Of a DNA stretch of 47,585 nt, positions 1 to 47,585 are shown one piece after another. Within the stretch, counting starts at the first letter, position 1, and each line of letters starts with the position of its first letter. The translations under genes and the position numbers were made by a program. The notes under the pieces are model-generated. The model was not told the DNA's origin. It saw only the letters and a program-made list of their open reading frames with translations, and searched no databases. This DNA is from an uncultured Rubrobacteraceae bacterium (GTDB lineage Bacteria > Actinomycetota > Rubrobacteria > Rubrobacterales > Rubrobacteraceae), in assembly GCA_902806095.1 (NCBI GenBank), contig CADCVF010000013.1, forward strand, positions 1-47,585, written 5' to 3'.

Positions 1-2
1 GC

Positions 3-305
3 AAGGGGGAGGCCCTCGCGAAAGGATCCGAGCTCGCGCCGGGCTCCGCCCTCGCTTTCACCAACGCCGACACGGGGAAGCCCGGCGTCCTGGTACGCCT
101 GGAGAGCGGGGAGTTCGCGGCGTACTCTGCCGTCTGCACGCACCAGGCCTGCACGGTCGCCCACAAGGACGGTAAGCTCGCCTGCCCGTGCCACGGCTCG
201 GTCTTCGACCCGGAGGATGGGGCTGCCGTCTTGAACGGCCCCGCGGACCGTCCCCTACCTGGGGTGGAGTTGGAGGTCAGGGAGGGCAAGGTCTTCCTTG
301 CCTAG
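3..305 (+). CDS. Rieske [2Fe-2S] protein, C-terminal part
   Basis: The frame is open from the window edge, so the start lies outside and about 100 residues are visible. Two cluster-binding boxes are clear: CTHQAC, giving one Cys and one His ligand plus the extra Cys typical of disulfide-bearing Rieske domains, and CPCHG, giving the second Cys-His pair. The order and roughly 20-residue spacing match Rieske domains of the bc1/b6f or arsenite-oxidase small-subunit type. The role should be electron transfer through a 2Fe-2S centre, probably outside the membrane, but the N-terminus that would show a Tat signal or anchor is missing. The next gene overlaps its stop codon by 8 nt if that gene's TTG start is correct. 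Family is secure; the partner complex is unknown. Confidence 0.9.
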   Translation, partial: KGEALAKGSELAPGSALAFTNADTGKPGVLVRLESGEFAAYSAVCTHQACTVAHKDGKLACPCHGSVFDPEDGAAVLNGPADRPLPGVELEVREGKVFLA

Positions 306-780
306 GGCCACGGCCCTTCCGCCGGACGCGAGGATACCCGCTGTCGAGCGCCGACCCATATCTTCTTCGGTCGGCGCCTACTTGGAAGCCATCTGGGCGG
401 CGGTCGGCACCGGCTGCGCCCCCACTAAGGAGGTCGCCGCCCGGCTCTCCGTGTCGCCGGCGTCCGTCACCAACATGTTCGCGCGCCTGCGGGCGGACGG
501 ACTGGTCGAGTACGAGCGCTACCGAGGGGCGTCCCTCACCCGCCGGGGTCACAAGGAAGCCCTGCGCTTGGTGCGCCGGCGCCGGCTCATCGAGACCTTC
601 TTGGTCGAGCGTCTCGGCTACTCGTGGCGGGACGCGCAAAAGGAACAGCGAAGAAACGGACCTTTCCCCTCCTCGGAAAGGTTCGCGGAGCGCCTGGCGG
701 AGTTCTTGGGGCACCCGGAGCGCGATCCCCACGGGCGTCCGATCCCGGGGGCCGACGGCGCCCCGGCGCGGGAGACCTAG
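298..780 (+). CDS. DtxR/MntR-like transcriptional regulator without the usual metal ligands
   Basis: This 160-residue protein matches the N-terminal two domains of DtxR/MntR regulators: an N-terminal helix (YLEAIW), a winged helix (TKEVAARLSVSPASVTN, then LRADGLVEYER), and the dimerisation helix beginning RRRRLIETFLVERLGY, ending in LGHPERDPHGRPIPG as in many relatives. Classical members carry a metal site built from His in the KHRLAE-like helix, His in VHDEA and Glu-His in the following LEH stretch. Here these positions read Arg, Gln and Asn-Gly-Pro, so the metal site looks lost while the DNA-binding part is intact. The C-terminal SH3-like domain is also absent. The start is TTG at 298, chosen because the frame is closed upstream; no other start lies before the HTH. 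Target genes are unknown. Confidence 0.8.
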   Translation: MPRATALPPDARIPAVERRPISSSVGAYLEAIWAAVGTGCAPTKEVAARLSVSPASVTNMFARLRADGLVEYERYRGASLTRRGHKEALRLVRRRRLIETFLVERLGYSWRDAQKEQRRNGPFPSSERFAERLAEFLGHPERDPHGRPIPGADGAPARET

Positions 781-905
781 TGCCTTCTCGGAGATGAGGC
801 GCCCAGCGCATCGAGCCCTGCCCGCGCTCGCGCGGCACACCGGTTCGGGCTAATCGGTGGCCGCCCACCTCGAAGAACACCTCGATCGCGCGGGTGATGC
901 GGCGC

Positions 906-1331
906 TCAGTCGTCGTTACCCTCCCCGTCTTCCTCCGCTTCCCCGAGGGTCTGCAAGCCTCGCCACAATAGCACGGGCAACATGGCGAGCGCCACCACGG
1001 ATTCGGCCCACCACCGCCCGTAGGCCACGTGGAGCCCCACGCTCAGGGGGAGCGCAGGGGAGAGGTAGGGGCAAACCCACGTAATCGCCGCGCGCTCTAC
1101 GTCGCGGACGTTCGGCATGACCCCTAGCACGCGCCCGAACGACTCGTGGCCGGTCACCAAGAAGTCGTAGCCGGGTGGGGCGGCGCCGTACTCGGCGCCG
1201 TTTATCTCCTTGTCCGCCCCGTTCACCTCGGCCAGCACGCCGCGCACGCCCGGAACGCCGCCGTGCGGTGACCCCTCGTTGCTCTCGACTACCGCGTTAG
1301 GCTCATCCGAGCATCGCTCGGCTACGTACAT
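906..1331 (-). CDS. Hypothetical protein with hydrophobic C-terminal segments
   Basis: The open frame extends to 1556, but that would run through the CHRD gene on the other strand, so the start is placed at ATG 1331, leaving 34 nt to the divergent start. The protein is about 141 residues. The N-terminal half is Gly/Asp/Glu-rich; the C-terminal half has hydrophobic stretches (around AITWVCPYLSPALPLSVGLHV and SVVALAMLPVLLW) that could be one or two membrane segments, followed by an acidic tail. I do not recognise the family and no clear ribosome binding site is seen. It may not be a real gene; the opposite strand offers only a shorter, less convincing frame. Confidence 0.4.
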   Translation of the reverse strand: MYVAERCSDEPNAVVESNEGSPHGGVPGVRGVLAEVNGADKEINGAEYGAAPPGYDFLVTGHESFGRVLGVMPNVRDVERAAITWVCPYLSPALPLSVGLHVAYGRWWAESVVALAMLPVLLWRGLQTLGEAEEDGEGNDD

Positions 1332-1365
1332 AGCGATGGAAGGCAAAACACTAAGGAGGAGGTAG

Positions 1366-1812
1366 ATGTTGGTCGGTAAGGGAAGACGTTCGTTTGCGGT
1401 GTTGGCCATATGTTTGCTCGGGGCGTTGCTGATCGCCCTGCCTGCGAGCGGGGCAACCCCACTCGCCACCCTCAAGGCGTCCTTGACGGGCGAGAAAGAG
1501 GTGCCTGGACCTGGTGACAAGGACGGCCGCGGGCACGCCATGGTCAAGGTGTTCAAGGCGAGGGTATGCTACACGCTGGAGGTCAGGAACATAAAGCCGG
1601 CCGCGGCGGCCCACATCCACCTTGGTTTTCGGGACGAGGCTGGCCCAGTAGTCGCAGAGCTCAAGGCACCAACGGACGGCTCCTCGAAGGGCTGCGTTGC
1701 GGTACCCCGGGCGCTGAGCGTTGGGCTGAAGGAGCACCCCGAGCGGTACTATGTCAACGTCCACAACAAGCCCTACCCAGATGGGGCAGTAAGGGGCCAG
1801 CTCCACAGGTAA
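1366..1812 (+). CDS. Secreted CHRD-domain protein
   Basis: The 148-residue product starts with a Sec-type signal: basic GKGRRS, a hydrophobic run, and a probable cleavage after ASGA near residue 30. The rest is a CHRD domain: LTGEKEVPGPGDKDGRGHAM, a central AAAAHIHLGFRDEAGPVV with the conserved His-x-His, and the closing NVHNKPYPDGAVRGQLHR. CHRD domains are extracellular beta-rich modules named after chordin; their molecular role in bacteria is unsettled. A strong ribosome binding site (AAGGAGG at about 1350-1357) supports this ATG. A rho-independent terminator-like hairpin follows 29 nt after the stop, so the gene is probably monocistronic. Confidence 0.85.
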   Translation: MLVGKGRRSFAVLAICLLGALLIALPASGATPLATLKASLTGEKEVPGPGDKDGRGHAMVKVFKARVCYTLEVRNIKPAAAAHIHLGFRDEAGPVVAELKAPTDGSSKGCVAVPRALSVGLKEHPERYYVNVHNKPYPDGAVRGQLHR

Positions 1813-1840
1813 GGTCGCTTCGTCGTTAGACCCACTACGC

Positions 1841-1879
1841 GGAAGGGCCGGGGTTCTTGTTAGGGACTCCGGCCTTTCC
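1841..1879 (+). terminator. Terminator-like hairpin after the CHRD gene
   Basis: An 11-bp stem (GGAAGGGCCGG at 1841-1851 against CCGGCCTTTCC at 1869-1879, one G-T pair) with a 17-nt loop is followed by a pyrimidine-rich stretch. It lies just past the CHRD stop codon and probably ends that transcript. Confidence 0.65.
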
Positions 1880-2154
1880 TCTTCTTGCCTCTATTCACTC
1901 TAGTGCGAGCGAAACTGCCTGGCATGACTTTTCTGCGAAGGGCAGGGTAGCAATCTAAGGGCATCGCCCGGATGAACGCAGTTACGGGGGCTGCGAGACT
2001 CATGAGGTGTCGTTGTTCCCTGCGAGGTGCCATACGTCCGAATGGCTGCGTGCGCGGGCGCAAAGCCACCAATGCGGGTCCCCAAATGGCTGGCCCGGCT
2101 GCTGGCCGGGCAAGGGGCTTTCTTTGAAGTTCCGGAGCTCGGCGTGTAGGGCGC
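1880..2154. other. Gene-free stretch, no coding signal seen
   Basis: No frame on either strand has recognisable protein content. The only structure noted is a 7-bp perfect hairpin (GCCCGGC at 2093-2099, loop TGCTG, GCCGGGC at 2105-2111) followed by a short T-rich run. Together with the two gene remnants that follow, this looks like a decayed interval. Confidence 0.5.
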
Positions 2155-2325
2155 TAGGCGCTCGAGCCATCGAGCCCTCCACTCGGGCGCCTCGAACGGC
2201 TCCGCGTATTAGCGGGTGTCGCGCCACATTTTGCAGTCCTTGAGCTCGACGATGGAGACGTAGTGGAAGGTCTGCCTGCAGTAGTCGGAGACGAGCTCCG
2301 CCACCCAGAGCCCCTCCTTTGACGC
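2155..2325 (-). pseudogene. Remnant of a SnoaL-like (NTF2-fold) protein gene
   Basis: Read on the minus strand, the stretch encodes WVAELVSDYCRQTFHYVSIV, then ELKDCKMWRDTR, then an in-frame TAA (plus-strand TTA at 2209-2211), then YAEPFEAPEWRARWLERL. This is the typical C-terminal part of small SnoaL-like/NTF2-fold proteins, in which a tyrosine normally continues after the arginine, so the stop interrupts a conserved block. The N-terminal half of the family is missing upstream (above about 2325), where a fragment of an unrelated gene begins on the other strand. I therefore read it as a truncated, nonsense-mutated remnant. Confidence 0.6.
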
Positions 2326-2330
2326 CGCCC

Positions 2331-2408
2331 TTCGACCTTGGCGCGGAGATACAGTGCTTCTTCAGGGATCCCGACGGCCATCTGATCGAGATCAGCCAGG
2401 CACGCTGA
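2331..2408 (+). pseudogene. C-terminal remnant of a VOC/glyoxalase-type gene
   Basis: The plus strand encodes IQCFFRDPDGHLIEISQAR followed by TGA at 2406-2408. FFRDPDGHLIEI is the hallmark end of VOC (glyoxalase/bleomycin-resistance) domains, including the metal-ligand glutamate. No upstream frame supplies the rest of the roughly 120-residue domain; the sequence immediately upstream belongs to a SnoaL-like remnant on the other strand. The two fragments meet at about 2326-2330, which looks like a rearrangement junction. Confidence 0.6.
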
Positions 2409-2478
2409 AGACGAGAGGGCGTTCTTCAAGATCCGGCAAACCTATGCACACTTTCGCCGTCACGAGGCCGCCTGGGTC

Positions 2479-2506
2479 TTGATATATAACCATATGAGAA
2501 TATAAT
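2479..2506 (+). promoter_or_regulatory. Leaderless promoter with an internal dyad, arsR operon
   Basis: TTGATA (2479-2484) and TATAAT (2501-2506) are separated by 16 nt, and the ATG of the ArsR gene starts only 7 nt after the -10 box, so transcription should begin at or next to the start codon. There is no ribosome binding site. A dyad, ATAT-N3-CATATG-N3-ATAT (2484-2503), covers the spacer and the -10 box and is a plausible autoregulatory operator. Spacing and boxes are seen directly; function is inferred. Confidence 0.7.
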
Positions 2507-2512
2507 TACTCC

Positions 2513-2863
2513 ATGGCACGAGCGGCGACGACAACGGATGCGTTCAACGCGGTGGCTGAGCCTCGGCGGCGACAGATCCTGGACATCCTCGCCGGCGGGG
2601 AGCGCCCCGTGAACGACCTGGTGCGCCTGCTCGGGGTCTCCCAGCCGCAGGTGTCCAAGCACCTGCGGGTGCTCCGAGAGGTTGGAGCGGTCGATGTGCG
2701 TGAGGAGGGAAGGCAGCGGCATTACCGGCTGAACGCCTTGGCGCTCAAGCCCATCCACGACTGGGTGAAGAACTACGAGCGTTCGTGGTCGGAGCGCTTC
2801 GATCGGTTGGATGTTGTGTTGGAGGAACTGGAGGGGGAAGGAGATGGTGGCGGTGACGAGTAG
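2513..2863 (+). CDS. ArsR-family transcriptional regulator
   Basis: This 116-residue protein has a complete ArsR winged helix: FNAVAEPRRRQILDILAGGE, then the recognition-helix region LLGVSQPQVSKHLRVLREVG, then the wing VREEGRQRHYRLN. No Cys-rich metal motif is present, so it belongs to the metal-independent ArsR group that is commonly paired with SRPBCC (AHSA1) proteins. The next gene starts inside its last codons (20-nt overlap) and is such a protein, so the two are translationally coupled. A near-consensus promoter sits directly on the start codon, with a dyad that could mediate autorepression. The ligand is unknown. Confidence 0.92.
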   Translation: MARAATTTDAFNAVAEPRRRQILDILAGGERPVNDLVRLLGVSQPQVSKHLRVLREVGAVDVREEGRQRHYRLNALALKPIHDWVKNYERSWSERFDRLDVVLEELEGEGDGGGDE

Positions 2864-3332
2864 TGGGACGGCGAAGGTGACGTTACCTGGGGACGAGCAA
2901 ATCCTCATCACGCGGGAGTTCGACGCGCCAAGGCACCTGGTGTACAAAGCGTGGACCACGCCCGAGCTGGTCAAGCGTTGGTGGAGCGGAGATCGCGGCG
3001 AGATGACGATCGCCGAGATCGATTTGCGGGTCGGCGGCGTGTGGCGATACGTTGTGGTGACGGACGGCGGATTCGAAGTCGCCTTCCACGGCGAGTACCG
3101 CGAGATCGTACCGAACGAGCGGATTGTTTCGACCGAGGTCTACGAGGGCATGCCCGCAGGCGAAGCGCTGACCACTGTGACGTTCACCGAAGTCGGCGGG
3201 CGTACGACCCTCACTGTCCTCGTTGAGCACGCAAGCAAGGAGGCCCGCGACGCTCACATCGACTCCGGGATGGAGACCGGTATGCAGGAGGGGATGGACC
3301 TGCTCGAGCAGGTCGCGGTCTCGCTTCGCTGA
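2844..3332 (+). CDS. SRPBCC / AHSA1-family ligand-binding protein
   Basis: The 162-residue product matches the activator-of-Hsp90-like (AHSA1) branch of START/SRPBCC proteins: ITREFDAPRHLVYKAWTTPELVKRWWSG near the N-terminus, DLRVGGVWRYVV in the centre, and GMQEGMDLLEQVAVSL at the end. The fold makes a hydrophobic cavity that binds small ligands. The ATG at 2844 is preceded by GGGGGAAGGAG and overlaps the arsR end; the open frame begins earlier, at 2811, but that start has no ribosome binding site. Genes of this kind next to ArsR regulators are a common pair in actinobacteria, but the substrate is rarely known. Confidence 0.88.
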   Translation: MVAVTSSGTAKVTLPGDEQILITREFDAPRHLVYKAWTTPELVKRWWSGDRGEMTIAEIDLRVGGVWRYVVVTDGGFEVAFHGEYREIVPNERIVSTEVYEGMPAGEALTTVTFTEVGGRTTLTVLVEHASKEARDAHIDSGMETGMQEGMDLLEQVAVSLR

Positions 3333-3485
3333 GCACACGTCCAGATAGCGGACCACTATCAACAAGAAGCTGAGAAGACCCGGCGGATACGAGGTCGGGT
3401 GAGATGCAGGATCAAAGGAGGACGTAATGAGCGACACCGGTCGGTGAAGGAACGTCGGCAGGCATCGCGGGAAGGAGAGACCGTC

Positions 3486-3938
3486 ATGACGGACGAGAAC
3501 AACGAAGCTCGAGGATACCAGCAGCCGGCGCCAGATCTCAAGGCGCTGGAAAGGCTGGTCGGCACCTGGGAGGTGTCAGGTGACTATGTAGAGGGAACGT
3601 CGAGCTTCGAGTGGATGGAGGGAGGCTTCTTCCTACTCCAGCGCTACGACTTCGAGGGGCCGGACGGGCAGAAGGTCGAAGGCATCGAGGTCATTGGGCA
3701 TGAGCGGCCCTTCGCTTCCGGGCCGAGCGAGGACATAAAGTCGCGCGCCTACACCAACACGGGCGACACCCTCGACTACGTCTACGAGTTGGATGGGGAC
3801 ACGCTGACCATCTGGGGCGGGGAGAAAGGCTCCCCCGCGTACTACAGGGGCACCTTCAGCGCGGACGGCGACACCCTTAGCGGGCGCTGGCATTGGCCGG
3901 GCGGCGGATACGAGGCGACCTCGACCAGGTCCGGGTAG
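3486..3938 (+). CDS. DUF1579-like (lipocalin-fold) protein
   Basis: The 150-residue protein begins, after a short polar leader, with LKALERLVGTWEVSGDYVEG, then FEWMEGGFFLLQRYDF, GIEVIGHERP, and ends with TFSADGDTLSGRWHWPGGGY. Such alternating strands with the LVGTWE opening are typical of DUF1579/lipocalin-like proteins often found beside ArsR-SRPBCC pairs. ATG at 3486 follows GGGAAGGAGAGA; an upstream in-frame start at 3399 lacks this. The gap to the preceding gene is 153 nt, so it may share the arsR transcript or have its own promoter. Biochemical role unknown. Confidence 0.75.
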   Translation: MTDENNEARGYQQPAPDLKALERLVGTWEVSGDYVEGTSSFEWMEGGFFLLQRYDFEGPDGQKVEGIEVIGHERPFASGPSEDIKSRAYTNTGDTLDYVYELDGDTLTIWGGEKGSPAYYRGTFSADGDTLSGRWHWPGGGYEATSTRSG

Positions 3939-4110
3939 GCGGGACGGCCCGGATCGGGAAAAATACGGACGAGAGGCCCAGGCGTAGCATAGCTCTAGGG
4001 CAGCCCGGCCCCACTCTTGGCGATTGCCGGTTGGGATTGGGGGGTGTCCCCGTAGACTTCTGGTACGGCTTTTCGGCCGGTCCGAAGTGGCGGAAGAGGG
4101 AGAAGAACCG

Positions 4111-4899
4111 ATGGGCAAGAGAGTGTCTTACGAGCCGGGGACGTTTTGCTGGGTGGATCTGGCGACCACCGACCCGGAAGGCGCCAGTGCCTTCTACACA
4201 AGGCTATTCGGCTGGGAGGCGGAGGACACGCAGGGCGAATCGGGAGGGATGTACACTTTGATGCATCTCGACGGTGACGAGGTCTGCGCCATCTACGATC
4301 TCGACGAGAAGCGACGAGAGCAGGGCGTCCCTTCCCACTGGCTCTCCTACGTTAGCGTCGAGAGCGCGGACGCTACCGCCTCGAGGGCGCGCGAGCTGGG
4401 CGGTGAGGTCTACGGCGAACCTTCTGAGTCCCACGCGGGTGCCCGTATGGCGGTGGTAGCCGATCCTGCCGGCGCCTCGCTTGCGGTCTGGCAGCCGGGG
4501 ACGTGGCCCGGTGCAGGACGGGTCAACGACGTTGGCTGTATGGGCTGGAACGAGCTCCAGACCCGCGATTCAGGGGCGGCGGGCGACTTCTACGGCGGGC
4601 TGTTCGGGTGGGAGACCGAACCCATCGAGGACGATGGGAATGTGGTCTACACCACGATCAAGAACGCTGGCAATCAGAACGGCGGCTTCATGCCGATGAC
4701 TGAGCAGCATGGCGACGCCCCGTCCTTCTGGCTCCCTTACTTTACGGTTCCATCGCGCGACGACGCCGTCGAGCAGGCAAAGGAGCTAGGTGGCACGTTG
4801 CTGGCCGGACCGCTCGACCTCCCTGCTGGCAAGATCGCCATCCTTGCCGATCCCCAGGGCGCCGCGTTCGCCATCTTCGAGGGCGAGACCGACGAGTAG
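4111..4899 (+). CDS. Two-domain VOC (glyoxalase-like) protein
   Basis: Two VOC domains lie in tandem in 262 residues. The first has TFCWVDLATTDPEGASAFYT, FGWEAED and VVADPAGASLAVWQPG; the second has GWNELQTRDSGAAGDFYGG, FGWETEP and ILADPQGAAFAIFEG. This layout matches the CFP30B/27-kDa antigen group of actinobacterial glyoxalase-like proteins. The metal-ligand glutamate that ends active glyoxalase strands is replaced here by hydrophobic residues (AVWQ, AIFE), so enzymatic activity of the glyoxalase I kind is doubtful. ATG 4111 follows GGAAGAGGGAGAAG. It may be the last member of the ArsR-led group. Confidence 0.85.
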   Translation: MGKRVSYEPGTFCWVDLATTDPEGASAFYTRLFGWEAEDTQGESGGMYTLMHLDGDEVCAIYDLDEKRREQGVPSHWLSYVSVESADATASRARELGGEVYGEPSESHAGARMAVVADPAGASLAVWQPGTWPGAGRVNDVGCMGWNELQTRDSGAAGDFYGGLFGWETEPIEDDGNVVYTTIKNAGNQNGGFMPMTEQHGDAPSFWLPYFTVPSRDDAVEQAKELGGTLLAGPLDLPAGKIAILADPQGAAFAIFEGETDE

Positions 4900-4948
4900 A
4901 GGCTCGTCGCCGTGCGCTGAGGCGTACCGGCAGCGATAGGTACAGGCG

Positions 4949-4954
4949 TATAAT
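4949..4954 (+). promoter_or_regulatory. Leaderless -10 box of the corA-like gene
   Basis: TATAAT lies 6 nt before the GTG start at 4961, giving a predicted transcription start on or beside the start codon. There is no ribosome binding site and no convincing -35 box. The geometry copies that upstream of the ArsR gene at 2513. Confidence 0.55.
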
Positions 4955-4960
4955 GCGGCT

Positions 4961-5929
4961 GTGATCGTAGACAATGCCATCTACGTCGACGGCCGACGCA
5001 CCGCCGGGCCAGGCACCTTGCGGGAGACCTATGAGGCCGTCCGGGATCGACGCGGGGTGGCATGGATCGGCCTCTACAAACCTACGGAAGAGGAGTTCTC
5101 GTCCGTCGCCGGTGAGTTCGGCCTGCACGGGCTGGCGGTCGAGGATGCGACGGATGCCCACCAGCGGCCCAAGCTGGAGCGATACGGTGAGACGCTCTTC
5201 GTCGTGCTCAAGCCGGCCCGTTACCTGGACGAAGAGGAGAGGGTCGAATTCGGCGAAGTACATGTCTTCGTGGGGGAAGACTTCGTGGTGACCGTGCGTC
5301 ACGGCGAGGCACCTGACCTGGGCGGGGTACGCGAGCAACTGGAGGCCGATCCTGAGCACCTTCGCAGGGGACCCGAGGCGATACTGCACGCCATCATGGA
5401 CCGTGTCGTGGACGACTACGGACCCGTGGTCGACGGCCTCGAGAACGACATCGAGGAGATAGAGGCCGAGGTCTTCGGGGGTAATCCCAGCGTGTCGCGC
5501 AGGATCTACGAGCTCTCGCGCGAGGTGATCGAATTCCAGAGGGCGACGGAGCCGCTTGGCGGTGTGCTGGGGGATATGATGCGGGATGAGACCATAGACG
5601 TCGATCCTGAGGTACGGAGGCATCTACGCGACGTCCGTGACCACGTCCTGCAGGTTGCGGAACGGCTCGCCGGCTTCCGCGAGTTGCTGCAGAGCATCCT
5701 CAGCGTGAACCTGACCCTGGCGAACCTGGCCCAGAACGAGGAGGTAAAGAAGATCTCCGCCTGGGCCGCCATCCTGTTCGCGCCCACGCTCATAGGGACG
5801 ATCTACGGGATGAACTTCACCTTCATGCCCGAGCTAGAATGGCCGCTCGGCTACCCCTTCGCCCTAGTGCTCATGGCTTTCACCTCCCTCATGCTCTACC
5901 TCATCTTCAAGCGCCGCGACTGGCTATAG
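4961..5929 (+). CDS. corA: CorA-family magnesium/divalent cation transporter
   Basis: The 322-residue protein has the CorA layout: an N-terminal cytoplasmic alpha/beta domain, a long helical stalk (roughly residues 140-260), and two C-terminal membrane helices. The signature YGMNF (Gly283-Met284-Asn285) closes the first helix and is followed by the short acidic periplasmic loop MPELEWPLGY and the second helix ending in the basic KRRDWL. GMN forms the selectivity filter of the pentameric Mg2+/Co2+ channel. The GTG start is supported by a TATAAT box 6 nt upstream, suggesting a leaderless message. No Mg2+ riboswitch could be seen because there is no leader. Confidence 0.93.
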   Translation: MIVDNAIYVDGRRTAGPGTLRETYEAVRDRRGVAWIGLYKPTEEEFSSVAGEFGLHGLAVEDATDAHQRPKLERYGETLFVVLKPARYLDEEERVEFGEVHVFVGEDFVVTVRHGEAPDLGGVREQLEADPEHLRRGPEAILHAIMDRVVDDYGPVVDGLENDIEEIEAEVFGGNPSVSRRIYELSREVIEFQRATEPLGGVLGDMMRDETIDVDPEVRRHLRDVRDHVLQVAERLAGFRELLQSILSVNLTLANLAQNEEVKKISAWAAILFAPTLIGTIYGMNFTFMPELEWPLGYPFALVLMAFTSLMLYLIFKRRDWL

Positions 5930-6056
5930 GTTCGAAAATAGCCCATTTGGGGGATGCGCCTCTTACCCTCGCACGTTAGGCTGCCTCCTGTTGTCTGAAC
6001 CGGCCGGGAGGAACTAGACTACCGGGGCGCAATCATGAGAGCGAAGGGAGACGATT

Positions 6057-7457
6057 ATGGAGACGGTGATCCAGGGCTCGACACTACAGACCTTACGTGC
6101 CGGCCTGCGCGGCACCGCGCACGCGCCTGGAGAGGAGGGCTACGAGGACGCGAGCCGGGCGTGGAACCTGGCCGCCCATCAGCAGCCCGCGCTGGTTATA
6201 GTAGCCAGGGGTGCGGCTGATGTGATTGCAGCCGTGCGTTTCGCCCGCGAAGGGGGGCTCGGTGTCGGGGTGATGGCGACGGGCCACGGCGTGGGCGCTG
6301 CCTGCGACGGTGGGGTCCTGATCAATACCTCCAACATGAGAGGCGTCAGGGTAGACCCCGTGGATAGGACGGCGAGGGTCGAGGCCGGCGCGCTGTGGCT
6401 CGACCTGATCCACGAGTCCCAGCTGCACGGCCTGGCCGGCCTCCTTGGCTCCACCTCCCACGTCGGCGTCGTCGGCTATACGATGGGCGGCGGCTTCGGA
6501 TGGCTCGGGCGCAAGTACGGCTTCAACGCCGCGAGCGTGAGGGAGGCAGACGTAGTCACCGCAGACGGCGAGCTGGTACGCGTGAGCTACGAGGAGCATC
6601 CCGACCTGTTCTGGGGCCTTGGTGGCGGAGGCGGCAACTTCGGAATCGTCACTTCCCTGAAGTTCGACCTCTACCCAATTGGGATGCTCTACGGTGGCAA
6701 CCTCATCTACCCTGTGGAGAAGGCGCCTGAGGTGCTGGATGCCTACGTCCGCTGGAGCGCTGATCTCCCTGACGAGATGACCTCGGGGGTGGCGTTCCTG
6801 AACGTCCCTCCACTGCCCGCGCTCCCCGAGCCGCTACGCGGCAAGTCCGTAATAGCCGTGCGCGGCTGCTACTGTGGGGAGTCGCCTGGTGACGGCGAGA
6901 AGCTGGTGCGGCCCTTGCGCGAGGAGCTCGGCGAGCCGATCATGGACACCTTCGGGATGATGCCGTACGCGGCGATGGACTCCATAAGCATGGACCCGGT
7001 CGATCCTATGGGGGCCCGCCAGCACTCCGAGATGCTGGGCGACCTCTCGCCCGAGGCAATCGAAACGCTCGTAGAGGTAGCCGGCGCCGGTTCCGGCTCG
7101 CCCCTGATCTTGCTCGAGATCCGACACCTCGGCGGCGCCCTGGCCCGCACCGCCGACCGCTTGAGCACCATGGGCAAGGGCGACTCCAAATTCATCATGA
7201 ACGGGATCGGACCGGCCTTCACGCCGGAGATGGCGGAAGGGGTCGTGGCTTACCTCGCCCGCGTGGCCGACGCGACACGCCCCTTCCAGACTGGCGACAC
7301 CTACGTCAACTTCATGGAGCTCGGCGGTGCGAGCACCGAGAGGGTAAAGGCAGCCTACGCGCCAGAGGACTTCGAGCGCCTCGTCGCCCTCAAGGACCGC
7401 TACGACCCACACAACATCTTCCGCTTCAACCGCAACATCGCCCCCTCGAAGGCGTAG
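6057..7457 (+). CDS. FAD-linked oxidase (PCMH/BBE family)
   Basis: This 466-residue protein carries an N-terminal PCMH-type FAD domain: PALVIVARGAADVIAAVRFA, then ATGHGVGAACDGGVLI, where the His of the GHG stretch is the usual site of covalent 8-alpha-histidyl FAD attachment, then GVVGYTMGGGFGWLGRKYG and GGGGNFGIVT. The C-terminal berberine-bridge-like tail YDPHNIFRFNRNI is intact. The second covalent site (Cys) seen in bicovalent members is replaced by Ser/Thr in GSTSHVG. Such enzymes oxidise sugars, alkaloids or small alcohols with oxygen as acceptor; the substrate cannot be told from sequence. ATG 6057 follows GAAGGGAG. A strong hairpin follows immediately, so it is probably a single-gene unit. 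Confidence 0.9.
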   Translation: METVIQGSTLQTLRAGLRGTAHAPGEEGYEDASRAWNLAAHQQPALVIVARGAADVIAAVRFAREGGLGVGVMATGHGVGAACDGGVLINTSNMRGVRVDPVDRTARVEAGALWLDLIHESQLHGLAGLLGSTSHVGVVGYTMGGGFGWLGRKYGFNAASVREADVVTADGELVRVSYEEHPDLFWGLGGGGGNFGIVTSLKFDLYPIGMLYGGNLIYPVEKAPEVLDAYVRWSADLPDEMTSGVAFLNVPPLPALPEPLRGKSVIAVRGCYCGESPGDGEKLVRPLREELGEPIMDTFGMMPYAAMDSISMDPVDPMGARQHSEMLGDLSPEAIETLVEVAGAGSGSPLILLEIRHLGGALARTADRLSTMGKGDSKFIMNGIGPAFTPEMAEGVVAYLARVADATRPFQTGDTYVNFMELGGASTERVKAAYAPEDFERLVALKDRYDPHNIFRFNRNIAPSKA

Positions 7458-7461
7458 CGCC

Positions 7462-7503
7462 AAGCGGGTAGAGGAATGGTTGGCCATTCCTCTACCCGCG
7501 CTT
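7462..7503 (+). terminator. Strong intrinsic hairpin after the flavin oxidase
   Basis: A perfect 16-bp stem (7464-7479 against 7484-7499; arms begin GCGGGTAGAGG and end CCTCTACCCGC) has a TTGG loop and starts 6 nt after the stop codon. A T-rich stretch comes only about 15 nt later, so termination efficiency is inferred, but the perfect stem is unambiguous. Confidence 0.75.
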
Positions 7504-7517
7504 GTCAGCATTTCAGC
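7504..7517 (+). repeat. Copy 1 of the 14-bp intergenic repeat
   Basis: GTCAGCATTTCAGC occurs here just after the terminator stem and recurs perfectly at 29521 and 29579, with a one-base variant at 29537. All copies lie at the ends of transcription units. No function is known to me. Confidence 0.6.
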
Positions 7518-7621
7518 ATTTTCTTTTGCTCCAGCCTGTTGCAGCTTGCCGTTCATGAGCCTGTTGGCATGGACGTAGGGCGGCCTGATACTTCTCGAAT
7601 ACTATGGACCATAAGCCTGTG

Positions 7622-7660
7622 GCGTGAGATATTGTGAGCACTCTCGTGGGAAAGGGAAGG
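7622..7660 (+). promoter_or_regulatory. Shared upstream element, copy A (permease)
   Basis: GCGTGAGATATT (7622-7633), an 11-nt spacer, then a purine-rich CGTGGGAAAGGGAAGG (7645-7660). The first 12 bases are identical to a copy at 9197 upstream of the glutamine-synthetase-like gene, the spacer length is the same, and both copies start exactly 64 nt before their start codons. This points to a common promoter or operator co-regulating uptake and the first enzyme. Confidence 0.65.
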
Positions 7661-7685
7661 ACTTCGGTCGAGCAAAGGAGTCGCT

Positions 7686-9170
7686 ATGACCACAGAAGCT
7701 GGAGGCACCGAGAGCCCGCACCTGCGGCGTGAGTTGCATCTGTGGGAGGCGGTTGGTATCTCGCTGGCGCTTATGGCGCCTTCGATGGCGGCAAACATCA
7801 ACCCGCAGGGCACTGCCGACACCGGCGTCGGACGCGCCGTTCCGCTCGCGTTCGCGCTGGCGACCATCGGCGTGCTTCTGATCGCCTGGACCTTCGTCAG
7901 GCTCACCCAGCGCTTCAACCACGCCGGCAGCGTGTACGGTTTCGTAGGGGCGACGCTCGGACCGCGGGCCGGCGTTATCTCGGGATGGGCGCTGATGGGT
8001 ACGTATACTTTCTACGGCGTCGTTACGTCCACAGCGGCCGGAATCTTCGGCGCCGACTTTCTGGACAGCCTCGGCATCTGGACGAACCAGCCTGGATGGG
8101 CGCCGTTCGTCGTCGGCGGGGTCGCCCTCGCTGGCGTGTGGGCGCTGGCGGCCTCGAAGATCCGGGGGGGCACCAGGGTGCTCCTGGTTATCGAGGCGAC
8201 GACGGTCGCGCTCATACTCATCGTCAGCGTCGTCATCCTGATCCGGCTCGCGACCGGCACTGCTCCGAATGGCAACACGCTAGACTTCTCGGTGTTCACG
8301 ATACCAGCCGGGGCGGGCACGTCGGCGGTCTTCCTCGGTGTTGTATTCGGGTTCCTCTCCTTCGCCGGGTTCGAGGCCGCAGCGACGCTGGGCGAGGAGG
8401 CGCAGGAGCCCCGCCGCGACATACCGCGGGCGATCCTCGGCGTCGCCATCTTCGGCGGGCTGTACTACGTCTTCGTCACCGCCATCGAGGTGATGGGCTT
8501 CGGAACCGACGCCAGGGGGGTCGAGAACTTCATCGCATCGGACTCGCTCCTCGGCGACCTCGGCAGCCAGTTCGTCGCTGGGTGGGTCGGCGAGCTTATC
8601 ACCATCGGCGCCGCGATCAGCGCCTTCGGATGCGCGCTGGCGTGCATCGTGGGGGCGACGCGGCTGCTGTACGCGCTCTCGCGCGACGAGGTCGGACCGG
8701 CCCCGCTCGGCACGGTCTCCTCGAGGAGCGGTGTCCCTGCACGGTCCACGGCCACCGTCGCCATCGGTGCTTACGCAATTATCGCCCTCGGCTGGCTCGT
8801 ATTCGGCGTCGCCCCCTTCGATCTGTTCGTGGCATCGGGAACGATCGGCACCCTGATCCTGCTCCTGGTCTACGCGCTCGCTACCATAGGGGCCGCGAAG
8901 CTACTGTTCCTCTCGGGCGAGCGGCAGGTCGCGGCGTGGGAGGTCGTCGTGCCGTTTTTGGCCCTCGTCGTCATCGGCTACACGCTCTTCCGCAACGTTT
9001 ATCCCTATCCTGCTGGTGCGCTGGCATGGTACCCGATCATCGCCGCGGTCTGGGTCATCGTCGGGATCATCCTCACGTTCGTCCGTAATGCCGCGACACA
9101 GCAGGCCGGCGAGAGGATGATGGCCGAGGAGGGTCTCACCACAGGGGGCGGCTCCAGGACGCAGGGTTAG
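7686..9170 (+). CDS. APC-family amino acid/amine permease
   Basis: The 494-residue protein has about 12 hydrophobic segments beginning with LWEAVGISLALMAPSMAANI, an APC-type first helix where the substrate backbone is bound. FLSFAGFEAAATLGEEAQEPRRDIPRAI is the strongly conserved APC helix 6 and following loop (FxGFExxxxxxEE-x3-PxRxIP). It should import an amino acid or amine by proton or sodium symport. The start follows AAAGGAG 5 nt before ATG. Its upstream element matches that of the adjacent ligase gene cluster, which suggests it takes up the substrate or a gamma-glutamyl-type conjugate used by that cluster. Confidence 0.9.
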   Translation: MTTEAGGTESPHLRRELHLWEAVGISLALMAPSMAANINPQGTADTGVGRAVPLAFALATIGVLLIAWTFVRLTQRFNHAGSVYGFVGATLGPRAGVISGWALMGTYTFYGVVTSTAAGIFGADFLDSLGIWTNQPGWAPFVVGGVALAGVWALAASKIRGGTRVLLVIEATTVALILIVSVVILIRLATGTAPNGNTLDFSVFTIPAGAGTSAVFLGVVFGFLSFAGFEAAATLGEEAQEPRRDIPRAILGVAIFGGLYYVFVTAIEVMGFGTDARGVENFIASDSLLGDLGSQFVAGWVGELITIGAAISAFGCALACIVGATRLLYALSRDEVGPAPLGTVSSRSGVPARSTATVAIGAYAIIALGWLVFGVAPFDLFVASGTIGTLILLLVYALATIGAAKLLFLSGERQVAAWEVVVPFLALVVIGYTLFRNVYPYPAGALAWYPIIAAVWVIVGIILTFVRNAATQQAGERMMAEEGLTTGGGSRTQG

Positions 9171-9196
9171 CGGACCCTGTGGAACGAAAGATCGAA

Positions 9197-9234
9197 GCGT
9201 GAGATATTAGGCGCATCATCGCGTAAGGGAAAGG
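9197..9234 (+). promoter_or_regulatory. Shared upstream element, copy B (ligase operon)
   Basis: GCGTGAGATATT (9197-9208), 11 nt, then CGCGTAAGGGAAAGG (9220-9234), starting 64 nt before the ATG at 9261. It is the second copy of the element at 7622. Between the copies the spacer bases differ, which argues for selection on the conserved parts rather than a recent duplication. Confidence 0.65.
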
Positions 9235-9260
9235 TATTCAGCTACATCCTAGGGGGTGCG

Positions 9261-10601
9261 ATGCAAGCCGAGTCCGAGACACAGGAGAGCGTAGCGCGAC
9301 CTTTGCCCGAGGACACTCTGTGGGTCCGGTTCGCGTTCGTGGATCACGCGGGCATCCCCAAGTGCAAGGCGGTCCACAGGGACGGCTTCAAAGGGAGGGC
9401 GAGGGCCGGGGTAGGTCTCGCCAAGGGGGTGCTGGCACTTGACCCGAGCGGGGCGCTGCACCCCGAGTCGGGGTTGAGTCCCGTCGGAGAGTGCCGGCTG
9501 GTCCCTGACCTCTCGACCCTCACCGCCTTGCCGTTCGCCCGCGGGCAGGCGATGGTCTCCTGCGATATGACGGAACCCGACGCGAGCACGCCGTGGGAGG
9601 GATGCCCGCGTAGCGCCCTCAAGCGGGTACTCGCACGGCTCGCCGAAAGAGGCTACAGGTCGCTCGCTTCCTACGAGACCGAGTTCTACGTCTGGGATGC
9701 TGATGGCCCCCTTGACAGGACGCCGTACGCCGGGAGCTACGCGCTGACCCCGGCGGCGGACTTCGTCGCCGAGCTGGCACAGACGCTGGAGGAGATGGGC
9801 ATCCGGCCCGAGCAGTGCCACGCCGAAGTCGGGCAGGGAAACCTCGAGCTCTCCGTGGGGGAGGACGAAGCGCTGGTTGCTGCAGACAAGCGCGTGATGG
9901 TGCTCGAAGCGATCAGGGGCGTGGCCTACCGGATGGAACTACAAACCACGATGGCCCCCAAACCGTATCTGGAAGGGGCAGGCAACGGCCACCACCTGCA
10001 CGTGAGCCTCTACGAAAGGGAGATCCCTGTGCTCTTCGACACTTCGGGAGCATTGAGCGGCCCCGGCTCTGGCTTCGTGGCCGGGATCCTGGAGCATCTG
10101 CCCGCCGTCATGGCGTTCACCGCCCCGAGCCCCAACTCCTACCAGCGGCTCGCCCCAGGCATGTGGGCCTCGGCTTACGCTGCTTACGGCCTGGACAACA
10201 GGGAGGCCGCCGTACGGCTCGCCTCGCCAGTGGCCGGCAGGGAGTCTGCAACCGCCAACGTCGAGATCAAGCCGGTCGACGTCACTTCGAATCCCTACCT
10301 GGCCCTCACCGCGGTCCTGGCCGCCGGGATGGATGGGATGGATCGCGGCCTCGACCCCGGGGAGCCGACGATGGTCGACCCCGCTACATTGAGCGAGGAG
10401 GAGCGTGCCTCACAAGGTATCCGACCACTACCCGCCTCCCCGGACGAGGCATTGGATGCACTGGAGAAAGACGACGCCCTTCTAGAGGCGTTGGGCAAAC
10501 CGCTGGTGCGTACCCACGTGGCCGTGGCGCGGGCGCAAGCCGCAATCGCCAGAGAGCTACCGCCTGAGGAGGTGGCGGCCACGGCCGCGATGCTCTACTG
10601 A
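9261..10601 (+). CDS. Glutamine-synthetase-like ligase (GlnA3/PuuA type), first copy
   Basis: The 446-residue protein retains the type I glutamine synthetase catalytic boxes: SYETEFYVW (metal ligands), HAEVGQGNLEL, AGNGHHLHVSL (metal-binding His), the substrate and ATP region SYQRLAPGMW with YGLDNREAAVRL, and VEIKPVDVTSNPYLAL. In true glutamine synthetases the last box reads EFR; here the arginine is a lysine (EIK). No adenylylation-type tail is recognisable. Family members with this divergence usually ligate glutamate to amines (gamma-glutamylpolyamine, -ethanolamine or -isopropylamide synthetases) rather than ammonia. It heads an apparent operon of at least five genes and shares its upstream element with the permease gene. 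The substrate amine is not deducible. Confidence 0.88.
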   Translation: MQAESETQESVARPLPEDTLWVRFAFVDHAGIPKCKAVHRDGFKGRARAGVGLAKGVLALDPSGALHPESGLSPVGECRLVPDLSTLTALPFARGQAMVSCDMTEPDASTPWEGCPRSALKRVLARLAERGYRSLASYETEFYVWDADGPLDRTPYAGSYALTPAADFVAELAQTLEEMGIRPEQCHAEVGQGNLELSVGEDEALVAADKRVMVLEAIRGVAYRMELQTTMAPKPYLEGAGNGHHLHVSLYEREIPVLFDTSGALSGPGSGFVAGILEHLPAVMAFTAPSPNSYQRLAPGMWASAYAAYGLDNREAAVRLASPVAGRESATANVEIKPVDVTSNPYLALTAVLAAGMDGMDRGLDPGEPTMVDPATLSEEERASQGIRPLPASPDEALDALEKDDALLEALGKPLVRTHVAVARAQAAIARELPPEEVAATAAMLY

Positions 10602-10669
10602 ATAGGCCTCAGGTCACAGACATCAGCAAAACACCTGAAACCTGAAGCCTGATGGAAAGGAGGCGCAGC

Positions 10670-11488
10670 GTGATTGGTCCGCTAGCCGGAGCGGGAGAGA
10701 TCCTGCGCGGTCCCGGAGACTTCGCCCTGCTGCATGAACGGGCAATGCCGCAGAAAGACCAGTTGTGCGGCGCGTTCTGGGGAGCCCTGACCCTCTCGGC
10801 CTTCGGCCACGCCGCGAGCCAGGAGGAGGTCGCGCTCCTGGCAGGAACGACCCTTGCGGAGGGGGACCCCGCGGCGTGGCTGCCGCCGGGGGCCTCACCC
10901 CGGGTGGATTACGAGGCAACCATCCCGACCGCGCCCGACGGGGCTTCCGCGGGAACGTCAGCGACGGGGGTCGCAAGGGGCATCGAGGAGCTCTCCGGGG
11001 GTGCGCTGGCCGTCGTCCCCGTGGCGGGACCGTGGAGTTCCGACACGGTAGTCTCGCTCGTCGAGATCGTCGCCGCACAGGCGCCCGAGGGCGCCCTGAT
11101 CGTCAACTTGCGCACGGGACACTTGTGGGGCTCGCGCCCTCCCGCGAGGCTCTTGCTCGACTGCTTGCTCGGGCGGCCGGTGGAGGTGCCGCCGCCGGAC
11201 TGGGACTGCGGACACTTCCTGACGATCGCGGCTTGCGTGTCCGGTCCCGGCGGTGCTCTCGTCGTCCTCCGCGACACCTACCCGCAGCTCGGCTGGGACG
11301 GCCATCACCTGCAGCCGGCAGGGGCGGTGGCGGCGGCGCTCGAACGGGGCGATGGGCACGAAGGCGGGGTGCTCTGCGCCTGCGAGGTGCGAGTAGCCGA
11401 AACCCTCGCCGATCGGCTGGGGGAGGCGGGTTTCGAGCTGCGCCACTGGGACAACGGCTCGCCAGACCGCGACGGGGGAGGTGAGTAG
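10670..11488 (+). CDS. C39-peptidase-like protein in the ligase operon
   Basis: The open frame begins at ATG 10652, but AAAGGAGG (10656-10663) lies inside that extension and is ideally spaced for GTG 10670, which I take as the start (272 residues). Near the N-terminus is QKDQLCGAFWGALTL, with Gln28 and Cys33 arranged as in C39-like papain-fold peptidases. DCGHFLTIA (His182) and LRDTYPQLGWDGHHLQPAG (Asp202) fit the rest of a Cys-His-Asp triad. No ATP or metal site is visible. I do not recognise a characterised member; DUF6885 in actinobacteria may be related. Position between two ligase genes suggests it hydrolyses or transfers a gamma-glutamyl amide. That role is inference. Confidence 0.65.
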   Translation: MIGPLAGAGEILRGPGDFALLHERAMPQKDQLCGAFWGALTLSAFGHAASQEEVALLAGTTLAEGDPAAWLPPGASPRVDYEATIPTAPDGASAGTSATGVARGIEELSGGALAVVPVAGPWSSDTVVSLVEIVAAQAPEGALIVNLRTGHLWGSRPPARLLLDCLLGRPVEVPPPDWDCGHFLTIAACVSGPGGALVVLRDTYPQLGWDGHHLQPAGAVAAALERGDGHEGGVLCACEVRVAETLADRLGEAGFELRHWDNGSPDRDGGGE

Positions 11489-11489
11489 C

Positions 11490-12803
11490 GTGCGGGGTGA
11501 GGAGCTCGTCGCCTTTCTCCACAGCGATATCTCGGGTCTGAGCCGGGGCCGGTCGGTCCCGGTTACAGAGCTCGACGAGCGCTTTGCGGCGGGCGTAGGG
11601 TGGGTACCGGCGGATCAGGCACTCACCCCCTTCGGGCCCATCGCCGAGCCGAACCCCTTCGGGTCGCTAGGCGATCTCCGCCTCCTCCCCGACAGGGAGT
11701 CCCGCGTGCGCGTCGATCTGTGGGACGACGCCTCACCCCTTCACTTCTTCCTCTGCGACGCTGTGAACACCGACGGTAGTCCCTGGGACGCTTGCCCACG
11801 CACGCTACTCAAAGGAGCCCTCTCCCGGCTGGAGGAGGCCGGGTTCAGCCTGGTCGCCTCCTTCGAGCAGGAGTTCATTCTGGAAGGCCTCGGCGCGGAG
11901 CCAGGACCGGGCTTCTCGCTGGAGGCCCAGCGGCTCGTCGAGCCCTTCGGCCCGCTGGTGATGGCCGCCCTGCGGCAGGCAGGCCTCGAGCCTGAAGTGT
12001 TTCTCCCCGAGTACGGAGAGGGCCAGTACGAGGTCCCCTGCGCGCCCGTGGAGGGCGTCTCGGGCGCCGACCGGGCCGCCGCCATGCGGGAGGTCGTCCG
12101 CGAGGTGGCCCGCAGGCTCGGCTACCGGGCCAGCTTCGTCCCGAAGGCCGACCCGGAGGGAGTAGGCAATGGCGTCCACATCCACCTCAGCCTCGTTGAT
12201 CTGGAGGACCGTCCGGTGTTCTACGATCCCGGGCGGCCAGGCCGGCTCAGCACCGTCGGCGCCCGCTTCGCGGCGGGCATCCTCGAACACCTGCCGGCCC
12301 TCTGCGCCTTCACCGCCCCGAGCGTCGTCTCTTACCTGCGCCTCGTGCCGCACTTCTGGAGCGCGGGCTTCGGTTGCCTGGGCGAGCGCAACAGGGAGAC
12401 GGCCATCCGGATTCCGCCTATAGTAGAACTGTCGGGCGGCGACCCAGCGCGCCAGTTCAACCTCGAGTTCAGGGCTGCCGACGCGGCGGCGTGCCCCCAC
12501 CTGGCTCTAGCCGTGCTCGTCCTCGCCGGCATGCGTGGGCTCCAGGACGAACTCCCGGAGCCGACCCTGATCGAGGAGGATCCCACCGGGCTAGACGAAG
12601 AGGAACGGCGGAGGTTGGGCATCCGTGAGCTTCCTGGTTCGCTGTACGAAGCCCTCGGAGCCCTCGAGACGGACGCGGTCGTCAGGTCCTGGATCCCGTC
12701 CGACCTCTGGGACTGCTATCTGAGCGTGAAGAGGAACGAGATAGACCTCCTGGAAGGAGCAGAGCCAGGGGAAGCCTGTGAGCGGTACCTGCGTGTCTAC
12801 TGA
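11490..12803 (+). CDS. Glutamine-synthetase-like ligase, second copy
   Basis: GTG 11490 is chosen because GGAGGTGA (11476-11483) is 6 nt upstream; a GTG at 11481 overlaps that site. The 437-residue protein has the type I fold boxes: SFEQEFIL, PEYGEGQYEVPC, GVGNGVHIHLSL, SYLRLVPHFW with LGERNRETAIRIPP, and FNLEFRAADAAACPHLAL, which keeps the EFR arginine. It is strongly diverged from the first ligase in the cluster, so the pair is not a recent duplication and probably acts on different acceptors or in opposite steps. It overlaps the next gene by up to 26 nt, which indicates translational coupling. Substrate unknown. Confidence 0.87.
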   Translation: MRGEELVAFLHSDISGLSRGRSVPVTELDERFAAGVGWVPADQALTPFGPIAEPNPFGSLGDLRLLPDRESRVRVDLWDDASPLHFFLCDAVNTDGSPWDACPRTLLKGALSRLEEAGFSLVASFEQEFILEGLGAEPGPGFSLEAQRLVEPFGPLVMAALRQAGLEPEVFLPEYGEGQYEVPCAPVEGVSGADRAAAMREVVREVARRLGYRASFVPKADPEGVGNGVHIHLSLVDLEDRPVFYDPGRPGRLSTVGARFAAGILEHLPALCAFTAPSVVSYLRLVPHFWSAGFGCLGERNRETAIRIPPIVELSGGDPARQFNLEFRAADAAACPHLALAVLVLAGMRGLQDELPEPTLIEEDPTGLDEEERRRLGIRELPGSLYEALGALETDAVVRSWIPSDLWDCYLSVKRNEIDLLEGAEPGEACERYLRVY

Positions 12804-13995
12804 TCTCCTCGAGACACTCCTCCATTCCCTGGAAGAGGAGCTTCCGCGAGCTCTCGAACTGCGCGAGCGGCTACATATGATTCCTGAGCCGAGCCATGGG
12901 GAGCACGCCACCTCCGGTCTCGTCGCGGAGGCCCTCAGGACGAGGAGCGTGGAGTCCGTCGCCCGTACGGGCCTCCTGGCGCGCGTCGGACCTCCGGGGG
13001 AGGCCGTCGCGGTGCGGGCCGAGCTCGACGCCCTGCCCATCGAGGAGGAGACAGGCTCGTCCTTCGCCGCCACCAACGGTTTCATGCACGCCTGCGGCCA
13101 CGACGTCCACATGGCCGCGCTCGCGGCACTGTTTCGGGCCGCTGGGCGGAGCGAAGGATCTCTACCGAAGCCTCTCGCCGCCCTCTTCCAGCCGAGCGAG
13201 GAAGCTTACCCTTCGGGGGCGGATCTGGTCGTCAGAGAAGGTGTGTTGGAGGAGGAAATAGGCGCGGTCGTAGCAGCGCACGTCCACCCCGACGTCCCCT
13301 GGGGCTCGGTCAGTGTGGAGGCCGGTCCGGTAAACGCTTCCTCGGACAACCTGCACATAACCGTCGAGGGATCCGGCGGCCACGGAGCCTATCCCCACCG
13401 TGCGCATGATCCCATACTCGCCCTCTCTCACGCCGTGGTGGCGCTCCAGTCGCTGGTGAGTCGCAGGTTGGACCCTACGCACGCCGCGGTCTTCAGCGTC
13501 GGTTGGATGCGTGCGGGATCCGCCGAGAACGTCATACCGGGCGTCGGCGAGGCCGGCGGCACGCTGCGCGCCCTCGATCCCGCCGATCGCCAGCCTCTTC
13601 GAAGGATGGCCCGCGAGATCGTGGAGAACACGGCCAGGGCGCACGGCTGCGTTGCCAGGATAGATGTGACCGAGGGAGAGCCAGTAACCCTCAACGACCC
13701 GGCTCTGGCCGAAGCGGCGCGCTCTCTGCTTCCCGAAGCTGGCTTCCAGCCAGCACCAGCGATGAGGTCCTGCGGGTCAGACGACTTCGGCTTCTATGGT
13801 CGAACGTCACCGACGCTCATGCTGTTCGTAGGGCTCAAGAACGGTTCTGGCACCCAGAACGTACCGCTCCACCATCCGCGGTTCTTGCCCTCCAACGAGG
13901 CAGTAAGAGCGGTCGCCCGGGCCCAGGCCGTCGCCTTCACGGCCGCTGTGACTTCCCTTGACCAGATCCCCCTCGGACCAACGGCGGGTAAGTGA
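12778..13995 (+). CDS. M20D amidohydrolase (IAA-amino acid/hippurate hydrolase type)
   Basis: The 405-residue protein is a two-domain M20 metallo-amidohydrolase. Metal-site motifs are visible: HACGHDVHMA (Cys106, His108, as in M20D enzymes where Cys bridges Mn), PSEEAYPSGA (catalytic Glu), HVHPDVPWG, and LHHPRFLP near the end. The lid domain has GGHGAYPHRAHDP. M20D enzymes cut amide bonds of N-acyl amino acids such as auxin conjugates and hippurate. Starts at GTG 12778 (AGGGGAAG upstream) or GTG 12793 are both possible; both overlap the preceding ligase. In this context it may release the amine or amino acid moiety from an amide conjugate. Confidence 0.9.
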   Translation: MSGTCVSTDLLETLLHSLEEELPRALELRERLHMIPEPSHGEHATSGLVAEALRTRSVESVARTGLLARVGPPGEAVAVRAELDALPIEEETGSSFAATNGFMHACGHDVHMAALAALFRAAGRSEGSLPKPLAALFQPSEEAYPSGADLVVREGVLEEEIGAVVAAHVHPDVPWGSVSVEAGPVNASSDNLHITVEGSGGHGAYPHRAHDPILALSHAVVALQSLVSRRLDPTHAAVFSVGWMRAGSAENVIPGVGEAGGTLRALDPADRQPLRRMAREIVENTARAHGCVARIDVTEGEPVTLNDPALAEAARSLLPEAGFQPAPAMRSCGSDDFGFYGRTSPTLMLFVGLKNGSGTQNVPLHHPRFLPSNEAVRAVARAQAVAFTAAVTSLDQIPLGPTAGK

Positions 13996-14016
13996 TGCTT
14001 TGAACGGAGGCGGCGC

Positions 14017-15156
14017 ATGCAAACGATAGACCTCACCCAGGTTCCTGTCGTTGACAACCACTGCCACAGCATAATGCGGGATCAGACGTTCGATGACATT
14101 GCGGGGTGGCGACAGTCCTTCACCGAGTCCACGGACTCTGGTATGGCGCGAGACCACGTCGCGAGCACGGCTTTGTACCGCCGCCTCATCCAGACGCTGG
14201 CCGACTTTCTCGGCTGCGAGCCGGAAGAGGAAGCTGTGTTCGCAGCCAGGACCGGTAGGGACGGGCGGGAGATCATAGGCGCATTGTTGCGAGCCGCGAA
14301 CGTCGATACTCTCCTCCTGGACACGGGGTTCCCACCACCCGAAGAAGTGTTTCCTTTACCAGAATTGGGAAAGCTCGGAGGCTGCCGCACGGAGCCGATG
14401 CTGAGGCTCGAGATCCTGATGGAGAGTCTTCTCGCGGAACACGATTCTCTGGAGGATGTTAAAGGGGCGCTTGCCGCCGAGCTGGATGATGTGCGGGGCC
14501 GGGACTACGTGGCGCTCAAGAGCATCGCCGCCTACAGGACGGGCCTGGACATTCGGGAGTGGCCCCGCGAGGAGGCCGAAGAATCGTTCCACGAATACAG
14601 GCGGGCCGCCGGGGCGGGCCATGCGCGTCTCGCCCACAAGCCGCTCCTGGACACCTTGCTCCACGTTGCGTTCGCACAGGCGGCCCGGCAGGAAGTCTCG
14701 GTCCAGTTTCACGTCGGCTATGGTGACGCAGACACCGATCTCCTTCTCGGCAATCCTCTCTACCTGCGCCCGGTGCTTCAGAGGCCGGACTATCGTGGTA
14801 TGCCCGTCGTGCTGCTGCACGAGTGCTACCCTTATACCAGGCAAGGCAGCTACCTGGCCGCCGTCTACGAGAACGTCTACCTGGATCTCTCCTACGGCAT
14901 CCCCCTGCTCGGCTACGGCGAGATGCTCTCCTTCACCCGGCAGGCACTAGGTGTCGCCCCGAGCTCCAAGCTCATGTACAGCTCCGACGGCATCGGGGTG
15001 CCCGAGCTACACTGGATCAGCGCCATAGACGGACGGCGCGTGCTGGGCGAGGCACTCGGAGAGCTAGTGGCGTATGGAGAACTTGACCTCCTCGAGGCCG
15101 AAGCTGTCGGCGAGGGTATGCTGCGCGGCAACGCGATACGCGTGTACAGGCTCTAA
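14017..15156 (+). CDS. Amidohydrolase-2 family protein, FluG/NodGS N-domain type
   Basis: The 379-residue protein is a TIM-barrel amidohydrolase: VVDNHCHSIM gives the first HxH metal pair (His15, His17), QFHVGYGD a third His, LLHECYPYTRQGSYLA a fourth with Glu, and MYSSDGIGVPELHW the catalytic Asp. VVDNHCH with the Ser/Glu-rich helix is the pattern of the N-terminal half of fungal FluG and plant NodGS, where it is fused to a C-terminal glutamine-synthetase-like domain. Here the two halves are separate genes in one operon, which supports a joint function. It follows the M20 gene by 21 nt with GGAGG upstream. The substrate is unknown. Confidence 0.85.
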   Translation: MQTIDLTQVPVVDNHCHSIMRDQTFDDIAGWRQSFTESTDSGMARDHVASTALYRRLIQTLADFLGCEPEEEAVFAARTGRDGREIIGALLRAANVDTLLLDTGFPPPEEVFPLPELGKLGGCRTEPMLRLEILMESLLAEHDSLEDVKGALAAELDDVRGRDYVALKSIAAYRTGLDIREWPREEAEESFHEYRRAAGAGHARLAHKPLLDTLLHVAFAQAARQEVSVQFHVGYGDADTDLLLGNPLYLRPVLQRPDYRGMPVVLLHECYPYTRQGSYLAAVYENVYLDLSYGIPLLGYGEMLSFTRQALGVAPSSKLMYSSDGIGVPELHWISAIDGRRVLGEALGELVAYGELDLLEAEAVGEGMLRGNAIRVYRL

Positions 15157-15313
15157 AGCAATTCTCGAGATGCTGTCCTACCGCGAATCGCATATGCCGC
15201 TACAAGCGAGAATAACGAGATGACATGCTGATAGTGCGGGGCGTGGCGCGAAGGGTTATCCTATACGTTAAGTCGTAATCGAGGCTTGTGGTCGAGTTCG
15301 GGGGGCGAGAGCA

Positions 15314-15787
15314 TTGTATCGACAGGCACGCTTGGTTGGTGTGCTGCTCATCCTGCAGGTGGTCGCGATGGTGGGGCTCGGCGTCTGGTTGTTCAGCAGG
15401 TTCGACTGGAACCGGGCTCTGAACATTACCAGCGGGTCGGGCAAGATCAACGTCCAGACCATCGAGGGGCCGTGGTTGGAGCCGCTAGTGCGGGCGCTCT
15501 TGTTCGTAGTCTACTTTCTCGGGCCGGCGATCCTGTTGCTTCTCGCCGGCCTCGGCTTCGTGCTGCTCAGGCGCCGGGGATGGATGCTGGCCTCGGTCGC
15601 GCAGGCCCTGATCATGCTGGCCTGCCTTTTCTTCTATGGCGACTCGCGTCCATGGTTCGCCTACCCTTTAATCGCGTACTGCATCTTGATGATCCTGTTC
15701 TTGAACTCTCGCAGCGTGCGGGAGGTAGTCCACCGTAGACGGCTGACGCCGGAGGAGGCTAGACCGGAGATCGCACATGGCGAATGA
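15314..15787 (+). CDS. Four-helix membrane protein, partner of the Vps62-like gene
   Basis: The product has 157 residues and four predicted membrane helices (starting VGVLLILQVVAMVGLGVWLF, then LVRALLFVVYFLGPAILLLL, WMLASVAQALIMLACLFFYG and FAYPLIAYCILMILFL), with a basic C-terminal tail. The start is TTG 15314 after GGGGGCGAG; no ATG or GTG is available in frame before the first helix. The next gene starts 11 nt before its stop, so the two are co-translated. I do not recognise the family. The layout suggests an integral membrane partner for the larger downstream protein. Confidence 0.7.
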   Translation: MYRQARLVGVLLILQVVAMVGLGVWLFSRFDWNRALNITSGSGKINVQTIEGPWLEPLVRALLFVVYFLGPAILLLLAGLGFVLLRRRGWMLASVAQALIMLACLFFYGDSRPWFAYPLIAYCILMILFLNSRSVREVVHRRRLTPEEARPEIAHGE

Positions 15788-17630
15788 GGAGAGCGTGGAC
15801 GCGAGGACCGCCGAGGCGCTGCTGCGCCGCTTCGAGCCCGTGATCCGGTTCACCAAGGGCGAGTGGTTCTACCCGATGGACTGCGAACCCTACGTCGACG
15901 CCTGCAGCCTCTGGGTCGCACGTCCGGGCGAGGACGCCCTCTGCGTAGTCCCGGCCGGAGAGCTCACCCTGGAGAGGCTAGCCCAGCAGCCGGAGGACAC
16001 CACCGGCGCCGTACACTACCTCAAGATCCCCAACCCCAAGGAAGGGGAGGATCGGGGACGCCGCGCGCGGCGCTCGCACACGAACCCCGATTGGCCAAAG
16101 GAGACCTTCAGGGCCGGCAGGGGCCGCCTCGCGCGCGTCGGCTACGTCTCGCGGCTGGCGGACGCGCTGTTCTCCCTGGCGCTGCTGGCCAGGGGGAGGG
16201 TCCCCGGTGGGGACGTGGAGGGTGGGCGTGTCCTGTACGGCCGTTTCATGGAGGAGGGGCAACGCTTCAGGTACCACGGGCACGTGGTTCGGCAGGACGG
16301 TTGGATCGTCTTGCGGTACTGGCTCTTCTACGCGTTCAACGACTGGAGGAGCAATGTCTTCGGCGCGAACGACCACGAGGCCGACTGGGAGAAAATATTC
16401 GTGTACCTCTCGGAGTCGGAGTCCGGCGAGGTAAGGCCCGAGTGGGTGGCCTACGCGGCGCACGAGGAGACCGGCGACGACCTCAGGCGCCGGTGGGACG
16501 ACCCGGAGCTGGAGAAGGTTGGCGAGCATCCCGTGGCGTACGCCTGTGCCGGCTCGCACGCGACCCGCTACTTCCGGGGCGAGTACCTGACCGAGCTCGC
16601 TTTCCCCCTGCCGCGCGTCCTCTCCGCGGTCAGGAGGATCGCGCGTCGCTTCTGGTACGTAACGCTGCGCCAGTACGCCGACGAGGACTACAAGGAGAAG
16701 CCCTACGAACAATTCACCATCCCCTTCGTGGATTACGGGCGCGGGGACGGGTGGTCGGTCGGGCCCGGGCAGGACAGGGAGTGGGACCCCCCGCGCCTCA
16801 TGAACCCGTTGCCCTCGTGGGTCTCGGGATACCGGGGGCTGTGGGGGCTGTACACCCGGGATCCCTTCGAGGGAGAGGACGCCCCGGCGGGGCCGATGTA
16901 CAACCGCGACAAGACCATCAGCCGCGAGTGGTTCGACCCCGTAGGCTGGGCCGGTCTCGACAAGGTGCCGACCCGGGCGGAAGAACTCGAGGTCATAACC
17001 GGGCGCCAGGCGGAGATCGAAGAACGCCGGGCGTTTCTCCGCTCCGAACTAAGGGAGAAGAGCAGCCGGCTGAAGGCGCTCGGCATGGACGCTGAAGCCA
17101 CACGCAACCAGTCCCACCTGAGCAAGCTCCACGGGGACCAGACGCGGCACATCGAAGACCTATCCAAGGAAGTCGAGACGCTGCGCGCACAACTGTCCGA
17201 CGACGAAGTCCTCGCCGAGTCCTTGAAGGATCATGCCGAACGCTTGAGAGACGGTGAGCGTCCCCCCGCGCACGCCCACATAATGCACGCCACGCGCCCC
17301 GTCTCCGAGGCGGAGACCCACGCTGGGAGGGTGGCGCAGCTGTGGGCCTCGATCAGCATCACCTTGGTACTTGTGACGCTCATCCTCATCATCGCCTACG
17401 AGAGATCGCACCTTCTCTCCGCGCTCGTCTTCGCCATCGCCATGTTCGCGTTCATCGAGGCCGGTTTCAGGAGGCGACTAGCCAGGTTCATAGTGAGCGT
17501 TAACGTCGCGTTGGCGGTAGTCGGCGCCCTGGTTCTCCTCGAACACTACTTCTGGAGTGTTATCGTCCTCGCTGTCCTGGCCGTAGGACTCTACATCCTG
17601 TGGGAGAACCTGCGGGAGCTAGGACGGTAG
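15777..17630 (+). CDS. Vps62-like domain, coiled coil and four membrane helices
   Basis: This 617-residue protein falls into three parts. Residues about 18-380 resemble the Vps62 family: FEPVIRFTKGEWFYPMD at the start, YWLFYAFNDW (181-190), HEADWEKIFVYL (200-211), VAYAAHEETGDD (224-234), and EHPVAYACAGSHATRYF (250-266), where Vps62 proteins have conserved HEGDWE and GSHA boxes. Residues about 400-510 are charged and heptad-like (coiled coil). Residues about 523-610 form four hydrophobic helices ending WENLREL. The fusion of this domain to a coiled coil and a C-terminal membrane anchor is unusual. Vps62 proteins have no settled biochemical role in bacteria. The Vps62 match is from motif recall and moderate in strength; the rest is seen directly. 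Confidence 0.65.
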   Translation: MANEESVDARTAEALLRRFEPVIRFTKGEWFYPMDCEPYVDACSLWVARPGEDALCVVPAGELTLERLAQQPEDTTGAVHYLKIPNPKEGEDRGRRARRSHTNPDWPKETFRAGRGRLARVGYVSRLADALFSLALLARGRVPGGDVEGGRVLYGRFMEEGQRFRYHGHVVRQDGWIVLRYWLFYAFNDWRSNVFGANDHEADWEKIFVYLSESESGEVRPEWVAYAAHEETGDDLRRRWDDPELEKVGEHPVAYACAGSHATRYFRGEYLTELAFPLPRVLSAVRRIARRFWYVTLRQYADEDYKEKPYEQFTIPFVDYGRGDGWSVGPGQDREWDPPRLMNPLPSWVSGYRGLWGLYTRDPFEGEDAPAGPMYNRDKTISREWFDPVGWAGLDKVPTRAEELEVITGRQAEIEERRAFLRSELREKSSRLKALGMDAEATRNQSHLSKLHGDQTRHIEDLSKEVETLRAQLSDDEVLAESLKDHAERLRDGERPPAHAHIMHATRPVSEAETHAGRVAQLWASISITLVLVTLILIIAYERSHLLSALVFAIAMFAFIEAGFRRRLARFIVSVNVALAVVGALVLLEHYFWSVIVLAVLAVGLYILWENLRELGR

Positions 17631-17771
17631 CATCCGAAACCGGATCTACGGAGCTGGAGTATAGAAAGGGAGAAATAGGGCGGTCCAGTTGTCGTTCATG
17701 CGTCGAGCACTACGCTAGATAGAGTACTGCCGATCCGTAGAGATTCATATGGAGACCTTCTTACTTATATA

Positions 17772-17790
17772 GACTTAGCCCATGACTTAG
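17772..17790 (+). repeat. Direct repeats upstream of the toxin-antitoxin genes
   Basis: GACTTAG occurs at 17772-17778 and again at 17784-17790, 12 nt apart, in an AT-rich stretch about 45 nt before the antitoxin start. Type II antitoxins usually bind repeats in their promoter, so this is a candidate operator. Only two copies are seen and no clear inverted symmetry. Confidence 0.35.
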
Positions 17791-17834
17791 TTTATTGTCG
17801 TAAGAGATGAACACGTCGAAAGGCGCGATACGGA

Positions 17835-18071
17835 ATGGCCAAGACGGTAAACGTCCACGAAGCCAAGACCCATCTCTCGCGATTGCTCGAACGGGTGAGC
17901 CAGGGAGAGGAGGTTGTGATCTCCAAAGCTGGCAGGCCTGTGGCCCGGCTGGTCCCTGCTGGGGAGAGACCAGAGCGGCGCGAGCCCGGCACTGCATCGG
18001 GGCGGGTGGTCGTCGGCGAGGACTTCGATGCGCCGCTGTCGGAGGAGGTTCTGGAAGCCTTCGAGCGGTGA
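17835..18071 (+). CDS. Phd/YefM-type antitoxin
   Basis: The 78-residue protein has the classical Phd/YefM N-terminal DNA-binding fold: KTVNVHEAKTHLSRLLERVS, GEEVVISKAGRPVARLVP. The C-terminal tail, rich in acidic residues and ending LSEEVLEAFER, is the part expected to wrap the toxin. Its stop overlaps the toxin start by 4 nt (GTGA), the usual coupling for such pairs. The upstream region is clearly AT-richer than the neighbourhood and carries a direct repeat, consistent with an acquired module that regulates itself. Confidence 0.92.
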   Translation: MAKTVNVHEAKTHLSRLLERVSQGEEVVISKAGRPVARLVPAGERPERREPGTASGRVVVGEDFDAPLSEEVLEAFER

Positions 18072-18454
18072 GAGCGCTGCTCGACACGCACGCCTTCCTG
18101 TGGTGGATCTCCGACGACCCCAGGCTCTCCGAGAAGGCAAAGGAGATCATCTCTGATGGTCGCAACGAGCTGTTCTTCTCCGCGGCGAGTGGTTGGGAGA
18201 TCTCCATCAAGGCCGGCCTAGGCAGGCTGGAGATCCCCAGGGACCTGCAGCGATTCATCGCTGACCAGCTCTCCCGCAACGTTATCCGGGTGCTGCCCAT
18301 CTACCTCAGTCACGCACTGCACATCCGTACCTTACCCGATCACCATCGGGATCCCTTCGACCGCATCCTCGTCTCCCAGGCTCTCCTCGAAGAGATGCCC
18401 CTATTGAGCTCTGATCCCCAGATCTCACGCTATTCCGTCGGAGTCGTCTGGTAG
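18068..18454 (+). CDS. vapC: VapC-type PIN-domain toxin
   Basis: The 128-residue PIN protein begins MRALLDTHAFLWW, with the first catalytic Asp at position 6. FSAASGWEISIKAGLGRLEI carries the conserved Glu, and LPDHHRDPFDRILVSQA the following acidic pair, so the Mg2+-dependent RNase site appears intact. LLDTHAFLWW and WEISIK mark the group usually paired with Phd-type rather than AbrB-type antitoxins, as found here. The start is the GTG that overlaps the antitoxin stop. The likely activity is ribonuclease cleavage of tRNA or rRNA, neutralised by the upstream protein. Confidence 0.92.
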   Translation: MRALLDTHAFLWWISDDPRLSEKAKEIISDGRNELFFSAASGWEISIKAGLGRLEIPRDLQRFIADQLSRNVIRVLPIYLSHALHIRTLPDHHRDPFDRILVSQALLEEMPLLSSDPQISRYSVGVVW

Positions 18455-18880
18455 GATCGGATCAGTCGGCGGAGAAGGTTGCGAGGAAGTTCATCGGTTC
18501 ATCAAGCTCGTCTATTCCACTTACCCGATCGTAACTCAGGAGAGATTCTCGAAGCTCGACTTGGTGAAACTGGCCCAGTAGTATGGAGAGAGCATTTCGC
18601 TGCTGGATCAGTAAGGCTGCGGCGGGTTTGCAAAGTATAAAGATCCTACCGATTGCCCAGCTGGTAGACGAGACGTTTACTCCGACGAACCTCTTCTGAA
18701 CCGCAGGCTATAACTCAGGTTGCATTGTGGGTTCTCGCCATCGTTCGCTCCAATTGGCCCATGCTGGCAGGTCGTGTTCTGGCCTGTTCTAGCACGTCGG
18801 TGGGTCCTACCTGGCGAACGATGTAACGGTCTGTCTCTGATCTCGATGGCAATTCTGCTTCTGGTGAGACTAGCAACTTC
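18455..18880. other. Gene-free stretch with a 10-bp inverted repeat
   Basis: No intact gene is seen in 426 bases. One plus-strand frame reads sensibly for about 30 residues (CEEVHRFIKLVYSTYPIV) before stops, so a decayed gene is possible but unrecognised. A perfect 10-bp inverted repeat, CATCGTTCGC at 18739-18748 and GCGAACGATG at 18814-18823, encloses 65 nt; it could fold as a structured RNA or mark old element ends. Base composition is lower in GC than the flanking genes. Confidence 0.4.
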
Positions 18881-20458
18881 TCATACGACCTCGAAGTTAG
18901 CCATCATCATCATGTCCTCGTGTTCGAGGTTGTGGCAGTGGAAGACATAGCGGCCCTTATAGCCGTCGAAACGGACGAGCACACGAGCCTCCTCGCCCGA
19001 GGTCAGGTCCACAGTGTCTTTCCAGCCAGCGTCCGTTGGCAAGGGCCTCCTGCCGTTGCGGGAGAGCACCTTGAAGTGGACCAGGTGAAGGTGGATCGGG
19101 TGCGCCGCGGGGGCCGCCCTCAGGTGCCAGACCTCAGTAGACCCCAACTCCGGGCTGGCGGCCATACGCTCCGGGTCGAACGGCTCGCCGTTGATACCCC
19201 ACATCACCCGGCCCTCGTCACCAACCCGCGTAAAGCGGAACTCGCGCGTGCGCCTGGCGCTAGATTCCTCGAGCCCTTCGAACTCCTTCATGTCCGAAAG
19301 TCGTCGTGGGACCTCACTGGCGTCTTTCTCTTTGCGGGTGACGCGAAAGCGCATTACACTCGCGGTCTTGCCCTCGCCCATGCGGTTCTTGAGCGTGACC
19401 TCCGTGCCGACATCGTACTCCGAGAAATCTATGACCACGTCGAATCGCTCCGCCTGCGCGATGCGGATCGTACGGTGGAGGATCGGCGCACCGAGCAGAC
19501 CCCCGTCGCTGCCGACCTGGACGAAAGGGGTATCGTTTCCCGGCTCCAGGGCAAGCTCGTAGCGGCGGGCGTTGGAGGCGTTGAGGATGCGGAAGCGGTA
19601 CTTCGTGTTCGAGACCTCCATCACCGGCCACGGAGATCCGTTGACCAGGATGGTGTCTCCGAGGACGCCGTCCATGTAATCATCCTCGACGCCAGGCTCA
19701 CCCATCAGCGAGGGATCCAGGGACGGGTAGAGGAACGAGCCGTCCTCATCAAAAGAGCGGTCACAGATCATGAGCGGCACGTCTTTCTCGCCCTTCGGGA
19801 GGGGCAGGGCGTCCTCTTCGTCGTCGCGGATGATGTGAAAACCGGCGAGCCCCCGCCAGACCTGGGGTCCTGTGAAGTCCATGCGGTGGTCGTGGTACCA
19901 GAGCGTGGCGCCGCGTTGCTCGTTCGGATAGGCGTAGTCCTTGAAGAGATGGGCGTGCTCGCCCGCTGGATCGTGATGCCCCGAGCCGTGGCTCGCGTGC
20001 GCGGAAGCGCCATGCTCGCTTCCTTTGGGTAGGATCAGGTCCGTGGGGTAGCCGTCGCTCTCTGGCGGCGTCCTGCCGCCGTGCAGGTGGACAGAGACGG
20101 GGGCCGGTAGCTCGTTCCACTGCCGGATTACGGCCCGCCTGCCGCTCCTTGCTTCCACGGTAGGGCCGGGGAAGATCCCACCGTAGCCCCAGACCTCCGT
20201 CTCGAGACCAGGCAGGATCTCCGCCTTGCCAACCTTTTGGACCATCTCGTAATAATCGGTGTCCGCTTCGGAGCGTGCTGGCTCAAGCACCGGGGGCACC
20301 GAAAGCGGCACCATAAATGGCTCGGGCAGCTTCGCCTTGCTCGACAACAACGTCCCCGTCGAGCCCTCGCCAGATCCGGAGCACGCGCCGAAAGGGAGGG
20401 CGAGCGTCACCGCGCCCGCGAGCCCCAGCCGCAAGAACTCCCCGCGCGAGATATTCAC
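18881..20458 (-). CDS. Multicopper oxidase (CotA/bilirubin-oxidase-like)
   Basis: All four copper-ligand boxes are present in this 525-residue protein: SVHLHGGRTPPESDG, LWYHDHRMDFTGPQVW, HPIHLHLVHFKVL and RYVFHCHNLEHEDMMM, giving type 1, 2 and 3 coppers with a Met axial ligand. It should couple oxidation of a phenol, bilirubin-like compound or metal to oxygen reduction outside the cell. The N-terminus SRGEFLRLGLAGAVTLALPF resembles a Tat signal, but the twin arginine reads Arg-Gly. A His-rich loop follows the first copper box (HGASAHASHGSGHHDP). GTG 20458 is chosen because it overlaps the previous gene's stop (GTGA); the longer open frame runs into that gene. Confidence 0.92.
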   Translation of the reverse strand: MNISRGEFLRLGLAGAVTLALPFGACSGSGEGSTGTLLSSKAKLPEPFMVPLSVPPVLEPARSEADTDYYEMVQKVGKAEILPGLETEVWGYGGIFPGPTVEARSGRRAVIRQWNELPAPVSVHLHGGRTPPESDGYPTDLILPKGSEHGASAHASHGSGHHDPAGEHAHLFKDYAYPNEQRGATLWYHDHRMDFTGPQVWRGLAGFHIIRDDEEDALPLPKGEKDVPLMICDRSFDEDGSFLYPSLDPSLMGEPGVEDDYMDGVLGDTILVNGSPWPVMEVSNTKYRFRILNASNARRYELALEPGNDTPFVQVGSDGGLLGAPILHRTIRIAQAERFDVVIDFSEYDVGTEVTLKNRMGEGKTASVMRFRVTRKEKDASEVPRRLSDMKEFEGLEESSARRTREFRFTRVGDEGRVMWGINGEPFDPERMAASPELGSTEVWHLRAAPAAHPIHLHLVHFKVLSRNGRRPLPTDAGWKDTVDLTSGEEARVLVRFDGYKGRYVFHCHNLEHEDMMMMANFEVV

Positions 20459-20904
20459 GAATGGATCACCCCTTCCCACGCCCGCCTGGCGGCGAGAAGG
20501 CTCAGCCAGAAGATCAGTAACGCGTTCAGTGGGTGCAGGGCCGCCGTCGGTACGGTGGAGTTGGCGAATGCGTACTGCACGCCGACCAGGACCACCAGAC
20601 CGAAGGGCAGCAGCCTCAACCCCCACGGCAAACGGCCGACGAAGGCCATGGGGATCATCAACAAAGGCAGCGGTGTGAAGAGATGCACGAAGCCCAGGTG
20701 CCAGGACCAGTCCGCCCCGAACGCTCCCATACCGGCGAAGAACACCTGGAGCATGACGCAGGCGACGAAGACCGAGGAGAGCAGAGCGTAGCCGATTCGT
20801 GCCAGGCGAACAGGGATGGAGAACCTGGTCGTCCCTTCTTTGGGTGGCCCTACAATCGTCTCGACTCGCGCTGGATCACTCGGCGTCTCTACAACACGGA
20901 CCAT
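20455..20904 (-). CDS. DUF6220-like membrane protein, partner of the multicopper oxidase
   Basis: The 149-residue product has about four membrane helices: IGYALLSSVFVACVMLQVFF, FVHLFTPLPLLMIPMAFV, LRLLPFGLVVLVGVQYAF and LNALLIFWLSLLAARR. FFAGMGAFGADWSWHLGFVH between the first two is typical of small DUF6220-like membrane proteins and could bring conserved histidines to a heme or metal. The start is ATG 20904, preceded by AAGGAGG; the open frame extends to 21003 but without such a site. Its stop overlaps the oxidase start by 4 nt, so both are made together, suggesting an anchor or electron-transfer partner. Confidence 0.75.
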   Translation of the reverse strand: MVRVVETPSDPARVETIVGPPKEGTTRFSIPVRLARIGYALLSSVFVACVMLQVFFAGMGAFGADWSWHLGFVHLFTPLPLLMIPMAFVGRLPWGLRLLPFGLVVLVGVQYAFANSTVPTAALHPLNALLIFWLSLLAARRAWEGVIHS

Positions 20905-21100
20905 TGCAGGGTGCCTCCTTGCTGGTTGCTTGCGTCTCAGCCTGAAGGTACGGCTGAACCGGCCGCAAAGGCATCGGCTGAAAGGTAGATCTGGGTGGTT
21001 CATCGGGGTTCATTCGTGGCCGTTGCGGGATGGAGAGGCTTGTTCGTGCGGTGGATCGGGGTGCTCCAGCGTGGGAGCGCTTACAGGCCCGAAGAGAGTC

Positions 21101-21790
21101 CTACCGAATCAGCCCGAGCTCGCGCGCTCTGGTGATGGCCTCGGCGCGGTTCCTTGCGCCGAGCTTGCGGTAGATGTTGCCTGTGTGGCTCTTGACGGTG
21201 CCCACCGAGACGAAGAGATCTCCGGCTACTTCTGAGTTGGTCTTGCCCGAGGCGAGGAGGCTCAGCACCTCGATCTCGCGTTCGCTCAACGGATCTTCGG
21301 GAGGGTCATGCGCGACGAGCCGGCCTGGTGCTTCGCTATCCTCCGCCCCGGACAGGGACGCGGAGGCCTCTACCGGCAGCCCTGTCCTGTCGCGCCCGTT
21401 CAGGGCATAGGCCATGACGCCTTCCTCCGTTCGCAGTTCCAGATGTCCTTTGCGGGCCAGCGTATGGAGGATCCTCGACGCTTCATCAACGGTGAGGGAG
21501 GTCCGCATTGCGGCCGTGGCGGGGGTGAGCCTGCCGTGTTCCTCCAGGGCGCCGAGCAGCTCTTTCTCCCTCGTATCAGGGACGGAACGACGGGATTCTT
21601 CGTACACTGCTATGGCACGGTTGATCTGCCTCAGGAGGAGTATGGGAGCCGCCACCCCGATACCAAGGACGGCTACCCATATTATGCCGACATCGGCCAG
21701 TCCCCTGTCGATCACGAACACTACCGACACCAGCAGGATGAAACTGCACCACACTCCAACGCCGAGCGCCGCCAGAACCCGTGTCAACAC
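21101..21790 (-). CDS. Membrane-anchored LuxR-type regulator with a winged-helix module
   Basis: The 229-residue protein has three parts. Two N-terminal membrane helices (VLAALGVGVWCSFILLVSVV and LADVGIIWVAVLGIGVAAPI) are followed by a winged-helix-like module (REKELLGALEEHGRLTPATA, AMRTSLTVDEASRILHTLAR, KGHLELR), and then a complete LuxR/GerE HTH (PLSEREIEVLSLLASGKTNS through VSVGTVKSHTGNIYRKLGA). The middle module and membrane anchor closely resemble the protein at 46118-46630, which lacks the LuxR part. Start is GTG 21790. Such an anchor makes it a candidate one-component sensor that binds DNA from the membrane. It reads in the same direction as the oxidase pair 200 nt downstream and may control it. 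Confidence 0.85.
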   Translation of the reverse strand: MLTRVLAALGVGVWCSFILLVSVVFVIDRGLADVGIIWVAVLGIGVAAPILLLRQINRAIAVYEESRRSVPDTREKELLGALEEHGRLTPATAAMRTSLTVDEASRILHTLARKGHLELRTEEGVMAYALNGRDRTGLPVEASASLSGAEDSEAPGRLVAHDPPEDPLSEREIEVLSLLASGKTNSEVAGDLFVSVGTVKSHTGNIYRKLGARNRAEAITRARELGLIR

Positions 21791-21991
21791 GGCGCATCCC
21801 CGAGAGTGAGACCAACTAACTCCAGACCGCGCCTGAAGTAATCGTCTCCCATCCGTCCGGGAGCCCCTGCGCTCCGATGCTCCATGCGGAATCTCTCCAT
21901 CCTGTTTCCATCCGAAACCCGGGCGCTACGCTTGCACCACTCCAGAGAGTATACGCAAAGGGTCGACCCAAAGATTCAAGCTCCGTGAGCG

Positions 21992-22028
21992 AAAGCCCCA
22001 GACCCGCGAGTCGGGTACCGGGGCTTTT
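21992..22028. terminator. Bidirectional terminator-like hairpin
   Basis: AAAGCCCC (21992-21999) pairs with GGGGCTTT (22020-22027), and inside it ACCCG (22002-22006) pairs with CGGGT (22012-22016). It lies 47 nt after the stop of the large minus-strand stress-protein gene and probably terminates it; a T run on the plus strand would also serve opposite transcription. Confidence 0.65.
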
Positions 22029-22074
22029 CCTGGGTATCAGACTCCAAGGTTTCCTGAAGCCTGATACCTGTAGC

Positions 22075-24396
22075 CTACCTCTGTTCGAAATCCTCTCCTG
22101 GTGCGCCGCAGACTGGGCATTCCTCAGGAGGTTGAACTCCCTGCAACTCCTCGCCGCAGGTTGTGCAGACCATCGTTACGGTCATGGGTGGGTGGGGGGC
22201 TTCGCCGTCTTCGGCTTCTATTTTCTCTCCCGTGTCCGTGGCAAGGTCGGCGATGGAGACCTTGCCTGTTATGACGTCTTCCATCGTGGTGCGCGCTCCT
22301 GTGAGCGAGTCCTCGACGAGGGCGAGGCTTATGTGCGTCGTGCCGCGTTCGCGGGCGAGCTTCTCGGTCATATTGCGTGAGATGTTCCGCATAAAGCCCT
22401 TGGGCGCCCGCTCCAGGCGCTCTATGGCGTCGTCGGTCCAGGTGAACTCTTTCGAGCCGCCCTCGGGGACGTTGGCGCCTGCCTTCTGGAAAGCGCTGTG
22501 ATCGATGGGGCACGTGGCTCCGCTCGACTCCTGTACCTGCTGTTTGGCGTGGCTGACGGGGCAACCGCCGGACTCGACCTCGGGGGCTTCGCGGCCTGTC
22601 TCCTCCCGGTACTGCTGCTCGACGTACTCGCGCGTGATCGTGGTGTATCCCTTCTTGAGCGCGCTCTTCTCGACGCGCGCCTTGACGCGGCGTTTCTCTT
22701 GCCACTCTTCGAGCGAGTCGAGGAGGGTTGTGGCGTCGTCGGTCCAGTGCAGCTCGCGGCCGTCGTAGACCTCAGAGAGATTCAGGTTCTCGTCCCCTAC
22801 GGTCGTGGCTATGTCGGCGTCCACAGCGTGGAAGTGAACGGGACCCGAGCCGCAGACAGGACACTTCGCGGGTTTGCCCTTGGCCACGTAGCGGCAGACA
22901 TCGCACTCGAAACGGTCCTGACCCTGGGCTGAGCGGTGGATCTCCTCCCGCACCTCGGCCGAGATGCCTTCGATGTCGCCCTGGTCCTCGCTCTTGCCGA
23001 AGCCGCCGCGACCTGCCTCGAAGATCTCCTGCTTCGCAGCCGCGTCGCTCCCGTTCGCGCCATTCTTGTGGCCGTCGGTCCCGTTGCCGTTTGCCTTGTC
23101 GGCGGTACGTTCGTCGAAGTCTTTGAACAGGGAGTCAATTGGCTTGTCCTCGCCCATCGCTTCGGCCTCGCGCATCTGGTCTCCGATGGCGCGCATCGAC
23201 TCCATAGCACCTGGGGGGAGGATGCTCTTTATGACCTCGTCGATGACGCCCGTGGTTATGACCGTGTAGCCCTTCTCTATGGCGTAGCGGATGATGGCGC
23301 CCGTCGCCATCCCGACGACGAAGCCGGGGATGCGGTCGAGGCGCTCCAGCGCCTCCTTCGTCCAGGTCATGTGCTCTTCGGCGGTGTACAGGTCGGGGGC
23401 CTGGTACTCGTAGTTGGTTATGAGGACGTTGGTTGGCAGGAAGCGCATCATGTTCTCGGTGTTGCCCCCGATATCCATCTCGTCGTCGGAGTGGTACCCA
23501 ATGCGACCCATCACGACCATCGTCGGGTTTACCTCGTTTACGTACTTGTACGTCTGCTCGAAAGGCTTGCCCGCCAGAAGCGTCGTCTTCAGCTCGACGC
23601 CCTCGTCCTCGGCGATCTTCTTGGCGATCTCCAGGTGCGCCGTGTAGATCTTGGCGAGTCCAGAGTCGATGATCTCCTCGTGCAGCTTCTCCTGCTCTTT
23701 GAACCTGAAGACTTTCTGGGCCTTGCTGGAAAGAACGCCGGCTATGGAGTGGAACATCGCGTAGTGGAAGTACGGGTCGAAGACGCTTATGGCCTCGACG
23801 GTCCCATCGAACTCCCGTGCAAGCTCTATCGCCCTCTTGAGGCCGCCGAGCGACTTGGCCGAGCCGTCCACGGCGACGACGATATGCTCGAAGGGACTAC
23901 GATCGAGGTCCTTGACGATCAGGGTGTCCGCCTTCTCCAGGCGCCTGACGACTCGCTCGGTAACGGTGCCTAGCACCGTATCCTTGACGGCGGCCATGCC
24001 CATCGCGCCTATAACGACGAGGTCGAAGTCGTTCTCGTTGACGTCCTCGACGATGACCTTGAAGTTCTTGCCTTCGAGCGAGCGCCTCACGAGCTCGACG
24101 TCGTACTTCTCACAGAGAGGTTCCAGCACATCGATGTAGGAGTCGGTGATGATCTCCAGCCCCTTGGTGATGAGCTGGTCGTGGATCTTGCGCTGGCGCT
24201 TCATCTCGTCCTCGTCGCGGAACTCCTCGGGGAGCCCGCTCTCCATCTGACGGAAGCGGACGTCGTGCATCTTCGCGGCGTAGGCATGACAACCAGCGAC
24301 CCTGCCCCCGAACTGCCGCGCCACGTCGACGCCGATGACGCACGCCTGGTTGGAGTAGTCCGAGTTGTCTACCGGGACGTAGATCTCTTTGTACAT
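22075..24396 (-). CDS. UspA-UspA-PCP_red-rubredoxin fusion protein
   Basis: This 773-residue protein combines two UspA domains (1-165 and 168-330; the first has the ATP-binding pattern G-x2-G-x9-G-T at 130-144), a PCP_red-like helical segment (WTKEALERLDRIPGFVVGMA, 345-390), a low-complexity linker, a rubredoxin-like ribbon (Cys498, 501, 512, 515), two more PCP_red-like segments (551-598, 653-698), and a C-terminal ribbon (Cys744, 747, 760, 763). Between them are two CPxxH motifs (CPVSH 612-616, CPIDH 629-633). PCP_red segments are known from light-independent protochlorophyllide reductase and from small Fe-S/stress proteins. The start is ATG 24396, where UspA homology begins. A redox- or heme-sensing stress protein is a fair inference, not proven. 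Confidence 0.8.
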   Translation of the reverse strand: MYKEIYVPVDNSDYSNQACVIGVDVARQFGGRVAGCHAYAAKMHDVRFRQMESGLPEEFRDEDEMKRQRKIHDQLITKGLEIITDSYIDVLEPLCEKYDVELVRRSLEGKNFKVIVEDVNENDFDLVVIGAMGMAAVKDTVLGTVTERVVRRLEKADTLIVKDLDRSPFEHIVVAVDGSAKSLGGLKRAIELAREFDGTVEAISVFDPYFHYAMFHSIAGVLSSKAQKVFRFKEQEKLHEEIIDSGLAKIYTAHLEIAKKIAEDEGVELKTTLLAGKPFEQTYKYVNEVNPTMVVMGRIGYHSDDEMDIGGNTENMMRFLPTNVLITNYEYQAPDLYTAEEHMTWTKEALERLDRIPGFVVGMATGAIIRYAIEKGYTVITTGVIDEVIKSILPPGAMESMRAIGDQMREAEAMGEDKPIDSLFKDFDERTADKANGNGTDGHKNGANGSDAAAKQEIFEAGRGGFGKSEDQGDIEGISAEVREEIHRSAQGQDRFECDVCRYVAKGKPAKCPVCGSGPVHFHAVDADIATTVGDENLNLSEVYDGRELHWTDDATTLLDSLEEWQEKRRVKARVEKSALKKGYTTITREYVEQQYREETGREAPEVESGGCPVSHAKQQVQESSGATCPIDHSAFQKAGANVPEGGSKEFTWTDDAIERLERAPKGFMRNISRNMTEKLARERGTTHISLALVEDSLTGARTTMEDVITGKVSIADLATDTGEKIEAEDGEAPHPPMTVTMVCTTCGEELQGVQPPEECPVCGAPGEDFEQR

Positions 24397-24640
24397 ATAC
24401 CCCGTTCTCCTAGCTTCGCAGGACGCCGAGAAGTCTCTAGCTCCGTCGTGCGCAAAGTACGGCACTTCTCCGCGCCAACGTAGCTTACCGTTTAGCCCCA
24501 TACACCGCAAATAAAACCATTCACAGTAGAATGAAGATTTCGAGATTCAGAAGTTGGAGTTGTCCGCTCGCTCCGCGTTGCCGGACAACCGCTCGTGGTT
24601 GTCGTAAGATAGCCCGGAGCTTGGAGGGAGTGAGGTAGAG

Positions 24641-25582
24641 ATGGGCTTGGAGAAGGTGGATCAGGGCGTGAGGGCGGCGAAGGATCACGGACCTTACGCG
24701 GACGGTGCGGCCTTCGTCGATGGGCGGTTCGTGCCCGTCGGGGAGGCGCGGGTCCCGATCCTGGACTGGGGTTTCCTGCGCTCGGACGCGACCTATGATG
24801 TGGCCCACGTCTGGCGCGGCAGCTTCTTCCGTCTCGAGGACTACCTCGACCGCTTCGAGCGCTCGATGGAGCATCTGCGTCTGAGTCCGCCGTACGACCG
24901 AAGTGAGATCCGGGACATCCTCATCGAGTGCGTGCGCCTGAGCGGGTTGCGCGACGCCTACGCCGAGGTCATCTGCACGCGTGGCATCCCGAGACCCGGC
25001 TCACGCGACCCGCGCGACTGCGAGAACCGCTTCTACGCTTTCGTCGTGCCTTTCATCTGGATCGCAGATCCCGAGAAACAGAAGAAGGGGCTGCACGCCG
25101 TAATAGGCAGTAAGCAGCGCATAGCACCAGAGTCGGTAGACCCGACCGTCAAGAACTATCATTGGCTCGACCTTGAGACCGGGCTCCTCGAAGCCTACGA
25201 GCGCGGTGGGGAGACGGTGATCCTGGTAGACGCTGACGACAACGTCGTCGAGGGACCTGGATTCAACGTCTTCGCCGTGAAGAACGATGCTATCTCCACC
25301 CCTGACCGGGGCGTCCTCGAAGGCATCACCCGCAAGACCATCATCGAGCTCGCCGCAGAACACGGCATCCAACTCCAGGCCCGCCCCGTCCCGGCCGACG
25401 AGCTCAGGCGGGCTGACGAGGTCTTCCTCTCGAGCACAGCCGGCGGGGTTATCCCGGTCACGACCGTAGACGGTAGCGCCGTTGGAAACGGGGAACCCGG
25501 TCCCCTGGCCAGGCGCTTGCGCGAAGCGTACTGGGAACTGCACGACGATCCGCGCTTTTCCCTGCCCGTTAGCTATGACTAA
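24641..25582 (+). CDS. Class IV aminotransferase (BCAT/D-amino acid aminotransferase-like)
   Basis: The 313-residue PLP enzyme shows the fold-type IV pattern: VPILDWGFLRSDATYDV at the start of the small domain, the catalytic lysine in VKNYHWLDLETG, DNVVEGPGFNVFAV with the cofactor-binding Glu, and FLSSTAGGVIPVTTVDG for phosphate binding. GITRKTIIELA is also conserved. It should transfer the amino group of a branched-chain or related amino acid to 2-oxoglutarate, or act as a D-amino acid transaminase; motifs alone do not decide. ATG 24641 has GGAGGGAG upstream. It ends convergent with the next gene, sharing a terminator, so it is probably a single unit. Confidence 0.9.
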   Translation: MGLEKVDQGVRAAKDHGPYADGAAFVDGRFVPVGEARVPILDWGFLRSDATYDVAHVWRGSFFRLEDYLDRFERSMEHLRLSPPYDRSEIRDILIECVRLSGLRDAYAEVICTRGIPRPGSRDPRDCENRFYAFVVPFIWIADPEKQKKGLHAVIGSKQRIAPESVDPTVKNYHWLDLETGLLEAYERGGETVILVDADDNVVEGPGFNVFAVKNDAISTPDRGVLEGITRKTIIELAAEHGIQLQARPVPADELRRADEVFLSSTAGGVIPVTTVDGSAVGNGEPGPLARRLREAYWELHDDPRFSLPVSYD

Positions 25583-25633
25583 CAAGCCTCTCCTGCTGAC
25601 AAGAAGCTGAAGTTGCTGAAAGGCTGATGGCTC

Positions 25634-25665
25634 GTCGTGCCTAAGGCTCAAGTCTAAGGCACGAC
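25634..25665. terminator. Shared hairpin between convergent genes
   Basis: GTCGTGCCT (25634-25642) pairs perfectly with AGGCACGAC (25657-25665), loop 14 nt. It covers the stop codon of the minus-strand PEP-synthase-like gene and lies 52 nt after the aminotransferase stop, so it could end both transcripts. No long T run is present. Confidence 0.55.
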
Positions 25666-28368
25666 GTCATCAGGCGTGACCTCGCCAGCAGATCCGTCCA
25701 ATGTGATCAGCTGTCCTGTACTTATGCGACGCGTGGCGTCGGGAACACCGACGACGGCAGGGATGCCATACTCGCGGGCGACAATGGCGCCGTGCGACAT
25801 CGGCCCGCCCATCTCCATCACCAGGCCGCCTGCAGTGAGGAAGAGGGGCGTCCAACCAGGGTCCGTTGATGGAGCGACCAGGATCTCACCGGGTTCCAGG
25901 CTGGCCTCACCCGGGTCCAGGATCACACGCGCCTTCTCAGTCACAACGCCGCCGGACGCTGGCGTGCCGAGCAGGACACCCTCCGCCCTGGTCGCATCGT
26001 GCGGTTCTGAAGCCGGTTCGGTGCCGTCGGAGAGGAGTAGACGCGGCACGTGCCTGCGTCCTATCTCCTGCTCGTAGGCAGCGCGCCGCTCACGGACCAG
26101 AAAGCGGAGGTCCTCGCCCGCCAGTGCTGCCCATGCTTCGGGTATGGAGACGAAGAAGACGTCACCTGCGCTCTCCAGGCGTCCAGACTTGGCCAACTCT
26201 TCGCCAACAGCCCAAAGTAGCTCCCTGGCACGCGCCACGAGCAGGATGATGCAGTATTTTGGCATCTCCCGCAGTCCGGATAGCTCTCTGGCACGTCCAA
26301 ACAGGAACCGGACGAGCACCCCGCGCAGACGGCCCTCTCTGGTGGCGCGACGGGTAAGCTCGTCGACCATCTCCCCGGCCTCGTGTGCCGCCCGTCCGAA
26401 CTGTACATCGGGGGCTGCCTGCGGGTCGTCGAGGCGCAGGTAATTCGCCAGCACTCTCATGATGTACGTCGGATCCTCCGACCAGCGGGGCAGGCCGAGA
26501 TCTATCTCCGCCACCCCGCGATGCCCGTACAGGCGTAGGAAATCTGCCAGACTCGTCTGGAGCTTCGGCGGAAGGGCCCCGACGCGATAGTCTTCTGCCA
26601 GACGTTCCGGCGGGGTGTCACCCAGCACTCTGGCGATGTCCTGGTCTGCCCGCGCCTCTTTCGCGAGTGCCCAGAGCGCCAGGTCCATCTCCGTCGTCGG
26701 GTTGTGGGGGAGCGCGCGCATCGCCACCCGCCGTTCGTCGTCGGTGGCGAGGTCTCCGAGGAGTTTGCCTGCGAGGGCATTGGCCGCGAGCCCGGCGGCG
26801 AATACCGGGGGTACGTTGGGCAGCATGTCCGGTGGACCGCCAAGCAGCAAGCGCTCTGCGACGGAGAGGCGCTCGGCGGTGCCAGCGTCAGGAGTCACCT
26901 CGCCCGCCGCGCGGAGCCGCGCCTCGACACGCGCCGCACGGGCTCTCGACTTCTCCGGGCGCGCGAGCGCCCCCACGACACGCAGGGGGATGCGTCCGCG
27001 CACGAACACCGAGAGGACGGAGCGAAGGACGGCCAACCAGGGCGTCGGCGCGGTGGCCAGGCGAGGATCGGTCGCCAGGTGCTGGACGATGGGGACCGTG
27101 CGTGCCTCCATGTGTCGCATCGCACCATTGAATAGCTTGCGTCCTTGCTCGCTGCGCAGCACGGGGGTAATGTCCGCGAAGATGCGTCCGGCAGACTCGG
27201 TGAAGAAGCTTGCACCCGCGTATGGATTGCGTGGGGGACGGCCTGCAAGCGTTGCAAATGCCGAGGTTATGAGGCGGATCGTCTGGATGCCCATCGGAGT
27301 CAGCGGCCGGTAGACGCCCTGGGCGACGTTGAAGGAGAAGTAGACGCGCAGGTCCTCATCGTTCGTCGGAGCCTTCTCCGGCAATGGGAAGAGGGTAGTT
27401 ACCGGGCGCGCCTGCAGCAGCCATACCTCTCCGTCACCGTCGATCGCCCACTCCGTGTCCTGTGGCACCCTGTAATGCTCCTCGACTGACGCACCAAGCT
27501 TCGCCAGGGCCAGGATCTGAGGGTCCGAGAGGGAAGCTGTGTCTTCGCCCGGGGAGAGATCGACCCGCTCTGTGCCGCTGCCTGGGCCGGCCATGATGGC
27601 GACACGCTTGTCTCCCAAGCGGCGCTCGACTATCTCTCCGGTCGCGGTATTCGCGACGAAGTGGTCAGGGTTGACCATCCCCGAGACTACAGCCTCGCCC
27701 AGGCCCGGGCTGGCGTCTATGACGGCCTGCCGGCGCTTCCCGGTGACCGGGTTCGCGGTGAACAGGACGCCGGCGACCGAGGCGTCGACCATTCGCTGCA
27801 CGGCGACGGCGAGTCGCACGCTGTGTGGGTCGATCCCATTCGTAGCCCTGTAGCTGACGGCGCGGTCCGTCCACAGCGAGGCCCAGCAGCGGCGCACCGC
27901 GTCGAGAACGGACTCTACACCGACGACGTTCAAATACGTGTCCTGCTGGCCCGCGAAGCTCGCCTGGGGCAGATCCTCAGCCGTGGCCGAGGACCGGACG
28001 GCCACAGGAACGGGCGCGCCGCCTCCCAGCTCCTCGTACGCCTCCGCGATGGCCCACCCTAGAGAGTCAGGGACGCTTGCATCCGAGACGCGAGTCCTCG
28101 CCTCCGTAGCGAGCTCGGCCAGGCGTGCCGTGTCCTCGGGCTGCGTCCCGGCCAGCGAGGCAAGCGTGGGCCCCAGCCCTGCATCTGCCGCCACCAGGTC
28201 GTATGCCGCCGTGGTAACACAGAAACCGGCCGGTACCGGAAATCCAGCCCTGGTCAACTCGCCGAGGTTCGCCGCCTTGCCGCCGGATACTGCCAGCGCA
28301 CCCCTGTCTATCGCACTGAAGGGTAGTATCAGTCCAGGCCCGCCGTTCTCAGGCTCATTCATCTTCAC
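25654..28368 (-). CDS. PEP-synthase/rifampin-phosphotransferase-like enzyme
   Basis: The 904-residue protein has an N-terminal ATP-grasp (PPDK_N) domain (GGKAANLGELTRAGFPVPAGF, then VRSSATAEDLPQASFAGQQD and DTEWAIDGDGEVWLLQARPV), a long middle section, and a C-terminal swivelling phosphohistidine domain (ILVAPSTDPGWTPLF, then GGPMSHGAIVAREYGIPAVV, GQLITLDGSAGEV) carrying the catalytic His. There is no PEP/pyruvate TIM barrel with its Cys loop at the end, as in true PEP synthase, so the layout is that of rifampin phosphotransferases and related enzymes. Its substrate is unknown. Start is GTG 28368, overlapping the TetR stop by 4 nt with GGAGG upstream. A TetR regulator in the same operon suits an inducible detoxification gene. 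Confidence 0.85.
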   Translation of the reverse strand: MKMNEPENGGPGLILPFSAIDRGALAVSGGKAANLGELTRAGFPVPAGFCVTTAAYDLVAADAGLGPTLASLAGTQPEDTARLAELATEARTRVSDASVPDSLGWAIAEAYEELGGGAPVPVAVRSSATAEDLPQASFAGQQDTYLNVVGVESVLDAVRRCWASLWTDRAVSYRATNGIDPHSVRLAVAVQRMVDASVAGVLFTANPVTGKRRQAVIDASPGLGEAVVSGMVNPDHFVANTATGEIVERRLGDKRVAIMAGPGSGTERVDLSPGEDTASLSDPQILALAKLGASVEEHYRVPQDTEWAIDGDGEVWLLQARPVTTLFPLPEKAPTNDEDLRVYFSFNVAQGVYRPLTPMGIQTIRLITSAFATLAGRPPRNPYAGASFFTESAGRIFADITPVLRSEQGRKLFNGAMRHMEARTVPIVQHLATDPRLATAPTPWLAVLRSVLSVFVRGRIPLRVVGALARPEKSRARAARVEARLRAAGEVTPDAGTAERLSVAERLLLGGPPDMLPNVPPVFAAGLAANALAGKLLGDLATDDERRVAMRALPHNPTTEMDLALWALAKEARADQDIARVLGDTPPERLAEDYRVGALPPKLQTSLADFLRLYGHRGVAEIDLGLPRWSEDPTYIMRVLANYLRLDDPQAAPDVQFGRAAHEAGEMVDELTRRATREGRLRGVLVRFLFGRARELSGLREMPKYCIILLVARARELLWAVGEELAKSGRLESAGDVFFVSIPEAWAALAGEDLRFLVRERRAAYEQEIGRRHVPRLLLSDGTEPASEPHDATRAEGVLLGTPASGGVVTEKARVILDPGEASLEPGEILVAPSTDPGWTPLFLTAGGLVMEMGGPMSHGAIVAREYGIPAVVGVPDATRRISTGQLITLDGSAGEVTPDDVVP

Positions 28369-28979
28369 CCTTCGTCCTCCTTCCCTTCGAGACCCTGCAA
28401 AAAGATGCCCACCACCGTCTCTATGTGCTCCTCGTCGGTTAGGCCGTCTTCCCTTATGGCCGCGAAGAACATCTTGCCCCCAGCCTGGGGAAGGAGCATC
28501 CCTATAAACGCCCTGGCGCTCGCCCTCACGTCGTGCTCCTTTAGCCTGCCCAGCTCGACCTGGCGCGCCATGTAACTCTTCAGGAACCCGAGCACCTTTT
28601 TGATCACCGCGTTGCCGAACACCTCAGCGACCTCGGGCCGCCTCATGGCTTCTCCAATCAGCAGCCGCGCCATTCTCTGGGTGGCGCGACTATCAAACGT
28701 CGAGAGATACCTCCTGGCGATGTTCGGCAATACCTCTTCCGGTGGAAGGTCCAGCAAGCTCGCAGGGTCCCGCACCGCACGCAGAACAGGGATCCTGGAT
28801 TCCAGAACCTCCCTGAAAAGAGCCTCCTTGTCAGGGAAATACCAGTAGATGAGCGCCGGAGACTGCAAACTCGCCGTCCGCGCAATGCTCTTGATCGTCG
28901 CCCCCTTGAAGCCCTTCGCAGAGAACTCCTCGAAAGCCGCCTGCAGGATCTGCGCCCGCCGGTCCGACACCTCAGCCAC
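28365..28979 (-). CDS. TetR-family transcriptional regulator
   Basis: This 204-residue protein starts with a full TetR HTH: RRAQILQAAFEEFSAKGFKG, then SIARTASLQSPALIYWYFPDKEALF. The remaining helical domain, LGRLKEHDVRASARAFIGML and so on, is the variable ligand- and dimer-forming part. It overlaps the downstream phosphotransferase-like gene by 4 nt and is thus first in a two-gene operon. A 22-bp dyad with two 10-bp half-sites lies 10-31 nt upstream of its ATG, the position expected for autorepression. The ligand is unknown; an aromatic drug or metabolite handled by the downstream enzyme is a fair guess. Confidence 0.92.
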   Translation of the reverse strand: MAEVSDRRAQILQAAFEEFSAKGFKGATIKSIARTASLQSPALIYWYFPDKEALFREVLESRIPVLRAVRDPASLLDLPPEEVLPNIARRYLSTFDSRATQRMARLLIGEAMRRPEVAEVFGNAVIKKVLGFLKSYMARQVELGRLKEHDVRASARAFIGMLLPQAGGKMFFAAIREDGLTDEEHIETVVGIFLQGLEGKEDEG

Positions 28980-28988
28980 ATTGCCCCT

Positions 28989-29010
28989 TTATTGATCGCT
29001 CAACCAATAA
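28989..29010 (-). promoter_or_regulatory. Candidate TetR operator
   Basis: Half-sites TTATTGATCG (28989-28998) and CAACCAATAA (29001-29010) are reverse complements at 8 of 10 positions and are separated by CT. The dyad length and AT-rich ends suit a TetR dimer. It sits directly before the regulator's start codon. Confidence 0.6.
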
Positions 29011-29109
29011 CGCTACTCTCGATAGAACGTTCAGTCAAGAGGTGTCGAAACGAGCAACGGTTTCGGACGTACACGTCATCGAAGGGGTAATCGAAAGCGA
29101 GGCGTAGCC

Positions 29110-29323
29110 ATGCGCAATCCCGTACTGGCCGCCATCCCAAGCCCCCTCGTGGTTGGGCTCGGCCAGAGATCTACAAGTCAAGGGTGTGATCTTCATCCTC
29201 ATCCAGCTCATGAACGGCGCGCTGACGGCCGTACTGATCGGCTGGTAACTGCTCCCGATTATGGGCCATGTCGACGCGTACATTACCGCGAAGCGCAACG
29301 ACGAGCGGTACAACTTCAGGTAG
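29110..29323 (+). pseudogene. TM2-type membrane protein pseudogene
   Basis: Three pieces in different frames together read as one small membrane protein: RNPVLAAIPSPLVVGLGQ from ATG 29110, then IYKSRG in another frame (about 29169-29186), then VIFILIQLMNGALTAVLIGW in a third, a TAA at 29246-29248, and LLPIMGHVDAYITAKRNDER to TAG at 29321-29323. The order, with GLGQ-IY before the first helix and DAY-x-TAK after the second, is that of TM2-domain proteins. Two frameshifts and one nonsense codon mean it is broken. Sequencing error is a weaker alternative because three lesions would be needed. Confidence 0.6.
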
Positions 29324-29333
29324 TATCCGTCCC

Positions 29334-29537
29334 ATGGACGAACGAGACCTGCTGACCCTGGAGAGCGCCGTCACGGCCATAGAGGAGGCGGCCTCAGCTG
29401 TTGCCCGCGAGGTCGAACGCGACCGGTTGCGCGAGACCTCACTCACCCGCCTCTCCACGGTCGAAGCCGAACTGACCAGAAGCCAGCTCGCACTGGAGAA
29501 GATCATCCAGGAAGAAGCAAGTCAGCATTTCAGCTAG
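29334..29537 (+). CDS. Small coiled-coil protein
   Basis: The 67-residue product is almost entirely helical and charged (LTLESAVTAIEEAASAVARE, LTRSQLALEKIIQEEASQ), so it should form a coiled coil. No family is recognised. There is no ribosome binding site; a TAGTAT box ends 7 nt before the ATG, which would make the message leaderless. Its last residues, SQHFS, are encoded by a copy of the intergenic 14-bp repeat that runs into the stop codon. A real gene is likely but not certain. Confidence 0.5.
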   Translation: MDERDLLTLESAVTAIEEAASAVAREVERDRLRETSLTRLSTVEAELTRSQLALEKIIQEEASQHFS

Positions 29538-29592
29538 TCAGCGATTCAGCAAGTCAGCACGCGCCCTGACGGGCGCTGGTCAGCATTTCAGC
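29521..29592 (+). repeat. Cluster of 14-bp intergenic repeats with hairpins
   Basis: GTCAGCATTTCAGC appears at 29521-29534 and 29579-29592, and the variant GTCAGCGATTCAGC at 29537-29550. Between them GCGCCC-TGAC-GGGCGC (29561-29576) makes a perfect 6-bp hairpin. Further partial copies with inverted sense follow up to 29660. The cluster fills the interval between the coiled-coil gene and the convergent protease gene. Confidence 0.65.
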
Positions 29593-29661
29593 TTACTCGT
29601 GCGCAAGCCCTGACTGACATGCTGACAAACGAGGGCCGCAGGCCCGAAGCGTGCTGAAGTG

Positions 29662-30825
29662 CTAATTTGCACATCCCCTGGTGCTGACTGGGTTGGTACG
29701 GTCGGCGGCCATCCGAAGGTGACGGTGGACTATTCTGGAGGGGACCCCGTAGCCTGAGTTGTCCGAGCCGGTGCGGCTGGCGAAGATGGTCGAGACGACC
29801 CGCCCGTATTCGTTGACGGCGGGGCCGCCCGAGTTGCCAGGCCTCACGTATACGTGGAAGCCGGTGACGACGCGCTGCACAGGGCCACGGTCGTAGGCGT
29901 CGCTAGAGGTGACCCATCGCGTCGGTCCCGTGCGGGCCGGCTCGATGTCGATCGGACCGTTCTCGGGGAACCCGATCACGGCGGCGGCCTGGCCGCGCCG
30001 GGGCGCCGTAAGACGTAGCGGTGTCAGGCCGAGACCGTCTACGCGCAGGACAGCTATGTCGTTCATCTCGTCGAAGACGACGACCTCTGCAGGTAGGTGC
30101 CGCCCCATACCCTCGACCTGTACGCGCGTCGTAGTTTCCCCGGCCACGACGTGGGCGTTGGTGACGACCAGGTCCCGGCCCGCGACCCAGCCCGAGCCCT
30201 CCACCCCGTAGCCGCAGGCTATTCCCGTTACCCGCAGCGTACGCGCGCTCGCCGCCCGCACGTCGGGATCTCCGACGATGCTTCCATCCGGGGGTGACAC
30301 CTCTGGTTCGGGACCCTTGATCTGTGGCAACGGCTCCAGGTCGGCGACCGCATGCATGATGAGCCCGGAGGGCATTCGGTCCTCGAGTGAACGCAGGATA
30401 CTGGATTCTCGCACCACCGGGTGCAGCCCAGCGAGGGGCTGTGACCCGAGGGCGATGGCGCCGACGGCCCACACCAGCACGAGGGAGAGCGCAAATCCTA
30501 GCGCTGCCCCGCCAAATGCGTCCAGCGTCTCGGAAGTCGGGCCCGTGAGACGGTCCCTGATCGAACCTCCTATCGTCCTGGCGACGACCTCCCCGAGCAC
30601 AGCGAAGGCGAGAATGCTACCGAGGGTTATACCAGCGCTGTAGAGGGAGCTCCCGCCCTCGGGCATGAGGACGAGTGCGATCCTGGACCCGGCGGAGGCG
30701 CCGACGACGACGCCAACCAGTGAGAAGACGCCGGCGAGAAAGCCCGTCCTCGCGCCGCGCAGTATCACGACGACTACGAAGAGCACGATAAAGACATCCA
30801 GAAAGTTGGGGTCGCCGAACTCCAT
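29662..30825 (-). CDS. MarP-like periplasmic serine protease with CvpA membrane domain
   Basis: The 387-residue protein has an N-terminal CvpA/colicin-V-production-like region with four membrane helices ([20 protein letters not shown], ... [20 protein letters not shown]), followed by a trypsin-like protease. The triad is visible: TNAHVVAG (His), MNDIAVLRV (Asp), [10 protein letters not shown] (Ser). Two cysteines, in VTGIACGYG and in the C-terminal RGCAN, are placed like the regulatory disulfide of mycobacterial MarP, which supports the acid and oxidative stress protease role. There is no ribosome binding site; TAGAAT lies 6 nt before the ATG, so translation is probably leaderless. It is divergent from rlmN. 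Confidence 0.88.
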
Positions 30826-30831
30826 CGACAG

Positions 30832-30868
30832 ATTCTACCGCCGGTGCAAGCCCTTTACCGCGTATAAT
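30832..30868. promoter_or_regulatory. Back-to-back leaderless promoters, protease gene and rlmN
   Basis: On the minus strand TAGAAT (plus ATTCTA, 30832-30837) is 6 nt from the protease ATG. On the plus strand TATAAT (30863-30868) is 9 nt from the rlmN ATG. The -35 regions of the two promoters must overlap inside 30838-30862, so they may interfere with each other. Neither gene has a ribosome binding site. Confidence 0.55.
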
Positions 30869-30877
30869 CTCTTGACC

Positions 30878-31918
30878 ATGAATGCGGCGGAGTTCTTACC
30901 GGATGTGCAGGCGGTCCTCGAAGAGAGGAACGAACCGTCCTACCGCATGCGCCAGATCTACAGAGCCCTCACCGGTTCTCTCGTGCGGGACTGGGAAGAA
31001 GCCACGAACTTGCCCAGGGGACTGCAGGCGGCGCTCTCTGAAGGGGCTCCGGCGGCCGCCCTGACTCTGGAGCGTGTCTCCCTGGCTACCGACGGTACGA
31101 GAAAGTATCTGTTCTACACCAGCGACGGCCACGCCATAGAGACGGTCATGATCCCCGAGAAGGCCAGGCGCACGGTATGCATCTCTACGCAGGTCGGATG
31201 CGCGATGGGCTGCACGTTCTGCGCTACGGGGTTGCTTGGGATCAAGAGGAACCTGAAGGCGCGTGAGATCGCCGAGCAGGTCTTCGTGTGCGCCCGCGAC
31301 ATCGCGCCGGAGAGGGTGTCCAACGTCGTAGTCATGGGTATGGGCGAGCCGATGCTCAATTACGACGCAACTCTCGGGGCGTTAAGGGTCCTCAACGACC
31401 CTGACGGCTTCGGCCTTGCCGCGAGGCACATCGCGGTCTCGACCAGTGGGTTGGTGGAGAAGATCCGGCGCTTCGCAGACGAGCCGGAGCAGTTCCACCT
31501 GGCGATCTCACTCCACACCCCCTTCGAGGACGAGCGGCGCGGGATCATGCCCGTAGCAGCCCACCATACCATCCCCGAGCTCATGGATGCTGCCCGCTAC
31601 TTCGTAGCACGGACACGCCGCAAGCTCTTCTTCGAGTACACCCTGCTCGCCGGCGTCAATGACCAGCCACGCCACGTCGAGGCCCTGGCTGAGCTCCTCG
31701 ACCACCCGCTCTACCACCTGAACCTGCTCCGCTTCAACTGGACGGATACGGGCTTTTCGGCCACCTCGAAAGCGGATGCCAGGAGGTTTCTCGAGTACGC
31801 CAGAGAGCTCGGTCTCTCGGCGACGCTTCGTCCGAGCAGGGGCCAGGACATAGACGCCGCCTGCGGCCAGCTCGCGGCGAAGGATCTGCGCGGGCGTCCC
31901 GCTATTCCCATGGCCTAG
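30878..31918 (+). CDS. rlmN: 23S rRNA (A2503-C2)/tRNA (A37-C2) methyltransferase
   Basis: The 346-residue protein is a radical SAM methyltransferase. [14 protein letters not shown] holds the CX3CX2C motif that binds the 4Fe-4S cluster. [16 protein letters not shown] and [10 protein letters not shown] are typical of RlmN, as is the methyl-carrying Cys region near DIDAACGQL; the Cys in that stretch is the second catalytic cysteine. It methylates C2 of A2503 in 23S rRNA and A37 of some tRNAs. ATG 30878 is preferred over the longer open frame at 30665 because family homology ([20 protein letters not shown]) begins here and a TATAAT box lies just upstream. The next gene follows within 4 nt. Confidence 0.95.
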
Positions 31919-31921
31919 CTC

Positions 31922-32401
31922 TTGAAGGGCGGACCCGCAGAGAGGCTCGACCCGCGGGCGATCACATTGTGGAGGATCACCGGCGCTCTCAACATGCTGC
32001 CGCTCCTGGTCGGAGCCTGTTTCGCCGCCCTGGGGCTGTTGCGCTTTGGGGACGGGTCCGTGCTCTTCGGGGTTCTGCTCGTGCTCGCTGTCGTTGTACT
32101 GGCCGGCGTGGTCGTCGGGGTGGTGCCTGGGATGCGGTGGAGGAGGTGGCGCTACGAGATTCGGTCTGACGAGGTTGATTTGCAGCGTGGGATCTTCTGG
32201 ATCAGCCGCACGCTCGTGCCGCTGGCCCGCATCCAGCACGTGGATACCAGGCAGGGACCCCTGCAGCGGCGGTTCGGGCTCTCGACCGTAGTGTTTTACA
32301 CCGCGGCCGGGCCGAACCAGATCCCCGAGCTCTCGACCCCCATCGCCGCCGAGGCGCGGGACCGCATCGCCGAGCTGACCAGGGAGCAGGATGAGCTCTG
32401 A
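31922..32401 (+). CDS. Membrane PH-domain (bPH2/DUF304) protein, YdbS-like
   Basis: The 159-residue protein has two N-terminal membrane helices (LWRITGALNMLPLLVGACFA and VLFGVLLVLAVVVLAGVVVG) followed by a bacterial PH domain: WRYEIRSDEVDLQRGIFW, TLVPLARIQHVDTRQGPLQR, FGLSTVVFYTAAG. The start is TTG 31922, 3 nt after the rlmN stop; no ATG is in frame before the first helix. The following gene is the larger three-PH-domain partner and overlaps it by 11 nt. YdbS-YdbT pairs are membrane proteins of unclear function, linked in Bacillus to resistance against an antimicrobial peptide. Confidence 0.85.
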   Translation: MKGGPAERLDPRAITLWRITGALNMLPLLVGACFAALGLLRFGDGSVLFGVLLVLAVVVLAGVVVGVVPGMRWRRWRYEIRSDEVDLQRGIFWISRTLVPLARIQHVDTRQGPLQRRFGLSTVVFYTAAGPNQIPELSTPIAAEARDRIAELTREQDEL

Positions 32402-33842
32402 GAAGCATCTCCACCCTGTCGGCATGCTCGTCGGGGCTATCAGTACGTTGCGGCGCTGGATCAGTGGGCTCGTCCTCCCAGGCGTATTCCTACTCGTGAG
32501 CCAGGGGTTCAGCCTGTGGACGGTGACACTTTTCCTGCTCGGCGTCATCGTCGTCGCCGTGCTTGCTGCCCTCTGGGGTTTTCTCTCCTGGCGGGCGACG
32601 ACCTACGCGGTGACCGGCAACTCATTCCGGTTGCGCCAGGGCGTCTTCCAGAAGAGCGAAAGGACGATACCCCTGGATCACGTACAGTCCGTGGATACCG
32701 TCCAGGGGATCATTCAGCGTCCGTTCGGCGTCTACGAGGTAAGGATCGAGACAGCCGGCGGAGGCGTGAGCGACCCTGACGCCTCGCTCTCCGCGCTGGA
32801 CCGGGATGCGGTACAGACGCTGCGGCGTGAGATCGAAGGCTCACAGATTGAGAGGTCAGAGGAAAGGATGGGTCCAACGATTCTCCGGCGCCTCTCGACG
32901 CGCGAGTTGCTGGTCGCTGGTGCCACGAGCGGCCAGATCGGGGTAGCCTTCTCGGTGCTCGCCATCGGGTTTCAGTTCCTGGATAATTTTTTCCCTGAAG
33001 ACTTCGTCCGGCGCCTCGCCGAGACCCTCGCGCCGAACTGGCTTATGGTGGTCCTGATCCTGGTGCCCGTGGGCTTGCTCCTGGCGTGGCTTCTAGCGAT
33101 AGGCGGAACGGTCCTCGCCTACACCGGTTTCACGCTCTCCCGAGAGGGGGACTTCCTGTACATCAAGCGCGGCCTTCTGGAGCGCCGCGAAGCGACCATA
33201 CCGCTCGCCCGCATACAGGCCGTCCGCATCTCCGAGGGTCTCCTGCGCCAGCCTTTCGGCCTCTGCTCCCTGCGCGTCGAGAGCGCCGGCTATGGCGAGG
33301 ATGCGGGCGTCTCGGCTACACTCTTTCCTCTCCTGCCTCGCGACGAGGTAGGGGAGTTCCTCGCCGTTGCGGCCCCCGAGTTCGCGGTCGCTCCAACCTT
33401 GAAACCGCTCCCGCGCCGCTCTCTCCGGCGCTACGTCTTCAGGGCCACGTTCGTGTACCTGATCATCGCCTTCGCCGCCGCGCCTTTGTCCCTCCTCGTA
33501 CTCCAGTCCGCCCTGGGTCTCCTCGCGCCCTTCCTGATACTACCCGCCGCCGCGTACGGATGGCTCTGTTACCGGGATGCAGGCTGGGCTCTCGAAGAGG
33601 ATCGGCTGGTCGTGCGCTACAGGAGCCTGGGCCGCAAGACAGCCGTCGCCCCCCGGCGCCGGCTTCAGTCGCGCGGCGTGACGCGTAACCCGTTCCAGCG
33701 GCGCGCGCGGCTCGCTACCTTTCTTGCCGAGGTCGCCTCAGGATCTGGGGGATCCGCCTTGCGGATCAGAGACCTCGACGCGGGAGCGGCCGAGACGCTG
33801 GCGGGGGACCTGGGACCGGGAGCCCACCTCGAAAGAGCGTAA
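32391..33842 (+). CDS. Membrane PH-domain protein with three bPH2 repeats, YdbT-like
   Basis: The 483-residue protein alternates helices and PH modules: first WRATTYAVTGNSFRLRQGVF with TIPLDHVQSVDTVQGIIQRP, second FTLSREGDFLYIKRGLLERR with TIPLARIQAVRISEGLLRQP, third WALEEDRLVVRYRSLGRKTA with RLQSRGVTRNPFQRR. Membrane pairs lie near residues 25-60, 180-240 and 350-390. The arrangement is that of YdbT proteins. It is translationally coupled to the smaller partner (11-nt overlap) and in the same direction as rlmN. The convergent sbcC stops only 2 nt from its end. Confidence 0.85.
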   Translation: MSSEKHLHPVGMLVGAISTLRRWISGLVLPGVFLLVSQGFSLWTVTLFLLGVIVVAVLAALWGFLSWRATTYAVTGNSFRLRQGVFQKSERTIPLDHVQSVDTVQGIIQRPFGVYEVRIETAGGGVSDPDASLSALDRDAVQTLRREIEGSQIERSEERMGPTILRRLSTRELLVAGATSGQIGVAFSVLAIGFQFLDNFFPEDFVRRLAETLAPNWLMVVLILVPVGLLLAWLLAIGGTVLAYTGFTLSREGDFLYIKRGLLERREATIPLARIQAVRISEGLLRQPFGLCSLRVESAGYGEDAGVSATLFPLLPRDEVGEFLAVAAPEFAVAPTLKPLPRRSLRRYVFRATFVYLIIAFAAAPLSLLVLQSALGLLAPFLILPAAAYGWLCYRDAGWALEEDRLVVRYRSLGRKTAVAPRRRLQSRGVTRNPFQRRARLATFLAEVASGSGGSALRIRDLDAGAAETLAGDLGPGAHLERA

Positions 33843-33844
33843 GG

Positions 33845-36724
33845 TCAGGTAGCACCGCCTGCGGCGCCTGCGATGGCATCGGGCGCTGGCATCATGGGGG
33901 TGTTCACACGACTAACGGTGCTCTTGCCTTCTTCGTCTTCTTCGAGCATCCAGACTTCGTCCACGAGGGCCGATTCCTGAACCTCGGCGACGTGGGAGAT
34001 TATGAAGATCTGGCCGAAAGAACGCTTGAGACGCTCCAGCGCGAGTAGCACGTTGTTGCGCCGCCCGGCGTCGAGGCTCCCGAAGACCTCGTCGAGGACG
34101 AGGAAGCCTAGAGGGTTGCCTCCTCGGGAGGACACGATCCTCGAGAGCGCCACCCTCGCGGAGAGGCTGGCGACGTCTGACTCGCCGCCCGAGAAGCGTT
34201 CGATGGCGTAGGAATCGTCGAAGCGGTCGAAGAGCTTGACGCGGTAGTTGTCGTCGAACTCCATCCGCTCGTAGCGGCCGTCTGTGAGCTCTCGCACGAG
34301 GTTGGACGCCTCGACCTCGAGCATCGGCCGCGCCCTCGCCGTCAGGCTGCGGAAGAACTCAGTGAAGAGGCCGTCCATCTCGTCCATCCGGGCCGCTTCG
34401 GAGGCCCGCTCGTTGGCGAGCTTGCGGTCGGACTCCAGCCGCGCCAGCTCCGCGTTCGCCCGCTCGATGCGGTACTCTGCATCCTTCCATTCGCCCCCGA
34501 AATGCTCGCGGGCATCCCGCAGTTTCTCCGCTCGCTCCCCGGCCACGGTGACCCGCTCCCCTGCGACCTCGTATGCGGCCTCGTCGAAGCCGAGGGCAGC
34601 GAGCTTCTCTTTTGCCTCCGCCTGCCGCTCGGCGGCCTCCTTTCCGGCCTCGCGCGCCTCTTCCAGCGCCAGCTTGACCTGGGGACGGGTCTCTAGGCGG
34701 CGCTCCAACTCGGCGGCCCGTCCGCGCGACTCGTCCAGCCGCGCCTTCTCCTGCTTCTTCTCGCCGTGGGCCTCAGCGTCGTAGGAGACCCCGGCGAGGT
34801 CTTCTAGCTCGTCCACCAGCTCAGAGGTGCGCTTCGCCTTCTCGGTGTGTTCGCGGGCCAGGCTCACGACGTGCGGACGGGCGTCCCGCAGATCTCGCAG
34901 TCGCTCGCGCCGGACGCGGGCCGTCTCCAGGTCCGCTTCGGTCGGGGCTACGGAGCCGTCGAGGCGGGCAGCGAGCTCGCGGTGGCGTCCCCTGACGTTC
35001 TCAAGGGCTTCGAGCCTCTCAGTGGCGCGGTCTTCGGCGCGGACGAGGAACTGCTGCACCTCCCGCCAACGACCGATCTTGGCCGAGACCTTCTGAAGCG
35101 TCTGCTCCGCGGTGTCGGCGGAGTCGGTGAACTTGCCGGCCTCCTCGGTGTCGCGGGCGGCGAGACGCCGGAGGGACGCCACCTGACGATACAGGGTGTC
35201 GGAAATCTCCTCCTGCTCCCCGCTCTCGAAGCCGCGGTGGCAGGTCGGGCAATGGTCCTCGGCACCGCTCACTATAGCTTCGCGTGCCTTGTCCACATTC
35301 TTCGCCTCGCGCTCATTGGCGTTGGCCCTGCCCCTGTGGTTGGCAGCCAGCTCCTTGAGCTTCTCCGCCTCCTCGCGCAGTTCGCGCTCGCGCTTCTCGA
35401 GGTCCTCTCCGCCGGAGACATCGTCCAGCTCTTCCGCAAGACGCCGCGCCTCAGCGACCGCCGCCTCGTACCGCTCGGCGGCTTCGCGCTCTTCCCCCGC
35501 CAGGAGCCCGAGGTCCTCGTGACCTGAGGCGGTCTCCCGCAATTCCTCGTAACGTGCCTGTGCGGCCCTCAGTTCTTCTGCGGCATCCCCCAGCACCTCT
35601 CCGGCCTGGAAGAGGAGGTCGGGGCCGTCCAGCTCGAAGAGGTCGGTCCATCCCGGGACTGGCTCCTCGTCGGATTCTTCATCATCCAGGCTTTCGAGCG
35701 TGTCCCACACTTCGGACTCGATGTCGGCGACGCGCTTCTGGGCCTGGAAGAGTTCACGCCTGTTCTGCTCGTGTCGGTCGGAGCGACGCTGGTCTTCTTC
35801 TAGCCCTTCGAGTTCGGTCTCCAGCTCCGGTAGGCGCTCCAGTTCGGGCTTGAGGCGTCCGATCTCCTCCTCCGCCCGCGCCAGCTCTTCCAGATCATGC
35901 TCAGCATCCGCGGCCCGGTCTTCGGTCCGCTGCCGCCCTGCTTCGGCCCTCTGCAGTTCGCCTGCGAGCCGGTTGTGCTCCCGGTACGCGGCGTCGAGCG
36001 CGGCGCGAGCCTCGGCGGCTTCCTTGCGCGCTCTCTCGGCTAGCTCGTATTCCGCGAGGACCTTCTCCAACTCGACTTCCAGGCGCTGGAAGTCGGATTT
36101 CGCCGCTTCGAGACCGGTGTTCAGTTCGTCCAGGTTGGCTTCGGCGAGGCGGCCTTCGAGGAGCCGGGCTTCGGAACGGAGGTCGTTGCGGTCCTCGCGC
36201 AGGAAAGATTGGGCTGTCTCGACGCTGCTGATACCGAGGAGCCTGCTGATCTTACGCACCCTGCTTATGCCCTCGTCGTGGGCGAAGAAACGAAGCTCTT
36301 TCTGGCGGGCGTAGAACGTCGCCTCGAAGGCCGTCCTGTCCATCCCGAGCAGGTTCTCCTCCACCCAGCGGGTCACGTCGGCAGTCCCGCCGACCAGGGT
36401 TCGGCCCTGAGCATCCAAAGCCTCGGCGCTCGTCGAGCCGCTCTTGAGTCTTCGCCGCACAGTAAAGGACCCGCCGTCGGTCGCCAGGGTAACCTCGACG
36501 GTGGTCGGGTCCTTCGTCGAGCCCCCGCTCCAGGGAATCGACTCGTTGGCGAAGCGCGGCCCGCCGCCGCGAGAACCGAAGAATGCCCACAGGATGCTCT
36601 CGAACAGGGTCGACTTGCCGGCGCCGTTAGGTCCGACGACCCCGATCGCTCCCTCGGGCGGAAAGAGTTCTATGGGCTCCCTCAGTTGCTTGTAGTTCTC
36701 TATAAAGAGGCGCTCCAGGATCAC
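33845..36724 (-). CDS. sbcC: SbcC/Rad50-type ATPase of the DNA end-processing complex
   Basis: The 959-residue protein has a Walker A (VVGPNGAGKSTLFESILWAF) at the N-terminus, long coiled coils on either side of a zinc hook (DHCPTCHRG, CxxC) near the middle, an ABC signature (ERFSGGESDVASLSARVALS), and Walker B (FLVLDEVFGSLDAG) near the C-terminus. This is the Rad50 layout, slightly shorter than E. coli SbcC (1048). With SbcD it tethers and resects DNA ends and cleaves hairpins. Its GTG start at 36724 overlaps the sbcD stop by 4 nt, so the two are co-translated. A Rad50-type hook of one CxxC per subunit is present, so the dimer joins two hooks. Confidence 0.96.
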   Translation of the reverse strand: MILERLFIENYKQLREPIELFPPEGAIGVVGPNGAGKSTLFESILWAFFGSRGGGPRFANESIPWSGGSTKDPTTVEVTLATDGGSFTVRRRLKSGSTSAEALDAQGRTLVGGTADVTRWVEENLLGMDRTAFEATFYARQKELRFFAHDEGISRVRKISRLLGISSVETAQSFLREDRNDLRSEARLLEGRLAEANLDELNTGLEAAKSDFQRLEVELEKVLAEYELAERARKEAAEARAALDAAYREHNRLAGELQRAEAGRQRTEDRAADAEHDLEELARAEEEIGRLKPELERLPELETELEGLEEDQRRSDRHEQNRRELFQAQKRVADIESEVWDTLESLDDEESDEEPVPGWTDLFELDGPDLLFQAGEVLGDAAEELRAAQARYEELRETASGHEDLGLLAGEEREAAERYEAAVAEARRLAEELDDVSGGEDLEKRERELREEAEKLKELAANHRGRANANEREAKNVDKAREAIVSGAEDHCPTCHRGFESGEQEEISDTLYRQVASLRRLAARDTEEAGKFTDSADTAEQTLQKVSAKIGRWREVQQFLVRAEDRATERLEALENVRGRHRELAARLDGSVAPTEADLETARVRRERLRDLRDARPHVVSLAREHTEKAKRTSELVDELEDLAGVSYDAEAHGEKKQEKARLDESRGRAAELERRLETRPQVKLALEEAREAGKEAAERQAEAKEKLAALGFDEAAYEVAGERVTVAGERAEKLRDAREHFGGEWKDAEYRIERANAELARLESDRKLANERASEAARMDEMDGLFTEFFRSLTARARPMLEVEASNLVRELTDGRYERMEFDDNYRVKLFDRFDDSYAIERFSGGESDVASLSARVALSRIVSSRGGNPLGFLVLDEVFGSLDAGRRNNVLLALERLKRSFGQIFIISHVAEVQESALVDEVWMLEEDEEGKSTVSRVNTPMMPAPDAIAGAAGGAT

Positions 36725-37881
36725 GCGGCGCTCTCCGGTTCTTCGCTCGCCGCCCGCACCAGGTACGCACGCCCCTTCTCCAGGAACTCTTCTGCGAACT
36801 TCGCCTCGAGCTCGCCGCGCTCCCTGCGCTCGGCCACAAACGCCGCGAATTCCTCTCCGAGTGGTCCGAAAACGGCGGTCGAGGAGCCGTTGCGCTCCAT
36901 GTCCTCCGGTCGTTCCTCGGCATGGACCTCCAGCGAGAAGTTCAGGCAGCGGCGTTGCAGATCCCTTAGCAGCTCGCGGTCCACGCCGCTCGCCACCCCG
37001 CGCCTGACGTCGTAGGCCCTGAGGCGCACGATGGCACCGTCGAGTTCGACGCCAGAGGTCCTTTCGTGCACCGTCTCTGTTAGCTCGGCAGCGTCCATGT
37101 CGCGGGCACTGATCTTGGGCAGATCCAGCATCGGACGCGTCTCAATTTCGACGTGCTCGACGCTCTTTAGTCCCTTGCTGTCGAACTCCACGATGGCGAA
37201 GCCAGGCTTCGATTCGACCTCCCCGAACCCGAATCGTTCGGTCGCGCCCGCGTAGAAAGCGTTCGGCTTGTGCTCGTGGAACTCGTGGTAGTGGCCGAGG
37301 GCGATGTAGTCGAAGCCACCCTCAAGCATCCCCGGCTGCAGGTTCGCCTCTCCCATCTCGTGCTGGCGCGCCTCGAGACCAGGCACCAACCCGTGCGTGA
37401 CGAGTATGTTTACATCCGCGTCTCGGGACGGCGTCACGGCCCCCGTCCCGAAGACAGCGCCGTGCGGCACGAGCGTCACGCCAACGGTTGCGCCATCCAC
37501 CTCGACAGGCTCGTAATCTATCTCGAAGCCGTGGGCTGAGATCGCGTTTACCAGGTTCGCATACTCCAGAGCCGCGGTCGTAGAGCGCAGGCGTGGCGTC
37601 TCGTGGTTGCCCGCTGCGACCAGGTAGGGGATGTCCCTTTGTGTTATGCGGAACGTTTGCTTCAGGAAGCCGATGATCACATGCGTCGCAGGACGCACAG
37701 AATCGAAGACATCGCCGGAGTGAAGCACCAGGTCCACATCCCGCTCCAGGATGGCGTCGACTGACCGCCCGTAAGCGTCCTGGACGTCGACCTCGCGCTG
37801 ATTGCGGCTAGTCTCCTGATGGAGCTTCGCGTACCTGCTGTACCCCAGGTGCGTATCCGAGATGTGGGCTATGCGGACTAT
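36721..37881 (-). CDS. sbcD: SbcD/Mre11-type nuclease, unusual start codon
   Basis: Conserved phosphoesterase boxes are present: HISDTHLGY, LVLHSGDVFDS, VAAGNHETPR, LVTHGLVPG and ALGHYHEF, giving the two-metal site. Homology to Mre11/SbcD begins at RIAHISDTHLGY, but that reading frame contains no ATG, GTG or TTG before GTG 37737, which would delete the first metal box. Frame-opening codons upstream are AUA at 37881, directly before VRIAHISD, and AUA is preceded by AAGGGA about 10 nt away. I therefore place the start at 37881 (386 residues). The only nearby ATG (37889) is out of frame and followed by TAG. Its stop overlaps sbcC by 4 nt. Confidence 0.85.
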   Translation of the reverse strand: MVRIAHISDTHLGYSRYAKLHQETSRNQREVDVQDAYGRSVDAILERDVDLVLHSGDVFDSVRPATHVIIGFLKQTFRITQRDIPYLVAAGNHETPRLRSTTAALEYANLVNAISAHGFEIDYEPVEVDGATVGVTLVPHGAVFGTGAVTPSRDADVNILVTHGLVPGLEARQHEMGEANLQPGMLEGGFDYIALGHYHEFHEHKPNAFYAGATERFGFGEVESKPGFAIVEFDSKGLKSVEHVEIETRPMLDLPKISARDMDAAELTETVHERTSGVELDGAIVRLRAYDVRRGVASGVDRELLRDLQRRCLNFSLEVHAEERPEDMERNGSSTAVFGPLGEEFAAFVAERRERGELEAKFAEEFLEKGRAYLVRAASEEPESAA

Positions 37882-37980
37882 GTCTACATGATCCCTTCTA
37901 TTTGGAGGCCCACGCTATTCTAGCTGGATCATCGGGCAGTTCACGAGGCAGTTTCGTAGCTATCTGTCGAAAGTGGTCAT

Positions 37981-38250
37981 TCACAGGCGAGAGATCAGCT
38001 CATCGTAATCGGCGTGCGAGCCGATCCAGAACCAGATTATGGTGTCGTCCTCAAGTAGACCAAGCGTCCTGTGGTCCTTCGTTACCCGGGCAGAGTAGAT
38101 CGGCTTCGTGGAGTGAACGCGTTTGAAGCGTAGCCCGGGATGATCCGGGTTCTCGACCAACTGCCTGTAGGCTTCTCGCGCCCTCTTCTTGATGGGCTCC
38201 GGCAGTCGTGCAAAGGCCCTTCGGAACCGACGGGTTGTCCTGGACCTCAA
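37981..38250 (-). CDS. RelE/ParE-family toxin
   Basis: The 89-residue basic protein has the RelE/ParE pattern: SRTTRRFRRAFARLPEPIKK, REAYRQLVENPDHPGLRFKR, VRDHRTLG-like core (VTKDHRTLGLLEDDTIIWFW) and a closing IGSHADYDELI. This is the group of toxins that act as ribosome-dependent mRNases or as cytotoxic plasmid stabilisers. Start TTG 38250 overlaps the stop of the upstream gene, whose last 80 residues match the antitoxins normally found here. It therefore looks like the toxin of a type II pair whose antitoxin has become part of a longer protein. The catalytic residues of RelE are not all identifiable, so the exact subtype is open. Confidence 0.8.
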   Translation of the reverse strand: MRSRTTRRFRRAFARLPEPIKKRAREAYRQLVENPDHPGLRFKRVHSTKPIYSARVTKDHRTLGLLEDDTIIWFWIGSHADYDELISRL

Positions 38251-38921
38251 AGCGATTCAGGTTTCAACTCTTTGGTCTCTCCTCTCTGGTGTTCTTCCGA
38301 TGCTTCCCGTGCGAGTACAGACAAGGCATCCTGCGTTCCGGCGAAGCGCCTTTCCCAATCCTCTTCCGCAGCAAGCTCCGCTAGCAACCACTCGGCCACT
38401 GCGTCTTGCTCCTCCTCGGGAAGCCGGGAAGCAACTTCGAGAGCTTTCTTCAGGGAATTCTCACTTACAGCCTTCTTCCAAATGGTCGCTTCCCCAGCAT
38501 CTTCATCGTATTCCCAGATCTCAACTTCATCCGGGACAAGGTGGTCATGCGTGCGAATGTAGTACTCGGCGAGGGTTTCTCCCTTTTTGTCGCTATAATC
38601 TCGCAACACGAAGAGAATCTTTCTATAGTCTTCAGGTGCCATTGCAAAGTAATACATTGCCTCGTTCCAGACAGTCATCTTTGCGCTCGGTACGTATCCG
38701 TCCGTCGTCCATTTGTGAGACTTGCACTCCACAATAACTTCAGCGGACGCCGAGCCTAGATCGAAGCGGTGCCCCTGCTTTTTCTCACCTATCCCAATGG
38801 GTAAGCTGAAACCTCGTACAAGACGCAGGCCTTGCGAAGCGAATACTTCCTGGGCTGCTCTCTCGAAGTCGCTACCTACATGCGCGTTCGATACAGAACC
38901 TATGCGTTGAAAGCTGATCAT
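38247..38921 (-). CDS. PD-(D/E)XK-like nuclease domain fused to a RelE-type antitoxin
   Basis: The 224-residue ORF joins two unrelated parts. Residues 1 to about 145 look like a restriction-type nuclease core: HRFDLGSASAEVIVECKSHK, giving the spaced Asp and Glu-Cys-Lys (D, ExK) of PD-(D/E)XK enzymes, then WNEAMYYFAMAPEDYRKIL. From about 148 (SENSLKKALEVASRLPEEEQ, then VAEWLLAELAAEEDWERRFA, LAREASEEHQRGETKELKPE) it matches the small helical antitoxins coded before RelE/ParE toxins. Antitoxins of this group normally start MS or MT at this point; here the codon is GTA, not a start, so the antitoxin can only be made as part of the fusion. Its stop overlaps the toxin start. Confidence 0.7.
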   Translation of the reverse strand: MISFQRIGSVSNAHVGSDFERAAQEVFASQGLRLVRGFSLPIGIGEKKQGHRFDLGSASAEVIVECKSHKWTTDGYVPSAKMTVWNEAMYYFAMAPEDYRKILFVLRDYSDKKGETLAEYYIRTHDHLVPDEVEIWEYDEDAGEATIWKKAVSENSLKKALEVASRLPEEEQDAVAEWLLAELAAEEDWERRFAGTQDALSVLAREASEEHQRGETKELKPESL

Positions 38922-39089
38922 GACTTGGACCTCGCGTTCTTCCCTTGTTTTTAGGAGCTAGTCCGAACTTCAACGGAGTGCTCTTGCTACAGTTTACAAT
39001 CCGGGACAACTGCTTTCGTGATCATTGCAAGGCAACTGCTGCACGTTGCGTCTACGCAATCCTACTTATGTCTGCGGACGCGCCAAGGG

Positions 39090-39527
39090 TCACGCCCGAG
39101 AACTTGAAGGCTTATTGTCAGCACGACCGTCGATCATAATAATGTCTCCACTCTCTTCTGAACCGAGTGCCCGCAGGATGCCGAATACTTTAGAACGTTC
39201 TTTGTCACTGAAGAACAGAATTACCTTGAGCGCGTTCGGCGCGTCGCTGGCAGACTTGTAGACTTCGACCTGTTTCTCAAGATTCTGTTGCAGCTTAGTG
39301 TTGCTGGCGAGTTTGAACTCAACTAGCGACTTATCGAGTGCACCACGAGAAATCTTGAAGTCGACCGGACCGCGCCCGTCATTTACCTCGCGACCAACAT
39401 CCGAAAGAGTAGCGAAGCAGGTAAGGCGAAAGAGGAGTTGCAGATCACTCTCTCGTCGAAATGGCTTGCCGTTAGCGTAGAATAGACGGTGCCTGCCCTT
39501 ATTCTCTACTACGTCCTTAAGAAACAT
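39090..39527 (-). CDS. PD-(D/E)XK-type nuclease, small
   Basis: The 145-residue protein carries GRGPVDFKISRGALDKSLVE followed by FKLASNTKLQQNLEKQVEVY, the D-x-n-ExK pattern of PD-(D/E)XK nucleases (Asp of VDF, Glu and Lys of VEFKLA). It ends in IIMIDGRADNKPSSS, also conserved in relatives I recall from larger proteins. The ORF begins at ATG 39525-39527, in the same frame as the HEPN-like gene upstream and separated from it only by a TAG at 39543-39545 and five sense codons. GC content is visibly below that of sbcC or herA. Its role in defence is a reasonable inference from context. Confidence 0.65.
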   Translation of the reverse strand: MFLKDVVENKGRHRLFYANGKPFRRESDLQLLFRLTCFATLSDVGREVNDGRGPVDFKISRGALDKSLVEFKLASNTKLQQNLEKQVEVYKSASDAPNALKVILFFSDKERSKVFGILRALGSEESGDIIMIDGRADNKPSSSRA

Positions 39528-39542
39528 TACTCGGGCGCGGGC

Positions 39543-40198
39543 CTATACCTTTAGTTTGGTGCTATCGCTCCCCGTTACAAGGCCACCATTGTGGGAAAGC
39601 GTGTGGCGAACTTGGAATATGGCTTGAATCGCTTTGACGGTTTCGTTGAGTGGTGACTTGGGATTGTTCACGTTGTATCGCCGAGCGTTTATGAGCATCT
39701 GCGTTGCTTTATCCACATTGTCTAAATCATGGAAAAGCTGATGCTCGAATAGCAACGCTGCGATGTTTACTTCTCCGGTCGTAGACCAGAGTACTCGTCC
39801 ATCAATTGCCCCTTTGATGTTGCCGGGAGGCACGAACTCTCTTAAAGCTGAAGCTAGGGCGATTAGAGTTTGCTTGTAGAAGACCTCAAAGCTGTTGATT
39901 GCTTCAAGGAGAGTGAGATGTTCGGCATACCATCTGTACTTACGGTAAACGGCATCTTTGGGCCCCTTCTTCCGGCCCCCTTCCATTTCCGTAAGAGCCC
40001 TTTTCGCATCTTGCAGATCACGGTGTCTATCGTCTATCCAGTTCAGGAATTCTCTTGGTGTCGAAGCAAGTCCTTGAACTGTTTGAGTAGACTGGGACCC
40101 AGGTTCGCGAGATGCCTTATCTCCCTGCTACTACTGGTTTCTACTTGACTCCGTTTCTCGAAACGTACGATATTGGTTGCACCTTTGGGCCTAGGCAT
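39543..40198 (-). pseudogene. HEPN-like protein gene, frameshifted
   Basis: The first 51 codons run from ATG 40198 (MPRPKGATNIVRFEKRSQVE ... REIRHLANLGPSLLKQFKDL ... RHQENS) to a TGA at 40043-40045. The other frame takes over at the same place with REFLNWIDDRHRDLQDAKRA, without its own start until ATG 39986, and continues to VRHTLSHNGGLVTGSD. The RHTLSH stretch gives the Arg-x4-His motif of HEPN RNases and lies in the right place. One base of frameshift near 40050-40060 reconciles both halves. It begins 8 nt inside the remnant of a herA-like gene and ends 15 nt before the nuclease ORF in its frame. Broken or sequencing error cannot be separated. Confidence 0.6.
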
Positions 40199-40290
40199 AC
40201 AACCAACTCCTCATTCGGTCCGGGCCGGAGAGAATTTTAGAGACTTCGCGGCGGCAGGACGAGTTCCTGGCTGGGTGCTTGACGTCAGTG
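40191..40290 (-). pseudogene. Remnant of a second herA-like 3' end
   Basis: Minus-strand translation gives VKHPARNSSCRREVSKILSG then PDRMRSWLYA and TAG (40191-40193). The intact herA ends LKRPARTGAGRRDASRILSG then LDRMRD. The last shared 15 residues (RRxxSxILSGxDRMR) agree at 11 positions, and nucleotides 40210-40255 match 40855-40900 at about three quarters of sites. No upstream homology to herA is present, so only a tail of about 25 codons survives. It lies directly in front of the HEPN-like gene, as a full-length herA might once have done. Confidence 0.7.
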
Positions 40291-40304
40291 CACAACATTT
40301 GTGC
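40290..40304. repeat. Short perfect inverted repeat at the herA-remnant boundary
   Basis: GCACAA (40290-40295) and TTGTGC (40299-40304) are perfect inverse complements separated by CAT. It sits exactly where similarity to herA stops and so may mark the junction, or be a small operator. Confidence 0.35.
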
Positions 40305-40349
40305 AAATTAGTGGGCAGATCCCTAGCGTTCGCTACCGACACGTCGGCG

Positions 40350-40583
40350 CTAGGCATTCTGCAAGAGTGAGTTCTCGACTGCTTGCGGTAGTTTCAAAAG
40401 AAAGAAGCGTTTCGCTGGATAAAGGTAATCTTCGCCGCTCTCGTCAACGATCCGGAGGTCTCCGTGTGTTGTAGCGCCTTCGTCTGGCAGCACGCGATAT
40501 ATCTTATGCAATTCCAGGGACGCCGGATATCCATCGTTATTGACGCAGACAGCGAACCTGATGCTATCCTCATTCTCTCCCAT
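40350..40583 (-). CDS. Small conserved protein, defence-associated
   Basis: The 77-residue protein reads FAVCVNNDGYPASLELHKIY, RVLPDEGATTHGDLRIVDES, GEDYLYPAKRFFLLKLPQAV. This pattern (CVxNxGYxASLxxxKIY ... DESGEDYLYP) is one I recall from many bacterial genomes as a short uncharacterised beta-rich protein, commonly near mobile or defence genes. It is 4 nt downstream of the other small gene and in the same direction, so they form a pair. I know no assigned function. Confidence 0.75.
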   Translation of the reverse strand: MGENEDSIRFAVCVNNDGYPASLELHKIYRVLPDEGATTHGDLRIVDESGEDYLYPAKRFFLLKLPQAVENSLLQNA

Positions 40584-40587
40584 GCCT

Positions 40588-40821
40588 CTAGTCCAGATAC
40601 CGCTTTCTCTTCATTTCCCTCTTACCTATACCGTGCGCTTCGTACCAGTGAAGTTCGGCCAGCCGGATTCTACCATCGCGCAGTTGTACCCGCGCTACAC
40701 CTTTGAGCTTCCGCCACCTGCCACTGCCATAGGCCCGGCGTAATCTCGCAATTTCCCTGATACTGCTACCGACCGTTAAGGTCTTTATCTCAGAGATATC
40801 ACCGACGATCTCGAAGCTCAT
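40588..40821 (-). CDS. Small conserved protein, pair of the preceding gene
   Basis: The 77-residue basic protein reads ISEIKTLTVGSSIREIARLR, RAYGSGRWRKLKGVARVQLR, ELHWYEAHGIGKREMKRKRY. I recall the GSSIREIxRLxxxYGxGRWRKxKG and AELHWYEAHGIG patterns as a conserved uncharacterised family that occurs with restriction- or nuclease-like neighbours. It lies 26 nt after the herA stop and 4 nt before the next small gene, so herA and both small genes may be one transcript. A DNA- or RNA-binding role is suggested only by the basic character. Confidence 0.75.
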   Translation of the reverse strand: MSFEIVGDISEIKTLTVGSSIREIARLRRAYGSGRWRKLKGVARVQLRDGRIRLAELHWYEAHGIGKREMKRKRYLD

Positions 40822-40847
40822 CGAGACTGCCCCCGGATGTCCCTCGG

Positions 40848-42908
40848 CTAGTCCCTCATCCGATCCAGGCCGGAGAGGATCCTGGAGGCGTCGCGACGAC
40901 CTGCCCCGGTCCTCGCAGGACGTTTGAGGTTCCAGCGGAAGTTCTTGTATGGATCTGCCGCGCCGTGGCCTGTGCGGTGTGCCGCCTGCACGGCGTCCAA
41001 AGCCTCGTAGATCTCCTCTTCGGGAACGCCCTGTATCTCGGAGCGGATGGTGGTTATGGCAGGCGGTTTGGCCGTCAGGTTGCGCATGACGGCGAGGACC
41101 GAAGATGCCGGATCCCCGCGCTGCTCGCCGAAGATGTCGGTGCCCTGCTTGCCCATGAGGACCGGCGGTCGCGGGAAGCGGCCGAAGACAGGCACGGCGT
41201 AGTGGGCGTGCCTGAGAAGGAGGCGGCCTTTTTCGAGCTGCAGCAGTTCTTCTCTCGTCGTCCCCGAGAAGGAGCGGTAGCTGGAGTTGGTGAGCTCTTC
41301 GTCGCCGATGCGGCCGTAGAGGCTCGTCGCGGCGTTGCCGATCACCTCGTCATCGACCTTGCTCCTGAACTGCTGTGCCCCGAAGAGCGTGAGGCTGAGG
41401 TGCCGCCCCCGCGCGCAGATGTCCACAAGCGTGTCCTTCAAGGACGAGGTTCTCGAGTGGCCGGACGGGGCGTACTTGTTTAGCTCGTCTACGAAGATTA
41501 TGAGCTTGTCCACCCCGAGTCTGCCAGTCTCTGCGAGCTCCCAGATCTTCGAGATGACGCTGGTGACGATGAGATCCTGTGGCACACCGGTGAGCTGGGA
41601 GATGTCTACCACGCGCATTTCATTGTCCTCGAACGGACCGTCCGCGCGCGGCAGGTCGCCGTGCTCGACGCGCCCGTGCGCCAGGAGGCCTCCGCACTTG
41701 TTCGGGAGCACCTTGAAACGGTTGCGGACCTTGGCGATGGTCATGTGGTTGTGGCCGTTCCAGGATGAGACGTTCTTGCCATCCTGGCGGGCGGCCTCGA
41801 AGTAGTCTTCGATCTCATCAAGAAGCCCGTAGAAATCCGCCGTTGTCCTGACGCCCTTGTCACGCAGCTCCTCTATAAAGCCGCGGAACTTGTCATCCAT
41901 GTCCGAGGGCTCGAAGACGTAGCCGGCGTAGGGCAGCACGTCCCCGAGTTCCCAGAGCACCGGATACACGCAAGAATCTTCCCCTCGCGCGCTTCTCAAG
42001 GTATTCAGCTTGCGCGCGGGGATGCCCTCGGCATGCACGATCCGCTCCCCTGACTCCATCCCGTATCGCAAGGGGGCGAAGATCCTGAGGTTCTCGAAAG
42101 GCCTGACCTCGATACCGAGGGACTCGTACATCTCCCTATCTTCAGCCGGCAATCCTCGCTGCCCAGCCTTCTCGTAGCGCTCCGCGAGCTCGGGGTCGTC
42201 CTCCGCGATTACCTCGACCGGCTTGTCCAGGAAAAGGAGGTCGGCACCCTTCACGTTGAACATGAGCGCGGCGACCCTCTTGTCCTCGACGGTCTGGAAC
42301 GTGCTCGCTATGGTAAAGAGGGCGTGGCTGGTCTTGGTCGAGAGACCGCTCATGCCCGTGATGTTGAGATGGCCAGCCTCGGGCCCGAGCAGGTACTCCT
42401 CGTCCACGTAGAGGGGTGTGCGCTGAGGACTTCCGTTCTTCTCGTTGCCGTTCTCGTGCAGGAGCATCGGGATGCTGTGGCCCGAGAACTCCTCGGTCCC
42501 GAGGGCGAACTCGATGGCCGCGTTCGTGGCGAAGAACACGGGGCCCGTGCGCACGGGGCGCTTGGACTTCTTACGTTCGTCACGGTGCTTGGTCGCGAGG
42601 ACGCGGGCGCGGAAGACGAGTATCTCGACCCGCTCGGAGAGCGCTTCGAGCGAAGGATCGCCGTCGTAGGCGTAGAAGTCGTCGAGGAAGCTCTGCAGGT
42701 CGGAGTAGCGGCGCGGGTCGTCGAGGACGGCGACGGCCGTGGCATCCTCTGACTCGGCTGCGACGATGTGCCCGATGTCCAGGTTCTGGGCGGCTTCGGT
42801 CTCAGCGGTCCAGAAGAAGAACTCGTGGGCCGTGGCCGGGCTCTCCTCGCTGGTGACGACCCGTCCTATGGGACCCGAGGTCTGGTCAAGGAAGTCTTCA
42901 TGCAGCAT
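40848..42908 (-). CDS. herA: HerA-like DNA translocase ATPase
   Basis: The 686-residue protein matches bacterial HerA-type ATPases. The nucleotide site is HLNITGMSGLSTKTSHALFT (185-193), a variant P-loop in which the usual Gly-Lys reads Thr-Lys. Walker B is KLIIFVDELNKYAPSGHSR, followed by TLVDICARGRHLSLTLFGAQ, a sensor motif typical of HerA/FtsK relatives, and NAATSLYGRIGDEEL. The immediately upstream gene is a NurA-like nuclease (0 nt gap), which is the defining partner; together they unwind and degrade DNA ends or act in defence. The start ATG 42908 directly adjoins the nurA stop. Confidence 0.88.
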   Translation of the reverse strand: MLHEDFLDQTSGPIGRVVTSEESPATAHEFFFWTAETEAAQNLDIGHIVAAESEDATAVAVLDDPRRYSDLQSFLDDFYAYDGDPSLEALSERVEILVFRARVLATKHRDERKKSKRPVRTGPVFFATNAAIEFALGTEEFSGHSIPMLLHENGNEKNGSPQRTPLYVDEEYLLGPEAGHLNITGMSGLSTKTSHALFTIASTFQTVEDKRVAALMFNVKGADLLFLDKPVEVIAEDDPELAERYEKAGQRGLPAEDREMYESLGIEVRPFENLRIFAPLRYGMESGERIVHAEGIPARKLNTLRSARGEDSCVYPVLWELGDVLPYAGYVFEPSDMDDKFRGFIEELRDKGVRTTADFYGLLDEIEDYFEAARQDGKNVSSWNGHNHMTIAKVRNRFKVLPNKCGGLLAHGRVEHGDLPRADGPFEDNEMRVVDISQLTGVPQDLIVTSVISKIWELAETGRLGVDKLIIFVDELNKYAPSGHSRTSSLKDTLVDICARGRHLSLTLFGAQQFRSKVDDEVIGNAATSLYGRIGDEELTNSSYRSFSGTTREELLQLEKGRLLLRHAHYAVPVFGRFPRPPVLMGKQGTDIFGEQRGDPASSVLAVMRNLTAKPPAITTIRSEIQGVPEEEIYEALDAVQAAHRTGHGAADPYKNFRWNLKRPARTGAGRRDASRILSGLDRMRD

Positions 42909-44075
42909 CTAGTTCCTCCCGTTGGATGCGAGTTGGCGCTCCAGCCGTGCGTAGGCCCTCTCTGAGCCCTGCGCCAGCGGCTTCAGGATCTTCTCGACGT
43001 ACTGGATCGGGTAGATCATCGCCGGCCACCTCGGGTCAGGCTTCGCCAAGGGCGCCCGCTCGGCGAGGATCCAACGCGATATCTCATCGATTAGCTCCGC
43101 TTCGGTGTCGCGCGGCGCTTCGACGCGCATCAGCGAGCCGAGGGCGTCGGCGCCGGGCTGCGGCGGCCACATCCTGAGATACCACGAGGTCCGGTGGTCG
43201 CCCGGGCTGCGCCTGAGCTGCCAGTCCGGGACGAAGCTCGTCGTGCGCATCCCCGGTTCCAGGTCCAGCAGCATTCCGACGTCCTTCCCCACGAACTCGG
43301 GACGGGCCACGCTCTTTATCAGGCCGATGGCTCGCCGGCTCGATTCCGGGAGATCCTGCAACTGGCCGTCAACCGCGATCCAGGCTTCGGAATCCTCGAG
43401 AACCCTGTCATCACCCTCCCATCGCCTGAGAAGTCCTCCCTCCAGACGCTCCCTTAGCGACCTGACCCTCCCGCGCGCTCTCTCCCTCATACCTACATAG
43501 TCGGACGGGTCCGCATCAGCTATATACTCCGCAGAGTCGAGGACGAGATGGGGGCAGGAGGGGACCTCGTCAGGGTCGAGTTCGGAGAATCCCGCCGCGA
43601 GAAGCAGCTCCCAGAACGCTTCGACGCCGGCGTCGCCGACGCTGCGGGGTAGGATCACGGCCTGCACCACCAGGGGCGGATTCTCAAGTGGCATCCGCGA
43701 GAACCGCCTCCCGCAGCGGTTGATGATCGTGGCCGCCACCGTCGATACGATCACGGGGGACATCCCTATGCGCCCGATCTCGCGCGAGCTCTGCACCCCA
43801 TCCAGGAAGTAGCAAAGCCGTGAGGTGCCGTCGTGGCCGCCTAGGTCCCTGGATCCCACCGGGGACTCGAGGTGGTGCGGGCGCCCGGTTGAGGGCGGCT
43901 CTTCTTCCTCAGGGAGGCGCTGGTCGAACTGCTGGGCCTCCAGATCGCACGGTCCCGCACTCGCGGTCACGTGGATACCTTCGCGCCCGGCCCCTTCTAG
44001 CGCCTGGCTTATCTTCGCCACAAAATCATTGACAGATCTCCCCGCCTGCATACGTGGCAGTATACGCGGGCTCAC
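42909..44075 (-). CDS. nurA: NurA-domain nuclease
   Basis: The 388-residue protein shows a NurA-type core: LCYFLDGVQSSREIGRIGMS with the first catalytic Asp, VIVSTVAATIINR, then EAWIAVDGQLQDLPESSRRA with another Asp and AIGLIKSVARPEF, the usual Lys-containing strand after it. NurA is a Mn2+-dependent 5'-3' exonuclease that works on a HerA hexamer. GTG 44075 is used because an upstream AAGGAT is at a workable distance; ATG 44051 is possible. It is directly followed by herA with no gap, and preceded by an unknown gene by 9 nt, so they are one operon. Confidence 0.8.
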   Translation of the reverse strand: MSPRILPRMQAGRSVNDFVAKISQALEGAGREGIHVTASAGPCDLEAQQFDQRLPEEEEPPSTGRPHHLESPVGSRDLGGHDGTSRLCYFLDGVQSSREIGRIGMSPVIVSTVAATIINRCGRRFSRMPLENPPLVVQAVILPRSVGDAGVEAFWELLLAAGFSELDPDEVPSCPHLVLDSAEYIADADPSDYVGMRERARGRVRSLRERLEGGLLRRWEGDDRVLEDSEAWIAVDGQLQDLPESSRRAIGLIKSVARPEFVGKDVGMLLDLEPGMRTTSFVPDWQLRRSPGDHRTSWYLRMWPPQPGADALGSLMRVEAPRDTEAELIDEISRWILAERAPLAKPDPRWPAMIYPIQYVEKILKPLAQGSERAYARLERQLASNGRN

Positions 44076-44084
44076 CGCCGAAGA

Positions 44085-44666
44085 CTATCCTTCTTCGTCA
44101 GGTTCAGGTACAGGAAGCTCGAACTGTTGCCCGGCGAGCCCGACAGCCGCCGAAAAGCGACGGCGTTCCTCTGGCGTCTCCGTGTAGGCGTCACGGGCCA
44201 TCTTGAGGACCTTCTTCGTCTCGCCGCGTTGCTCCCCGGCGTTGGGGATCTCCTTGGAGAACGCGTACGCGAGGTCGTCGCCGCTTGCGGAGTAGAAATG
44301 AATGTAGATCGACTTCTGGCGGCCGAGGCCCGCAAGGGCCGTGTCACCACTGACCTGGGAGACGTTTAGGGCGGTGCCGGCGGAGAGCGGTTCGCCATCC
44401 ATCGGGTAGACGCTGAGGGCGAGGCGGACGACGGGCCCGTAGAACGTCTTGTAGAACTCCAGCCGGCGCACGATACGGGCGGGGCCGCGGACCGCTTCTA
44501 CCTCTTCCTTTTCGGCGGCTATGATTATGTGCCCTTGCGGCGGACGCATCGACTCGCGGCCCTGGGTGGAGATCACCCGCGCCTGCACGCCTCTCTCTGC
44601 GACCGCCTCTGCGAGGCTCTTCCGGACGCGCTCAGGAACATCGAGACCCTTGCCTTTTTCGGTCAA
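44085..44666 (-). CDS. Unknown protein in the nurA-herA operon
   Basis: The 193-residue product starts at TTG 44666, which overlaps the dipeptidase stop by TTGA; a longer open frame to 44885 would cover the dipeptidase end and is not used. LDVPERVRKSLAEAVAERGV, then GHIIIAAEKEEVEAVRGPAR, LEFYKTFYGPVVRLALSVYP, SGDTALAGLGRQKSIYIHFY and a conserved-looking acidic end. The hydrophilic, alpha/beta composition suggests a soluble protein. I do not recognise it. Its place between a dipeptidase and nurA, with tight overlaps, suggests it may belong to the HerA-NurA system. Confidence 0.65.
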   Translation of the reverse strand: MTEKGKGLDVPERVRKSLAEAVAERGVQARVISTQGRESMRPPQGHIIIAAEKEEVEAVRGPARIVRRLEFYKTFYGPVVRLALSVYPMDGEPLSAGTALNVSQVSGDTALAGLGRQKSIYIHFYSASGDDLAYAFSKEIPNAGEQRGETKKVLKMARDAYTETPEERRRFSAAVGLAGQQFELPVPEPDEEG

Positions 44667-46012
44667 AGAGCGAACCTCTCGAAGAAGCGGGCGAAGTAGC
44701 CTATGGCCTCGAAGTAGTCGTCCAGGCGGACCCACTCGTTCGGGGAGTGGAGCCGGCTGCCCGTATTCGCCACGCTCCCGGTCATAATGGTCGGTATCCC
44801 GAGCTCGGCAACCATGAGAGAGGTCGGTCCACTCCCCCCGATAGTCGGGTAAACCACAGCCGCGCCTTCGCCCAGATCCTGCCACGTCTGTATTGCGGTT
44901 CCGACGACGGGTGAGTCGACGGGCGTCTTGGCCGGCTCGACACCGTGCAGGTCGACGACCTCGATATCCTCGAACCCGCGCTTTCTGAGATGAGACCGGA
45001 TCAACTCGAGTACGGGACCTGGGCTCTGGCCTGCGACGAGCCTGAAGTCCATCTTCACGAACGCCTCCGAAGGTACGATGGTCTTCGAGCCTGGACCGGT
45101 GTAGCCTGACTGTATGCCCGCGATGTTCGCGGTCGGGCGCAGCAGCATCTCGCGCAGCGCGTCCTGGCCGCCAAGCCCCCGGTCGAGCGCCGCTACATCC
45201 CAGGACTCCCGCAGCGCTGCGTCGTCGAAGACGATGCGGTCTATGGCTTCTAAGTCCTTCTCCGAAGGTTCTTCGGCGAGGGCGTCGAGGCCGTCGAGTG
45301 TGATCTCACTGTTTTCGTCCTTGATGGTCCTCAGGGCCTGGATGAGGCGCCACACAGGATTGGGGGCTATGCCGCCGTACATGCTGTGCAGGTCGTGGGA
45401 GGCGCCGCGGGCGCGCAGCTCCACGTAGGCCATCCCTTTGGTGCCGCAGAAGATCATGGGCCGCCCCGCCTCGTCTTTCATGGAGCCCTCCCAGAGGCAG
45501 GCGTCGGCGGAGAGCAGATCAGAGTTGGAGCGGACGAAGGGCGCCAGGTTGGGGCTACCGATCTCTTCCTCGCCCTCGATGAGGAACTTGAGCTTGAATG
45601 GGAGCGGGCCGTGCTGCTCTGTGTACAGGCGCAACGCCTGTATGCGGGCGAGCACGTCGCCCTTGTCGTCAGCGACGCCGCGGGCGTAGAGGCCCCCGTC
45701 CCTTATCGTCGGCTCGAACGGCTCGCTCTCCCAGAGATCCAGAGGTTCGGGTGGCTGCACGTCGTAGTGGCCGTAGGAGAGGAGCGTCGACTCGCCAGAG
45801 CCGACCTCCGCGTAGACCACAGGGTGCCCTTCGGTCTCCATGATGCTGGCCTCGGCACCGGCCTCCTCCAGCTTCCTCGCCACCCACTGTGCGCAGTTGC
45901 GAAAGCCCCCGTTTTCATCCTCTCGGGCGGAGATCGAAGGCATTCGAAGGAACTCGTTCAGTTCCTCGAGTAACTCTTCTCTCGAGCCGTCCACGCGTTC
46001 ACCCAAGTCCAT
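44663..46012 (-). CDS. M20-family dipeptidase (carboxypeptidase-like)
   Basis: This 449-residue enzyme is a dinuclear M20 peptidase: LLSYGHYDVQPPEPLDLWES gives the His-x-Asp pair, GVADDKGDVLARIQAL the bridging Asp, IEGEEEIGSPNLAPFV the catalytic Glu pair, and TGSRLHSPNEWVR the C-terminal His. Such enzymes (DapE/CPG2/CNDP group) cleave dipeptides or similar amides in the cytoplasm. ATG 46012 is preceded by AAAGGAGG; the longer open frame to 46168 is not supported. It overlaps the next gene by 4 nt and so seems to head the nurA-herA operon, although its metabolic role has no obvious link to DNA repair. Confidence 0.92.
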   Translation of the reverse strand: MDLGERVDGSREELLEELNEFLRMPSISAREDENGGFRNCAQWVARKLEEAGAEASIMETEGHPVVYAEVGSGESTLLSYGHYDVQPPEPLDLWESEPFEPTIRDGGLYARGVADDKGDVLARIQALRLYTEQHGPLPFKLKFLIEGEEEIGSPNLAPFVRSNSDLLSADACLWEGSMKDEAGRPMIFCGTKGMAYVELRARGASHDLHSMYGGIAPNPVWRLIQALRTIKDENSEITLDGLDALAEEPSEKDLEAIDRIVFDDAALRESWDVAALDRGLGGQDALREMLLRPTANIAGIQSGYTGPGSKTIVPSEAFVKMDFRLVAGQSPGPVLELIRSHLRKRGFEDIEVVDLHGVEPAKTPVDSPVVGTAIQTWQDLGEGAAVVYPTIGGSGPTSLMVAELGIPTIMTGSVANTGSRLHSPNEWVRLDDYFEAIGYFARFFERFAL

Positions 46013-46117
46013 TCGCCAGACCTCCTTTGTGACTACGATGAGGTTAGCACTTTCGCGCCCGTCCTTCGCGTGGTCCATCATAGAGCTTGCTGATATATTG
46101 AGATCCGAGGTAAACCT

Positions 46118-46630
46118 GTGGAGAAGAGACCGGATCGCGACCCGGAGCCCCACCGCAGAGGCCACCATAGGTGGGACTCTGACGATTTCTTCGGCCTGGA
46201 CGTAGAGAAGATGAGTCCAAAGGCCCAGGCCGTAACGGGCGCGGTGACGGGCGGTTTGATCCTCCTCGCCGCCGCACTCCTTTTGGCTTTTACCAACTTC
46301 TGGTGGCTGATCTTTATCTTCGGGTGGGCGGTCTTTCCAGCCTTCGGCGTCTTCGCCAGGGGTGTCGCCGGCCTGGTCGATACCCGCCCGGAGCCTCAGG
46401 CAGCGAACGCGAGGGAGCGTGAGCTACTCGAGGCCTTACAGAGGAAGGGTGAGTTGACGCCTGCGCAGGCTGCTATGGAGACCTCGCTAACGGTAAAGGA
46501 GGCGGACGAGATGCTCGAGAATCTCGCGGCCAAGGGGCACCTCGACGTAAGGGTGCGTGGGGGAGGGCTGTTCTACGGATTGTGGGAGACCGATTCTGAG
46601 GCCGAAAGAAGGAGGCTCGGGGATGAGTAG
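46118..46630 (+). CDS. Membrane-anchored winged-helix protein, relative of the LuxR gene
   Basis: The 170-residue protein has a His/Asp-rich N-terminal stretch, two membrane helices (VTGGLILLAAALLLAFTNFW and LIFIFGWAVFPAFGVF), and a winged-helix-like module: ARERELLEALQRKGELTPAQ, AAMETSLTVKEADEMLENLA, AKGHLDVRVRGGGLFYGLW. The module aligns with residues about 70-130 of the LuxR regulator at 21101-21790 (LTPATAAMRTSLTVDEASRI, ARKGHLELR). Here no LuxR domain follows; the tail is acidic. GTG 46118 follows GATCCGAGG. It is probably a membrane-tethered regulator or an accessory of similar sensors. Confidence 0.7.
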   Translation: MEKRPDRDPEPHRRGHHRWDSDDFFGLDVEKMSPKAQAVTGAVTGGLILLAAALLLAFTNFWWLIFIFGWAVFPAFGVFARGVAGLVDTRPEPQAANARERELLEALQRKGELTPAQAAMETSLTVKEADEMLENLAAKGHLDVRVRGGGLFYGLWETDSEAERRRLGDE

Positions 46631-46724
46631 TCGGGTTTCTGTCGTAACACGCTCATGGTATTATTCAGGACCCGGAAGGGGTTTTCGGCGCGTGTGATCT
46701 GGAGTATAGGGTAAACACTGGTTC

Positions 46725-47465
46725 ATGGGAGAACGTAGGATACCTGAAACGCTCGAGGAGGCTTACCGCCTGCGGGATACGGCCGACTCGTTGGTGGAGA
46801 GAGACTTCTACCAGGAGCAGGTCTACCATCTGAGGCGCGAGGAATACCGCTCGCGCGGGATAAGGACGGAGATCTCCTCCCGGCGCCGCGAACGCCAGAG
46901 CGCCATAGAGTTCTCGCGCGAGATGTTCTTTCTGGAGGTCGCCGAGATCTCCGGCCAGGTGTCGGGGGGACGCGGGGCCCGCGCCGCCCAGCACGAGGCC
47001 CGCAAGTACGCCACGCGCCTCGACACGCACGCGTTCCTGAAGCAGCTCGCCTCACCCCATTCTGGTGCCGTGGAGTTGTACAGGCGTAACTACCTGGAGC
47101 TACTCCGGATGGGCAAGTCACCATCCGAAGCTTATTACCTCTCGCGGGTCATCGGGCTCGCGGGGGAGGCAGAGTTCAGGCAAGCCGTCGAGAGCGTGCG
47201 CGAGACCGGCTATCCGGCCCGCGGAGGCGTAGCCTACGCGGTGGAGCGGGCAGCAATCCAGATAAGGGACCTGCCTGGTGGCATGATCCTGATCCTTCTC
47301 ACCTTCTTCGCCTCCCTGTTCGCGTTCGTGTGGGCTACCCAGACCTGGGATAAGGCAGAGGCAGGCACCATCTTCTTCGTCTCTTTGGGCCTTATCGCGG
47401 CCGGGGCGTTGATGTTGATCTCAGCGATCTTTATCGTTACCTTTATCAGGTCGATAAACAAGTAG
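46725..47465 (+). CDS. Hypothetical protein, coiled-coil body with two C-terminal membrane helices
   Basis: The 246-residue product has a mostly polar, charged, helical N-terminal part (TLEEAYRLRDTADSLVERDF to KSPSEAYYLSRVIGLAGEAE) and two C-terminal membrane helices (GGMILILLTFFASLFAFVWA, FFVSLGLIAAGALMLISAIF), ending RSINK. Its membrane part is typical of tail-anchored or small membrane-associated proteins. The start ATG 46725 is not well supported by a ribosome binding site. I do not recognise the family. It is 94 nt downstream of the winged-helix protein and reads in the same direction, so a common transcript is possible. Confidence 0.65.
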   Translation: MGERRIPETLEEAYRLRDTADSLVERDFYQEQVYHLRREEYRSRGIRTEISSRRRERQSAIEFSREMFFLEVAEISGQVSGGRGARAAQHEARKYATRLDTHAFLKQLASPHSGAVELYRRNYLELLRMGKSPSEAYYLSRVIGLAGEAEFRQAVESVRETGYPARGGVAYAVERAAIQIRDLPGGMILILLTFFASLFAFVWATQTWDKAEAGTIFFVSLGLIAAGALMLISAIFIVTFIRSINK

Positions 47466-47585
47466 CCCCACCCTCGGGGTGCGAACATCCTGCGGGAGGC
47501 CCCGATCCACGCGCCGGTGCCCAGGTCCGAGATACCACAAGAGACGCCACTAACCCACGGCGGGCGTCGGCAACGCCGCGAGCAG
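47466..47585. other. Window end, no gene seen
   Basis: A short hairpin (CACCC and GGGTG around 47470-47480) follows the stop. The rest shows no coding frame long enough to call, but the window ends after 120 nt. Confidence 0.4.

Follow-up and report, generated by a model that had tools for sequence, protein, structure and literature searches.

DUF6885 (Pfam PF21819), a protein family without annotated function, is encoded next to GS-like ligases in Actinomycetota, Chloroflexota and haloarchaea, and its modelled structure is a papain fold with a conserved active site. One such pair lies in a six-gene operon of the window (the whole 47,585-nucleotide stretch that was analysed, contig CADCVF010000013.1), which comes from a Rubrobacteraceae-type genome of 3.83 Mb in 85 contigs. 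The linkage of DUF6885 and its ligases in a pathway is strong, and DUF6885 probably provides the amide-cleaving (or acyl-transferring) step of a pathway in which glutamate serves as a tag. The balance tips slightly towards an operon for amine uptake and gamma-glutamyl-amide metabolism, with DUF6885 as the probable cleaver of the gamma-glutamyl amide.

On this reading, DUF6885 acquires a specific role that can be tested, that of partner to gamma-glutamyl-amine ligases, and gamma-glutamyl-amine pathways may include a hydrolase fold with which they had not been connected before. Bacterial split FluG halves and the ligase-hydrolase pairs PuuA/PuuD and AtdA1/AtdA2 are already known. Within the literature searched, which yielded no paper on DUF6885, the partnership with ligases, the predicted papain fold with its conserved active site, the reach into haloarchaea and the composite operon are, as far as found, new.

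Organization of the operon

Six plus-strand genes at positions 7686-15156 form one tight unit and are listed here in operon order, followed by the putative cassette that three of them make up.

7686..9170, plus strand: APC-family amino acid/amine permease, 494 aa (PF00324, E 8e-31; PF13520, E 8e-29)
9261..10601, plus strand: GS-like ligase 1 (GS1), 446 aa, predicted gamma-glutamyl-amine ligase and partner of AH (PF00120, E 1e-82)
10670..11488, plus strand: DUF6885, predicted papain-fold cysteine enzyme, 272 aa from GTG (PF21819, E 1.4e-75)
11490..12803, plus strand: GS-like ligase 2 (GS2), PA5508 clade (PF00120, E 2e-78)
12778..13995, plus strand: M20D-type amidohydrolase, 405 aa (TIGR01891, 258 bits; PF01546)
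14017..15156, plus strand: FluG N-terminal-type metal amidohydrolase (AH), 379 aa (PF04909; match to 2QPX)
10670..13995, plus strand: DUF6885-GS2-M20 cassette, putative insertion between GS1 and AH (gene order in relatives)

An earlier note on this DNA described the genes as running in one direction with tight overlaps. The common direction stands, and the close packing holds for the last four genes: DUF6885 and GS2 are 1 bp apart (or overlap by 8 bp with the earlier GS2 start), GS2 and M20 overlap by 26 bp, and 21 bp separate M20 from AH. The permease and GS1 (90 bp), and GS1 and DUF6885 (50-68 bp, depending on the DUF6885 start), are instead divided by short gaps. DUF6885 may begin at ATG 10652 (278 aa) or at GTG 10670, which follows AAAGGAGG; the Shine-Dalgarno position favours the GTG. 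The GS2 reading frame opens at GTG 11481, and the second GTG, at 11490, is the more likely start given its better Shine-Dalgarno spacing.

The M20D assignment lies above the curated TIGR01891 cut-off of 153.75 bits, and AH matches 2QPX with an E value of 4e-45 (phmmer). Judged by DUF6885, the closest named relative is a Rubrobacteraceae MAG (86% identity).

Active sites of the GS-like ligases

GS1 and GS2 were aligned with E. coli GlnA, PuuA and PA5508 for comparison of their active sites. Both keep the metal and glutamate-site residues (E129, E131, E212, E220, H269, E357, R321, R339 and R344), and the ammonium-site residues are absent, with D50 replaced by A and E327 by W in GS1, and D50 by V and E327 by W in GS2. 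Loss of D50 and E327 with retention of the metal ligands and R321 is the pattern of PuuA and PA5508; the true GlnA of the genome (contig C36) keeps both D50 and E327. Because of this residue pattern, there are strong grounds to expect that GS1 and GS2 make gamma-glutamyl amides, in agreement with the earlier assignment of both genes to the gamma-glutamyl-amine-ligase type.

GS2 lies inside the PA5508 clade (support 100), shares 49.5% identity and the D50V/E327W changes with PA5508 (4HPP) of Pseudomonadota, and matches 4HPP with a phmmer E value of 8e-138. GS1, which matches 4HPP with an E value of 4e-62, is a separate, long-branched type in the GS tree. PA5508 is described as an aromatic-monoamine ligase (PMC6478659), and this relationship, the sole hint to the substrate, suggests a bulky or aromatic amine.

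Fold and active site of DUF6885

The protein between the two ligases had been called C39-peptidase-like. That label does not fit well: Pfam models applied up to E 10 returned DUF6885 and a sub-threshold EccE match, with no match to C39, PF05023 or PF14399, and the predicted papain fold is at least as near to phytochelatin synthase. The reading as a plain C39 peptidase was rejected, since no C39 model matched up to that E value. A PDB sequence search with the DUF6885 profile gave nothing credible. The AlphaFold2 model (pLDDT 94.2, pTM 0.91) retrieved papain-type enzymes with modest scores in Foldseek. VIA-align returned 301 chains at Z >= 8, and among the matches listed the rows are papain-like. 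The highest of those listed is 22oc, "P210 CD lyase" (Z 15.1), and a literature search for "CD lyase" together with papain-like found no paper; also among the matches listed are phytochelatin synthase Alr0975 (Z 14.4, rmsd 2.8, 169 aligned), the pseudomurein endoisopeptidase PeiR (Z 13.9) and the C39 protein ComA (Z 12.4).

Four residues, Gln28, Cys33, His182 and Asp202, had been proposed as the active site. Since GTG 10670 is the favoured start, these numbers are right; counted from the ATG, the same predicted catalytic residues are Q34, C39, H188 and D208. All four are among the eleven positions invariant in 53 aligned homologues, including the Cys and His whose conservation the earlier note had regarded as decisive, and they are also visible in two haloarchaeal homologues. 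Their order and spacing fit a papain-like (clan CA) active site. Comparisons by hhalign were weak, with a probability of 45% for BtrH_N and 0.9% for phytochelatin synthase against 0.1-0.2% for unrelated controls; in these low-scoring alignments, H188 and D208 land on the His and Asp of both families.

The chemistry of these relatives counts against reading DUF6885 as a hydrolase. Phytochelatin synthase, the closest structural relative that has been characterised, takes a gamma-glutamyl substrate, but the bond it cleaves is Cys-Gly and it is capable of transfer in place of hydrolysis, although primitive forms of the enzyme are mainly hydrolases. BtrH is an acyltransferase (PMC10318531). The closest named small-molecule relatives of DUF6885, Alr0975 by structure and BtrH_N by weak profile similarity (45%), are both acyltransferases. 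DUF6885 might likewise take up a ligase-made gamma-glutamyl(-X) group as an acyl-enzyme and hand it on to an amino acid or a further amine, leaving hydrolysis to the neighbouring M20 and metal amidohydrolases. That DUF6885 is such an acyltransferase is nevertheless unlikely, given that no acyl-carrier or second biosynthetic enzyme lies nearby, that the permeases and aminotransferases in DUF6885 neighbourhoods look catabolic, and that the hydrolytic habit of primitive phytochelatin synthase points the other way.

Linkage of DUF6885 with GS-like ligases across genomes

When genomes were scanned, one for each species, 53 DUF6885 loci emerged. In 43 of them, DUF6885 has a GS-like gene immediately beside it on the same strand, upstream or downstream, and in a 44th (L055) the two are also adjacent, some 380 bp apart. 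With roughly five GS genes per 4,000, a locus would show such adjacency by chance with a probability of about 0.25%, and the resulting naive binomial value of about 1e-105 overstates the significance because many loci are related. The spread over ligase clades is better evidence: the partners fall into at least three clades, namely that of PA5508, one of actinomycetes and one of Thermoleophilia and Chloroflexota, and there are isolated types besides. The DUF6885 tree calls for 10 changes of the partner label, compared with a minimum of 4 and a shuffled mean of 24.5; ligase partners are therefore kept within DUF6885 groups, yet switched at times. As this cross-genome adjacency shows, the grouping of the operon genes is not due to chance.

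Nine of the 53 loci (L020, L022, L024, L025, L026, L028, L037, L041 and L044) have no adjacent GS, which counts against the hydrolase reading, as does the related genome L018, where GS2 is broken and the rest of the operon intact. Ligase-type GS genes occur elsewhere in every checked genome lacking the adjacency. Some contigs of the loci without adjacent GS are short or cut.

The earlier note had made its idea depend on co-occurrence outside this lineage, and DUF6885 and GS do occur together in Chloroflexota and haloarchaea. In two Chloroflexota genomes, found after the idea had formed, GS is directly upstream of DUF6885. Two Haladaptatus plasmids, found later, carry GS-DUF6885-M20-permease plus a FluG-type amidohydrolase with 34.7-35.5% identity to AH of the window; one of them, from H. 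caseinilyticus, also has a second GS and hence all six gene types. Many loci do come from close relatives (Rhodococcus, Nocardioides) with common surroundings, as they would if the pairing were inherited gene order without functional coupling. This explanation is disfavoured and has very little probability, as DUF6885 pairs with several GS clades, in both gene orders, and does so in Actinomycetota, Chloroflexota and haloarchaeal plasmids alike.

Next to the DUF6885-ligase pair, M20 peptidases from unlike subfamilies turn up repeatedly, with M20D in particular adjoining DUF6885/GS in loci of Rubrobacteraceae and Solirubrobacterales. The haloarchaeal M20 has no BLAST match to the M20 of the window, so recruitment has drawn on more than one M20 subfamily. 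The checked neighbours of actinomycete GS-DUF6885 pairs offer no consistent pathway clue. Gene fusions of GS and DUF6885 were rejected, the long reading frames being frames that extend upstream in another frame. The family is uncommon: it was found in 11 of the 396 genomes sampled from the host phylum, in 1 of 292 in a Cyanobacteriota sample (the genome on which the sample was centred) and in 3 of 301 in a Chloroflexota sample (one of them likewise the genome at its centre).

Composite history of the operon

GS1 is directly followed by AH in four other Rubrobacteraceae genera (L097, L119, L120 and L122), with 80-85% identity for the GS1 orthologues and 73-77% for AH, and with no DUF6885, GS2 or M20 between them. 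In L097, a permease orthologue of equal length (85% identity) adjoins GS1. Solirubrobacterales have DUF6885-GS-M20 together, with their own GS and without AH. The operon of the window is therefore composite; since GS1 and AH adjoin without the cassette in four genera and the cassette-type set lacks AH in Solirubrobacterales, the simplest history is an insertion of DUF6885-GS2-M20 between GS1 and AH. Six genes as one ancestral unit can be rejected within Rubrobacteraceae by the same direct GS1-AH adjacency. In the bacteria examined the six genes do not make up a fixed set, and the unit is better described as an APC-GS1-AH operon with an apparent insertion. Base composition (GC and GC3) is alike across the operon genes and gives no sign of a recent insertion.

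Such a history invites the view that the transcript serves two independent pathways, a FluG-like APC-GS1-AH route and the landed DUF6885-GS2-M20 set, with no common intermediate. Both the GS1-AH adjacency in the four genera and the AH-free set of Solirubrobacterales agree with it. The presence of all six gene types together, in another arrangement, on the H. caseinilyticus plasmid does not, nor does the adjoining GS, amidohydrolase and M20 of a locus from the same genus (L126). Two pathways are a doubtful but serious prospect, and one compatible with DUF6885 as a hydrolase.

Relationship to PuuD

None of the six operon proteins is a GATase/C26 (PF07722) protein, and the earlier statement that a GATase-type hydrolase is missing is correct for the operon. 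The accompanying idea, that DUF6885 acts instead of PuuD, has to be dropped in that form. The same genome contains a locus with a PuuA-like ligase, a PuuD-like Peptidase_C26 and an aldehyde dehydrogenase (contig C40), and in two related loci (L029 and L049) C26 and DUF6885 share one cluster. DUF6885 therefore does not merely fill a PuuD gap; it belongs to a ligase other than the PuuD-linked one. The C26 protein also means that a gamma-glutamyl hydrolase is already present in the genome and in these two loci, which counts against the hydrolase reading.

Proposed pathway

In the pathway proposed here, the permease would import an amine or amide that is metabolized via gamma-glutamyl amides. GS1 and GS2 would link an organic amine, probably a bulky or aromatic one, to glutamate through its gamma-carboxyl group. 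DUF6885, with its predicted Cys-His-Asp residues and oxyanion Gln, would most likely form an acyl-enzyme at Cys33 with the gamma-glutamyl amide, either as the ligase makes it or after processing, and by cleaving it give back glutamate. Its role for its own ligases would then be the one that GATase hydrolases of the PuuD and AtdA2 types have for other ligases. Other bonds in this compound, amide or ring, are presumably cut by the metal hydrolases of M20D and FluG type. We infer hydrolysis of the gamma-glutamyl bond from the fold, the residues and the ligase partnership taken together. More broadly, and with a confidence that falls a little short of even, we propose that DUF6885 is an unrecognised class of papain-fold gamma-glutamyl-amide hydrolases, unrelated to the GATase type (PuuD/AtdA2) and serving as a dedicated ligase partner in Actinomycetota, Chloroflexota and haloarchaea.

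The order of the steps could also be the reverse, with DUF6885 acting upstream to hydrolyse an imported amide or peptide, so that an amine is released for the adjacent ligase to glutamylate. DUF6885 does have transporters of peptide or amino-acid type as neighbours (an APC permease in the window and also in L020 and L029; SBP_bac_5 in L028; a branched-chain-type ABC system in L037), M20 and CN_hydrolase neighbours point to amide bonds as a theme, and a comparable order has been proposed for the amidohydrolase half of FluG (PMC6478659). Many actinomycete loci, however, are isolated GS-DUF6885 pairs without a conserved transporter, and the exchange of partners between ligase clades that probably use different amines better fits recognition of the common glutamyl part. 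An upstream role is accordingly rather improbable, and cleavage after glutamylation is the order retained here.

Comparison with known systems

The operon shares with the E. coli Puu pathway (PuuP-PuuA-PuuD-PuuC-PuuB) an APC-type permease, a GS-like ligase that has lost its ammonium site and a cysteine-hydrolase-type gene. It differs in that the six proteins examined include no C26 PuuD, PuuB oxidase or PuuC dehydrogenase, and in having DUF6885 instead, together with two ligases and the M20D and FluG-type hydrolases. In the AtdA1-AtdA2 and NpaA1-NpaA2 systems, a GoaS ligase has as its partner a hydrolase that acts on the gamma-glutamyl product (PMC11335346). The arrangement of a ligase beside a candidate hydrolase is the same, but the hydrolase there is GATase-like rather than of a predicted papain fold, and the operon has no dioxygenase genes. 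Phytochelatin synthase (Alr0975), BtrH and the C39 peptidases share the papain fold and Q-C-H-D pattern with DUF6885, which lacks their Pfam matches, has weak profile similarity to them and is linked to GS-like ligases.

FluG is a fungal developmental regulator. Its 2QPX-type amidohydrolase part and 4HPP-type GS part are both present in the operon, on separate reading frames instead of fused, with DUF6885, the second ligase and M20D between them. The earlier observation that the FluG halves are separate here is thus borne out (AH matching 2QPX and GS2 matching 4HPP), but not as a novelty, a split FluG-like pair, GlnA3/SCO6962-SCO6961, being cited in PMC6478659. In the same work, 2QPX and 4HPP were the templates used for FluG, and two homologues from bacteria, LSEI_0440 (2QPX) and PA5508, were shown to stand in for its halves (PMC6478659). 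Because GS1 with AH matches the two FluG halves, the operon offers bacterial genes for working out FluG-type chemistry.

The PA5508-related ligases of Alphaproteobacteria (L163-L165) have other neighbours: an isochorismatase-type cysteine hydrolase, FGase (PF05013), and an aminotransferase or M20, with DUF6885 absent. A literature search on this cluster found no paper. Since Alphaproteobacteria pair GS2-like ligases with isochorismatase-type and FGase hydrolases, the comparison suggests that ligases of this kind take alternative hydrolase partners.

Genes flanking the operon

A berberine-bridge-type FAD oxidase is encoded at 6057-7457 of the window, on the strand of the permease and 228 bp upstream of it. 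Because this gene is absent beside the operon in L097, a Rubrobacteraceae locus from another genus, it probably lies outside the operon. Past the operon, the window encodes a 617-aa protein (15777-17630) that has no Pfam match; its counterpart in L018, a locus of a close relative, is 91% identical and sits directly downstream of the operon.

Divergent arrangements of the ligase and DUF6885 genes

In the same close relative, the GS2 copy (L018:1739-2557, on a contig shared with L128) is broken, with an interrupted frame and residues ~99-263 absent, whereas the DUF6885, M20 and amidohydrolase genes are intact; the break could reflect either decay or an assembly fault. In a same-genus genome, a GS-like gene, a gene for a FluG-type amidohydrolase and one for an M20 protein that is 67% identical follow one another on one strand (L126:8272-11977); the DUF6885 gene of this genome lies at a separate place (L127), adjoining a permease. 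Two cyanobacterial MAGs also encode DUF6885 (L025:9917-10750 and L026:10016-10786) with all catalytic residues kept. No GS gene adjoins DUF6885 at either locus, and ligase-type GS genes occur elsewhere in both genomes.

Clusters analogous to the DUF6885-ligase loci, but without DUF6885, are found on alphaproteobacterial plasmids, where a PA5508-like ligase is accompanied by one hydrolase of the isochorismatase family, one of the FGase family, and either an aminotransferase or an M20 gene:

PA5508-like ligase clusters on alphaproteobacterial plasmids
L163:7337-11442, PA5508-like ligase cluster
L164:7265-11440, PA5508-like ligase cluster
L165:7357-11358, PA5508-like ligase cluster

Matches to the GS catalytic domain are unusually many in two genomes, with 12 in G398 (locus L024) and 16 in G401 (locus L041).
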